Part shown: positions 1 through 42,388 of the stretch, piece by piece
Position numbering within the stretch: position 1 is the stretch's first letter
Layout: every line of letters starts with the position of its first letter
Origin: a virus
Virus record (IMG/VR): IMGVR_UViG_3300045119_000186
Coordinates: 1-42,388 of that record
Length of the DNA: 42,388 bases
Direction: 5' to 3' (one strand)
The notes under the pieces: generated by a model
The model's database searches: none
What the model was told of the DNA's origin: nothing
Seen by the model: only the letters and a program-made list of their open reading frames with translations
Translations under genes and position numbers: made by a program

Positions 1-128
1 ATGATCAGCAGCACCAACCCCACCCCACCAAACGCCTGCGGGCCGTAATACCCACCACGATACCCGTAATACCCCCCGCCAAACCCAAACAACACAATCA
101 GAATAACAATCAGCAACACAAGGTTCAT
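1..128 (-). CDS. Partial left-end copy of the 55-aa membrane peptide
   Basis: This is the first 42 codons of the gene that is complete at 42209-42376. It is cut by the window start because this is the redundant copy of the circle junction. The start codon overlaps the stop codon of the preceding 34-aa gene as ATGA, so the two are probably translationally coupled. In the circular genome it is one gene and should not be counted twice. Confidence 0.8.
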   Translation of the reverse strand, partial: MNLVLLIVILIVLFGFGGGYYGYRGGYYGPQAFGGVGLVLLI

Positions 129-140
129 GACTGCGGCCCC
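1..140. repeat. Left copy of the 140-bp terminal redundancy
   Basis: This segment is identical to the last 140 bases of the window except for one base (C at 14, T at 42262). It shows that the sequence closes into a circle, or that the genome has short direct terminal repeats. The repeat lies inside a small membrane-protein gene, so the gene at the right end continues naturally into the genes at the left end. The single difference changes a Val codon to Met in that protein and looks like population variation. Confidence 0.95.
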
Positions 141-229
141 ATGTACCTTCGGGTCGAGGCGGAGTGGCCACGTCGCTGTCCCAGCCATCTCACTTTGGCG
201 ATCAGTTGCGCCTGCCGCAGCCAGTTCAT
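125..229 (-). CDS. 34-aa basic peptide, unknown
   Basis: This is a very small basic ORF beginning MNWLRQAQL, with several Arg and Lys residues near the C-terminus. It has an excellent Shine-Dalgarno stretch (GGGGGGAGG) about ten bases upstream of the ATG. Its TGA overlaps the ATG of the following membrane-peptide gene. The ribosome-binding site and the coupling are the only support. No family is recognised. It appears to be part of the minus-strand small-gene operon that crosses the circle junction. Confidence 0.5.
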   Translation of the reverse strand: MNWLRQAQLIAKVRWLGQRRGHSASTRRYMGPQS

Positions 230-266
230 TATCGCACACCTCCCCCCTGGATCATAAACCCAATCG

Positions 267-494
267 TCATGCAATCCGACCCCCACGACGCGCAACATTG
301 TCCAGCCGACGAGCCTCATACAAATCCCGCTGCACCCCCTTCGGCAACGTCAACACATACGCCGCCTCATTCGGACCAACGTTATTCACAAACTGAAACG
401 CCGCCGTCGGTTCCTCCCCACTCAACGTCTTATCCAACGCCTCTCGAGCACGCTTACGAAGCTCAGATCGCTGTATATCAGAGTGTGTATACAT
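267..494 (-). CDS. 75-aa hypothetical protein
   Basis: The ORF starts MYTHSDIQ. The N-terminal part is helical and charged (about residues 5-30), and the rest is compact with a basic end. A longer form from 572 adds 26 proline/threonine-rich residues that look non-coding, so the inner ATG is preferred, although no strong ribosome-binding site precedes it. It is the first clear gene of the minus-strand operon that runs leftwards across the junction into the accessory genes. The function is unknown. Confidence 0.5.
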   Translation of the reverse strand: MYTHSDIQRSELRKRAREALDKTLSGEEPTAAFQFVNNVGPNEAAYVLTLPKGVQRDLYEARRLDNVARRGGRIA

Positions 495-602
495 CAGATT
501 TTGCGCCAAAAATTTCGGTGTGAGGGTGGGCGTGGGTGTCAGTCGATGCCGTGTGAAGGGGGGCACCAACACCCCCTCGATCGTGGTGGTGATGCGATGC
601 GG

Positions 603-731
603 CTAGAGCGTTGGTGCTGCTACGTGCATCGTGCTGGTCTGCATCGATGTGGGCTGTGTCGGTTCACTACTCTGTGCCAGCGCGGCGCGCACCCTGATCG
701 GCACTACGTTGAAGCCCCACTGAAGCCCCAT
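603..731 (-). CDS. Possible 42-aa ORF in the long gap
   Basis: The gap between 495 and 858 holds no convincing gene. The best candidate on the minus strand is this 42-codon ORF beginning MGLQWGF, with a Ser/Thr/Pro-rich second half. It has no clear Shine-Dalgarno sequence and resembles nothing I recognise. The region may instead be regulatory, since it contains short dyads. This is a weak call. Confidence 0.25.
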   Translation of the reverse strand: MGLQWGFNVVPIRVRAALAQSSEPTQPTSMQTSTMHVAAPTL

Positions 732-776
732 GTGGTCAGACGTAGCGTAACGCATTGATATCATTGCGATGATCCA

Positions 777-852
777 CTGATTGCCAATCAGGAGCGCATG
801 CTACATCGCTATGTATATACCGCTGTCAGCACATGCAGGTGTAGATACATAG
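777..852. promoter_or_regulatory. Two inverted repeats in a gene-poor gap
   Basis: Positions 777-791 form a 15-bp dyad with 7-bp arms (CTGATTG and CAATCAG around one base). Positions 809-816 (CTATGTAT) and 845-852 (ATACATAG) form an 8-bp inverted repeat around an AT-rich TATATAC stretch. They sit just past the end of the minus-strand gene at 859-1215. They could be an operator or a weak terminator. Neither arm pair is followed by a T tract. Confidence 0.3.
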
Positions 853-858
853 AGCGCG

Positions 859-1215
859 CTATTCCTCGGGCAATGGTGCATCGAGCAAAGAGCCTGATGG
901 TGCATCTTGTGCCTGCGGCTCAATGGTTATTGTGCGCTTTGGCTGTTGCTGCATCTCCTTCGAGATCTGCATTGCAGCTTCAAGATGCAGATGCAGATGC
1001 GTGCCTGGCGGCGACACGATATGAGCTGGCATCACCTTAGCAAGCAGCGTCATGAATGTGGTTGGATTAGCGATGGCTTGCTCGGCCAGATAGCGCACGC
1101 CGCCAACGCGATGTAGGGCTTGCAGCACCATTCCGCGGACATCGGCATTGACGCTATTTGCGCTACCAAGTGGTCGCCCGCCTTGTTTTCTACTTGGCCG
1201 CTCAAGAGTTAACAA
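859..1215 (-). CDS. 118-aa phage protein with a basic N-terminus
   Basis: The N-terminus carries a basic GGRP-type segment (residues 11-20). It is followed by a helical region (about 24-65) of a type common in small phage proteins sometimes annotated as terminase small subunit-like, and then by a low-complexity tail. It starts with TTG and has a GGAACGGAG ribosome-binding site about ten bases upstream. It lies divergently from the operon at 1337-2291 and shares its promoter region. A nucleic-acid-binding role is possible from the basic motif, but I do not recognise a specific family. Confidence 0.6.
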   Translation of the reverse strand: MLTLERPSRKQGGRPLGSANSVNADVRGMVLQALHRVGGVRYLAEQAIANPTTFMTLLAKVMPAHIVSPPGTHLHLHLEAAMQISKEMQQQPKRTITIEPQAQDAPSGSLLDAPLPEE

Positions 1216-1261
1216 CCGCTTACGCTCCGTTCCTATCGGCTAGGTGCCATCACACAAACAT

Positions 1262-1310
1262 TTATCCACATCCACACCTGTTGACACCAATCCACACCTG
1301 TGGTTATATG
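1262..1310 (+). promoter_or_regulatory. Promoter with direct-repeat operators and a DnaA-box match
   Basis: A perfect -35 hexamer TTGACA lies at 1281-1286. TATATG lies at 1305-1310 after an 18-bp spacer and 26 bases before the start codon at 1337. Two copies of the 12-mer ATCCACACCTGT (1270-1281 and 1290-1301) are spaced exactly 20 bp and bracket the -35 element, as expected for an operator. TTATCCACA at 1262-1270 is a perfect match to the consensus DnaA box. The downstream operon encodes a ribbon-helix-helix protein, an obvious candidate for binding the repeats. Confidence 0.6.
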
Positions 1311-1336
1311 TGGTCATCGAAACTGGAGACACCACG

Positions 1337-1612
1337 ATGGCCCTTTACCGCTACTTCGCAGACCTCAACGGAACCGCAGTTCAGCTTTCCAACGTCTACC
1401 ACGACGGTCACATCTCGACCCGCGCAGCCCACTTCATCGGCACGGCGCCGGACGGTTCCAAGATGAACGCCACGCGGAAGATCGAGCGGAAGCGGAACCC
1501 TTCGCAGCACAAGTGCGATGCGCGTTGCCTGAACGCGACTGGGTTTCTGTGTGAGTGCAGTTGCGGTGGCAAGAACCACGGTGCTGGGCAGTTCATGTGC
1601 GAGGCGGCGTGA
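1337..1612 (+). CDS. 91-aa Cys-rich phage protein
   Basis: The N-terminal half looks like a small beta-rich domain. The C-terminal half has a tight cysteine/histidine cluster (KCDARC, then CECSCGGKNHG near residues 60-85) that should bind zinc. Proteins with this CECSCGG-NHG signature are common small hypothetical proteins in phages. The ATG at 1337 follows a CTGGAGAC ribosome-binding site; an upstream in-frame ATG at 1244 would place the promoter inside the gene. It is the first gene of a four-gene plus-strand operon. The function is unknown. Confidence 0.75.
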   Translation: MALYRYFADLNGTAVQLSNVYHDGHISTRAAHFIGTAPDGSKMNATRKIERKRNPSQHKCDARCLNATGFLCECSCGGKNHGAGQFMCEAA

Positions 1613-1636
1613 GGTGTCCGGATGGAGGGTTGAGCG

Positions 1637-1894
1637 ATGACCGACCAACTGAGCCTCGGCCGTGCCGCCAGCTTTGCTGAGTTCGCTGCCAAGCTGCGGG
1701 CGTTTGCTGATCGTCAGGAGGCGAAGGCGCCGGGCCGGATGGATCACGTCACGGGTCCAGTGTTGCAAGCTGCTGCTTTCGCTGAGACTGCATCGGCGGC
1801 TTACGCGGCTGGCGACACGGATGCTGCGAAGGCGGCCCGCGCTGAATACAGCACGATCCTTGCTGCGAATTCGTTCCTGAACGGAGTTGCGTGA
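1637..1894 (+). CDS. 85-aa hypothetical protein
   Basis: This is an alanine-rich helical protein with no cysteines and no membrane segment. It begins MTDQLSLG and is the second gene of the operon. Its TGA overlaps the ATG of the ribbon-helix-helix gene (TGATG), so the two are probably translated in a coupled way. The family is not recognised. The coding call rests on operon position, tight junctions and codon use like the neighbours. Confidence 0.7.
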   Translation: MTDQLSLGRAASFAEFAAKLRAFADRQEAKAPGRMDHVTGPVLQAAAFAETASAAYAAGDTDAAKAARAEYSTILAANSFLNGVA

Positions 1895-2064
1895 TGAGTG
1901 AGGCATTACCGCCGGCGGCTACGGCGAACACCCGGATCACGATCTACGTGTCGGGGGAGTTGGACCAACGGATACGGGCTGCGGCTGACGAGGCTGGGCA
2001 GTCGTTGAGTGTGTGGATGGTTCGGGCGGCGCGAGCGGCGCTGCGTGAGCAGGAGCGCGAGTGA
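1894..2064 (+). CDS. Ribbon-helix-helix DNA-binding protein (56 aa)
   Basis: After a short tail, residues 14-20 form the beta strand (TRITIYV). Two helices follow (ELDQRIRAAADEAG and LSVWMVRAARAAL), which is the CopG/Arc-type ribbon-helix-helix fold; the length also fits. Such proteins dimerise through the strand and bind short repeated operators, usually in their own promoter. The 12-bp direct repeats around the -35 box at 1281 are the natural candidate site. The gene is joined to both neighbours by TGATG overlaps. An antitoxin role is possible in principle, but no toxin is recognisable next to it. Confidence 0.8.
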   Translation: MSEALPPAATANTRITIYVSGELDQRIRAAADEAGQSLSVWMVRAARAALREQERE

Positions 2065-2291
2065 TGCTGGAACCGTCGTTGGCGATGTTGCAGGTGCTGA
2101 TGGAGCGGATGCTGGAGCAGCAGGGGGACGTTACGGGCCGCCTGGTTGGCATTGAGCGTCGGCTGGAGCGGGTTGAGCGGGCGGTGTTGGCTGGCCAGCG
2201 GCTACTTCTCGGCCGCACTGAGACTGACACGGACATTCAGCATGCGCTGGACGCGATCACGCGCTGTGTTGAGGCGTTGGAGGCTGGCTAG
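2064..2291 (+). CDS. 75-aa coiled-coil protein
   Basis: The ORF starts at the ATG that overlaps the stop of the ribbon-helix-helix gene. The sequence is a long amphipathic helix (about residues 3-55) with heptad-like Leu/Met spacing and repeated Glu/Arg pairs, so it probably forms a coiled coil. No membrane segment is present. It ends the operon and overlaps the tail of the convergent NusG-like gene by four bases. No specific family is recognised. Confidence 0.65.
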   Translation: MLEPSLAMLQVLMERMLEQQGDVTGRLVGIERRLERVERAVLAGQRLLLGRTETDTDIQHALDAITRCVEALEAG

Positions 2292-2875
2292 TAGTCCTGA
2301 CGTTCGGCGAGTGCGTCGAACGGGTAGACGACTTCGCGGAGTTGTCCGAGGAAGAGGATGCCGACGGTGGCGTTTTCCTCCCGCAGTGCGATTACCACCC
2401 CTGGCAGCCCACTGAACGGCCCCACGCGAGGCGCCACAGCGTCGCCCAGGTGCCAATGGCTGGTTTCTGATGGTTGGGTAGCGGCCAGCTCCTGAACGGC
2501 CTGTAGCCTCACCACAGCCTCGCTGTTGGCATACTGGATCCCTTTGCCGCCGATGAGGTTGGCGCGGATGCCTGGGCAGAAGCGGATTGGGCGCCATGGG
2601 TCTGGTGGGTTGTGTTGGCAGAAGATGTAACCGGGGAACAGCGGGCGTTCCACCAATCGGGTGATGGTTGGCAATGAGCGATCCCGGACCTTGGCGAGAT
2701 AGCGTGGCAGGAAAGGGTTGTAGCCGCGTTGTTGGAGGTTCTGCTCGGCCCAGGCTTCGGCTTTCGGGTAGGTTGCGAGGACGGCCCAGCGAAGGTGTTC
2801 CACGCGAATGCACGCCGGGTCGGCCGCGGCAGGTTGTGTAGCTACGCACTGCGGCTGGCTGGCGTCAAGCGGCAT
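2288..2875 (-). CDS. NusG/RfaH-like transcription factor
   Basis: About residues 27-110 match the NusG N-terminal domain: WAVLATYP near the start, then a helix, NPFLPRYL, and the typical RPLFPGYIFC strand. The C-terminal part (LGDAVAPRVGPFSGLPGVV) is a KOW-type domain. NusG-family proteins bind RNA polymerase and alter pausing and termination. The likely start is the ATG at 2875, which overlaps the upstream stop by 11 bases; a start at 2956 would overlap by 92. It is the last gene of the early minus-strand operon. It may act as a phage antiterminator; that is inference. Confidence 0.85.
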   Translation of the reverse strand: MPLDASQPQCVATQPAAADPACIRVEHLRWAVLATYPKAEAWAEQNLQQRGYNPFLPRYLAKVRDRSLPTITRLVERPLFPGYIFCQHNPPDPWRPIRFCPGIRANLIGGKGIQYANSEAVVRLQAVQELAATQPSETSHWHLGDAVAPRVGPFSGLPGVVIALREENATVGILFLGQLREVVYPFDALAERQDY

Positions 2876-3407
2876 CGGTTGGGCCCCGGCGGACTTGGGC
2901 GTTGATCTCGGCGGCGGCGGCGCGGAGTTTGGCGCGTTCTGGTGGTTCGGCGACATCCTTGAGCCATTCCGGCGGTATCAGGCCGAGGTGGTGTGGAGCG
3001 TTTTTGGCCAGAGCGTGGGCCAGGATGCCGCGCCAACCTGGCGCTATGATACCCTCCAAGGCGCGGACTTTTGCCCGCACCTGGGCTGCTGTGATGCCTT
3101 CCCAGCTTTCACGGTCTTCGCGGTCACGCCCGGCCTGAACCGCGCTGGCCGATTGGTCGGTTTCGATGGCGTGCAACGGAGGCCGGTGGGCCTTCCACCA
3201 GTCAGCGAGATGGCCGCGCAATTCGGCGTAGGACGGGGCGAACCTGCACTTGGTGGCGACGGCATCGAGGCTGTCGAGGCAGAACGCGGCGTCGGGAAAG
3301 TCGGCAAGCATTGGCAGCATATCCGCGAGTGCCTTGGCTGCTCGTGTTGCGTCCATTGGCGCCACGAGTTTGGCGAGCATGGCGGCCCATTGCTGGCGGT
3401 TTTTCAT
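2865..3407 (-). CDS. Replication-associated protein, possible helicase loader
   Basis: This 180-aa protein directly follows the O-like initiator, with an ATGA overlap and a GGAGGG ribosome-binding site. It is mostly helical. A central segment (FAPSYAELRGHLADWW, about residues 56-72) resembles sequences seen in alphaproteobacterial phage replication proteins. In lambdoid phages the gene after O encodes the helicase loader P, so the position suggests that job. No ATPase motif is visible. Function by position only. Confidence 0.6.
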   Translation of the reverse strand: MKNRQQWAAMLAKLVAPMDATRAAKALADMLPMLADFPDAAFCLDSLDAVATKCRFAPSYAELRGHLADWWKAHRPPLHAIETDQSASAVQAGRDREDRESWEGITAAQVRAKVRALEGIIAPGWRGILAHALAKNAPHHLGLIPPEWLKDVAEPPERAKLRAAAAEINAQVRRGPTDAA

Positions 3408-4255
3408 TGCAGCAGCCCTCCGGGTGAACGGAAGTCCTCGGGGCTGAGGCCGGCGGCGCGCAGCACGGGGTCGAAGCTGTCGACCGCATCGAGCCAGCGG
3501 CCTTCACGGAGCCAGGTCGTTGGGTGAGGCTGGTATTGGGGGTTGGGGCTGAAGGGGTAGGCGGCGACGGCGGTGATGATGTCGTCGGCTTTGTTACCGC
3601 GATTAACAGCGGCGGCGAACGCCTTGGCGGCGACGAGACGGCCGACCTTCCTGGGATAGAGTTGCCAAAACGCATCGAAATCAGCCGGGTCAGACACACG
3701 GCCCCCCTCGGCACGAGGGGGGATTGGGGGGTGTTCTTCCTTTCTTTCTTCCTTACTTGGGTCTTTCTTAGGTTCTGCGGACACTGTGTCCGGTTCGATG
3801 CGCAGAATGTCCGGTTCGAGGGTCTGAACCGGACCTGGTATCCGGTATGCAGGCACGATCTTATCGGACGCCTTGTCCGGTTTGGGGTCTATACCGGCTA
3901 TCGTGTCCGGTAAGTGATCGGACACAGCGTCCGGTTCGGTTGGTGTAACCGGACGCTGTGTCCGGTTTATTGGCGGCTCATCGGCTGAGCCATTGCCACG
4001 CACGAGGTGGTATTCACGGAGGTGGCCGCGCTTGCCGAGACTGATCACGCCTAACTTCTCTAACGCGATTGCCACCCTGCGGATGGAGCGTTCATCCAAC
4101 CCGGTGGCATCCGCCAGCGTCTGCTGACCCGCCCAGCAATCCCCTTCGGGGTTGGCATAGTCAGCAATCGCGATCAGCAGCATACGCTCACTGACCGATA
4201 GCTTCAACGCGCGGCCACGAGCCATCGCCCACGCAAAAGCAGGGACGCCGCTCAT
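3404..4255 (-). CDS. O-like replication initiator
   Basis: Residues about 18-80 form a winged helix-turn-helix domain (LSVSERMLLIAIADYA, then QQTLADATGLDERSIRR), as in many phage replication initiators. A long Pro/Asp-rich linker (about 95-190) follows. A C-terminal domain beginning FDAFWQLYPRKVGR and ending HPTTWLREGRW is typical of phage O-type and DnaD-like replication proteins. The start at 4255 overlaps the upstream stop as ATGA. The linker-coding DNA carries a dense cluster of repeated TGTCCGGTT boxes, the same placement as the lambda origin inside gene O. The protein probably binds these repeats. Confidence 0.8.
   Translation of the reverse strand: MSGVPAFAWAMARGRALKLSVSERMLLIAIADYANPEGDCWAGQQTLADATGLDERSIRRVAIALEKLGVISLGKRGHLREYHLVRGNGSADEPPINRTQRPVTPTEPDAVSDHLPDTIAGIDPKPDKASDKIVPAYRIPGPVQTLEPDILRIEPDTVSAEPKKDPSKEERKEEHPPIPPRAEGGRVSDPADFDAFWQLYPRKVGRLVAAKAFAAAVNRGNKADDIITAVAAYPFSPNPQYQPHPTTWLREGRWLDAVDSFDPVLRAAGLSPEDFRSPGGLLQ
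3786..3968. other. Putative replication origin: iterons inside the initiator gene
   Basis: About ten copies of TGTCCGGTT or close variants occur in both orientations within 180 bp. The clearest are at 3787, 3808, 3874, 3904, 3928 and 3959 in direct orientation, and 3826 and 3947 inverted. The first two are spaced 21 bp apart. A low-GC, pyrimidine-rich stretch (3734-3772) adjoins the cluster on one side and could be the unwinding element. Iterons within the initiator's linker region are the hallmark of lambdoid origins. Assignment is by pattern. Confidence 0.65.
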
Positions 4256-4731
4256 GACAGCCGCTCCCCGTCCCATGCCATGGCGTCACATACGTGCCGC
4301 AACATCGATAGCTTTGGGTCGTCCGATCGGACAATCGGAAGAACTATCGGGTCGTCATAAAACAGATTGTGGGACGAACCGCGGGTCATACGATCCTTCT
4401 GAGATGCCCCGACAACGTCAGCCAACGACCTGCATTGACGGATAACCGCGCCGATACTGTAAATCTTCGGCTTGATCTCCCACACGACATATCTGCGCTT
4501 TTTAGCAGTCTCATACTGCGGTTTTTCCCACAGTTCGACAATATCGCCCCATGCCACGATGTGACCGCGCACGTAGAACGGGCTCTCGAAGTACATGCCG
4601 ATGCGGTCTTCGTAGCCGTTCATCCCACGAACGACAGGATTGCCCTGCAGGTGATCAAACACCGCGATCTGCATCTCGTCGTGCCCTGCGTCGCGGTCGC
4701 GCGCGTCGTCATGCCATCCGCTCGGGGTCAT
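4252..4731 (-). CDS. 159-aa protein, possible nuclease-like
   Basis: The ORF starts at the ATG that overlaps the upstream stop (ATGA). The middle has VVWEIKPKIYSIGAVIRQCR (about residues 82-101). This E-x-K strand followed by a helix is reminiscent of PD-(D/E)XK endonucleases, with acidic residues upstream (GYEDRIG, GDIVEL). The C-terminal part mentions no further motif. It lies in the replication operon just before the O-like gene. The nuclease idea is tentative because the overall fold cannot be judged by eye. Confidence 0.55.
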   Translation of the reverse strand: MTPSGWHDDARDRDAGHDEMQIAVFDHLQGNPVVRGMNGYEDRIGMYFESPFYVRGHIVAWGDIVELWEKPQYETAKKRRYVVWEIKPKIYSIGAVIRQCRSLADVVGASQKDRMTRGSSHNLFYDDPIVLPIVRSDDPKLSMLRHVCDAMAWDGERLS

Positions 4732-4988
4732 GGCGCAACCCTCCCGGCGGTCACGACGTAGACGCGCCGATCGCCCCATGTGCCTCGCGTCTCGGTTTGA
4801 ATTCCCGCCTCGGCCAGCACCCGGCGCATCTGGCGAGCGCCCTCTCCTGGGCTGATGTGCAGGAACCGCCCCATCCAAGCGGCCGATGGAATGCGGCACC
4901 CAGGCCGCAATCGGGGCAATATCCACCGCTCGATCTTGGCCCGATGGGCCAGGCCCTCGCGACGATTGCGTGAATAGACGGGGAGCAT
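4728..4988 (-). CDS. 86-aa basic protein, possible winged helix
   Basis: The ORF starts MLPVYSRN at 4988, eight bases after an AAGAGGT ribosome-binding site. It overlaps the next gene by ATGA. The protein is Arg-rich. A central helix pair (GEGARQMRRVLAEAGI) is followed by strands (RRVYVVTAGRV), which is compatible with a small winged-helix DNA-binding protein. No family is recognised. It lies in the early operon between a metal-binding small protein and the putative nuclease. Confidence 0.6.
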   Translation of the reverse strand: MLPVYSRNRREGLAHRAKIERWILPRLRPGCRIPSAAWMGRFLHISPGEGARQMRRVLAEAGIQTETRGTWGDRRVYVVTAGRVAP

Positions 4989-5145
4989 CAGGCACACCTC
5001 TTGCGTTGCGGCAACTGGCGTGCTGAAAAGGGGCTGTCAGGTCCCGTTTGCACACCCGTTCGCCGGGTTGATAGATACAGTTCGCCCCGGTTCCCGCCGG
5101 GGCGTTCTCGTTTGTGGCACGGAATGCGTTGAGTCGGAAGGTCAT
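4988..5145 (-). other. Ambiguous small reading frame, possible frameshift
   Basis: A start at 5145 (MTFRLNAF) has a textbook GGGAGGT ribosome-binding site seven bases upstream and an ATGA overlap with the preceding gene, so translation very probably begins here. The frame, however, has no stop until 4252 and would run through the 4728-4988 gene in another frame. A neighbouring frame ends exactly at 4988, one base into the next start (TGATG). Either a slip into that frame ends a peptide of about 50 residues, or a sequence error hides the stop. The peptide has no known family. Confidence 0.4.
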
Positions 5146-5369
5146 CGCGGCACCTCCCAGTACCGACCATCAGGCCCGCACAGATCAAACACATTCAGCC
5201 GACGGCAGGTCTGACAGGCCAGTTGCTTCTGGGCCTCGGCAACGCCGGTCACTAGGTCAGACTCTCCCGGCAGGTAAGATGTGGGATGCGCGCAAGTCGC
5301 CTCGTAGCGACGCCGCTCCAGATTGTTGTCCGGCCACTCGATCCAGCGGCAGTCTTTGCACAGCTTCAT
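5142..5369 (-). CDS. 75-aa putative zinc-binding protein
   Basis: Four cysteine groups are spread through the protein: CKDC at the start (residues 4-7), CAHP in the middle, CQTC near residue 53 and DLCG near the end. This looks like a small treble-clef or rubredoxin-type metal site. Such MKLCKDCRW proteins are frequent unnamed small phage proteins. The stop overlaps the next start as ATGA. It lies three bases after the end of the DUF3102-like gene. The role is unknown. Confidence 0.7.
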   Translation of the reverse strand: MKLCKDCRWIEWPDNNLERRRYEATCAHPTSYLPGESDLVTGVAEAQKQLACQTCRRLNVFDLCGPDGRYWEVPR

Positions 5370-5373
5370 GGCT

Positions 5374-6336
5374 TCAGGCTTTCGCCCTTCTGCGTGCCAG
5401 CATTTCTTCCAGCGTCCTCGGCAATGTGCCCGTCAACTCCTTCTTGGCTACATCTTCAAAATGGTCGCTGACCATTTTTGGCCGGTATTGGGTGAACAGC
5501 CGGAACGCGTCGGCGCGTTGTTCGTCGGAGCGGCTTGCTGCGGTATCCGGATGCAGGCAGCGCATGATCGTATTGTATTCGCTCCTGCGCATGACGGAGT
5601 GCGGCCACGAGGCGAATAGCTTCTCCATCTTGTCCAACCTGGCCTCGTAGAAGTCGGCGCCGGTGTCCGCTTTCCACTTCTTGATCCAGGCATCGTACAT
5701 GTCCGCTGCCTGTTGCCTGATCCAGTAGTGGAACTCCTCGATCTCCTTCTTGCGCCGCTTCTTGTCGGCCTGTGGCATGTGGCGGATGTAGACCAGGGTT
5801 TCTTCCTCAAGTGGCCGGATGGCTTCCAGCAGCCGTGCGCGCTCTGTAGCCTTTGCCTCCAGCGCCGCCTCAGCCTCGCGCGTTGTGAACACAGCCCGGA
5901 CCGGGGTGCCGCTGGTGCCTGCCTCCTCAGCGACAGCTTCGTGCGTCAGCTCCTCGCCGGCTGCCTTGCGGCGGTCGTAGGCCGCGAAGGCCCTGGCTCG
6001 GGCGGCGTTTGGCTTCGTCTTACCAGCGCTGGTAAGACGGTAATCGTGAGTGTGGATGAGCCGCAGTGATCGGCGTTTCGTTGCCGCTAGCACCTCCCGG
6101 CAGCGCGACGCGTCGCGTCCAATCAGGATCGCAGCAGCGCGATCCTGAGGGCTCAGTTTGAGCTGGTTGGAATCGCACCATTTGCCGAACCCGGCGTTGT
6201 CTGGGAACTGCTCGCGAGCGGCTGCCAGGTGCAGGCAAAGATTGATGGTACCAACAGTCCACTCCTGACTGCCCTGCTCGCGGCGTGCGATGTCCACCCG
6301 TATTTCTTGAGCCAATATGTCCAAGCTGTCATTCAT
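5374..6336 (-). CDS. DUF3102-like DNA-associated protein
   Basis: This is a 320-aa protein. The N-terminal 70 residues (LAQEIRVDIARR, then FGKWCD, then DRAAAILIGRDAS) resemble DUF3102-type helical domains found in phage and plasmid proteins, some of which look like ParB-type helix-turn-helix regions. A long charged helical segment follows (about 150-230), then a J-domain-like stretch with CLHPDT (about 268-285), and a C-terminal LEEMLARRR tail. The ATG has a GGAGA ribosome-binding site. One perfect 24-bp palindrome lies directly upstream and a second with the same arms lies inside the coding sequence. It may bind them; that is inference. Confidence 0.65.
   Translation of the reverse strand: MNDSLDILAQEIRVDIARREQGSQEWTVGTINLCLHLAAAREQFPDNAGFGKWCDSNQLKLSPQDRAAAILIGRDASRCREVLAATKRRSLRLIHTHDYRLTSAGKTKPNAARARAFAAYDRRKAAGEELTHEAVAEEAGTSGTPVRAVFTTREAEAALEAKATERARLLEAIRPLEEETLVYIRHMPQADKKRRKKEIEEFHYWIRQQAADMYDAWIKKWKADTGADFYEARLDKMEKLFASWPHSVMRRSEYNTIMRCLHPDTAASRSDEQRADAFRLFTQYRPKMVSDHFEDVAKKELTGTLPRTLEEMLARRRAKA
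6016..6039. promoter_or_regulatory. Perfect 24-bp palindrome inside the DUF3102-like gene
   Basis: CGTCTTAC, an 8-bp self-complementary core CAGCGCTG, then GTAAGACG. It encodes RLTSAGKT in frame. The arms are identical to those of the palindrome at 6350-6373 while the core differs, so the arms are probably what is recognised. Confidence 0.6.
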
Positions 6337-6349
6337 GATCGTCTCCAGG

Positions 6350-6373
6350 CGTCTTACTCACGTGAGTAAGACG
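6350..6373. promoter_or_regulatory. Perfect 24-bp palindrome upstream of the DUF3102-like gene
   Basis: CGTCTTAC, core TCACGTGA, then GTAAGACG. It sits just upstream of the GGAGAC ribosome-binding site of the gene starting at 6336. It could be an operator or a parS-like site; the core contains CACGTG, as parS does. In RNA it would form a hairpin without a loop and with no following T tract, so a terminator role is less likely. Confidence 0.65.
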
Positions 6374-6410
6374 AAATGGGCGGCCCCACGAAGAGCCGCC
6401 CTGAGTTTCA

Positions 6411-6836
6411 CTATGCTGCTTCGGACATATCGTCGGGGGCGACCGGATCGTTGTCGTTGATCCTAACGGCGCGCTCTTTGCGGGTCATCTTGTAGCGTTT
6501 CAGCACGATGTTCAGCGCCTTGACGATTGGCGCCAGCTTCTGCGCGGCGACGTAATCGAACCCGGCCTTTGCCGCTTGATTGCGGATAATGCGGGCCGCT
6601 TCAGCATTGTCGATTGACAACGAGCCTTCCACAGCCTGCTCGTCATAAACCGCATCGAGCAGCATACGATACCGTTTTCCCAGAGCTTCTGGCTTGTCCG
6701 AATAGTCGCTCCAGAGTCCCTTATGGATTTCATCGACATAGGAGTTGAGGGTGCGGGAGGAGGCGCCTTTACGCCGAGCCAGCATATCCTCAAGCGTGGC
6801 CGGCAACGGAATGGCCGGCAGATGGTTTTCATTCAT
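6411..6836 (-). CDS. 141-aa helical hypothetical protein
   Basis: The start at 6836 (MNENHLPA) follows AAGGAG by eight bases. Residues 10-24 contain TLEDMLARRKG, almost the same as the C-terminal TLEEMLARRRA of the next protein in the operon. The rest is helical and charged, with a basic segment KRYKMTRKERAVR near the end. No family is recognised. The shared motif suggests that the two proteins have a common partner or an ancestral fusion. Confidence 0.6.
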   Translation of the reverse strand: MNENHLPAIPLPATLEDMLARRKGASSRTLNSYVDEIHKGLWSDYSDKPEALGKRYRMLLDAVYDEQAVEGSLSIDNAEAARIIRNQAAKAGFDYVAAQKLAPIVKALNIVLKRYKMTRKERAVRINDNDPVAPDDMSEAA

Positions 6837-6924
6837 GGTCAGTCTCCTTGATGAACAGTCGTTTGCACAATGCAGACGATCTGACACAGGTTGAAAAAAC
6901 ATCGAGTCAAAGGGCGGCAAGGGT

Positions 6925-7017
6925 TCATCGCGCCATCACCATCACCGCCACCCACGTCGCGCCAAACGCCAGCGCCCACGACAGCAGCGTGATCAGCGTG
7001 GCGCGCAGCAGGCTCAT
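6925..7017 (-). CDS. 30-aa single-pass membrane peptide
   Basis: The peptide MSLLRATLITLLSWALAF is followed by GATWVAVMVMAR, forming one hydrophobic helix with Arg at both ends. The ATG overlaps the stop of the methyltransferase remnant as ATGA, and GGAGG lies about seven bases upstream. It is too short for most gene finders, but the ribosome-binding site and coupling are strong. The function is unknown; it may be a small inner-membrane peptide. Confidence 0.6.
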   Translation of the reverse strand: MSLLRATLITLLSWALAFGATWVAVMVMAR

Positions 7018-7196
7018 GCGGCAGCCTCCAGAATGGCGCGGCCGATCAACTCTGGAGCCAGCGGCACAACCGCGTTGGCCAGCACCCGCCGGCAGTAGGG
7101 ATCGATCTCGCAGAACGCCGTCGTCCGCATGCCCGCCCGCTCCAACCCGAGGCTGAACGCGCCGATGCCGCTGAACAGGTCGAGGACGCCCATCAT
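7014..7196 (-). pseudogene. Internally deleted C5-cytosine DNA methyltransferase
   Basis: The 60-aa ORF starts with the S-adenosylmethionine-binding motif I (LDLFSGIGAFSLGLE, residues 5-19) and motif II region (FCEIDPYCRRVL). It then jumps directly to the C-terminal motif X (NAVVPLAPELIGRAI). The catalytic Pro-Cys loop, the ENV motif and the target recognition domain are missing. A full enzyme is usually over 300 residues. The deletion keeps the reading frame, and the gene remains coupled to both neighbours by ATGA overlaps. It cannot methylate DNA, but it may persist for operon spacing or as a binding fragment. Confidence 0.8.
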
Positions 7197-7696
7197 GCCG
7201 CCATGTCCGTGTATGGCCTCAAGGGCACCCCACAGGCCGTTAAGAACGCCAGCACGGCCGGCACAGTGCTGCACACGGCGATCTCCATGCCCGCCTCACG
7301 CAGCCGCGGGAACTCGTCCTCCTGGCCCGTCAGCTCGCGCAGCCCACCACGCCTGGTCCGCACGATCCGTGTGCGCGAGAGCTTGCCGCCGCGGCGTTTC
7401 AACTCGATGCCCCAGATACGGCCGCGGCAGACAATCTGGATGTCGGGCCAACCACGCTTCAGACCAAGCCGCGCCAACTTGGCGGCATAACGGGGCGGGA
7501 GCGGGACGGACCCGGCGGGGAACGTGGTCCACCGCGCTGGTGGCAGCAGCAGCTTGTCGAGCGCGTCCGCCACACTGGCGTGAAGCGCGTCTTCTGGCTG
7601 CAGCTCCTCCACCAGCCGGTAGCGTGCCGGGGTGCGGATCGCGACGCCCGCCGCGGCGCCACCAACGCGCCTGGGCCGGTCGTCATCGCCGGTCAT
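7193..7696 (-). CDS. VRR-NUC domain nuclease
   Basis: This is a 167-aa protein. The second half carries the VRR-NUC pattern: GWPDIQIV (Asp at about 85), WGIELKRRGGKLS (Glu at about 98, Lys at about 100), then a helix region EDEFPRLREAGMEIAVCST. This is a PD-(D/E)XK-type nuclease family found in phages and in FAN1. The start ATG at 7696 overlaps the stop of the Cro-like gene. Its place in the early operon suits a role in replication or recombination, or in resolving branched DNA. The catalytic residues look intact. Confidence 0.85.
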   Translation of the reverse strand: MTGDDDRPRRVGGAAAGVAIRTPARYRLVEELQPEDALHASVADALDKLLLPPARWTTFPAGSVPLPPRYAAKLARLGLKRGWPDIQIVCRGRIWGIELKRRGGKLSRTRIVRTRRGGLRELTGQEDEFPRLREAGMEIAVCSTVPAVLAFLTACGVPLRPYTDMAA

Positions 7697-7905
7697 TTGC
7701 GCCCCGCCGGGTAGGGCTTCGGGCTCGTGCGCTGGAGGTATTCGGGGGTGACATCGGCCAGCTTGGCGATGTCCACCCAGTAGCGCGGCGGGATGCCGCG
7801 GTCCTGCTTGTTCCAGGATTTCACGGTCTCCGCGTCCAAACCGAGATGGTCGGCAAGTGCCACGTAACCCCCAAGGCGTTTGATGATTGCCCGGTGCCGG
7901 GTCAT
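7693..7905 (-). CDS. Cro-like helix-turn-helix regulator
   Basis: This is a 70-aa protein. A helix-turn-helix occupies about residues 12-34 (YVALADHLGLDAETVKSWNK), followed by IPPRYWVDIAKLADVTPEYL, as in Cro/CI-type DNA-binding domains. It is the first gene of the early minus-strand operon and is divergent from the cI-like gene. It has no leader: the ATG lies about five bases after a possible -10, with a 15-bp operator-like site between -35 and -10. It probably represses the opposing promoter. Confidence 0.8.
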   Translation of the reverse strand: MTRHRAIIKRLGGYVALADHLGLDAETVKSWNKQDRGIPPRYWVDIAKLADVTPEYLQRTSPKPYPAGRK

Positions 7906-7917
7906 AGGCCATATTGC

Positions 7918-8009
7918 GGGGCTGCTAACCCCGAGGTCAAGCCCAGGATGGGACTGCGCGATGGTTATATTGAAGGCAGTAGCGAAGCGGGGGCTAAATG
8001 CCCCATACT
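7918..8009. promoter_or_regulatory. Divergent cI/cro promoter region with two operators
   Basis: Two related 15-mers with the pattern GGGGCT-N5-CCCC lie at 7918-7932 (GGGGCTGCTAACCCC) and 7990-8004 (GGGGCTAAATGCCCC). On the minus strand, TTGACC (7940-7935) precedes the first and CAATAT (7915-7910) follows it, just before the Cro-like ATG at 7905. On the plus strand, CATACT (8004-8009) follows the second, eight bases before the cI ATG at 8017. The arrangement fits repressor sites between -35 and -10, and transcripts with little or no leader. Confidence 0.6.
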
Positions 8010-8016
8010 TGGCGCT

Positions 8017-8436
8017 ATGAAAAAGCCCCGCAAAGCGCCGCCGGCGTTCACCCGTTCGCCCAACGATTCACCGGAAAAGCGCAAGGCAAGAGGCGCGCGT
8101 ATCCTATGGGCGCGCGAGATCGTTGAGCCGAACCGGACGGATTTTGCCCGCAAACTTGGCGTGGACGTTACGACAATCAGGAACATAGAAGACGGGAAAA
8201 CCAACCCTGGCCTACAGTTGGCCCACAAAATCTTCCACACCCTGCGTATCTCGCTGATCTACGTCGTAGAGGGAAAACCGGAAGGGGTGGATCCGGAGTT
8301 GGCGGCTATTCTCGTGGCTGATCACCCGGAGCTTGCACCGCCTCGGCAGTCACTGCGTCGATCAGGCAATCCCGACATAGCGCCCCAGACCAGCACATCC
8401 GCCACGATAAACGCTGCGCCGGCTTTTTCAGGATAA
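8017..8436 (+). CDS. cI-like repressor with XRE-type HTH
   Basis: This is a 139-aa protein. The basic N-terminus is followed by a helix-turn-helix at about residues 40-66 (RTDFARKLGVDVTTIRNIEDG). The next segment, LAHKIFHTLRISLIYVVEGK, resembles short phage repressors. No LexA-type self-cleavage domain (Ser/Lys peptidase) is present, so induction would need another route. The start at 8017 was chosen because earlier in-frame codons overlap the Cro-like gene and the operator region. It is flanked on both sides by copies of the 15-bp operator, as expected for a repressor that controls both arms. Confidence 0.75.
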   Translation: MKKPRKAPPAFTRSPNDSPEKRKARGARILWAREIVEPNRTDFARKLGVDVTTIRNIEDGKTNPGLQLAHKIFHTLRISLIYVVEGKPEGVDPELAAILVADHPELAPPRQSLRRSGNPDIAPQTSTSATINAAPAFSG

Positions 8437-8438
8437 CG

Positions 8439-8491
8439 GGGGCTAACCGCCCCACGGGGGGCTTGCGTTTGGGGCTACTAACCCCTATAGT
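8439..8491 (+). promoter_or_regulatory. Promoter with two further operator copies
   Basis: GGGGCTAACCGCCCC (8439-8453) and GGGGCTACTAACCCC (8471-8485) repeat the operator seen upstream of the repressor, 32 bp apart. TTGCGT (8463-8468) and TATAGT (8486-8491) are separated by 17 bp, with the second operator filling the spacer. The next ATG is at 8498, at the expected transcription start, so the message may be leaderless. This promoter would drive the recombination operon. Confidence 0.65.
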
Positions 8492-8497
8492 CGGGGG

Positions 8498-8803
8498 ATG
8501 GAACACACCATCCCCATTCAGGTTACGGTAAGGCACGACGACGGCCTCCTCCTCCGACATCGTTGGTGTCCCGTCCAAGGGGGCCAAGCCGATGGTGCGT
8601 CTGGAACGTCGCGGCTAAGCAATTCTGGCGGGATAGGCGCGCCCGAAACCAGTCTACGCCCGTCATGGGCGTGTCATGCAAGTGTTACGGCGGAAGCTTC
8701 CGCAACTGCACCGTGCGACAGCGATTGGCACACCAAATCACACGCCGTTAACGCTTTGTTCCTGCGGGAATTACCGCGGCAGCAATCCCGGAGGGCGGCA
8801 TGA
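8498..8803 (+). CDS. 101-aa hypothetical protein, first gene of recombination operon
   Basis: The ATG at 8498 sits six bases after the TATAGT -10 element and has no room for a normal ribosome-binding site. The TGA overlaps the ATG of the next gene (ATGA), which supports the frame. The sequence is Ser/Ala/Gly-rich with a charged start (IQVTVRHDDGLLLRHRW), and it matches nothing I know. An opposite-strand ORF covers part of this region but lacks the junctions. Confidence 0.5.
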   Translation: MEHTIPIQVTVRHDDGLLLRHRWCPVQGGQADGASGTSRLSNSGGIGAPETSLRPSWACHASVTAEASATAPCDSDWHTKSHAVNALFLRELPRQQSRRAA

Positions 8804-9081
8804 CCGGCACCTGCCCCGACCTGCTCGCGGCGCTGAAGCTGCGCCAGCGAGACCTCGAACTCGACGCCGTGGCGGTGAAGAGCCGCATCGAGGAGGTGGC
8901 CGAGCTGATCGCCATGCTGGAGCACCCGCAGCGCAAGCGTGGCCGCCCACCAGGACCGCGCGCCGTGTTCACCCCCCGCCGTGTCCCCCCCGCCGACCCG
9001 CCGCTGCATGTCGCCGGCGGGGTCAACGAACCGCCGGACGACGACGATCTGCCGTTCCAGTCAGACACCCCCGGCGCGTGA
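8800..9081 (+). CDS. 93-aa coiled-coil hypothetical protein
   Basis: CGGAGGG precedes the ATG. Residues 8-45 form a long charged helix (LLAALKLRQRDLELDAVAVK and on), likely a coiled coil. A basic patch RKRGRPPGP (about 48-57) follows, which is AT-hook-like, and the tail is acidic and Pro-rich. It may bind DNA weakly. It is coupled to the upstream gene by ATGA. No family is assigned. Confidence 0.65.
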   Translation: MTGTCPDLLAALKLRQRDLELDAVAVKSRIEEVAELIAMLEHPQRKRGRPPGPRAVFTPRRVPPADPPLHVAGGVNEPPDDDDLPFQSDTPGA

Positions 9082-9108
9082 CCCCCATCAGCCCCATCGG
9101 AGACCAAC

Positions 9109-9378
9109 ATGAGCCTGACAGGCCAAGGCAAAGCAGCAGTGGCGCAACTGGCGGCACGCTTCGTGTTTGACGAGCAGGCGTCTTCTGCCAGCCAGCAGGA
9201 TCTGGCCGAGCGCATCGAGGCAGCGATCAGCGCATTCAAAGCCTCTCAGATGCAGCAGATCATCGCCCACGCACTGCGGCGGGAACTGGAGCGACACATT
9301 GAGGCTGCCATCGATGGCTGGCACCGCGACCACCCGCCGACACCCGCAACTCAAGAGCCACAGGACACACCAGCATGA
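9109..9378 (+). CDS. 89-aa helical hypothetical protein
   Basis: An Ala/Gln-rich helical protein beginning MSLTGQGK with a proline-rich tail. Its stop overlaps the start of the next gene as ATGA. No cysteine clusters or membrane segments. It lies in the recombination operon upstream of Gp157 and ERF. The family is not recognised; the gene call rests on operon structure. Confidence 0.65.
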   Translation: MSLTGQGKAAVAQLAARFVFDEQASSASQQDLAERIEAAISAFKASQMQQIIAHALRRELERHIEAAIDGWHRDHPPTPATQEPQDTPA

Positions 9379-9596
9379 GCATCAGCAACGACTACCAGAA
9401 CCTGGCAGACCGCGTTGCCGGATACGCCAACCGCCTCGAACCCATCATGCCGAGCGTCGCAAAGCACATCGCCGCCAACCTGCTCGATCTGGCCGACCGC
9501 GTGCGCCACATGGAGGTCATCCCCATGAAGCTGGACAGCCCTGAAGTGCGGCTGGGCTTCCACGAGCTACGCCGGGAGCGCCACGATGCCGAGTAA
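9375..9596 (+). CDS. 73-aa hypothetical protein
   Basis: A helical protein beginning MSISNDYQ. It has amphipathic segments at about residues 8-45 and an acidic/basic end (LRRERHDAE). It overlaps the upstream gene by four bases and the downstream Gp157 gene by eleven. No motif is recognised. It could be a small accessory factor for the recombination module. Confidence 0.65.
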   Translation: MSISNDYQNLADRVAGYANRLEPIMPSVAKHIAANLLDLADRVRHMEVIPMKLDSPEVRLGFHELRRERHDAE

Positions 9597-10068
9597 GTCG
9601 CTCCCCAGCTCGCACGCCATCCAGAACGCCATGCGAGCGGCGATGGAGGCCATCTCGCAACTCCCCGACGACGAGGACTATGGGCTGCTAATCTCCACCA
9701 TCGAAGGCGAAAGCGACATCTTGGAAGTACTCGACCGTGTGGTCGAGCATGCCATCTCGGACAAGAAGCTGGCGGAACTCGCGAGAGAACGCGCCAGCCG
9801 CATCGAGGCAAGATCCGTTCGGGCACGGGAAATCGCCCGCGACATCGTGGAAGCGCTTGAGGTCAGTCCGCTTGAGCGTCCAGTATATACGGCGTCATTG
9901 ACGTGGCCGCGCAAGCCGGTGGTGACGAATGCCGATGAGTTACCCGACACCTACATCCGCCACGCTCCGGACATGGTGGCGATCGGCAAAGCCCTGCGCG
10001 CTGGCGAGACGATACCGGGCGCGGAGCTGAAGAACCCAGAGCCGATGCTAACAATTAGGACTGCATGA
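9586..10068 (+). CDS. Siphovirus Gp157-type protein
   Basis: This is a 160-aa protein. A helical, coiled-coil N-terminal half is followed by the characteristic C-terminal pattern of the Gp157 family: PVYTASLTWPRKPVV, then LPDTYIRHAPD, then KALRAGETIPGAEL and MLTIRTA. Gp157 proteins are usually encoded next to single-strand annealing recombinases, and here the ERF gene starts two bases downstream. Their biochemical role is not settled. The helical part is a little shorter than is common in the family. Confidence 0.75.
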   Translation: MPSKSLPSSHAIQNAMRAAMEAISQLPDDEDYGLLISTIEGESDILEVLDRVVEHAISDKKLAELARERASRIEARSVRAREIARDIVEALEVSPLERPVYTASLTWPRKPVVTNADELPDTYIRHAPDMVAIGKALRAGETIPGAELKNPEPMLTIRTA

Positions 10069-10069
10069 C

Positions 10070-10990
10070 ATGAACGAGATTGCCCCCGTCAACAGCACCG
10101 CTCTGATGAGCTTCATAGAGCGCGCCGCCATAAACCCAGACTTCGACGTGCAGAAGTTTGGCGAATTGCTGCGGATGCAACGCGAGATGGAGCACGACCA
10201 GGCTCGCCGCGCTTTCAACCAAGCCATGGCAACCACGCAGGCTGACATGCCGCCGGTCGTTCGCAGCGCAACCAACAAGCACCTCGGCAATAAGTACGCG
10301 AAGCTGGAGGACTTAGACCGAGAAATGCGCCCGATCTATACGGCGCATGGGTTTAGTGTTCGCTTCGGATCAGCGCCAGCACCCGAGGGATACATCCGCA
10401 TCACCTGCACGGTGGCGCACGCCTCCGGGTATTTCGAGGAGAACTACCTGGACGCGCCGACCAACAATATCGGCTCGCAGGGTGGCCGCACAGCCACGAC
10501 GGGCGTGCAGGCGGTAGGCTCAGCCGTCACGTATCTGCGGCGCTATTTGCTGGGCATGGTTTTCAACATCGTGCTGGCCGACGATGACGATGACGGCGAG
10601 AGCATGCGCTCTCAGCCAGCATCCACCCCGCGCTACCAGCGCAAGGTGGACCCGACGCCCTACGATGCCGAGCCTCCCTACCGTGCAGAACGGTTCTACC
10701 GCCAGAAGCCGGCCGACGAGCCGACCGCCCAACCGCAGCGCACTGACGAGCAATGGCAGGCATGGATCGACAAGCTGCGGGCAGCCTGCGCCGTGCTGAC
10801 GCACCGCCAGGAGGTGGTGGAGATCGGCAACAAGCCATCGGTGGGGGACGCCATCAGGGATGCGCCAGATCGGTTCAAGCGCGATATCAGCGCTATCCTG
10901 GCCGAGGCCTTTGAACGCTTCCCAGCCGAGCCCGGCGACGACCTGGACGAGGTGGTGATCGCTGGGGAGCATAACCTGGCAGCAGGTTGA
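10070..10990 (+). CDS. erf: ERF-family single-strand annealing protein
   Basis: This is a 306-aa protein. Residues about 60-165 match the ERF core: ATNKHLGNKYAKLEDLDREM, then YTAHGFSVRF, then TATTGVQAVGSAVTYLRRY, followed by LADDDDDG. ERF proteins anneal complementary single strands and promote recombination and genome circularisation. The C-terminal third is variable and acidic. The gene pairs with Gp157 just upstream, the usual partner. It may also drive the mosaicism and homing seen elsewhere in the genome. Confidence 0.9.
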   Translation: MNEIAPVNSTALMSFIERAAINPDFDVQKFGELLRMQREMEHDQARRAFNQAMATTQADMPPVVRSATNKHLGNKYAKLEDLDREMRPIYTAHGFSVRFGSAPAPEGYIRITCTVAHASGYFEENYLDAPTNNIGSQGGRTATTGVQAVGSAVTYLRRYLLGMVFNIVLADDDDDGESMRSQPASTPRYQRKVDPTPYDAEPPYRAERFYRQKPADEPTAQPQRTDEQWQAWIDKLRAACAVLTHRQEVVEIGNKPSVGDAIRDAPDRFKRDISAILAEAFERFPAEPGDDLDEVVIAGEHNLAAG

Positions 10991-10993
10991 GAA

Positions 10994-11371
10994 ATGACAG
11001 CCCGGCCGACATGCGCGCTGGAGAACGTGAAGGATCAGCACGGCGACGCTGGGCTGCGGGCTGTTGCTACATTCCTGCACTGCATGGGCAGTGACGGCAC
11101 GTTGGCGTGGGGCGAGGCGTCATGGACACCTTGTGACATGGTGATGCAAGAGGCGTGGGAGATGGGTGCGGCACCGATCACAACCGACGCGCTGAAGGAC
11201 AGCCTTGATCGCCAGCAAGCGCAGAACAACAAAATCCTGCATTTATTGGCGACGATGGAGCGGCTCTGGCCTGATGACGAAAAATGGCTGGTGCAATCAT
11301 TGGCATCCCAGGCAGAGGCGACAAGAAGCGTGTTGCGAGACTGCTCGGAGCGATTGGAGAAACTGAAGTGA
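10994..11371 (+). CDS. 125-aa hypothetical protein
   Basis: A soluble, acidic protein beginning MTARPTCALENV with helical C-terminal half (about 60-125). No metal-binding cluster or catalytic signature is visible. Its TGA overlaps the GTG start of the next gene (GTGA). It follows ERF by three bases and is clearly in the same operon. The family is not recognised. Confidence 0.7.
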   Translation: MTARPTCALENVKDQHGDAGLRAVATFLHCMGSDGTLAWGEASWTPCDMVMQEAWEMGAAPITTDALKDSLDRQQAQNNKILHLLATMERLWPDDEKWLVQSLASQAEATRSVLRDCSERLEKLK

Positions 11372-11631
11372 GCGACGGCAACGAGCGCATTCTTGATCGG
11401 TTAACGGTAGTTGAGAGCGAGCTACGCGACATCCGCGCTGAGCAGAAGGGGATACGCTCCTACATTGGCGCGCGTGCCGGCGAGACCGGGACGCTAATGC
11501 AGCACCTGTTGAGCCTCGGCGTCCTCGGCATCGCCATCCTGCTGTTGGCGGTGATTATCGGCGGCCCTGCCTGGATGCTGTATCAAGCCTGCACCGGAGC
11601 AGCTCCGTTTCAACGAGCAGATCCACTGTGA
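11368..11631 (+). CDS. 87-aa coiled coil plus membrane segment, XhlA-like
   Basis: It starts at the GTG that overlaps the upstream stop, with GGAGAAA upstream. Residues 5-38 form a charged coiled coil (ILDRLTVVESELRDIRAEQK). A strong transmembrane helix follows (about 50-72, LGVLGIAILLLAVII). This layout and length resemble XhlA-type phage lysis-associated proteins. It is paired with another small membrane protein downstream. A lysis or membrane-anchoring role is inference from shape and position. Confidence 0.65.
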   Translation: MSDGNERILDRLTVVESELRDIRAEQKGIRSYIGARAGETGTLMQHLLSLGVLGIAILLLAVIIGGPAWMLYQACTGAAPFQRADPL

Positions 11632-11644
11632 TTGGATTGATGTG

Positions 11645-11803
11645 ATGGGCTTGCTCGCTCTCGTCGTCATCTCGGCCATTGCCATCCTAGGCCCCGGCAC
11701 CCTGATTGCCGTGCTGATCGGCGCCGCCCCTGCGCTTTACGTGCTGCTCGTCGTCGGCCTGCTCATTGCAATCGTGGTCCTGTACAAGACCCAGCCTTAC
11801 TGA
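11645..11803 (+). CDS. 52-aa membrane protein with two hydrophobic segments
   Basis: Two hydrophobic stretches (about residues 2-28 and 30-47) and almost no charge except the C-terminal YKTQPY. It is the last gene of the plus-strand operon and overlaps the end of the convergent ejection-protein gene by seven bases. No strong ribosome-binding site is seen. A small holin-like role alongside the XhlA-like protein is possible but unproven. Confidence 0.55.
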   Translation: MGLLALVVISAIAILGPGTLIAVLIGAAPALYVLLVVGLLIAIVVLYKTQPY

Positions 11804-13788
11804 CCGGGCTGCTGTGGCCTGACAGTGATTTCCGGTATAGCACCCAGCAGGCCGGCTGTGCTGGGAGCTACCGCCCCCGGTCCCATACCCCTCGCTGCCG
11901 CCAAGCGCGTCGCCAGCGGGCTTGTCATCAGCCGCCCCATGCCGGTGCCTAGCGTGGGCGGGACAGTAATGGCAGCCGCCAGCTTTCCTAGCTTCATCTC
12001 GCTACCGGCCTCCGCGATTCCCTGCAGATACTGCATCCAACCCAACTGCTCTGCTGTGCCTGACGTGTTCAGATGACGCTCGGTCGCACGCAGCCGCCTC
12101 GCTACTTCGGTCAGGTCATCCAACTGCCCCTGCACCGCTGGCGTGTTGAAGAGCGCGTTATGGCCGCCGGGCGTCTGCTGCTGCGATCGGTTCATGTTGG
12201 TGAGGAACGTGCCGGTCGAGGTGTCGTTGTAGGCGCCAGCCACCGAGGGTTTGGCCGTTTGTGCTTGCCGCAGCTTGTAAGCCGCCAGCACATCGGCCGC
12301 GTCCGGCATCTCCTGCCGAACCGCCTGCAAGGTTGTGTCGCCGCTATTCATGATGCTGTTGGTTGCCTGCTCCGGGGCCACCGTCTCTTGCAATGGGTTG
12401 TTCGCCTTGGCGATCTTGCTGCCCACGGTCTCGATGAAATTGTGACCGGCGGTGGTGACCGCATTGGCGTTGTTGAATAGCGCACCCTGACCGTTCTGCA
12501 CCGCGCTTGTCCGCATGCCATCGGCGAGGCCACCATACATTCGCCGCAGCTGCTGCATGCCGACAGCGTCAGCGATGCCAGGCGTGCCCATGGCGTCACC
12601 GACGCGCGTTCTGATCGCCTGCGCCTGTTCCCAGGTCAGATTGCCGCGGCCGATGTCGGCGTTCAGCGCATCAAGCCAGCGCTGCGCTTGCCCCGAGGCC
12701 CATGCCTGCTGCGTTGCTGGCATGCTGGCCAGGTTTGGCGGTGCCGCAGCATCTGTGAGCGCGGACCGAAATGGTGCTGCATCGACGGACGCCCCTGCCA
12801 TACGTTGATTAAGCGGTGCCCACGCGGTTTCCTGCCTGCCCTGCGGCCCGTTGAAGACGTTGTCCACCCAGTTGCGATAGCTGCTCTGCAGGTGATCGCC
12901 GGTCGTCTGTGCAGTAACGCCGATCCCGGCGGGATCGAGTTGAGATGCGGTGCGCTCCACCGAATTACCGAATTGATCAAGCGTGTTTTGTTGCACCGGC
13001 CGCATGACCGAGGAGGCGAATGGAATGCGCGACGCGGCAGCTTCGAGCGACTGGCCGCCCTCGCCACCCGCCACTGTTCCAAGCAGACGCGGATCGACGC
13101 CACTGCGCTGAAACGCCTGGTAGATGGGACTCATGTTGCCAGCGATGGCATTGACGCCTTTGACACCAAGGTTGGCGGCGGCATCAGCAAATCGTGCTCC
13201 GGCAATCGAGCTAGCGATATCGGCGGTTGGTTTGAGCCACGGCGGCACCAGATCGGACTCCGATGCCGTCTTGCCTGCTACAGCGCCGGCACCCCCCTGC
13301 ACGAGCAGGCGCAAGGCATTCGCCACGGTCGGCGCGCCACCAGTCAACAGTGCTGGGAGTGCCGATGCAGCCCCACCAACCGCCGTCGAGACGTTCTGTT
13401 CTGTCGGCGTCTGAGGTGTAGGCAATCCAGCGGCATCAAGCGCCTTGTCTCGCAGGGTTGATGGCGCATCGGTTGGAATGCCAGCAGCACGCTGTATTGC
13501 TCTGCCAGGCCATGTGCCGACATCCAGCGCCATGATCGGCAGCGATGAAAGCCCCTCCACCGTGGCGCGTGTGCCAAGCCCAACGCCGCGCGTGCCGGCG
13601 TCCCACAACCGCTTACCAGCCACCGACCACGAGCTATCCAGGATACCAGGCGTCGGCGCAGGAGCGAGCGGCAGAGCATCCCCCGATGGTGCCTGTTGCT
13701 CTGTGTGCTGGCGTTGCTGCTCAGCGAGCGGCGGTTGTGCCGCTACAGCATCAGCGGGCAATAGCGGGAGGTCGTCTCCTACTGCCAT
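11797..13788 (-). CDS. Internal virion (ejection) protein
   Basis: This is a 663-aa Ala/Gly/Gln-rich protein. It has a low-complexity Pro/Gln-rich N-terminus, amphipathic and weakly hydrophobic helical stretches at about residues 135-215, and long helical segments beyond. It has no enzyme motif. It is the last gene of the late operon, directly after the transglycosylase ejection protein and overlapping it by ten bases. In podoviruses this position is filled by proteins ejected into the cell envelope with the genome. Assigned by composition and position. Confidence 0.65.
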   Translation of the reverse strand: MAVGDDLPLLPADAVAAQPPLAEQQRQHTEQQAPSGDALPLAPAPTPGILDSSWSVAGKRLWDAGTRGVGLGTRATVEGLSSLPIMALDVGTWPGRAIQRAAGIPTDAPSTLRDKALDAAGLPTPQTPTEQNVSTAVGGAASALPALLTGGAPTVANALRLLVQGGAGAVAGKTASESDLVPPWLKPTADIASSIAGARFADAAANLGVKGVNAIAGNMSPIYQAFQRSGVDPRLLGTVAGGEGGQSLEAAASRIPFASSVMRPVQQNTLDQFGNSVERTASQLDPAGIGVTAQTTGDHLQSSYRNWVDNVFNGPQGRQETAWAPLNQRMAGASVDAAPFRSALTDAAAPPNLASMPATQQAWASGQAQRWLDALNADIGRGNLTWEQAQAIRTRVGDAMGTPGIADAVGMQQLRRMYGGLADGMRTSAVQNGQGALFNNANAVTTAGHNFIETVGSKIAKANNPLQETVAPEQATNSIMNSGDTTLQAVRQEMPDAADVLAAYKLRQAQTAKPSVAGAYNDTSTGTFLTNMNRSQQQTPGGHNALFNTPAVQGQLDDLTEVARRLRATERHLNTSGTAEQLGWMQYLQGIAEAGSEMKLGKLAAAITVPPTLGTGMGRLMTSPLATRLAAARGMGPGAVAPSTAGLLGAIPEITVRPQQPGQ

Positions 13789-16121
13789 GGCCTGACCTCC
13801 AGCGTTTTGGTGGTCATGACATTGCCGTTGGCATCGCGTCTTGGCTGGCCAGGGTTCTTTGGATCAGGCACTGCCCAGACTTTGTAATAGGGTTTGCCGG
13901 GAGGCAGGGACTGCTCCCATTGCGCCTGATTGGCGCCGCTTAACTGGCCAGTGAAACTTGGGATGATCGGCCCCAGTTCTTTGTCCATACGTTGCTGAGC
14001 GCTCTCGGCGCCGTCAGTGTCAAGGTTATGCGCCGAACGCATAGCGCCTGGTTTTGCCGACATATCGTCGGGGATTTTGCGGTTGAAATAGTTGTTCATC
14101 CAACTGTGCTCTTGGGCAATGCGATCGTTCATGTTCATCAGCATCGCAACCGCTTTCTGCTGACCGGCCCGGGTCGAAATCAAATTAGGCAACTGTGCCT
14201 TGAAGGCGTCCCACTCGTACTCCCGCAGCGCGCCGAGGCCGGTTGGTTTCATCTCCGTCGAGATGTTTGACACCAGCCCGTTGACCAGGCGCACCGCGTC
14301 GGCTGATCGGTCGGTGAGAATGCCGGCGGTATTGAACAGCGGCGCCAGATCGGGGTGGGCATCGAGCACCGCCCCGAGCGCCCCACCGCCCTTCGGCAGA
14401 TCCTGCAGCACCGGTAGAAGCTGCGACAACCCCAGGTTCATCTGGTGCGCTTTTGTCGCCTGCGCTGCCATCGGCTTGATGGTGTTTTCCTGCGCGTATT
14501 GCGCGGATTGTTTGTCAAGCTCCTGGTGGTAGGTATTGCCAGCTTTGATGTTCTCAAGCCGCTCCGTCGCCTGTCGGTTCCTCTCGTTCTCCCCTGCCGT
14601 TTGCGCCAATTCATCGGCCTTCAGCTTCGCCGCCTGTGCGAGTTCGTCCGCCTTCAGCTTTGCCTGCTGCTGCAACGAGTTAGACTCGGTGAACAGCTTC
14701 GCCTGCTGGTCGGTGTGGTCCTTCTGGATCTGGCGCTGCGCTGTGGTCACGTTGTTGGCGGCTGTGGTGTATGCCTCCAGCGCCTTGACCCGATCGACGC
14801 CGGTTTGTGGCGCGCGCTGCAACTCCGTCGCCGCCTGCTTCTTGGCCTGCTCCAGACTATCCATCGTTGCCTGTTCGGCCGGTGTGATCTGGATCGGGTT
14901 CTGCGCCTGGAAGTCGGCAAACGTGGGAGGTGCTGCCGGGGCTGTGGAGGCCGGTGGCGGCGTCTGGCCTGGTGCTGCGGGCGCCGTCGTAGAGCCGCTG
15001 GGAGGCCCTGGAACGGCTCCTGTGGTGGCCACGTTATAGGGCGCGACCGGGGGCATATACCGCGTGACGTTGGCGACGTAGTTCGGATCGCCACCGCCGT
15101 TGTACGCCTGGAGTGCCTTCGCTTGTCCCTCGGGAGTACTCAGGTCAGCGCCTGCGGATTTGGCGCGGGCCGCCAGGTAATCCGCCCCAAAGTTGATGTT
15201 TCTTGCCGGATCACGCAGGACATCTCCATTCGACACGCCAGTCAGGCCAAAGCCTGGATCGACAGCGGTCTTCGGGTGGATCTGCATGATGCCGACTTCG
15301 CCGGCGCCGCCCGTTGCGCCGGGATTGAACCCGCTCTCTTGCCGAGCCTGGGCAATCAGCAGATCAACCGGCACGCCGGTGCGCTTCGACGCTGCCTCGA
15401 ACAGCGGCATGTATTCGGGAGGCACCGGCACATTACCGGCCGGCCCGCCCTTGCCGTAGGCGGTCAGCGGTCCGCCACCACCGACAGGCTTCCCAGCGCC
15501 GCCAGCTGTTCCTGGCACGGCCGGCGTGTTGGCGCTGAGCAGTGCATTTGGGATGTTCGAACCGGCCTCCATCCGCAGCAGCGGCAGCGCCTCCTTGAGC
15601 CGCTCCATCTGCAGCTTCTGCTGCTCCAGCTGCCAATTCTGCTGCGCGCCGAGGTAGCTGGCGACCTGCTGCTCGCTGCCAGCTTCGCTCCGGGTCGCGC
15701 CTTCAAACCCCTGCGCCAACCCGCCAAACATCGGCTTGCCCGGATAGTAGCCCGAGCCCGCCATCAGCGACGTGCCGAAATCTCCGAGTGCGCGAATGCC
15801 AGCACGCTCCCGTTGGGCCGGTGACAGTGTGTCGGTGACGCTGCCACCAGCGAGCGCCATGCCGATCCTGCCGAGCAGGCCCACGATGCCGCCTTGGGCC
15901 GGGGTGGTGTCAGGATGCACTGAGGGTAGGGGCGCCTGGAGCAGCGCAAGTTGCTGCCTGATATAGTCCTGCGCCGGATCGGCTGCTGCCGCTGGCGCGG
16001 CGCTTGGTGGTGGCGCGGCGGCGGCTGCTGTAAGTCCCCTGGCAGCCAGCGCCGCCTGGATATCCTGCGGTGAGGGGTAGTCCGGAGGCGCTGCCGTCTG
16101 GGTGTCGTCAGGTGCTGCCAT
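13779..16121 (-). CDS. Ejection protein with lytic transglycosylase domain
   Basis: This is a 780-aa protein. Residues about 235-345 hold an SLT-type lytic transglycosylase fold: YMPLFEAASKRTGVPVDLL, then ARQESGFNP with the catalytic Glu, then GEVGIMQIHPKTA, and later YLAARAKSAGADLS and LQAYNGGG. It is followed by Pro/Ala linkers and a long coiled coil (about 420-530). This is the arrangement of T7 gp16-like internal virion proteins, which open the peptidoglycan during entry. It sits next to two other ejection-type proteins. Confidence 0.85.
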   Translation of the reverse strand: MAAPDDTQTAAPPDYPSPQDIQAALAARGLTAAAAAPPPSAAPAAAADPAQDYIRQQLALLQAPLPSVHPDTTPAQGGIVGLLGRIGMALAGGSVTDTLSPAQRERAGIRALGDFGTSLMAGSGYYPGKPMFGGLAQGFEGATRSEAGSEQQVASYLGAQQNWQLEQQKLQMERLKEALPLLRMEAGSNIPNALLSANTPAVPGTAGGAGKPVGGGGPLTAYGKGGPAGNVPVPPEYMPLFEAASKRTGVPVDLLIAQARQESGFNPGATGGAGEVGIMQIHPKTAVDPGFGLTGVSNGDVLRDPARNINFGADYLAARAKSAGADLSTPEGQAKALQAYNGGGDPNYVANVTRYMPPVAPYNVATTGAVPGPPSGSTTAPAAPGQTPPPASTAPAAPPTFADFQAQNPIQITPAEQATMDSLEQAKKQAATELQRAPQTGVDRVKALEAYTTAANNVTTAQRQIQKDHTDQQAKLFTESNSLQQQAKLKADELAQAAKLKADELAQTAGENERNRQATERLENIKAGNTYHQELDKQSAQYAQENTIKPMAAQATKAHQMNLGLSQLLPVLQDLPKGGGALGAVLDAHPDLAPLFNTAGILTDRSADAVRLVNGLVSNISTEMKPTGLGALREYEWDAFKAQLPNLISTRAGQQKAVAMLMNMNDRIAQEHSWMNNYFNRKIPDDMSAKPGAMRSAHNLDTDGAESAQQRMDKELGPIIPSFTGQLSGANQAQWEQSLPPGKPYYKVWAVPDPKNPGQPRRDANGNVMTTKTLEVRPWQ

Positions 16122-16123
16122 GG

Positions 16124-16519
16124 CTACAATCCTAACAAGCCGGATGTCCGGCTGCCGCCCTGGAGATTGATCGGGCGAGCCGTGGCTGGGTTGCTGGCAT
16201 CCCGCAGCGCCTGCACCCGTGCCATCAGCATCTGGACGAGCGCGTTCATGCTGGCGGGGTTGCCGCTGTAGGCGCCCGATGCAGCCTGCCCGGCCGCTGC
16301 CTGCGCGCCTGGCGGCAGGTTGGATGCCGCTGGAGACTGTGGCTGTGCAGCGGCTGCGCTGACATCCTTCAGCCCCTGGGCGAGCTTAGAATAGTCCACA
16401 CCACCGCTGCTTCCGGTGGTGTTCCAGTTGCTCGCCGGCAGGGCGCCGCTGCCCCACGACGATGTGCCGCCGCCTCCGCTGCCGAAGAGTGCCGCATCAT
16501 CAAAACTGAAGTCACTCAT
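16124..16519 (-). CDS. 131-aa Gly/Ser/Ala-rich virion protein
   Basis: A low-complexity, Gly/Ser-rich N-terminus and an Ala/Gln-rich helical second half. It starts MSDFSFDDA, three bases after the preceding gene. It is probably a small internal virion component because it lies between two ejection-type genes. No domain is recognised. Confidence 0.6.
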   Translation of the reverse strand: MSDFSFDDAALFGSGGGGTSSWGSGALPASNWNTTGSSGGVDYSKLAQGLKDVSAAAAQPQSPAASNLPPGAQAAAGQAASGAYSGNPASMNALVQMLMARVQALRDASNPATARPINLQGGSRTSGLLGL

Positions 16520-16522
16520 CGC

Positions 16523-17668
16523 TTATATCCCCGCTGCCGCGCCGCCGATTGACGCCACCTTGCTGATCAGCCCCAGGTAGCTGCCGATCTGATCGACTGT
16601 GGACGGCGTCGTGGTGCCCGTCGTGGTGCCGGATGTCTGCCCGGTCCCCGTCGTGGATCCCGTGGTGCCGTAGGGCACGCCGCTGACGGCGGAAAGCAGC
16701 AGATCGAGGTTCTGGATCGGTTGCTGTTGCTGCGCGTAGTAATTACCCGCCTGGCTATTCAGCAGCGCCTGTTGCTGGCTCTGCTGCAAGCCGCCGATGC
16801 CGAGCAGGTTCTGCAGATACTGCTGCGGCAGTCCCGAGCCGGTGGAGAGCGCGTTGTTGAGGTCGGTCTGCCCGTAGCCCGCCAGCGTGCTGCCGGCGTT
16901 GCCATACATCGACGCCAGGCTGCTCGCCGCGCCCTCCGACAGGTTCTGCCGGGTATTGGCGAGGTTGCCCGCCTGGGTCAGCGCCTGGCCGTAGCCGGTA
17001 TTCAGCAGGTTGCCGAGGACGTTTTGCTCGTTGAGCGCGCCCTGTGCCTGCGCCATGCCCTCCATGACGCCCTGGCGCGAGCCGCCGAATGCACCCGCTT
17101 GATTTGCGTTGGCGCCGACCGTTTGCAGGTTCTGTTGCAGCGCCTGGCGCCCCAGCGCCAGCGTCGGATCGATCACCGCCTGCTGGTATGGCGACATCAT
17201 CGATTGCGCGTCCTGTGCGACGCCTTGCGCGCTGGCCGGTCCCTGCCCCGCCCATCCCCCGAGCAGTCCCTGCGCCTGCTGCAGGCCGCCCTGTATATAC
17301 TGTTGTTGCTGCGGCAGCGCCATGCCGCTGATCGCGCTGTAGATGTTGCCGGTGGTGCCGCCGATCTGCTGCGCCATCCCAATATCGTCGGTGCCCAGGC
17401 CGGTCTTGAACCCCTGCTGCTGGCCCTGCGACAGATCGGCCACCTGTTGCCCGCCGTAGGGCGTGAACAGGTTGGGGTCTTGCGACAGCGTCTGTGCGGT
17501 GCCGACGGCCTGCTGTGCCGCGCCGGTCAGCCACGGCGGGAGTTGCGTTGACGACGTACCCGATGTGTTGCTGGTGCCTTGCTGTGTGGTCTGCTGGCTA
17601 CCGTTCTTGTTCTTGTAGACGCCACCGAATGCTAGGTGGTCCGGTTGGCCGGCTTCGTTGAATCTCAT
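16523..17668 (-). CDS. Gln/Gly/Asn-rich ejection-type virion protein
   Basis: A 381-aa protein very rich in Gln, Gly, Ala and Asn. It has a Thr/Gly/Ser repeat tract near the C-terminus (about 325-350) and a hydrophobic end. Repeating helical segments such as QQQGFKTGLG and NLLNTGYGQALTQAGNLAN recall podovirus proteins of this position that are internal virion or needle-associated. A long antisense frame over the gene is a composition artefact. The role is inferred from neighbours. Confidence 0.65.
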   Translation of the reverse strand: MRFNEAGQPDHLAFGGVYKNKNGSQQTTQQGTSNTSGTSSTQLPPWLTGAAQQAVGTAQTLSQDPNLFTPYGGQQVADLSQGQQQGFKTGLGTDDIGMAQQIGGTTGNIYSAISGMALPQQQQYIQGGLQQAQGLLGGWAGQGPASAQGVAQDAQSMMSPYQQAVIDPTLALGRQALQQNLQTVGANANQAGAFGGSRQGVMEGMAQAQGALNEQNVLGNLLNTGYGQALTQAGNLANTRQNLSEGAASSLASMYGNAGSTLAGYGQTDLNNALSTGSGLPQQYLQNLLGIGGLQQSQQQALLNSQAGNYYAQQQQPIQNLDLLLSAVSGVPYGTTGSTTGTGQTSGTTTGTTTPSTVDQIGSYLGLISKVASIGGAAAGI

Positions 17669-17669
17669 G

Positions 17670-18152
17670 TCAGCCTCGTTTCATGACGGCGCGGCGGAAC
17701 AGCGCGGCCAGCGGCGATGTCACCACGACCCGGCCGCCAGGGACGGCACGAGCCGCAGCCCGCGCAGCAGCAGGAACACCGCCGGGGCTTGCAACACTCT
17801 CATGTGCCACCGCCCCCGATGGCGTGCGCCCCTGCACGACACGCGGGGCACCTGACGCAATCGCCTGCCGCTTGCTCTCGGGGTAGCCGAGCTGCTTCGC
17901 CAGATGCCCATCGGTCACCGTGCGCGCCTTGGCGAACTGCTTGGCCTGCGCCGGCGAGTTGGTCACCAGCGTGCCCTCGGGGCGTGTGGCCTTTACCAGT
18001 CCCGGCGGGAGCGTGCGCGGCACCTTGGTGCCTTTGGCCATGAAAGCTGAGGTCTTGGGACTGCGCGGGTCCGCGACTGCGCCGATCTGCGCCGCCACAT
18101 CGGCCACCGGTTCCGGCAGCGTGCCCAGCAGGCCTTGCGGCTTACGTGCCAT
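17670..18152 (-). CDS. 160-aa basic virion-associated protein
   Basis: It starts MARKPQGLL at 18152, overlapping the upstream gene by eleven bases; a longer frame from 18320 would overlap that gene far more. It is rich in Lys, Arg, Pro and Ala, with a basic end (LFRRAVMKRG). The composition suggests nucleic-acid contact or an internal virion role. No family is recognised. Confidence 0.6.
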   Translation of the reverse strand: MARKPQGLLGTLPEPVADVAAQIGAVADPRSPKTSAFMAKGTKVPRTLPPGLVKATRPEGTLVTNSPAQAKQFAKARTVTDGHLAKQLGYPESKRQAIASGAPRVVQGRTPSGAVAHESVASPGGVPAAARAAARAVPGGRVVVTSPLAALFRRAVMKRG

Positions 18153-18522
18153 CGGGAGCCACCAGCGGCTTGTAGAACGTCGGAAAATGCGGTCGCCACC
18201 CAGAGGCATAGGCAACTCTGCCCCAACCCTTACGGCCCATCGCGGTGGCAGCGATGCAGCCCTGCTCGCGTGCCCAGGCGTCGATGGTCGGCTCAAGCGC
18301 CAGACAGTCGTGCAGCTCACCCGCGATCAGCCAATAATACACCGACTTGCCAAGCGGGAATGACTGTATCTCAGCAATGATAACGCCGCCGTCATTCTCG
18401 AATAGAAAAGCCTCACCGGCCTTGAGCATGCGCACTACGTCGTCCATGCGGTGCGTGGCGTGGCCACCGCAGTCCAGCGCCTTCTGCAGCCGATGGGCCT
18501 TTTCACCACCAGTGAGGCTCAT
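18142..18522 (-). CDS. GNAT-like phage protein
   Basis: This is a 126-aa protein. The order of strands and helices (DDVVRMLKAGEAFLFENDG, then GVIIAEIQSF, then YYWLIAGELHDCL, then EQGCIAATAMGRKGWGRV) resembles the GNAT-like family encoded between tail and ejection genes in many podoviruses. The canonical acetyl-CoA-binding R/Q-x-x-G-x-G/A signature is not obvious, so catalysis is doubtful. A structural or assembly job is as likely. Confidence 0.6.
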   Translation of the reverse strand: MSLTGGEKAHRLQKALDCGGHATHRMDDVVRMLKAGEAFLFENDGGVIIAEIQSFPLGKSVYYWLIAGELHDCLALEPTIDAWAREQGCIAATAMGRKGWGRVAYASGWRPHFPTFYKPLVAPDGT

Positions 18523-18743
18523 GGCCGGGGCACCGCTACAATGCTCAGTGCCCCGGTATTATCCACGCTCAGCTTCCATGTGGTGCCATCCGGCGAACTC
18601 AATCCAATCATCGGGAACACTGACGCACCGTTGGCGTCAGCCTTGCGGTTGAGTGCGTCCGCGACTTGCGCCAGCCGCTGGTTGATGTCGCCCGAGAGCG
18701 GGGCAACGAACGGCGCTGCTGGATGTCTGAGATGTGCGACCAT
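18519..18743 (-). CDS. 74-aa small virion-region protein
   Basis: A short protein with a helical middle (INQRLAQVADALNRKAD) and a beta-rich end (TWKLSVDNTGALSIV). It overlaps the GNAT-like gene by four bases and abuts the tail protein gene. It may be a small tail or head accessory. No known family is recognised. Confidence 0.6.
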   Translation of the reverse strand: MVAHLRHPAAPFVAPLSGDINQRLAQVADALNRKADANGASVFPMIGLSSPDGTTWKLSVDNTGALSIVAVPRP

Positions 18744-20342
18744 CTAGCGTTTCCCCGCCTTGGCTAGATCAATCCGCGTGCGGCCGACCGAGAACGGCGC
18801 ATCGGCCGTCGCCTCAAGCCGCATCCGAATACTGCGCCCGGACACCCGCGTATCCATCAGCCCATCATGCACGCCGGTGTACAGCCCGGTATCGGTCTCG
18901 GCGCTATCCCAAGGCTGTTCGCGGGCGAAAAATCTGAACCCGAAGTTAGGCGCTAGAACAGGATCGGTCGTACTGTCAAATACGAGTTGTTTTACATGAA
19001 ACCGGATATCCCCCTCGCCCTGGTTGATGGAGCCGCTTTCCACGAACACCTCGCCGGCACTGGCGCGTGGTGCCCCGTTGTCGGTCCAGCCGGTCTCGTG
19101 CTGATAGAGCGCGCCGCCCGTGCCACCGGGGCCGAGGCCGCCAAGGATCGGGTAGTCCAGCGTGCCGATGCGATCGCCCGCGGTGCGTGCGCGCCGACCC
19201 AGCAGCCAGTAGCCCGCCACCGAACCGGCCTGGCCTGAATAGACGCCCGGCAATACGCCCGAGTAGTTCATGGCGATGTAGCGGTTGCACTCGCCGGACG
19301 AGTTCTCATCCGGCCAGTCCCACCAGATCTCCGCGAACTGTGGGTTGGCGGAACCGAACAAGCGGCCGATCGAGCCAGGATTAAGGACGCTGAAAAACCA
19401 GTTCTTCACATCGCAGCCCAGCACCTGCACGTTGCCGTTGTAGAGCCAGAAATTTTGCAGGCTCATCCAGGCGACAAAGCCGCCAGCGCCGGCCACCGCA
19501 CGCGGCGAGATCGGCCCGCAACCGGCAGCGATCTGGGTGATGCCATAGGCGTATGGCGGCCCGACATAGGTCATCAGATGCACGTCGTTGGTGGTGAACA
19601 GCAGAATGCCCGACGAGACTTTGCAGGCGGTCAAAGCGTGCGCGTTGGTGACGAGTTGCTTGGAGCCGGCGAGGTTGGTCACGTCCGGCGTCCAGACCGT
19701 CATGTCCTCCTGGTCCGACCAGGCGATAGCGCGCGGGTCGCCGCCGGCGCCATACAACACGACCTGGCGCTGATCGGTGACGATTACGCCGCGGTTGCCG
19801 GTGGGCGCATTCAACACCTGCGTGGCATGCACGGTCGGTGTCGTGGGGTTCCACGAATAGAGATGCCCATCTTGGGTCGGCACCACGACCAACAACTGCC
19901 CGAACGTGTCCATCGACCACCAGTCGGTGATGTGGCCGAGGATGCCGGGAGGGCCGATAGGCGAACCAGACGGACTGCTGATGCCGTAGAGGCCGTCGCC
20001 ATAGAACCCGAGGCCGTAGCCTGATGGATAGCCAGGCGGCAGGATCGGCGGGGCACCGGTCGGGGTGATGTCGTAGTTGGTCCCGGTATCGAAGCAATAC
20101 GCATAGAGGTGCGTATCGGTGCCGTAGGCAGCCCAGCGCTGGTAGCTGTTATCGTGCCAGGTGAGGACATCACGCGGGGTGTCGGATACCTCGGTGCCCT
20201 GCAGCAGAGCATTGCCGCCCACGGGCGTCAGCACGCCGCCACGCCAGCGCACATTATTGCTGTCAAACCAGTGCCCCGATGTCGCCTCGGAGGTTGACTG
20301 CCTCACGATGCCGGGCGGTGGTGACTGGGTGAGTCTAGGCAC
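18744..20342 (-). CDS. Tail nozzle/hub protein, beta-propeller-like
   Basis: This is a 532-aa protein. The start MPRLTQSPPPGIVRQSTSE, followed by NNVRWRGGVLTPVGG, and repeated Trp/Tyr/Gly-rich blade-like units (for example HITDWWSMDTFGQLLVVVPT and AIAWSDQEDMTVW) recall podovirus tail nozzle and P22 gp10-type proteins built on beta propellers. Position between fibre genes and ejection genes agrees. The exact family cannot be fixed by eye. Confidence 0.65.
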   Translation of the reverse strand: MPRLTQSPPPGIVRQSTSEATSGHWFDSNNVRWRGGVLTPVGGNALLQGTEVSDTPRDVLTWHDNSYQRWAAYGTDTHLYAYCFDTGTNYDITPTGAPPILPPGYPSGYGLGFYGDGLYGISSPSGSPIGPPGILGHITDWWSMDTFGQLLVVVPTQDGHLYSWNPTTPTVHATQVLNAPTGNRGVIVTDQRQVVLYGAGGDPRAIAWSDQEDMTVWTPDVTNLAGSKQLVTNAHALTACKVSSGILLFTTNDVHLMTYVGPPYAYGITQIAAGCGPISPRAVAGAGGFVAWMSLQNFWLYNGNVQVLGCDVKNWFFSVLNPGSIGRLFGSANPQFAEIWWDWPDENSSGECNRYIAMNYSGVLPGVYSGQAGSVAGYWLLGRRARTAGDRIGTLDYPILGGLGPGGTGGALYQHETGWTDNGAPRASAGEVFVESGSINQGEGDIRFHVKQLVFDSTTDPVLAPNFGFRFFAREQPWDSAETDTGLYTGVHDGLMDTRVSGRSIRMRLEATADAPFSVGRTRIDLAKAGKR

Positions 20343-21546
20343 CCTGCAGCTCCAGGGACGCCACGCGCTCCGTGAGTTCCTTCACGGCGTTGACCAGTGC
20401 CGCGATTATGGCGGTGGTGGTGAGCGCCAGCGAGGGCTCGGCGCTATTCTCGCCGCCGCTGCCATCGTGCAGTTCCATGCCGATTGCCTGGACGGCTTCC
20501 GGGATGACCTCGGCCACCTCCTGCGCAACAAACCCAATTTCGGACTTGGGAGGCCGTGGGTCGGCATCACGCCGAATGCGCTGAAAGCTGACGGGGCGCA
20601 GGCGCAGAACAGCATCCAACCCCAGGGCCGAGTCCTCGATGGATGACTTGCTGCGGGCGTCGGAAATATCGGCGTAGGGACCATGGCCACCGATCTGACC
20701 GAGGTTGTTGAAGAACAGCAGATCGGAGGTGCGGGCGACGATGAAGTTGCCAGCCGTCGTCACGTATTGCAGCGTGCCGTTGGCGCTGCTCCAGTCGAGA
20801 TACCACGATGTCGAGAACTGAAACGCGACACCGGAACCGCCGTTTCCCATGTAGGTGAGGCCGTTTCGTGCGAGGACATTGCCCGCGGCCTGCACCGTGG
20901 TGCCAGCAAACAGGACCCCGCGAACTGAGCAATCGCCATTTCCCAACACCGTAAAGTTGGTCGTGCCATTCTCAACGAACCGCCAGTCGGCGTCGCTGCC
21001 CCGCCCGAGGTAATAATTGCTGGTATTTCCGACGTAGAAGAAACCACTAGCACTGTTGAAGCTGGCGCCGCCCACCTGGCCGCTGAAGGCAGCACTCGGG
21101 GCGGACACGGCGCCGCCGACATTGAGCGCCTGCGCGATGGTGACATTGCCAGTAGCGCGATTGATAGCGAGCGGCGTGCCGAGGAAGTTACCGCCGTCGT
21201 CGTAGCGACTGAGAGTACAGTTTGACCCGGCGTTGCTGCCGCCTTCGGCGGTGGCGTCTGCCAGGTCCAGAATCCAGCGCAGCGTCGATGCTCTCTCCGC
21301 CACGACCTGGTCGGCGAAAGTGCCGGCCGGCTTGTTCAGGACAAGCTGCGCGTAACTAGCCGGCGGGTTGATGCTGATGCTGCCACCCAAGGAGCCGCCG
21401 CCCAGCGTCAGATAGCCTGACGCAAGCCCGTGGATCACGCTGTCGGCCGCGACCCAATTGGCGTTCAGCTTGCCACCCCAGGTGTCTTGCGAGGCGCCAA
21501 CTGTTGGTAGATCGAAACCATAGTTGGGGGTGGTGGTGTCGCTCAT
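20335..21546 (-). CDS. Tail fibre with C-terminal S74-type chaperone domain
   Basis: This is a 403-aa protein. The N-terminus (NYGFDLPTVGASQDTWGGKL) is the fibre-anchoring module shared with two other proteins in this window. A beta-rich shaft fills the middle. The C-terminal 110 residues match the intramolecular chaperone family (peptidase S74): SDARSKSSIEDSALGLD with the conserved Ser and Lys, then FVAQEVAEVIPEAV and a C-terminal coiled coil. Such domains trimerise the fibre and then cut themselves off. A homing endonuclease cassette starts just upstream. Confidence 0.85.
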   Translation of the reverse strand: MSDTTTPNYGFDLPTVGASQDTWGGKLNANWVAADSVIHGLASGYLTLGGGSLGGSISINPPASYAQLVLNKPAGTFADQVVAERASTLRWILDLADATAEGGSNAGSNCTLSRYDDGGNFLGTPLAINRATGNVTIAQALNVGGAVSAPSAAFSGQVGGASFNSASGFFYVGNTSNYYLGRGSDADWRFVENGTTNFTVLGNGDCSVRGVLFAGTTVQAAGNVLARNGLTYMGNGGSGVAFQFSTSWYLDWSSANGTLQYVTTAGNFIVARTSDLLFFNNLGQIGGHGPYADISDARSKSSIEDSALGLDAVLRLRPVSFQRIRRDADPRPPKSEIGFVAQEVAEVIPEAVQAIGMELHDGSGGENSAEPSLALTTTAIIAALVNAVKELTERVASLELQGA

Positions 21547-21647
21547 GACAGCGCTGCGCTCCGTCCGCTATAGTGCGGGACGACAGAGGTGTAGCGAGCA
21601 CCACTGCCGCCCCTAACCCCGAACCTTTGCGAGAAGGATCGAAGCTG
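21545..21647 (+). promoter_or_regulatory. Leader and promoter of endonuclease cassette 1
   Basis: ATGACA (21545-21550) and TATAGT (21569-21574) with an 18-bp spacer form a good promoter. A CCGC/GCGG hairpin overlaps the -10. CGAACCT (21620-21626) pairs with AGGATCG (21635-21641), covering the AGGA ribosome-binding site just before the ATG at 21648. The same hairpin precedes the endonucleases at 29575 and 41646. Confidence 0.65.
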
Positions 21648-22148
21648 ATGCCAGATACCCCATACCGTTACCGGCCGCACCTGAGTGCCTATATCAGGGA
21701 GTGGAAGGCTAAACAGCCGAAGGCTCCTCGCGTTCCTAAAACGGTCGAGGAAACTCGCGCCAAGAAAACCGCGTATATGCAGAAATATCGAGCCTCGAAT
21801 AGGGGCAAGATCAACGAGGCCCAGCGCGCAGGCTATGCTGCGAGAGGCAAACATACTTATGCGCACAAGACACGTAATAAGCTCACGAAGCACAACCATG
21901 TCCGCAACCTTGAACTGCTGGCAGCCAGACCAAAACCGGACTGCTGCGATGTATGTGGAGGAAATCGCGGCATGATCGTGTTTGATCACTGTCACCGGAC
22001 CAATCACTTCCGTGGATGGCTGTGCAATGGCTGCAATCGCGCGCTCGGTTTCGTCGATGACGATCCCCAACGCCTTAGAATGCTGGCGGCCTACCTGGAT
22101 CGGACAAAGAATGGCCAAGGTGCTCAATTCAACATCCCCGGCCTCTAA
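21648..22148 (+). CDS. Homing endonuclease, endonuclease VII type (cassette 1)
   Basis: This is a 166-aa protein. A basic N-terminal region (about 1-80) is followed by the endonuclease VII-type His-Me finger: CDVCGG, then MIVFDHCHRTNHFRGWLC and NGCNRALG. The two CxxC pairs bind zinc and the D-H-C-H segment is the active site. It lies on the plus strand among minus-strand tail genes and ends overlapping the convergent gene at 22145. Its position and orientation mark it as a mobile cassette. It shares a leader with two other endonuclease genes, and its nuclease domain resembles that of the 29575 protein. Confidence 0.85.
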   Translation: MPDTPYRYRPHLSAYIREWKAKQPKAPRVPKTVEETRAKKTAYMQKYRASNRGKINEAQRAGYAARGKHTYAHKTRNKLTKHNHVRNLELLAARPKPDCCDVCGGNRGMIVFDHCHRTNHFRGWLCNGCNRALGFVDDDPQRLRMLAAYLDRTKNGQGAQFNIPGL

Positions 22149-22468
22149 CGTATCCCAGCCGGCGGCTTTCCGGGCCATGGGATGGGGGGCGTGAGCGCGG
22201 TCTCAACGGGATCGTCAGCAGTGGAAATCTTGTAGGTGGCGCCCGCATCGAATGGCATCAGGATCAGCCAGCCGAGGGGGCCGAGGCCACGCCGACGCCC
22301 CTGCCATCCGACCAGGCGCAGATAATCCTGCCGGTTACCTTCCGACAGCACGCCTTTGGTGCGCGTTGGCTGCTTGGCGTCGAGCACATAATAGGGCTTG
22401 CCATCGCACGCCACCCATTGCGGGTTGGGCTGCGCGGTGTTGGACATCGAGCCTGCGAAGGTCGCCAT
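22145..22468 (-). CDS. 107-aa fibre-region protein
   Basis: A compact protein beginning MATFAGSMSN with an AGGAG ribosome-binding site. Segments such as PQWVACDGKPYYVLDA and RQDYLRLVGWQGRRRG suggest a small beta-rich fold with basic loops. It lies in the tail fibre cluster and ends at the endonuclease cassette. No family is recognised. Confidence 0.6.
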   Translation of the reverse strand: MATFAGSMSNTAQPNPQWVACDGKPYYVLDAKQPTRTKGVLSEGNRQDYLRLVGWQGRRRGLGPLGWLILMPFDAGATYKISTADDPVETALTPPIPWPGKPPAGIR

Positions 22469-22477
22469 CGTTGTCTC

Positions 22478-22693
22478 CTATGCTCCGTCTGGTATGACGC
22501 GCTCTGTCTGCATGTCCCACTGCGGCTGTGGCTGCGCCTGCTGCTGCAACTGCTGCCCCATGCTATCGATGATCGGTGCCGAGACCTCGTATGGCAGTGG
22601 ATGCTTTCGCAGCACGAACATCACCACGTTCCACTGCTCTGCGGTGAGCGTGGCGGAGAGTTGGCGCGAAGGTTCGATCGGCTGCATGTCCAT
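22478..22693 (-). CDS. 71-aa hypothetical protein
   Basis: It starts MDMQPIEP one base after the stop of the upstream fibre gene. A helical core (SATLTAEQWNVVMFVLRKH) is followed by IDSMGQQLQQQ and a Gln/Pro-rich tail. Similar small helical proteins follow fibre genes in phages. A longer frame from 23101 is antisense-like and rejected. The function is unknown. Confidence 0.6.
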   Translation of the reverse strand: MDMQPIEPSRQLSATLTAEQWNVVMFVLRKHPLPYEVSAPIIDSMGQQLQQQAQPQPQWDMQTERVIPDGA

Positions 22694-22694
22694 G

Positions 22695-23753
22695 TCAGGC
22701 CACCCTGATCTGAACGGCGGACCCATTCCGGTATAGTTGTCCCGGCCCGACGCCCCCAGCCGCAGCGGCGCTATCGCTGGCATAAGACGCTGACGCTTGT
22801 AGACCCGGCAACGACACCGCACCGGTGGCAGAAACAGAGAAACGCGACGTTTCAGTTGCGGCATCGACCACATGAAAACCGGTGCCATCAAACTTGATGC
22901 CAGCCGCGCCTGTGGCTGTAGACGCATCGGAACGGATAAACGCGCCGCGCGTATTGGCACCGTCAACGATCCACTGGATCTCGTGATACATCGGCATCTG
23001 GATCGCGGTATGCGTCGTCGCCGGGTTCTGTGCGATTGCACCGTCGCGGATGATGATGCCTTTAGCAAAAGATGAGCCGTTGGAGGCGATGCCGAGTGCA
23101 ACCGACGCCGGATACAACGTCTCGCCTGCGGTATGCGCTTCCGAGCCGGATGTCAGCCACAGGCTGGGTGTAATGCCGGCGGCGAAATAGTAGGCGTTGC
23201 ATTCGGCAGTAGGTGCCAGATTGCCCATCGAAAGTTCCATGCCGATGCTCAGAGCGCCACCCGGCAGACGGCGATTGGAGGCATAGAAACCCCACGTAGG
23301 GGCAGCGTTCGCAACCGTACTGTCCGACGTGACATAGGACGCGAAACCGATGGCGACGTAGCCAGGAGCCACGTCGGACGAACGGACAGCGCCCGCGACA
23401 GCGATATTCATCCCCGGCTGCGCGTAGAATGCCGACGACGACAGCAGATCGTAATATGACATCTGATTGTTGTCGGATTTGCCCACCCAAGTGAGCGCGG
23501 CACCACCCGCCCGCATCCCTGGATTAGCGACACCGCCGAAGAAGCCTGATGTCGCAGTCACGCCTGGCGTTCCCGACACGGAGCCTCCCGCCAATGGAAG
23601 GAACGGGCCGCCGCCTGAGGCAAAGTGGATGGCGCTGTCTAGCGCGTCGGCGTTGGAGTTCCACAGATCGCCCCACGTCCCGATGGCCATGTTGCGGACG
23701 GGCTTATAGAGCCCGAGATGGGGCGTGGTGGTGTAGTCGCTGCTGCCGCTCAT
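22695..23753 (-). CDS. Tail fibre / receptor-binding protein
   Basis: This is a 352-aa protein. Residues 7-45 carry the shared anchoring module (PHLGLYKP, then GTWGDLWNSNADALDSAIH). The remaining beta-rich, Gly/Ser/Ala-rich region is unrelated to the other two fibre proteins, as expected for receptor-binding parts. A longer frame starting at 24203 covers the next gene out of frame and is rejected; the ATG at 23753 is followed directly by the module. No enzyme domain is seen. Confidence 0.7.
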   Translation of the reverse strand: MSGSSDYTTTPHLGLYKPVRNMAIGTWGDLWNSNADALDSAIHFASGGGPFLPLAGGSVSGTPGVTATSGFFGGVANPGMRAGGAALTWVGKSDNNQMSYYDLLSSSAFYAQPGMNIAVAGAVRSSDVAPGYVAIGFASYVTSDSTVANAAPTWGFYASNRRLPGGALSIGMELSMGNLAPTAECNAYYFAAGITPSLWLTSGSEAHTAGETLYPASVALGIASNGSSFAKGIIIRDGAIAQNPATTHTAIQMPMYHEIQWIVDGANTRGAFIRSDASTATGAAGIKFDGTGFHVVDAATETSRFSVSATGAVSLPGLQASASYASDSAAAAGGVGPGQLYRNGSAVQIRVA

Positions 23754-23784
23754 GACGCCAGCCACCTCCTGCGGTTGTTTGCCA

Positions 23785-24855
23785 TCAGGCCAGCACCATG
23801 GCGCGGGCCTGTGCAGCACTGCTGACTGCCCCAGCAGGGGACCACGCAGAATAACCCGAGGGCGGAGCGTACAATAGGGCTGCGCTCGTCTCGCGCAATG
23901 TGAAGACCGCGGCCGTGCCCGTGGTGCCGGTCGCCACCGAAAGCGCCATCGGCCACTGCGCCTGGATGACGTAGCCATTGCTGCCCGTAGCGGGGTTGCC
24001 GGTAACCCCGCTCGCGTTCCAAATGCCGTTATTCTTATTCCACCACATTTGATTGCTTCCGGCATCATAGGCGACCCCGATCGTGTCGCCCGTAACATAG
24101 GTAAGGCCAATGTTCGCACCATCGGTGCGCGCGCCGCCCGGCGCCAAAAGATACACATAGGCCCAAACTGTTGCAGTTCCCTGTCCGGTTCCCCACGCCA
24201 CACCGGCTAAGCCGATGCCGACACCGCTGTTGACCGTCCCGCCTACTGTGATCTCAGCGTAGTATTTCCCGACTCCGCTGGTGTGCGTAAGGATGCTCCT
24301 GGCGCCCAGGTTGGCTGTCGCTGTGAATGTCGCCACGGTATTTGAGACCGACAGCGTCACGCCGGATGTTTCGTCTGGACCAAAACCAAACCCAGGGGAC
24401 GAAGTACCGTCAAGCTCCAGTGCTATCATAAGCGAGTTGGAGCTGGAGGCGCCGCCTACCAGTGGATTGGCTGGGCTGGCAACGCTCTGGCCGCCATTGA
24501 CAAACCAGGCAGTGCCGGCGGCACCAGTCGTGACCGGCAGGGTGTTGGCGCAAACATAGCCGACGTAATAGTTGGTGCCGGCGGTCAGGCTGAGGTTGCC
24601 GGTCAACGGCAGGCGATTGTAGCCCGTGGTAACCGCTGTGACGGCCGAACCGGTCGCCAGCAGGGCACTGTGCGCACCATCGTAGACGAGTGCTTTGAAG
24701 CTGATACCGCTGGCGCCGGTATTGACGTCGAGCAGGATGGCTGTCGCCGTGCCATTCTGCGGCGCTGTCACTCTTTGCAGATAGATTGAGTTGGCACCGG
24801 CGTTGCCGAACGATGGTGTTACCGGGGTATTTCCGACAAAGCCTCCCGAGGCCAT
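23785..24855 (-). CDS. Tail-associated protein with SPRY-like domain
   Basis: This is a 356-aa protein starting MASGGFVG at 24855, overlapping the upstream stop (TGATG). Residues about 35-150 form a Gly/Ser/Thr-rich beta domain. Residues about 165-310 look like a SPRY/concanavalin-type fold: KYYAEITVGGTVNSGVGIGL, then GDTIGVAYDAGSNQMWW and KNNGIWN. It is probably a receptor-binding or decoration component. The frame upstream of this start is a shadow of the neighbouring gene. Confidence 0.65.
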   Translation of the reverse strand: MASGGFVGNTPVTPSFGNAGANSIYLQRVTAPQNGTATAILLDVNTGASGISFKALVYDGAHSALLATGSAVTAVTTGYNRLPLTGNLSLTAGTNYYVGYVCANTLPVTTGAAGTAWFVNGGQSVASPANPLVGGASSSNSLMIALELDGTSSPGFGFGPDETSGVTLSVSNTVATFTATANLGARSILTHTSGVGKYYAEITVGGTVNSGVGIGLAGVAWGTGQGTATVWAYVYLLAPGGARTDGANIGLTYVTGDTIGVAYDAGSNQMWWNKNNGIWNASGVTGNPATGSNGYVIQAQWPMALSVATGTTGTAAVFTLRETSAALLYAPPSGYSAWSPAGAVSSAAQARAMVLA

Positions 24856-25640
24856 CAGACGCGCGCCGCGAGTATCGTAATCCCAACGTCCGCGAGAGTA
24901 GCATCCTGCGTCGGCGCCACGATCTGCATCACATCGCCTACCGCCAGCGTGCCGCCTGCCCCCGATAGGGTGGCTGATGTGTGCGACGTGCTGGTGATGG
25001 TGATGGTGCCGAGTGCGGTGATGGTGGTGCCGCCGCTGATCCGGTTCAGCACGAACGCCGTCGAGGCCGTCGCCTGCGTGGTGTCGTAGACCACGGTCCC
25101 GGCGAGCGATGCTGGCACCGTCAAAACCATCGGCATCGGCACGTTCACCACCGCGCCGGTCGCTGGCTTGCCGCTGAACGGGAAGCTGATCGGCACTTGA
25201 GCCACCTCGGTCGGAAGTTGTGCATAGGACACGGCGCCGCTCATCGTGGAGAGCGCCGGCAATCGCGCTGCTGCCAGGGTGCCGGAGGTGATGTTCGCCG
25301 CGTTGGTGGTGTCCGAGGTCGCTGATGCCGCCAGTCCTGTCACCGCCAGCGTCCCGGTGGTGATCGCCAGGTTGCTGCCTAGCGCGTTGACGCTGCCGCC
25401 GTTCCATTGCACTGCCAGCGTGCCGGTCGTGGTGATTGGGCCACCTGTGATACCTGCGCCTGATGTGCCCACCGAGGAGACAGTGCCAGCGCCACCGACC
25501 CCGGTCTGCAAGGCGTGGATCGTGCTGTCGAGCGTGTCGGCGTTGGTGTTGAGGTGATTTCCCCACTGGTTGTTGTCGGCGTCATAGTTTGGCTTGAACA
25601 GACCGAGGTTTGTGGTCTTGGTCCAGTCGGTTCCGCTCAT
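24855..25640 (-). CDS. Tail fibre protein with shared anchoring module
   Basis: This is a 261-aa protein. Residues 8-45 carry the module NLGLFKPNY, then [18 protein letters not shown], also found in the fibres at 20335 and 22695. The rest is Thr/Ala/Gly-rich beta shaft with repeating TTGTLAV units, ending in a compact domain ([19 protein letters not shown]). It lies in the fibre cluster with overlapping neighbours. Confidence 0.7.
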
Positions 25641-26197
25641 GATACTGCCACCACGTCAAACGGGCCTGGCGCCCATACACCGGGCTGATTGCCGCACAGC
25701 GCGACAGTGCCGAACGTCCGCAACAGCAGCACTCGCCGGTCCTCCATCTCATAGGGTCCGACGCCATAGCCGCCCACGTTGTAGGGCGAGCCGATGTTGC
25801 TGGATGGCGGCACCAAGGAGTGGAATGTGCCGAACCTGCCGACGCCCCAGGTGAGTGTGCCAAAGCCGCGCGGCGGAATTGGCGCGTTGTAGACCTCATA
25901 ACCGCCGGCCGACACGCGCAGCTCGTCGTACATATTGCCGCGCACCGCCGAGGTCGCCGCCTCGGTGCAGAGCAGGTTGCCGCCGGTTGCCGCGTCGTAG
26001 AGGTTGACGGTGTCGATGGTGCCCCAGTCGCTGCCGCACGCCGGCCACTGCACGCTGGCGGCGTTCGCAGCGGTGCGACCATCACCAATGTCCACGAACG
26101 TAGCGGGGCGGCGCACATAGCCGACGCCGGATACCTCAGCGCCTTGCGCCTGCAGGCCCATCCAGCAATCGAAGGGGAAGGTGATGCTGGTTGCCAT
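25637..26197 (-). CDS. 186-aa tail-region protein
   Basis: A beta-rich protein starting [14 protein letters not shown]. Features include ERF-unrelated segments such as [18 protein letters not shown] and [16 protein letters not shown] and the end [14 protein letters not shown]. It overlaps both neighbours by a few bases. It is probably a minor tail or fibre accessory. No family is recognised. Confidence 0.6.
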
Positions 26198-27582
26198 CAG
26201 GTGGTCACCGATCGCATCTCGGCGTTGGTCAGCACACGCGGCCAGTAGCGTGCGCGACGCATATGGCCGTTCATGGTGCCATCAAGGAACCACGCCGCTC
26301 CACCAAGTGCCAGCAACGTAACTGCACCAGCCGCTCCACCTGCGTTTGCAACCGATCCGATCACACCAGCATTGGTGCAACACTGGATGGTCGATGTAGT
26401 GAGCGTGCCACATGTCTTATTCACCGCACCGACGATCAATGGCCCACTGCTTGCTGACGAGATGCCCCCACGATTAAAAGTTGTGCCGGTGGATAGATAG
26501 AGTGAATTGGGGAAGTTCGTGTTATCGCCAAATCCACCAAGCGCACCTGATGGCTGCACCGGATTGTAAATCTCGAACAGCAGCGACACGAAGTTGAAGT
26601 TATACCAAGGACTGGTCGGGATAGAACACAGATCAGCACTCCGCGTCACAGCCGCAGCAGTCGTCGGAATGTAGCTGGTGGGGAATGCGCCTTGCTCTAG
26701 CTGTGCGCCCCAGACATAGATTGTCTGTGCTGATGTTGCGGCTTGCGCCGGATCGCGCCGATCGGTGCCAATGTCAACAAACCACAACCCGGCCGTCAGC
26801 GCCGGGGTCGTAAGTGCAAACCGCTGCCATTGCGTGGTCAGCGTGACAGGGGTCGAATAGAAAACGGTGGCGGCGCTGTTTGAGATGCCAAGATATAATT
26901 GCTCGCCGCCAGCGTTGCCCTTCAACCACACGCTGAGCGTATATGGCACGGCCGTGAGGGTGAACGATTGATAGAGCAGAGTGAAGTTGCCGACCACGGT
27001 CAGGGCAGGGAAAACGGCGCGGCAACCGGTCACGGTGCCGTCCGGCGCCGCGATCTGGTTCCCGGTGACGACTGGCGCAACGCTGCCCGCCTGCCCTTTC
27101 GTCCAGGCGGCGTTCGTCGGATCGGCGCTGTATAGCCAGACGTTGGTGCGCGCTTCCTCGATCAGCAATCCACGCAACGCATGCGTCACCGGATCGTAGT
27201 CCCAGCGCGGCGCGTTGGCTGTCGCCGGCTTCATCGTGCCGGTGGCATCGAAGTAGGTCGCGGTGCTGGCGCGTGTGAATGTGATACGCGGATCGAGCGT
27301 GCCAGCGCTCAGGAACGACAGGTCGAGCGTTACCCCCGGGGGGACGAGCCCAGGATTGAACCCGGCGTCCTGGCCGGCGCGCGGGCGCCACGTCACCTGC
27401 TGCGAATACAGCTGGCACCACCCGGCGGCGGACACCGGTCCTTCGATGCGCGCGCAGGAACTGGACGGGACATAGTGCCGGCACATGCCGCAGCGCTCGG
27501 CACCGCCGGCTGGCGTGTAGCGCGCCGCCTGCTTGGTGGCCTTGGGCGTGCCACGGAGGGCGAGGCGCTGGAGGGCTGCCAT
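26197..27582 (-). CDS. Tail fibre with N-terminal HiPIP-like four-Cys motif
   Basis: This is a 461-aa protein. Residues 28-60 contain C31-x2-C34-x8-C43-x12-C56 in the context CGMCRHY, SSCARIEGPV and SAAGWCQLY. This pattern, including the final Gly-Trp-Cys, is that of high-potential [4Fe-4S] proteins. From residue 85 a lectin-like beta-sandwich region follows (RITFTRASTATYFDATG, then RGLLIEEARTN), as in many phage head or tail fibre proteins. A signal peptide is absent, so this is not an ordinary periplasmic HiPIP. A zinc site is the alternative. Confidence 0.7.
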   Translation of the reverse strand: MAALQRLALRGTPKATKQAARYTPAGGAERCGMCRHYVPSSSCARIEGPVSAAGWCQLYSQQVTWRPRAGQDAGFNPGLVPPGVTLDLSFLSAGTLDPRITFTRASTATYFDATGTMKPATANAPRWDYDPVTHALRGLLIEEARTNVWLYSADPTNAAWTKGQAGSVAPVVTGNQIAAPDGTVTGCRAVFPALTVVGNFTLLYQSFTLTAVPYTLSVWLKGNAGGEQLYLGISNSAATVFYSTPVTLTTQWQRFALTTPALTAGLWFVDIGTDRRDPAQAATSAQTIYVWGAQLEQGAFPTSYIPTTAAAVTRSADLCSIPTSPWYNFNFVSLLFEIYNPVQPSGALGGFGDNTNFPNSLYLSTGTTFNRGGISSASSGPLIVGAVNKTCGTLTTSTIQCCTNAGVIGSVANAGGAAGAVTLLALGGAAWFLDGTMNGHMRRARYWPRVLTNAEMRSVTT

Positions 27583-27613
27583 CAGATCTCGCCTCTATGA
27601 CGTAGACAACGCC

Positions 27614-28291
27614 TTAGAAGCATGTTGCCATCTCCGATCTCAGTGGGGCTCCGGAATAATCACTCTGCTGCTTGGCGAGGTCGGCCCGCGTCACCGCCTG
27701 CTGAAACAGCGCATCCATCTGTGTGGCGCGGTCATCATCGATTGCCCAGATCGCGCCCTGTTTGATCACCCCGTAGAGGTAGACCGAATACAGCTCCTCC
27801 AGGATCGGGTTGGTATCTGTTGGAAGCAGCAGCGGGCGCGGCTTGCGATACCATCCCATCAGTATGCTCTGCGGCGCCCAGGAGGGGTCTGGAGGGCTTG
27901 GGATCGTGGGATGTGGCAGGAACTCGATGCAGTTCGCCACCAGCCTGTACGCCCACGAGGGGCCGCTGAAGGCGCACGAATTGTCGAAGCCCTGCCAGCC
28001 GCGCGCCTGATGCTGCGAGGACCAGGAACCAGACCACTGGTCCTTCAGCACCAGCTCCTCACCAGTCACGTTGTCCCTGATGGACTCCATGGTGGCGAAG
28101 TCGGACGGCAGGGCGATGTAGGGGGCATCGATCGGTTGGATGGCGGATGTCACCTGGCAGCGTGCGCGCAGCGTCTGGGCGAGTTCGGTCTCGACGGCCA
28201 ATATCCACCCCGGCATTTGCCCATTGGTGAGCACATCCTGGCGATTGAGATAGCCGGCCACATCGGCCTGGAGTTGTGCCAGGGAGGCCAT
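27614..28291 (-). CDS. Head-tail adaptor protein
   Basis: This is a 225-aa protein starting MASLAQLQADVAGYLNRQD at 28291, overlapping the upstream stop (TGATG). The helical N-terminus and IALPSDFATMESIRDN pattern, then ATPase-free mixed regions with YLYGVIKQGAIWAID, match the phage adaptor family that sits between portal and tail in podoviruses. It lies downstream of the capsid gene and upstream of the fibres in transcription order. Confidence 0.7.
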   Translation of the reverse strand: MASLAQLQADVAGYLNRQDVLTNGQMPGWILAVETELAQTLRARCQVTSAIQPIDAPYIALPSDFATMESIRDNVTGEELVLKDQWSGSWSSQHQARGWQGFDNSCAFSGPSWAYRLVANCIEFLPHPTIPSPPDPSWAPQSILMGWYRKPRPLLLPTDTNPILEELYSVYLYGVIKQGAIWAIDDDRATQMDALFQQAVTRADLAKQQSDYSGAPLRSEMATCF

Positions 28292-28785
28292 CAGGGCGGC
28301 GCGGCCACGACGACGCCGTTGGACGGTGGGGCTGCCGTGCTGCCGACGGCATTGGTAGCTGTCACCACGCAGGTTGCGGTCGAGCCGGCGTCGGCTGCCA
28401 CGACGGGCAGCGTTGCGCCGGAGCCTGGGATGGAGGTGCCATCCAGCTGCCACGCATAGGCGTAGCTGTGCGGCTCTGCTTGCATGCCCTCCCAGTTGCC
28501 CATGGTGCAGGTGAGCGTGTCGCCGCTCTGCGAGACGAGCGGCACATCGACGTTGACCGGGGGTGTGGTTGGCACCGGATCGGGACCGCCCCCCTCGGGT
28601 GCATCGATGTCCAGCACCGGCTCGTATTGGCTGCTCTCCAACTCCGCGCCTGCGGCGGCAGTCTCCACGCCCTGCGCGAGCGCCATATCGCCGGCAGCGC
28701 TGAGAGCCTCTGCCTCGGGATACAGACGTATCAACAGCACCTGATCGATGCCCTCGACCAGCACGGGCTCGATGGTGCCGCTCAT
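28291..28785 (-). CDS. Virion protein with Ig-like domain, tandem paralogue
   Basis: This is a 164-aa protein. Residues 9-60 repeat the pattern of the upstream gene (VEGIDQVLLIRLYPEAE, then ALAQG, then YEPV). Residues about 80-160 form an Ig-like domain (SQSGDTLTCTMGNWEG, then YAYAWQLDGTSIPGSGATL and CVVTATNAVGS). Ig-like domains decorate many phage capsids and tails and can bind surfaces. It overlaps both neighbours. Confidence 0.65.
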   Translation of the reverse strand: MSGTIEPVLVEGIDQVLLIRLYPEAEALSAAGDMALAQGVETAAAGAELESSQYEPVLDIDAPEGGGPDPVPTTPPVNVDVPLVSQSGDTLTCTMGNWEGMQAEPHSYAYAWQLDGTSIPGSGATLPVVAADAGSTATCVVTATNAVGSTAAPPSNGVVVAAPP

Positions 28786-29150
28786 GGCTTGGTCTTTGGC
28801 GCTGGTTGCCCTGGCATCACCTGGGGCGCGACTGCGGGGTCGCCCTCGATCCAGATCGGCTCCTGCTGCGCCGCGACCAGCGTCGCGCCCTGCTCCCAGG
28901 TCTGCTGGCCCTGTGCGAGCGCCCGCGCTGCCACATCCTCGGCGCTATCGGCGTCGGGATAGAGGCGATGCAGCAGCACCGGATCGATGCCCTCGACCAT
29001 GGTCGGCTCGGCGCCCTTGGTCTCGGGCGTCTGGGCGACGTGCCCCGCCATCGGCGTCATGCTCCCGGCGGTTGCGGGAGCGCCACCGACGCCGGGTGTT
29101 GGCTTCATGCTACCGGCATGCGGAGCGTCGTGTTTCGTTGGGCTGGCCAT
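28782..29150 (-). CDS. Virion protein, paralogue of the Ig-domain protein
   Basis: A 122-aa protein with a low-complexity N-terminus of about 45 residues, then VEGIDPVLLHRLYPDAD, ALAQGQQ and AAQQEPIW. These match the N-terminal half of the next gene, so the pair arose by tandem duplication. Its own C-terminus is proline-rich and lacks the Ig-like domain. Probably a minor capsid or tail component. Confidence 0.65.
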   Translation of the reverse strand: MASPTKHDAPHAGSMKPTPGVGGAPATAGSMTPMAGHVAQTPETKGAEPTMVEGIDPVLLHRLYPDADSAEDVAARALAQGQQTWEQGATLVAAQQEPIWIEGDPAVAPQVMPGQPAPKTKP

Positions 29151-29161
29151 GGTGGTCTCCT

Positions 29162-29485
29162 TCAGATCTTGCGGGCGTCGTCGGTTCTGAACACGCGGTT
29201 GTCGCGCTCATCGAGCCAGGCATTCAGCGCTTTCTGGTCTTTCGTGATGCCGAGCTTCTGGAGCTGCTGCCAGATGACCAGGGGGATACGCGCGACATGG
29301 GTGATGCCGTCCGGGTTCGGCCGGTGTTTGTCGAAGTTGGACGCGAGTTGCTTGGCGCTCTCGACAATGGGGCGGGTGTTCTGCGAGGTGATGATGACCG
29401 GAAGCCCGGTTTCCGCATCGGTCACGATCTCGGTTGACCGCTGCGTTACCGGGTTCCAGGACTCGTAGAACGGTCTGTCGGTCAT
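29162..29485 (-). CDS. 107-aa phage structural-region protein
   Basis: It begins MTDRPFYESWNPVTQRS. The sequence is mixed alpha/beta with a helical second half (LVIWQQLQKLGITKDQKALNAWLDERDNR). Proteins with this ending follow the capsid gene in several podoviruses. The endonuclease cassette 2 lies between this gene and the capsid gene. The exact role is unknown. Confidence 0.65.
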   Translation of the reverse strand: MTDRPFYESWNPVTQRSTEIVTDAETGLPVIITSQNTRPIVESAKQLASNFDKHRPNPDGITHVARIPLVIWQQLQKLGITKDQKALNAWLDERDNRVFRTDDARKI

Positions 29486-29494
29486 AGCGGGATG

Positions 29495-29574
29495 CCGCTA
29501 TAAGCGGGGTGCTGCCGACTCTCCCAAGCCGACAGCGCCCCTGACAACGATCCTGGTGAGAAGGACCGAAGCTG
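29495..29574 (+). promoter_or_regulatory. Structured leader of endonuclease cassette 2
   Basis: CCGCT-ATA-AGCGG forms a hairpin at 29495-29507. GGGGTGC (29506-29512) can pair with GCGCCCC (29535-29541). CGATCCT (29548-29554) can pair with AGGACCG (29562-29568), covering the AGGA ribosome-binding site. The order of hairpins is the same as in the leaders at 21545 and 41559. Confidence 0.65.
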
Positions 29575-30060
29575 ATGCCACATGATGACGAAGCGACGCG
29601 GAAGGCAATCGCCTCCGCTTCTTTCCGCACTTGGGCGGACAAGAACAGCGAGTCTCGCGCTGCCTATATGCGGCAGTATGCTCAGGAAAACCGCGCCAGG
29701 CTTCGAGAGCACAAGCGTCGGTATCGCGAGGCAAACCGTGAGAAGATCAAGGAGGCCAACCGTAAGGCCATCCGAGACGAGAACGGCGAGATAACCGCCA
29801 AAGAGAGGGAGCACCAAGCACGTAACCGCATGCTGCGAGCATTGGCCTTGGATGCGATGGCCGAAAGGCCCCGCCCAGAGGTCTGTGATATCTGCGGTGG
29901 GCCACCGGACCCTAAGAAGGGAATGCACTTCGATCATTGCCACCAAACCGGAAAGTTTCGTGGGTGGTTGTGCCGTAAGTGCAATCTGATGCTCGGAAAT
30001 GCCGAGGACGACCCCTCCCGACTTAGGGAGGGTGCCGCCTACATCGAACGCTACCGTTAG
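29575..30060 (+). CDS. Homing endonuclease, endonuclease VII type (cassette 2)
   Basis: This is a 161-aa protein. A basic, Arg-rich helical N-terminal half (about 20-75) is followed by the His-Me finger CDICGGPPDP, then MHFDHCHQTGKFRGWLC and RKCNLMLG. It is convergent with the capsid gene: its stop lies eight bases from the end of the capsid 3' exon, while the intron begins 93 bases further on. It is therefore outside the intron. It resembles the cassette 1 protein in the nuclease domain and has the same leader. It probably cuts intron-less or cassette-less versions of this region; that is inference. Confidence 0.85.
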   Translation: MPHDDEATRKAIASASFRTWADKNSESRAAYMRQYAQENRARLREHKRRYREANREKIKEANRKAIRDENGEITAKEREHQARNRMLRALALDAMAERPRPEVCDICGGPPDPKKGMHFDHCHQTGKFRGWLCRKCNLMLGNAEDDPSRLREGAAYIERYR

Positions 30061-30068
30061 GCTATTCG

Positions 30069-31365
30069 TTACTGATTGAGGTCGAAGATCGTCGCGTGAG
30101 CTTTGGGGGCGGTGGGTCGTATGCAGCCCTCGAAAATCACGCCGCCTTGTGAGTTGTCTCCCTTTGTGTTCGCTGGAGGTCGCTGATCTCCAACCGCCCT
30201 TGCGGGCTGCTGCATGTCTCCATGCAGAACAGACTATCTCATCACCTGCCGTAGCAGGGCTGGGCGCTTCGCCGCGCTTGCGGCTACGGGGTTGCCCCCT
30301 AGTCGTTACACCTTCCCCTTGCGGGGCTTGGCTCGGTATTACGCACAGCTTTCCTGTTTGCGCCTTCACCGAATTCACCCAGTTTTCGACAGCAATCACT
30401 TGCTGAAGGACCTATGCCGCTATCGAATGACTGGCGTTGTCATTCGCCGCGGTGCGAGTCTGGGCATAATCCTGCTGGATCATATCGCGCTCTGGTAGTG
30501 GTGCCATCTCGACGTAGTCCGTAGATACGAGCAGGATTTGATGCGCTGGCATGAAGCGGTCTGGCGTGAGCTGCAAGGTGCCAAAATTCGTCCTGTACAC
30601 ATCCACCGCGCCCTGGATGGTCATCTCCCCGGTCGGTGATGCCTGCACGATGTTCTGAGCGACGATGGGATTTCCGGTCCCGCCCTGCGACAATGTCGCG
30701 AAATAATTCTTAATATTCCCGCTCATGATCCCAATGGTTGGATTGCCACCGGCTTGCCAGCACTGCTGGATGGCGGTGTTGACCACAGCGAGGGTGAGAT
30801 CGTAGGGGGTGCCGGCGGTGCCTGCGTTGGAGCCGTCACCGATCGGCATGACGCCAGCGCCGGCGCCGCGTGCGCCGAAGTTGGTGTAGCAGGGCAGGCC
30901 GCTCATGTGGCGAGGATCGGTGATGGTGCGCACCAATGGCGAGGTCACGGCCAGCTCGAGGTCGCGCTTAACCTCCATCCCGCGCAGGATTATATTGCGG
31001 TTGTACTCGTCTTCGCCCCCGACAACGTCCACCACACGGAGCGTGTTGGAGACACCGACAGTCCTGGCCAATATCTGGCAGACGTTGTTAAGTCTTACTG
31101 GCTTGATCACCGCCTGCATAACCGCGGTAAAGCCCTCGGGTTGGGCGTTATCTGCGGCTGGATTGAGTTCCTGCACGATCCATTCGGTCAGGACTTGCTT
31201 AGAACCGACGCGGGAACACGCTGATACTAGTGGTGTCTCGTCTGGGTCTATTTTATATATGATCGATGCGAGATCTTCTCGAACACCCACCGCTGCCGTT
31301 TCGATGTATGTTCCGCTCGGTGCCGCTCCTTGTGCGGGTACTGCCAAAGTTGCCTCCATTTGCAT
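30069..31365 (-). CDS. Major capsid protein, split by a group I intron
   Basis: Exon 1 is 31365-30457 (303 codons) and exon 2 is 30161-30069 (30 codons plus stop). Unspliced, the frame ends 45 bases into the intron at 30412. Splicing joins DYAQT to GDNSQGGVIFEG and ends KAHATIFDLNQ. The junction restores an A-x-TGD motif typical near the C-terminus of HK97-type capsid proteins of this group, and the new end looks like a normal capsid C-terminus. The body has a typical layout, with AAVGVREDLASIIYKIDPDETP near the N-terminus. The scaffold gene lies just upstream. Confidence 0.8.
30162..30456 (-). ncRNA. Group I intron (td-like, IA2 type) in the capsid gene
   Basis: Read on the minus strand, AACGACTA pairs with TAGTCTG to form P7. 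CTGCATG-GAGA-CATGCAG forms P9. TAATACCGAGCC resembles the Q region and CAGCAA/TTGCTG forms P2. The run from GAGATAGTCTG to ACATGCAGCAG and the 3' end GAACACAAAG parallel the T4 td intron, which ends GAACATAATG. The 5' exon ends in U (GACU) and can pair with GGUC to form P1, with an extended stem of CCGC/GCGG and AATGAC/GTCATT. It contains no ORF of its own. Confidence 0.88.
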
Positions 31366-31457
31366 GGCAGGCGCGACCGTCGTGCGGGCGCTCTGCCGTT
31401 GAACCGATCAAGATTGGTTCGCAATGGAGATGACTGCGGGCGGTCTGGCCGTTCCTG

Positions 31458-31549
31458 GGTTGGTGCAAGCACTCCCGGGTGGAGCAGAAGCCACGCTTGG
31501 TCAGCCAAGCGACTACACGGCCCGCCCAGCCGGTTGGTGCAAGCACTCC
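31458..31549 (-). repeat. 18-bp direct repeats and a stem-loop in the capsid leader
   Basis: GGTTGGTGCAAGCACTCC occurs at 31458-31475 and again at 31532-31549, and each copy contains the palindrome GTGCAAGCAC. Between them a perfect 7-bp stem with a 4-base loop lies at 31494-31511 (CGCTTGG/CCAAGCG). The 226-nt gap between scaffold and capsid is long for this genome. It may hold an RNA processing or stability element, or a capsid promoter. No clear promoter was found. Confidence 0.55.
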
Positions 31550-31591
31550 TTCGGGCGACGGCGGGACGCTACGAGCGTATCTACTGTGCCG

Positions 31592-32716
31592 TCAATACCG
31601 GCCGTTGCCGCTGCTGTTGGTGGATGCACGGCGGGCGCTGAGCAGGGCGGCGGCATTGCGGGCATTGGGTGCGGCCTCGAACGCCTGTTCCATGGCCTGC
31701 ACCTGGGCGGCGGCGGCTGGCGGCGGGCGCACGCCACGCACCTGGGCGGTCTGCACCGGCCTGGGGGCTGTGGTTTTGGCGCCTTCCACCATGCGGTCGA
31801 ACATCATGGCCTTCATCATGCTCTCGACGTGGCGCGGATCGGACAGTCCCTGGAGTTCCTGCCTCGTGTAGCCGCCTTTGCTTTCGGCCCAGCGGGCGAT
31901 ATCGCGTTGGACGGCACTCCGTGACGCATCATCGCGCCAGAACTCGTATTTCTCCGACAGCATTTTGTTGCCGGCCTCGACCTGTTGCGACATCGAGCGG
32001 TCGTAGGCTTGCTGCTGCAGTTGGGTGAGGGTGCCGAGGCGTTGCTGTTCGGCGGTGGCGGCTTGATACGCGGCGAACTGGCGCAGGTAGCCCTGCGGGT
32101 CGCTTTCGATCAGGCCGGGGTCTGGCGGTGTCGCTCCCTGGAGCCGCTCACCAAGCTTGGCGAGTTCCGGCTGGATATGGGGCAGCACGGTGGCGAGTGC
32201 CTCGGCCTGCTGCTGGAGCTGTTGGCGCTGCTGGGCGAGTTCCTGGGTCTTCCTCGTGTAGTCGGCGGCCTGGCCCATCGCCGTCCTGATTTGGGCGGCG
32301 GTGACGCGGTGGCCGTCGATCGTATAGACGCCATCGGTTGCCCCTTCGGTGGGGGAATCCTCGGCCGGTGCTGGCGCCGCTCCCTGATCCAACCCCAGCG
32401 CCTTGGCGATGGTGTCGTAGCTGTCGGTCGGGGTGGCGGCCTTCCCCTCGGCTGCCGGCGCTGCGGGCTGTGCGGGAGCTGCTGGCGCTCCTTGGGGTGT
32501 TCCCGCTGCAGCAGGCGCCTGACGGCCCTGTGCGGCGTCCTGGCGGCGTTTGGCGGCCAGCATGCGGCCGGCATCGGAGAGGCTGATGGCCTCCTGGGAC
32601 GCTGGCGCGGGGGCGTTGACGACGTTGGTGTTGGTTGCCGGTGCCGGGGTGGCCGGCTGGGCTGCTGCGGGCGTGGCTGCCGGGGCAGCAGGCGCGGATG
32701 GGCTACTCTCACTCAT
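31592..32716 (-). CDS. Scaffolding protein
   Basis: This is a 374-aa protein. The first 120 residues are Pro/Ala-rich and probably disordered. A charged coiled-coil region follows (about 150-205, YTRKTQELAQQRQQLQQQAE). A C-terminal helical region contains EKYEFWRDDASRSAVQRDI and ends basic. Composition, coiled coil and location just before the capsid gene are typical of phage scaffolds. No protease domain is visible. Confidence 0.8.
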   Translation of the reverse strand: MSESSPSAPAAPAATPAAAQPATPAPATNTNVVNAPAPASQEAISLSDAGRMLAAKRRQDAAQGRQAPAAAGTPQGAPAAPAQPAAPAAEGKAATPTDSYDTIAKALGLDQGAAPAPAEDSPTEGATDGVYTIDGHRVTAAQIRTAMGQAADYTRKTQELAQQRQQLQQQAEALATVLPHIQPELAKLGERLQGATPPDPGLIESDPQGYLRQFAAYQAATAEQQRLGTLTQLQQQAYDRSMSQQVEAGNKMLSEKYEFWRDDASRSAVQRDIARWAESKGGYTRQELQGLSDPRHVESMMKAMMFDRMVEGAKTTAPRPVQTAQVRGVRPPPAAAAQVQAMEQAFEAAPNARNAAALLSARRASTNSSGNGRY

Positions 32717-32725
32717 GGTACATCC

Positions 32726-32998
32726 TCATTCAAACCGCCGCCCATCGGTCTCCCGCTGGTTCTGCAGCAGCGCGGTATCGAGGCGTGAGCGCATTTCGGT
32801 AGCCAGGTGGTCGATGGCCCTGGCGAGATTACGGGCGTCCTCGCGCTCACGGATATCGGCGCCATGCACCGCCGTCTGCACCGCGCCCTCGCGAATAAAC
32901 CCGAGCATGTCCATCAGTTCGCGGTCCTGCAGCAGGCGATGGGCCTCGCCGCCGCGGCGCTGGATCTCGTAGCGTTCCTCGCGGGAGAGGTCGCTCAT
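32726..32998 (-). CDS. 90-aa helical hypothetical protein
   Basis: It begins MSDLSREERYE and is a charged helical protein (DREDARN-like segments, then AIDHLATEMRSRLDTALLQ). The first 28 bases of its gene are repeated exactly at 33265-33292, upstream of the neighbouring gene. Its start overlaps the upstream stop as ATGA. It lies between portal and scaffold and may be an assembly factor. Confidence 0.6.
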   Translation of the reverse strand: MSDLSREERYEIQRRGGEAHRLLQDRELMDMLGFIREGAVQTAVHGADIREREDARNLARAIDHLATEMRSRLDTALLQNQRETDGRRFE

Positions 32999-33292
32999 TG
33001 CCGCGGCGGCTTTTCTACTTCCAGCCGCAGTCGTGCTAATGTGTCTTGCATCGCCATCCTACGCGCCTGCCAGCGGAAATACGCATCCATACCCTCCTCT
33101 GGCTTTGGCATTTCACTGTATATACGTTCCGTAGCCTCTGTAAGCCAGTAATGCATCTTTGTCAGAAACGGATGGATGTACGGAAGCAGGGTTTCCAACG
33201 CCTTTTCCCGCTCCGCAACTGCTCGCTCTCGTTCGTCCAGCGAAAGCTGCTTGCGTCGAGACATTAGCGTTCCTCGCGGGAGAGGTCGCTCA
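32970..33292. repeat. 28-bp exact direct repeats flanking one gene
   Basis: The 28-mer at 32970-32997 recurs at 33265-33292 with an offset of 295 bases. The right copy reads on the minus strand as GTG followed by codons for SDLSREER and a TAA that overlaps the next ATG. It is therefore a nine-codon remnant of the 5' end of the 32726-32998 gene. The segment between the repeats carries the 32995-33264 gene. Confidence 0.85.
32995..33264 (-). CDS. 89-aa coiled-coil protein, possible insertion
   Basis: A charged protein beginning MSRRKQLSLDERERAVAER, which is coiled-coil-like, followed by ETLLPYIHPFLTKMHYWL and a basic end. It overlaps the next gene by four bases. Its start overlaps the TAA of the nine-codon remnant, so translation could be coupled to that mini-ORF. 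The flanking 28-bp repeats suggest that it was inserted or amplified. Its function is unknown. Confidence 0.6.
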   Translation of the reverse strand: MSRRKQLSLDERERAVAEREKALETLLPYIHPFLTKMHYWLTEATERIYSEMPKPEEGMDAYFRWQARRMAMQDTLARLRLEVEKPPRQ

Positions 33293-33296
33293 CGGG

Positions 33297-33542
33297 CTAT
33301 CGCTGCTTGGGCGTTGTGGTTCTGCTGATGGTGGGTAACTTGGCGGTGCCGCGATCCTTGCCCGCCCCGGCCGCCCCGCCGCCCTGGGGCTTATTTTGTC
33401 CGGCTTTCGGGATAGTTTTTGTGCTTTGGGAACCTGTTGCGCGTGTGACCATGGTGGCCTCCTGATGTGGGTCGATCGGATAAATAATGTCCATAAGGTC
33501 GCACATGACCTCGAAGAAGAGCGGATGAAGCTCATCCGTCAT
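33297..33542 (-). CDS. 81-aa virion-region protein
   Basis: It starts MTDELHPLFFEVMCDLMDIIYP, a hydrophobic helix, and continues with a basic Gly/Lys/Thr-rich tail (KAGQNKPQGGGAAGAGKDRG). It is the next gene after the portal in transcription order and is preceded by a strong stem-loop. It could be a small capsid-associated protein. No family is known. Confidence 0.55.
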   Translation of the reverse strand: MTDELHPLFFEVMCDLMDIIYPIDPHQEATMVTRATGSQSTKTIPKAGQNKPQGGGAAGAGKDRGTAKLPTISRTTTPKQR

Positions 33543-33591
33543 GGGCCTATTGTCCTGGTGTAATTAGGAATTTCAACCTGGAAAGTGAGCC

Positions 33592-33622
33592 GGCCGAGCG
33601 GTGTTTCAGGCACCGCTCGGCC
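33592..33622. terminator. Strong stem-loop after the portal gene
   Basis: GGCCGAGCGGTG (33592-33603) pairs perfectly with CACCGCTCGGCC (33611-33622) across a 7-base loop, and outer bases AGTGA/TCACT can extend it. It sits in the 156-base gap between the portal and the next gene. Neither strand has a good T tract after the stem, so it may be an RNA processing or stability element rather than a simple terminator. Confidence 0.55.
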
Positions 33623-33698
33623 TCACTCGCGACAATGGAGAGGAGCTCCATGTGTGCCGCCGGCCAGCTTTCTAGCACAGCTTCTATGCATCGTGGAA

Positions 33699-36413
33699 TT
33701 ACTGCCCTGGTTGTGGTGGTGGCCCGCCCGGCCTCGGCAATGGCGGCCCTCCGGGTCCGAACAGGCTCTTCGCTGCTGCGTTGGCGGCGATGTTCCCATA
33801 GGCGCTCGGCATCTGCCCCTGCATCAGCGCCTGGCGCGTGGCCATCGCCTGGGCTGGGTTGAACGAGCCGGCAGGCGGCCCGATGGGCTGCTGTGGGCGT
33901 GGCGGCACCATCGATGGCCCGGGCGCCCCTTGGGGCATCCCTGGCGGCCGTGGTGGGCCTTGTGGCGGCTGGCCTGGCGGTGGCCCTGCCGTGGCGGGCA
34001 TCTGCGGGCTGGTGGGCGGCGGCAGGTTGCCGAGCAGCTGGATGCCCGGCACCCTCGACGCCATGGCCTGCTGAAACTCGGTGAGTGACGGCACGGGAGT
34101 GCCGAACTGGGCGCCGGCGACCCAGGTCTTGGTCCAGGCGTCCAGCGCGGCCTTGTCCCTGTTCAGATCATCGTCGGTCAGCATCTGCGCCCGCTTGGTC
34201 TGCTCGCTGGCCCGGTCGTTCTCGACATCCGCCGCCGTCTTACCGGCCTGCACCTGGGCGAGGATCAGCGACGGATCGGGCGGTGTGGGTGGTGGCGGCG
34301 GCGCCTGGAACCCAGGGGGTAATGCCTTAAAATACGAGGACACATCAGCAATGTTGGCGGTTTCCAACATCCGGCTGAGCGTATTCCGGTATTCCGGCAC
34401 GCCGACCAAGGGATTGGTTAACCCTTGCGTCTGCATGATCATTTCCTGCTTGCCGGCGATTTGGCTCAACATCGCCAGCCGTTCCATCGGCATGCCCTTG
34501 CCGCCGACATTGACGCTGGTCTGCCACATCACGCCCAGCGCACGCGGGTCGATCGGCACCCATTGCCCTCTAATCCTGTACACATTCGGCCGGTCCTGAT
34601 GCCGCGCCATCATCCTCAACAAGCCCGAATACAGCGGCGCCAACCCGGTCTCGGCCAGCGTGCGCGCCATCATGTCGAGCCGGTCCTGCGCCGCCGATGT
34701 CTGTGCCGAGACGGCCACCGGGGCAGTCGATTGCAGCTCATCCACGGTGAGGCCCTGGCTCGCCCGCGTAATGCCCGTCCTGCTCTCTCTGATCGCCTCC
34801 AGGGCCTGCATCATCTCAAGCGCCGCCTGACCCGTATACGGCTTCACCAGCTCGGTGACGGCGCCGGCCTGGGTGGTGCGGATGATCGACCCGATGGCCG
34901 TTTGTCTGGCGTCCGCGAGGTTGACCTGGCCCAGCGTCACGACCGTGCGCGGGAACATGCTCTGCGCCAGGCTGTCGAGCGTCGCGCGCATGACCCGGCT
35001 TTCGACCCGCTGCAGGTCCATGACCATGTCGGCCTGCGAGTAACCGATCAGCCTTCCGGGTTCCCTGTATGGGGTAAAACAAGCGAGCGGTATTTCATCC
35101 ACCCGCTCCCACTGGATCATCTTGGTGGCATTACCCAGCATATGAACGTGGATGAGTTCCGCTTTATGGTCGTTATCTGTATCGCACCTGATCCAGCCCT
35201 CGGCGTATCGACAGATGCCCATACTGCGGTCACCTGGGGGCGACGGCTTGATGTTGTGCCCTTGCGCCGGGTTACGGGCGATCATCTCGCGGCGCTGCTG
35301 TGGCCGCATCATGGTGTCGCAGTAGGCCAGGATCTTGTCCTCGGGCAGCCCCATCTCGATCAGGTCGCTGGCCGGCACATCGCGCACGTGGAAGATACCA
35401 CGAGCGCCATCGACGGTATCGGCGTCGGCGACCACCCAGACGCACTCGGCGGGCACGGCCTCGACTACCGGCCAGTTCTGCTGCGCGGTGCGGGTGATGG
35501 TGGCACTCCAGATCTCGGGGGCGCCGCCGCTTTGTAGATACATCGCCCCGTCTGGGGTCTTTTGCAGGGTGGAGATTTCCTCGTCCGTCATCGGGCGCCG
35601 GACGATGCGCTGCGCCTCGATGCCGGGCTGGGCGAGCAGCATCTGGAGTTGCGGCTGTAGCAGGCCCTCGCAGACATCCGTCCGCACCTGCTCGCGCTTG
35701 CCCCAATACCAGCGCGCCCACCCGGCTTTGCGGGTCAGGGCATCCAGCAGGACATCGTGCAGCACCTGCCAGCCATGGTTGGCGGTCATGAGCGCCCAGC
35801 GGGCATAGTCGGTCGCCTGGCGCGCCAACGTCGTCGCTAATTGATCATTGCCGGTGATCTCGGATGAAATCGGCTCAAAGCTGACCGGGTCTTCGACGCC
35901 GGTGAACACGCGGAGGAGGCTCGGCAGTGTGCTCCTGATGGTATCGCGCACCACCGTGAGCACGATTTGTGACCGCCCTGGCGTTTCATCACCAAGCGGG
36001 CGCCCATCGTAGTATTGCGACGCCGTGATCCGTTCGCGCGACAGATACGCGTCGTAATTCTGTGCGACGCCAAAATAATACTGCGCGACCGCCTCAATCT
36101 CCCTGTCGTCCTTGCCGAGGCGTTCGAATACGATCTCCTGCTGCCACGGCACCCCGGCCGGCTTGGATGTCGGCCGCAGCCCGGCCGCGTAGCGCCGCAG
36201 GTTTGGCGGCAGGCCCTGGTCCGGATCGTCGGGAACATCGGCGCGCGGCTGTGGGACTAAGTAAGCAAGCATTTGCTCGCTACCAAGATTTAGGCCCTGA
36301 GGCTGCATGCCGCTGGGAACAAGATTGGGCAGCGGCGGCAGGGGCGGGATCATCCCCTGGGGCATCCCTATGGGGGACAGCAGGCCGCCGGGTCGTTGGA
36401 TCAGTCCGCTCAT
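33699..36413 (-). CDS. Portal protein
   Basis: This is a 904-aa protein. An N-terminal Pro/Leu-rich segment (1-50) is followed by a core: REIEAVAQYYFGVAQNYDAYLSRE, TLPSLLRVFTGVEDPVSFEP, LLDALTRKAGWARWYWG and AECVWVVADADTVDGA. Long helices come next and a Pro/Gly/Gln-rich tail (about 800-904) ends it. Length, layout and place after the terminase fit podovirus portal proteins of the P22-like/T7-like type. It forms the DNA-entry ring. Confidence 0.85.
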   Translation of the reverse strand: MSGLIQRPGGLLSPIGMPQGMIPPLPPLPNLVPSGMQPQGLNLGSEQMLAYLVPQPRADVPDDPDQGLPPNLRRYAAGLRPTSKPAGVPWQQEIVFERLGKDDREIEAVAQYYFGVAQNYDAYLSRERITASQYYDGRPLGDETPGRSQIVLTVVRDTIRSTLPSLLRVFTGVEDPVSFEPISSEITGNDQLATTLARQATDYARWALMTANHGWQVLHDVLLDALTRKAGWARWYWGKREQVRTDVCEGLLQPQLQMLLAQPGIEAQRIVRRPMTDEEISTLQKTPDGAMYLQSGGAPEIWSATITRTAQQNWPVVEAVPAECVWVVADADTVDGARGIFHVRDVPASDLIEMGLPEDKILAYCDTMMRPQQRREMIARNPAQGHNIKPSPPGDRSMGICRYAEGWIRCDTDNDHKAELIHVHMLGNATKMIQWERVDEIPLACFTPYREPGRLIGYSQADMVMDLQRVESRVMRATLDSLAQSMFPRTVVTLGQVNLADARQTAIGSIIRTTQAGAVTELVKPYTGQAALEMMQALEAIRESRTGITRASQGLTVDELQSTAPVAVSAQTSAAQDRLDMMARTLAETGLAPLYSGLLRMMARHQDRPNVYRIRGQWVPIDPRALGVMWQTSVNVGGKGMPMERLAMLSQIAGKQEMIMQTQGLTNPLVGVPEYRNTLSRMLETANIADVSSYFKALPPGFQAPPPPPTPPDPSLILAQVQAGKTAADVENDRASEQTKRAQMLTDDDLNRDKAALDAWTKTWVAGAQFGTPVPSLTEFQQAMASRVPGIQLLGNLPPPTSPQMPATAGPPPGQPPQGPPRPPGMPQGAPGPSMVPPRPQQPIGPPAGSFNPAQAMATRQALMQGQMPSAYGNIAANAAAKSLFGPGGPPLPRPGGPPPQPGQ

Positions 36414-36640
36414 GACCTGGCCTTTTTCAGCTTCTCGACAGCCTGCTCGATGACGGCCATGCGTTGCCGCAAATCAAATGCGCCGGTCTTCGTCTCCAGG
36501 AAGATCCTGCCAACTTCCTCAACGATGTTATCTGCCACTGCCTGGGCGGCCTCGTTGACGATGCGTCGCACCCACTCCTGCATGATCGCCATGTGGCGGG
36601 GGTCATCATCGGGTGGTGGCCATTGCGGAAGACTGCTCAC
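36410..36640 (-). CDS. 76-aa helical protein upstream of the portal
   Basis: The likely start is the GTG at 36640 (SSLPQWPPP), about 11 bases after AGGA. A longer frame from 36763 overlaps the upstream gene. Most of the protein is two charged helices (MQEWVRRIVNEAAQAVADN, then FDLRQRMAVIEQAVEKLKK). The end overlaps the portal start by four bases. The position suggests a head assembly accessory. Confidence 0.6.
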   Translation of the reverse strand: MSSLPQWPPPDDDPRHMAIMQEWVRRIVNEAAQAVADNIVEEVGRIFLETKTGAFDLRQRMAVIEQAVEKLKKARS

Positions 36641-36650
36641 ATGCGCATCC

Positions 36651-37202
36651 TCACCAGTTCGCCGTGTCGGTGCCGGAGCCACCGCCAGCGCTGTTGCCGC
36701 CGGAATTACCGGCGCCACTGCCCTCGGCAGAACCCTGGTCGCCGCCGGTCTCGTTGCCACCACCGCCTAGTAGCCCTTGCGGCGCGTTCTGGTTCGCCCG
36801 CGCCTGCCTGGCCTGTTCCGCCTGGATCATCGCCAGGATGTCGGCCAGGCCCGGCAGTTGTGGGGTGGCCTGTGCCGGTGCGGGCGCCTGGCGCCCCCAC
36901 ATGTCGTAGCCGCTCGCCCCTGGATTGACGGCGCTGGACCCTTGCTGTGCCTGTGGCAATCCCGGCCCCACGTTCAGCGGCGGCGCGGCGGGTGCTGGTG
37001 CTGCGGCCTGCGGCTGCGGCTGTCCCGTGATGACATGGCCCCACTTGTCGTAGGTGGGATCGGGCGCTGGAGCCTGTGGAGCCTGCGTGCTGAACTGCGG
37101 CGCGCCCGCACCGAAGAATGACGAGATCGCTGTCGCCAGCTGCCCCTGCCCGCTGTCGGGCGTGATGCCCTGCGCCACCACAGGACCAAGTAGGCCACTC
37201 AT
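36651..37202 (-). CDS. 183-aa Pro/Ala/Gly-rich virion protein
   Basis: It begins MSGLLGPVVAQG and is dominated by Ala/Pro/Gln and a Gly/Ser-rich end. Two repeats of a YDKWG/YDMWG motif occur (PTYDKWGHVITG and SGYDMWGRQAP). It overlaps the upstream zinc-ribbon gene by four bases. Probably an unstructured head-associated protein. No family is recognised. Confidence 0.6.
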   Translation of the reverse strand: MSGLLGPVVAQGITPDSGQGQLATAISSFFGAGAPQFSTQAPQAPAPDPTYDKWGHVITGQPQPQAAAPAPAAPPLNVGPGLPQAQQGSSAVNPGASGYDMWGRQAPAPAQATPQLPGLADILAMIQAEQARQARANQNAPQGLLGGGGNETGGDQGSAEGSGAGNSGGNSAGGGSGTDTANW

Positions 37203-37372
37203 GCGCGTGCTGTCGCGGGCTTGAATTTACGCCCCGCCCAGCATCGCCTGCACCAAAACAAAACAGGCTCGCTGGTTTCCGGATCGTACCCATGCGTCGG
37301 CTTACGGCGTTGGCATTTCACGCACACAGTCGGTGTCCAGTGAAACGTCCCCCGTTCTTGGGATAACCTCAT
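37199..37372 (-). CDS. 57-aa zinc-ribbon protein beside the terminase
   Basis: CVKC (residues 17-20) and CRRC (41-44) are separated by 20 residues and flanked by Arg/Lys, which is the zinc-ribbon layout. The ATG overlaps the terminase stop as ATGA and follows a very strong ribosome-binding site, GGAGGTGGAGG. The gene is short and easily missed. A DNA- or RNA-binding role, perhaps in packaging, is inferred only from the ribbon and position. Confidence 0.7.
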   Translation of the reverse strand: MRLSQERGTFHWTPTVCVKCQRRKPTHGYDPETSEPVLFWCRRCWAGRKFKPATARA

Positions 37373-38841
37373 ACCTCCACCTCCTGGCCGAGATCCATGC
37401 GCAAACCTACCTTGTCGTAGATCCCGCCGCTCATCCCCGACCCGACCCCCAGTCCCTGCTGGCAGAATGTGAGGTTCAATGCGTCCGCGTAATCACATGA
37501 TGGCAGGCCCCTGGCGCGCATGCTGTTCTTGTCCTCCACCTTCAACCGCCCATCGCTCAGGAACGCATACCGCGGCGCCACCAGGTCATCGCGTAGCCGC
37601 TCATGGCGCGGCAGCCGAACCGCACGTGACGACAGCCACTCCTTACACCGCACCCACAGCTCGTCTCTGAGCCGGCTATAACGTCCAGTCGTGCTCGGGC
37701 TCTCCGAGACATTGACGCCGAGAATGGGCAACCCCTGCTCGTTCAACCGGTCAACCACGCCCGCCCCGATCCCGATCACGTCGATGCAGATCAGCACCGG
37801 CTTCTGGATCTGGGCGTCCCATTCCGCCTTGATCGCCCCCGCCAGCATCATGGTATCCAGCTGGTGGAAGCTGCGCGGCATCTCAGGCACCACATTGCCC
37901 CGCCGCTTGATGAGGACACTGGCATCGGTGCCAAACCGCGCGACATCCACGCCCCATATTTCCGGCGATCCGTCCAGCGCGACATCCCGCACCATGGCGC
38001 CGTCAACCAGCTCGGCTGGGATCAGCGTGTCGGCATCAGCCAGCGGGAATTCGCCCAGCACCCGCACCCGATACGCATTGCTGTCCTGGCCATACCGGCC
38101 AGCGATCTCGTCGGCAAAGTCCTGCGTCACCCGCGGGCTGTCCTGGTAACCCACCTTCATGGTAAACCACCGATCCCGCTCCAGCATGAACGCCTTCCAG
38201 AAGAAGCCGCTGGAGCGGGTCGGGTTCCCGATGAGCAGCGTGATCGCGCCGGCACTGCTCATCGATCCTGATGCCGCCTCGAACACCTGTTCCGGCACGC
38301 CCGACGCCTCGTCCACCACCAGCAGGATGTTGTCCGAGTGCAGGCCGGCAAGGGCTTCAGGGGTCTCAGGCCTGCTGGTCCTCGCCGTAATAAAACACTC
38401 CGGGTTGCTCTTCAGCGTGATGTGGTCGGAGGTCACGTGCCACAACTCGCGCCACGCCCCCGGCAACCGATCGAGCCATTTGATCACCTCGGGGTAGAGG
38501 GCATCGAATAACTGCGGGCTGCTCGGGGCCGTCATCGCCAGCTTGAACGGGGCGCGGGTGTTGGAGAACCACACAGCAACCCAGGCGGCCAGCGCGGTCT
38601 TGCCGGGCCCGTGGCAGCTGCGCACCGCGATCCGGGTGTGCCCCCGCGCCAGCGCCCGCAGCACCTTCAGCTGCCAGTCGTCAGGTTCAGCTAATAACAC
38701 TTCCCGAACAAATGCGATCGGCGCCCGGGCATACCGCGCCAGAGAGACTTCATACGGATTTGGTGCCCTCGCAATCGCTTCCGCCCACGAGGGTGGCATC
38801 CGCTCCGCATAGTCAGGGGCGGCAGTTTCACTCATCAGCAT
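37369..38841 (-). CDS. terL: Terminase large subunit
   Basis: This is a 490-aa protein. The Walker A motif is SCHGPGKT (about 75-82) and Walker B is ILLVVDEA (about 172-179) with the catalytic Glu. The motor coupling motif is LLIGNPTRSSG (about 203-212). The C-terminal nuclease domain has VDVARFGTD (about 298-306), an Asp in CIDVIGIG (about 354) and SCDYADAL with Asp at about 450. It packages genomic DNA into the prohead. Two alternative starts (38841 and 38835) are two codons apart. Confidence 0.93.
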   Translation of the reverse strand: MLMSETAAPDYAERMPPSWAEAIARAPNPYEVSLARYARAPIAFVREVLLAEPDDWQLKVLRALARGHTRIAVRSCHGPGKTALAAWVAVWFSNTRAPFKLAMTAPSSPQLFDALYPEVIKWLDRLPGAWRELWHVTSDHITLKSNPECFITARTSRPETPEALAGLHSDNILLVVDEASGVPEQVFEAASGSMSSAGAITLLIGNPTRSSGFFWKAFMLERDRWFTMKVGYQDSPRVTQDFADEIAGRYGQDSNAYRVRVLGEFPLADADTLIPAELVDGAMVRDVALDGSPEIWGVDVARFGTDASVLIKRRGNVVPEMPRSFHQLDTMMLAGAIKAEWDAQIQKPVLICIDVIGIGAGVVDRLNEQGLPILGVNVSESPSTTGRYSRLRDELWVRCKEWLSSRAVRLPRHERLRDDLVAPRYAFLSDGRLKVEDKNSMRARGLPSCDYADALNLTFCQQGLGVGSGMSGGIYDKVGLRMDLGQEVEV

Positions 38842-39115
38842 GCAGTTCAGACGGCAGCGGCGGCAGGGTGCGTACGCCCGGCCGCAGTGGCTGAGGGGGT
38901 CGCTGGCGTGGTTCCGGTGCGGGCCGGGCCCCAGGCTGCGGCCGCATCTTCGGCAGATGCAACGCCTGCGTCTGCTTGGTGACGGAATACTTCGACCGCC
39001 CCAGCATGCGCCCGATGAGCACCGGGCCGAGGCCGTTCTCCCACATCTGCCGCAACAGGGCGCGCTCTTCGTCGGTCCAGGGAACGCTGACGACGTGCTT
39101 CATGCTGGCTGGCAT
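38828..39115 (-). CDS. GcrA/Myb-like protein, terminase small subunit candidate
   Basis: This is a 95-aa protein. Residues 12-50 (WTDEERALLRQMWENG, then IGRMLGRSKYSVTKQTQAL) form a SANT/Myb-type helix-turn-helix like that of GcrA cell-cycle regulators and some small terminases. The tail is Pro/Arg-rich. It lies directly upstream of the large terminase and overlaps it. A small terminase that binds the packaging site is the simplest reading; a transcription regulator is the alternative. Confidence 0.65.
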   Translation of the reverse strand: MPASMKHVVSVPWTDEERALLRQMWENGLGPVLIGRMLGRSKYSVTKQTQALHLPKMRPQPGARPAPEPRQRPPQPLRPGVRTLPPLPSELHADE

Positions 39116-39168
39116 GGCGGCTCTCCGCAGTGCTAGGATGGGGCCGCAATAAGTCCGAGAACCTCAGC

Positions 39169-39204
39169 GCCCCGTATCTCCCTGTGAGTGCGGGGCTTTT
39201 CTTT
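39169..39204 (+). terminator. Rho-independent terminator-like hairpin
   Basis: GCCCCG (39169-39174) and CGGGGC (39191-39196) form a stem around a 16-base loop, followed by TTTTCTTT. It reads as a terminator on the plus strand. No plus-strand gene ends just before it, since it lies in the divergent gap before the gene at 39291. It could end a small RNA or act as an attenuator for that gene. Confidence 0.55.
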
Positions 39205-39290
39205 GCCCAGAGGCCGGTCAATTGTGGCAACTGGCACTTTGCTGCATGGCAGGCGCGGAAATGGGGCATTTTGGAGAGTAGGAGGCGGGC

Positions 39291-39491
39291 ATGCGGCTTG
39301 GTTTCCGGCGTGACTTTGATCCTGCCCTACTCTCGTGGGGAGGCCCGGATGAGCCAGCGGCCGAGGAATGCTCGATCTGCGAGGCTGCGTTCGACGAGGA
39401 CGACGTGCCGCTGATCATGTGGCGCGAGGACGGCTGGTGCGTGCGCCTCTGCGACGCCTGCGTGGAGCGGTGGATCGAGGCCAAGCCGTGA
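39291..39491 (+). CDS. 66-aa zinc-binding phage protein
   Basis: CSIC (residues 28-31) and CDAC (about 55-58) with intervening FDEDDVPLIMW form a zinc-binding treble-clef-type motif. GGAGGCGGGC precedes the ATG. Proteins of this type are common small hypothetical genes in alphaproteobacterial phages. It is on the plus strand, divergent from the late operon, and followed by another zinc-ribbon gene. Confidence 0.75.
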   Translation: MRLGFRRDFDPALLSWGGPDEPAAEECSICEAAFDEDDVPLIMWREDGWCVRLCDACVERWIEAKP

Positions 39492-39502
39492 GGGGCAGGT
39501 TG

Positions 39503-39700
39503 ATGAGTAGGAACAAACCTCTGGTGGCGCTGCGTGGCGACGAATTCCGCATCATGTGCCCAGCGTGTAGCGTTATGTGGAGCACGATGACGCTACCAAG
39601 CGAGTGTCCAGACTGCGGGCGAGAGGTCACGTTGCGGATTGTCCAGCCACGCCACGCTGGCCGAGCTACTTCGTCAGGCACGCCGACAGCAACTGGTTGA
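39503..39700 (+). CDS. 65-aa zinc-ribbon protein
   Basis: CPAC (about residues 19-22) and CPDC (about 36-39) form a zinc ribbon around a short loop, followed by strand-forming residues VTLRIVQ. The start at 39503 was chosen because of GGGGCAGG upstream and because the N-terminal extension looks non-coding. It overlaps the convergent membrane-protein gene by 35 bases. The role is unknown. Confidence 0.65.
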   Translation: MSRNKPLVALRGDEFRIMCPACSVMWSTMTLPSECPDCGREVTLRIVQPRHAGRATSSGTPTATG

Positions 39701-39887
39701 GCACGTCGGCGGTGTGCCGAGCCCGCGCATCCACGAACCAGAACAGAAATCCCAACGCCAAGCCGTTCACGATGATCAGCGCCAGGAACTGCGGGCCTAA
39801 CGTGTGCGCAGCCTGCCCGCCCAGCTTGATCGCCGCCTGAACGACCGTGGTGTGGCCACCATTGCCGTTGGGCGGCGCCTCGGCCAT
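39666..39887 (-). CDS. 73-aa single-pass membrane protein
   Basis: An Ala/Gly-rich amphipathic N-terminal part and one transmembrane helix (about residues 33-52, FLALIIVNGLALGFLFWFV), followed by a charged tail. It overlaps its neighbours: one base with the upstream gene and 35 bases with the convergent one. It is the last gene of the small-gene operon. A holin or membrane accessory role is possible, but unproven. Confidence 0.65.
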   Translation of the reverse strand: MAEAPPNGNGGHTTVVQAAIKLGGQAAHTLGPQFLALIIVNGLALGFLFWFVDARARHTADVLNQLLSACLTK

Positions 39888-40081
39888 CAGGCCACGTAAC
39901 GCCCCTGGTCATCCCATTTCTGCCAGCCAGGCCGCGACGGCGTGAGAATGGCAATCGCCACCGGCTCTCCCAACGTCATCGGATCACCGCCACCATACGT
40001 CGGGCACGGATTGTCGAATGCGAGGTAATGGTCGCCGTTCTTCCATAGCCACAGTCTGGTCGTCTTTTCCTCGCTCATCAC
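39887..40081 (-). CDS. 64-aa hypothetical protein
   Basis: A small protein with several aromatic residues (LWLWKNGDHYLAFD, then PGWQKWDDQGRYV). The start overlaps the stop of the PEP-CTERM gene by four bases. No motif known to me. It is probably co-transcribed with the accessory genes. Confidence 0.6.
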   Translation of the reverse strand: MMSEEKTTRLWLWKNGDHYLAFDNPCPTYGGGDPMTLGEPVAIAILTPSRPGWQKWDDQGRYVA

Positions 40082-40713
40082 GCACGCCGCTGACGCACCA
40101 ACCCAAGCCCCAGCAGCCCCAGCCCCAGCACAGCCAATGATGCCGGTTCCGGCACTGCATTCGCGCTGAACGTCCCCGACACGCTGCTCGTGAAACTCCC
40201 AATGCTGGTGCCCACGATCTGGAAGCCCGGCGTGATATTCGCGAAAGCCAATCCCACCGCCGACGGCTGGGACAGATCGGTGATGATGTCGGATGTCAGC
40301 GTCAGCGCATCAGGCGGCGCACCGACAGCCAACGCACCACCCGCACCGCTACCGAACGTCACGTCAGAGAACACGCCAGACAGGTAGTTGGTGCCAGTGC
40401 CGCCAATGGAACTCGTGATGCTGAACGTCCCAGAGAACTTCTGCGCTGACCCACCAAGGATCGGTTGTGCAGCGCCCACCGAGGCCGCACTGAGGTCAAA
40501 GAACGCATTGACCGGCGCGCCGTTCTCGATCTGCGTGATGGCGATCGGCGCGTCGACAGCGCTCAGCGTCGTGGCAGTCTGTGCGCCGTTCTCCGTCGCC
40601 GTGACCGGCGTCCCAGCCGTCTGGCCGAACGAGAGTATGACCGTGGCATACGCCGGCGCGTGGAAGAACATGGCGCCCGCGATGATGGCGGTCGTTGCGA
40701 GTAAGCGTTTCAT
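40078..40713 (-). CDS. PEP-CTERM secreted protein
   Basis: This is a 211-aa protein. A signal peptide (about 1-24, ending APAYA) is followed by a Thr/Ser/Gly/Ala-rich beta domain. The C-terminal 25 residues are a textbook PEP-CTERM signal: VPEPAS, a hydrophobic helix of about 14 residues, then RQRRA. Such proteins are processed by an exosortase (EpsH/XrtA) in Gram-negative hosts and act in exopolysaccharide or biofilm surfaces. The gene lies in the accessory operon with an Acb2-like gene. No exosortase is encoded here, so the host would have to supply it. Confidence 0.9.
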   Translation of the reverse strand: MKRLLATTAIIAGAMFFHAPAYATVILSFGQTAGTPVTATENGAQTATTLSAVDAPIAITQIENGAPVNAFFDLSAASVGAAQPILGGSAQKFSGTFSITSSIGGTGTNYLSGVFSDVTFGSGAGGALAVGAPPDALTLTSDIITDLSQPSAVGLAFANITPGFQIVGTSIGSFTSSVSGTFSANAVPEPASLAVLGLGLLGLGLVRQRRA

Positions 40714-40847
40714 GTGAAGCCCCCGTGTGTTTGTTGTAGGATGTCCCCGCTACAGCGGCGGGTGCGCGCCCCGCCAAGCCAAGGCCGGCCGGGTAACTCC
40801 TTTGACGACCGATGCTGGAATGGCACCCAGCCTGTAGCGCTACTCAT
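40710..40847 (-). CDS. 45-aa peptide preceding the PEP-CTERM gene
   Basis: A small basic ORF (MSSATGWVPFQ, then SSKELPGRPWLGGARTRR). Its TGA overlaps the start of the PEP-CTERM gene as ATGA. No strong ribosome-binding site is seen. It may be a leader peptide for coupled translation or simply a chance frame. The support is positional. Confidence 0.4.
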   Translation of the reverse strand: MSSATGWVPFQHRSSKELPGRPWLGGARTRRCSGDILQQTHGGFT

Positions 40848-40857
40848 GTGTTGATGT

Positions 40858-41079
40858 TCAGTCGCGCGGCGAACCATCCGGGTTGCGGGTAATGGCAATG
40901 TTCGCCCACATCGCGCAGTCCCGTAGTTGTCGCATCACGTAGGTCTTGTCCGGGCCATCCGGAATATGTGCGTCGATGGCGTCGATGAACTCAGCAAAGG
41001 CGCCGCGCACAAACGCCATGTCTCCCATCTGTTCGTCAGTCGGCTTCAGATACTCAAACGTGGACGTGTGCAGCGTCAT
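40858..41079 (-). CDS. Acb2/Tad1-like hairpin protein, anti-CBASS candidate
   Basis: This is a 73-aa helical protein. Its pattern YLKPTDEQMGDMAFVRGAF, then IPDGPDKTYVMRQLRDCAMW and ANIAITRN matches the Acb2/Tad1 hairpin domain family, with the conserved ending MWAN-IA-N. Known members form hexamers that sequester cyclic oligonucleotide signals and so block CBASS or Thoeris defence. The gene lies in the accessory operon, as is usual for anti-defence genes. Other members are uncharacterised small phage proteins, so function is inferred. Confidence 0.78.
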   Translation of the reverse strand: MTLHTSTFEYLKPTDEQMGDMAFVRGAFAEFIDAIDAHIPDGPDKTYVMRQLRDCAMWANIAITRNPDGSPRD

Positions 41080-41122
41080 CAGATGTCTCCATGTGTCGTT
41101 GCGTCTATACGTCTTTGCGCCG

Positions 41123-41284
41123 TTACAGCCGATACAGCGTGCCCCAACGGGCCAGCGACGCCTTCCGCGCCACCTCCCGCCGCCGCTCCTTCGACAACGC
41201 CTTCGCCCGCGCTATCCCTCCCAGCCGACCCACAACCTTGGCTCTCGCCGATGTCAGCCTGTAGCGAGGGCGGCGTGTCGTCAT
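41123..41284 (-). CDS. 53-aa highly basic peptide
   Basis: Short, Arg/Lys-rich protein with the segment RAKALSKERRREVARKASLARWG. This is a common motif in small phage and plasmid proteins (RAKALSPERR-type). It has a GAGGGG ribosome-binding site and its start overlaps the upstream stop as ATGA. It probably binds nucleic acid. No precise function is known. Confidence 0.65.
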   Translation of the reverse strand: MTTRRPRYRLTSARAKVVGRLGGIARAKALSKERRREVARKASLARWGTLYRL

Positions 41285-41385
41285 TGGCCCCTCAATCCTG
41301 TCGTTGCGGGTTGGACTCGAACGTGCTGTGATGGCACCCGTCGCCCAGGTGCAACCTTGCCCGGGACGGCCAGGCTGAGCGACAT
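41281..41385 (-). CDS. 34-aa ORF upstream of the basic peptide
   Basis: MSLSLAVPGKV and a basic middle, ending just over the next start codon (ATGA). It has no ribosome-binding site in the normal place, and its ATG follows directly after a strong stem-loop (41386-41423). The overlap favours translation, while the stem argues that it may be regulated. It contains a short stretch resembling a tRNA T-arm, which I judged to be chance. Confidence 0.4.
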   Translation of the reverse strand: MSLSLAVPGKVAPGRRVPSQHVRVQPATTGLRGQ

Positions 41386-41423
41386 GAGTAGCGGGCGGTC
41401 ACCCCCACAAGCCGCCCCTACTC
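41386..41423 (-). promoter_or_regulatory. Strong stem-loop before the 34-aa ORF start
   Basis: GAGTAGCGGGCGG (41386-41398) pairs with CCGCCCCTACTC (41412-41423) with one mismatch. The stem ends one base from the ATG at 41385, so ribosome access to that start would depend on the structure. It could also be an RNA stability element at the end of the upstream message. No T tract follows. Confidence 0.4.
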
Positions 41424-41437
41424 GCTATCGCTATGCC

Positions 41438-41542
41438 TCAGTCAAAGTTGGTGTCCCGCGTCGCTATGATCATCGCTATCCCCACCACCGTGCAGATCAC
41501 CACCGCAAGCACCACGAGGCCGACGAGGGTCCAGAACAGCAT
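41438..41542 (-). CDS. 34-aa single-pass membrane peptide
   Basis: MLFWTLVGLVVLAVVICTVV then GIAMIIATRDTNFD: one strongly hydrophobic helix with a charged C-terminus. The shape and context resemble the other membrane peptides of this operon. It starts just downstream of the third endonuclease cassette. The function is unknown. Confidence 0.55.
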   Translation of the reverse strand: MLFWTLVGLVVLAVVICTVVGIAMIIATRDTNFD

Positions 41543-41558
41543 GCGCGGCTCAATGCGC

Positions 41559-41645
41559 TAGCCGCTGGTATATTTCTCAGCGAGACGCGGTGCCCTGGCG
41601 AGGGCGCCCGCGCCTCTAACCACCGAACCTGTATGAGAGGATCGC
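41559..41645 (+). promoter_or_regulatory. Structured leader of endonuclease cassette 3
   Basis: CGCTG (about 41563) and CAGCG (41578-41582) form a hairpin around an AT-rich loop that contains TATATT. GGTGCCC (41589-41595) pairs with GGGCGCC (41602-41608). CGAACCT (41624-41630) pairs with AGGATCG (41638-41644), covering the ribosome-binding site one base before the ATG. It matches the leaders at 21545 and 29495. Confidence 0.6.
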
Positions 41646-42212
41646 ATGGCTGCTAAACCCCTACCCTCCGCTGAATATCTGCACCAGTGCTTCGACTACG
41701 ATCCGCTAACAGGTGAGCTGTGGTGGCGCGCTTCTCGACCACAAGAGCATTTCAAGCAGCCTTCCGGATGCGCCACTTGGTCAAAGCATTATGCTGGAAC
41801 GATCGCTGGCACTATCCGCCAGACACGCAACAAAAGCAGACACATCATTGTCAATCTTGGAGGCAATCTCTTCTACGCCCATCGCATCATTTGGAAGATG
41901 ACGACTAACCGTGATCCAAAACTGGAAGTAGATCACATCAACGGCGACGGATTGGACAACCGGTGGACCAACCTGCGCCTAGCTACCGGCGAACAAAACC
42001 GATGGAATGTCTCTTGGAACAAGCAGCGCATCCTGCCAAGAGGCGTCTACGCCCAGAAAATCCGCGGCATCCCAAGCGGCAACTATTGTGCTGGTGCATC
42101 CTACTGCAACAGACACGTCTATCTCGGCACCTTCGATACCCCCGAGGAAGCGGGCGCCGCTTACCGCGCCTACGTTACAGCGGAACGCGGAGAATTCTCC
42201 CGCACCGATTAA
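41646..42212 (+). CDS. Homing endonuclease, HNH plus AP2 DNA-binding domain (cassette 3)
   Basis: This is a 188-aa protein. The first 60 residues hold a FDYDPLTGELWWRASRP-type N-terminus. The HNH domain includes YAHRIIWKM, then EVDHINGDGLDNRWTNLRLAT. The C-terminal part is an AP2-type DNA-binding unit (GASYCNRHVYLGTFDTPEEAG and AAYRAY). This is the common HNH-AP2 homing endonuclease form, unrelated in family to cassettes 1 and 2. It interrupts the minus-strand small-gene operon and overlaps the convergent membrane-peptide gene by four bases. Confidence 0.85.
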   Translation: MAAKPLPSAEYLHQCFDYDPLTGELWWRASRPQEHFKQPSGCATWSKHYAGTIAGTIRQTRNKSRHIIVNLGGNLFYAHRIIWKMTTNRDPKLEVDHINGDGLDNRWTNLRLATGEQNRWNVSWNKQRILPRGVYAQKIRGIPSGNYCAGASYCNRHVYLGTFDTPEEAGAAYRAYVTAERGEFSRTD

Positions 42213-42376
42213 AATATGCGCCCGCCACCAAACAACACAAGCAGCACGATGATCAGCAGCATCAACCCCACCCCACCAAACGCCTGCGGGCCGTAATACC
42301 CACCACGATACCCGTAATACCCCCCGCCAAACCCAAACAACACAATCAGAATAACAATCAGCAACACAAGGTTCAT
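42209..42376 (-). CDS. 55-aa membrane peptide with a Gly/Tyr-rich loop
   Basis: Two hydrophobic segments (MNLVLLIVILIVLFGF and MLLIIVLLVLF) flank a Gly/Tyr-rich loop (GGGYYGYRGGYYGPQAFGG). Such short Gly/Tyr membrane peptides are common in phages and proteobacteria, and no function is established. It is complete here; the left-end copy is part of the terminal repeat. It continues the operon from 125-494 through the circle junction. Confidence 0.7.
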   Translation of the reverse strand: MNLVLLIVILIVLFGFGGGYYGYRGGYYGPQAFGGVGLMLLIIVLLVLFGGGRIF

Positions 42377-42388
42377 GACTGCGGCCCC
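42249..42388. repeat. Right copy of the 140-bp terminal redundancy
   Basis: Identical to 1-140 apart from position 42262 (T instead of C). See the left copy for what it implies. The duplicated segment carries most of the 55-aa membrane-peptide gene. Confidence 0.95.

Follow-up and report, generated by a model that had tools for sequence, protein, structure and literature searches.

The window analysed here, the whole 42,388-nucleotide stretch of a virus record (IMG/VR IMGVR_UViG_3300045119_000186), encodes on its minus strand an SU10-type major capsid protein, whose gene is interrupted near its 3′ end (Table 1). The start codon is either the ATG at 31365 or the ATG two codons later, a choice that is immaterial to the interruption. 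The leader that precedes the capsid start contains a perfect 18-bp direct repeat, GGTTGGTGCAAGCACTCC, at 31458–31475 and 31532–31549, 74 bp apart. An Endo VII-motif ORF on the opposite strand is convergent to the capsid gene and lies 8 nt from its stop; the DHHRN residues are complete and reside in the last third of the ORF (CDIC...FDHCH...FRGWLCRKCN). A second Endo VII-type ORF, oriented opposite to the late genes (21573–22148, plus strand; PF02945, 47 bits), shares 40% identity with the ORF next to the capsid gene, and an HNH_3 endonuclease ORF is located near the window end (41646–42212, plus strand).

Table 1. Coordinates of the capsid locus and of the helices predicted for the intron
Feature	Position	Strand	Evidence
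5′ exon, SU10-type major capsid gene, codons 1–303, ends CAGACU	30457..31365	−	PF17236, phrog_1328
Group I intron, 295 nt, no endonuclease ORF, 3′ end ...GAACACAAAG, omega G 30162	30162..30456	−	RF00028, splice-pair scan, presence/absence in relatives
3′ exon, 30 codons and stop, GDNSQGGVIFEGCIRPTAPKAHATIFDLNQ	30069..30161	−	reading shared with intronless relatives
Internal guide sequence GGUC, P1 with exon GACU 30460–30457 (U30457·G30412)	30409..30412	−	sequence, fold, invariant in 7 introns
P1 extension hairpin GAAUGAC/GUCAUUC, compensatory C-G/U-A change among relatives	30425..30445	−	7-copy alignment
P2 hairpin CAGCAA/UUGCUG	30390..30405	−	fold, alignment
P3 CUGGGUG 30382–30376 / CGCCCAG 30266–30260, encloses P4, P5, P6, P6a, P7 5′ strand, P7.1 and P7.2	30260..30382	−	RF00028, fold, alignment
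P7 GACUA 30304–30300 / UAGUC 30236–30232, pseudoknot with P3	30232..30304	−	alignment
P7.1, GGGG/CCCC, between P7 strands	30299–30288	−	alignment
P7.2, GCCGC/GCGGC, two compensatory changes, between P7 strands	30284–30271	−	alignment
P8, one compensatory change	30258–30245	−	alignment
P9.0 GUU 30230–30228 / AAC 30170–30168, and its domain	30168..30230	−	fold, alignment
P9; P9.1; P9.2	30227–30210; 30207–30196; 30192–30174	−	fold, alignment
Free-standing Endo VII-motif ORF, 161 aa, candidate homing endonuclease	29575..30060	+	PF02945 67 bits, phrog_2914

Boundaries and identity of the insertion

Read without splicing, the capsid ORF (31365–30412, minus strand) would end ...TRTAANDNASHSIAA, and its final ~14 residues are unlike those of intronless relatives. 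Joining 31365–30457 to 30161–30069 gives a 333-aa protein that ends ...DLNQ, with an increase in the PF17236 (SU10_MCP) score from 190 bits for the unspliced ORF to 215 bits. Dozens of intronless relatives in IMG/VR read ..QQDYAQTGDNSQGGV..FDLNQ and stop without interruption, which means that they encode the spliced product and not the unspliced end. Their protein identity across the 5′ exon reaches 96%, and AQTGDNSQ is continuous in them. No capsid relatives were found in bacterial genomes. All T/...G/ pairs near the Rfam match (15 × 42 = 630) were ranked by how well the translation of the spliced sequence scored against a capsid HMM, and the top pair was 30457/30456...30162/30161. This pair satisfies the U/G rule, as the final U30457 of the 5′ exon pairs with G30412 and the final base of the intron is G30162. 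An earlier sequence-only reading of the window had proposed the same junction, the same product and the unspliced tail, together with the intron coordinates, the P7 strands and the P9 hairpin of Table 1, all of which were recovered here.

That reading had also assigned the insertion to group I, in agreement with an Rfam scan in which RF00028 was the sole RNA family detected in the window. The model matched 30439–30210 of the minus strand over its full length (1–253) with 69.6 bits (E 8.7e-16; gathering cut-off 50). The three introns of T4, used as a control, scored 105, 40 and 36 bits, so the capsid intron scores above two of them; because these two fall below the Rfam cut-off, intron counts obtained with that cut-off are lower bounds. 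Folding of the intron RNA was 4.2 s.d. better than that of shuffled sequences, and no endonuclease ORF was found within the 295 nt.

One could envision that the insertion is instead an intein, a translational bypass element or an assembly artefact, given that the case is built on sequence read from DNA only. We consider this highly improbable, as the insert carries an in-frame stop, matches the Rfam family with U/...G/ boundaries, and is present in some and absent from others among independent contigs of several metagenomes. The covariance model match, the structure with its compensatory changes, the exact restoration of the host gene upon intron removal, and the intronless alleles lead us to conclude that the SU10-type capsid gene is almost certainly interrupted by a group I intron, one that is endonuclease-less, IA2-like and, from the comparisons of carriers below, mobile. 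The 295-base RNA can probably cut itself out.

Predicted fold and splicing pathway

In an alignment of seven intron copies, 98.1% of the cells were paired, compared with 31.9–47.0% for slid partners. Four pairs were changed on both sides (one in the P1 extension, two in P7.2 and one in P8), against 0–1 for slid partners. Only peripheral helices covary, the P3–P7 core being invariant across the seven close copies, and P9.0 has one mismatch in the copies inserted at the second site described below (site B). No clear P10 pairing could be drawn for the site occupied in the window (site A). For site B, a 4-bp P10 (GCAU/AUGC) is possible in one phage only, L027, and was not relied on.

Judged by anatomy alone, without a subgroup-specific model, the intron is IA2-like, because two hairpins, P7.1 and P7.2, are predicted between the 5′ strand of P7 and the 3′ strand of P3. 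Over half of the group I introns of viruses fall in the IA2 subgroup (PMC11835236). The T4 introns of sunY (nrdD), td and nrdB belong to the same Rfam family and have the P7.1/P7.2 layout of the IA2 type; moreover, a 3′ end motif, GAACAyAA-G, is common to one T4 intron and the present intron. The resemblance to td that had been pointed out from the sequence is borne out by the T4 record, which has GAACATAATG at an intron 3′ end. In contrast, the T4 introns are hosted by nucleotide-metabolism genes, whereas the present intron is ORF-less and resides in a structural gene.

An in-frame UAG stop (30414–30412) overlaps the guide sequence, and its last base is the G of the U·G pair. The in-frame stop in such introns has been viewed as letting the ribozyme fold (PMC3984707), and the UAG here probably halts ribosomes short of the ribozyme core, so that the core can fold. 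In the pathway that we envision, the late transcript would fold with exon GACU docked on GGUC as P1, guanosine would attack after U30457, and exon 1 would attack after G30162, the ligation yielding the mRNA for the 333-aa capsid protein.

Insertion sites, movement and the neighbouring endonuclease gene

The intron is found at the identical position (site A, CAGACU/GG) in four other uncultured phages, L001–L004, the L002 sequence being truncated inside the intron. The same intron lineage is inserted 11 nt upstream (site B, AAGACU/AUGCGCAAACC) in L008, L011 and L027. Site A lies between codons, whereas site B splits a Tyr codon behind its first base; both sites end AGACU, and hence P1 is identical. 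The intron 3′ ends are GAACACAAAG at site A versus GAACAAUCAGG at site B. The site-B introns end AATCAGG/ATGCGCAA, resembling the exon sequence CAGCAGGAT that normally lies just upstream of the site, a likeness that is possibly a trace of the intron's change of place. An in-frame tail (AANDNA..AA followed by a stop) is conserved at both sites despite the differing codon phase, an observation that is only suggestive because its probability by chance is one in three.

Among the carriers, the introns are 91–100% identical, whereas the exon third positions are 50–83% identical, often only 50–60%. For example, the window and L001 share 97% in the intron and 55% at exon third positions, and the corresponding values for L008 and L027 are 96% and 53%. 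The capsid exon tree calls for five changes of intron state, and single clades were rejected for the site-A carriers (p=0.005), the site-B carriers (p=0.007) and all carriers (p=0.017), in a tree with some weak branches in which discordance could likewise stem from intragenic recombination in the capsid gene. The identity gap could be due in part to strong constraint on the ribozyme, an explanation that does not account for the tree. Because of the gap between intron and exon identity and the rejection of a single origin of the carriers, these comparisons indicate that the intron moves horizontally. Within 15 nt on either side of the site, the exons of the site-A carriers are 93% and 97% identical, compared with ~80% in intronless phages, and the raised identity is absent beyond ~90 nt. 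This local rise is compatible with short co-conversion.

The intron may spread via double-strand-break repair, possibly begun by the neighbouring free-standing Endo VII-type endonuclease. According to a collaborative homing hypothesis, the enzyme encoded at 29575–30060 would cut intronless capsid alleles at the site, and the intron would protect its own copy and be carried along in the repair. The precedent is cyanophage S-PM2, in which the gene of a free-standing Endo VII-motif endonuclease, F-CphI, lies outside the psbA intron; F-CphI cleaves the intronless psbA gene at the insertion site of that intron, and the intron blocks cleavage (PMC6083498). Likewise, the window combines an ORF-less intron with a directly adjoining free-standing endonuclease gene, and the motif of the ORF is C-terminal, the placement also seen in that study's endonuclease clade, and reads DHCH...R...CRKC-N. 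Endo VII ORFs are housed by same-core introns of DNA polymerase genes, and the elevated exon identity at site A is also in favor of the hypothesis, but it spans only tens of bases. Unlike the cleavage by F-CphI, which was shown, cleavage is only proposed here. Furthermore, Endo VII homologues adjoin the capsid gene not only in the window, L008 and L027 but also at no fewer than 18 intronless loci, and none was present in the examined flanks of the carriers L004 and L011, so the pair is not obligate. Intron and endonuclease thus do not consistently co-occur across the relatives, and their linkage is loose. We offer collaborative homing as a tentative proposal that we are inclined to doubt.

Alternatively, the ORF might be a phage resolvase or an unrelated free-standing element, the intron moving by ordinary phage recombination or through another endonuclease acting in trans. 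The loose association between intron and ORF fits this explanation, and the second Endo VII-type ORF and the HNH ORF of the window could supply a function in trans. However, a pair of Endo VII-type ORFs, both with the motif at the C-terminus, suits homing endonucleases better than one resolvase, and the intron recurs with codon precision at two sites in phages that have diverged, which suggests that the process is targeted. We give this alternative about an even chance. An arrangement resembling that of the window is known from T4, whose free-standing endonuclease gene segD, located between genes 23 and 24, is next to the major capsid gene and oriented opposite to it (PMC2988022); unlike the window ORF, segD belongs to the GIY-YIG family, and the T4 capsid gene has no intron.

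Introns in other phage capsid genes

The sequence-only reading had regarded an intron in a capsid gene as unusual, a view that is not supported, in light of published capsid introns and the survey below. The major capsid gene of mycobacteriophage LittleE contains a probable group I intron with U/G boundaries that is missing from relatives, and its splicing was demonstrated by RT-PCR and protein sequencing (PMC3706429). The LittleE intron differs from the present one in its length (819 bp) and its LAGLIDADG-like reading frame, and in the capsid family and insertion site. A published capsid intron of Tuc2009 is cited in the same paper. In phage C72C1 (OQ984150), an SU10-type capsid gene annotated as two head-protein pieces is split by a group I intron (81.8 bits), which lies near HMM position 113–116 and not at the 3′ end. 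A two-piece capsid match in Salmonella phage 7-11 (L082, HM997019) was considered as a split gene and rejected, as it represents two successive, separate major head genes.

IMG/VR was scanned for the intron core motif with a longer pattern, since a shorter one returned mostly chance matches. The scan yielded at least 84 distinct introns with this core, in a sample that is biased by the motif and includes related loci. Among the matches listed, ~44–49 of 79 introns adjoin capsid genes as judged from the downstream exon ORFs: 34 belong to phrog_283 (P22-coat-type major head), 10 to phrog_1328 (SU10-type) and up to five more to other major head families. DNA polymerase accounts for ~11 of the 79. 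Capsid genes are the commonest neighbours among these matches and are plainly common hosts of introns with this core. In L153, L158, L185 and similar loci, many P22-coat-type capsid genes adjoin same-core introns with an ORF of ~180 aa (GYQVLCMNCQVGKHKNGGVCPH), which ends beside the P7 motif and, at the limit applied, matched no Pfam family.

Introns of SU10-type genes reside near HMM positions 29–33, 58, 63, 97, 113–116, 125, 185, 245–258, 294 and 298, the positions of divergent ones being approximate. L154 and L179 have two group I introns per capsid gene, and L254 (IMGVR_UViG_3300043473_000123) apparently has three (~476–742, 947–1214 and 1401–1659). In silico splicing of L154, L179 and L254 restored full-length SU10_MCP matches of 213, 252 and 290 bits, respectively, the L254 product being 326 aa. 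Multi-intron capsid genes were not reported in the literature that we searched, which lay mostly outside subscription journals; a title cited in PMC6669764 refers to a single gene with three introns in phage Twort. It is conceivable, though we would not favor it strongly, that a dispersed IA2-type lineage has come to specialise in the major capsid genes of phages, across families that include the SU10 and P22-coat types, placing two or three introns in some of these genes, and that it spreads between phages by means of Endo VII/HNH endonucleases, free-standing or encoded within introns, whose targets are conserved capsid codons.

Capsid introns are thus recurrent in phages and already published, and the present intron adds to a known group; the multi-intron capsid genes are a more interesting by-product. 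For many phage capsid genes, standard ORF callers will give truncated or split predictions: the last 30 capsid residues were missed at the present locus, and elsewhere the genes appear as 2–4 fragments. Naturally occurring alleles with and without the intron, at two sites separated by 11 nt, constitute a system for testing homing and the re-targeting of a ribozyme.
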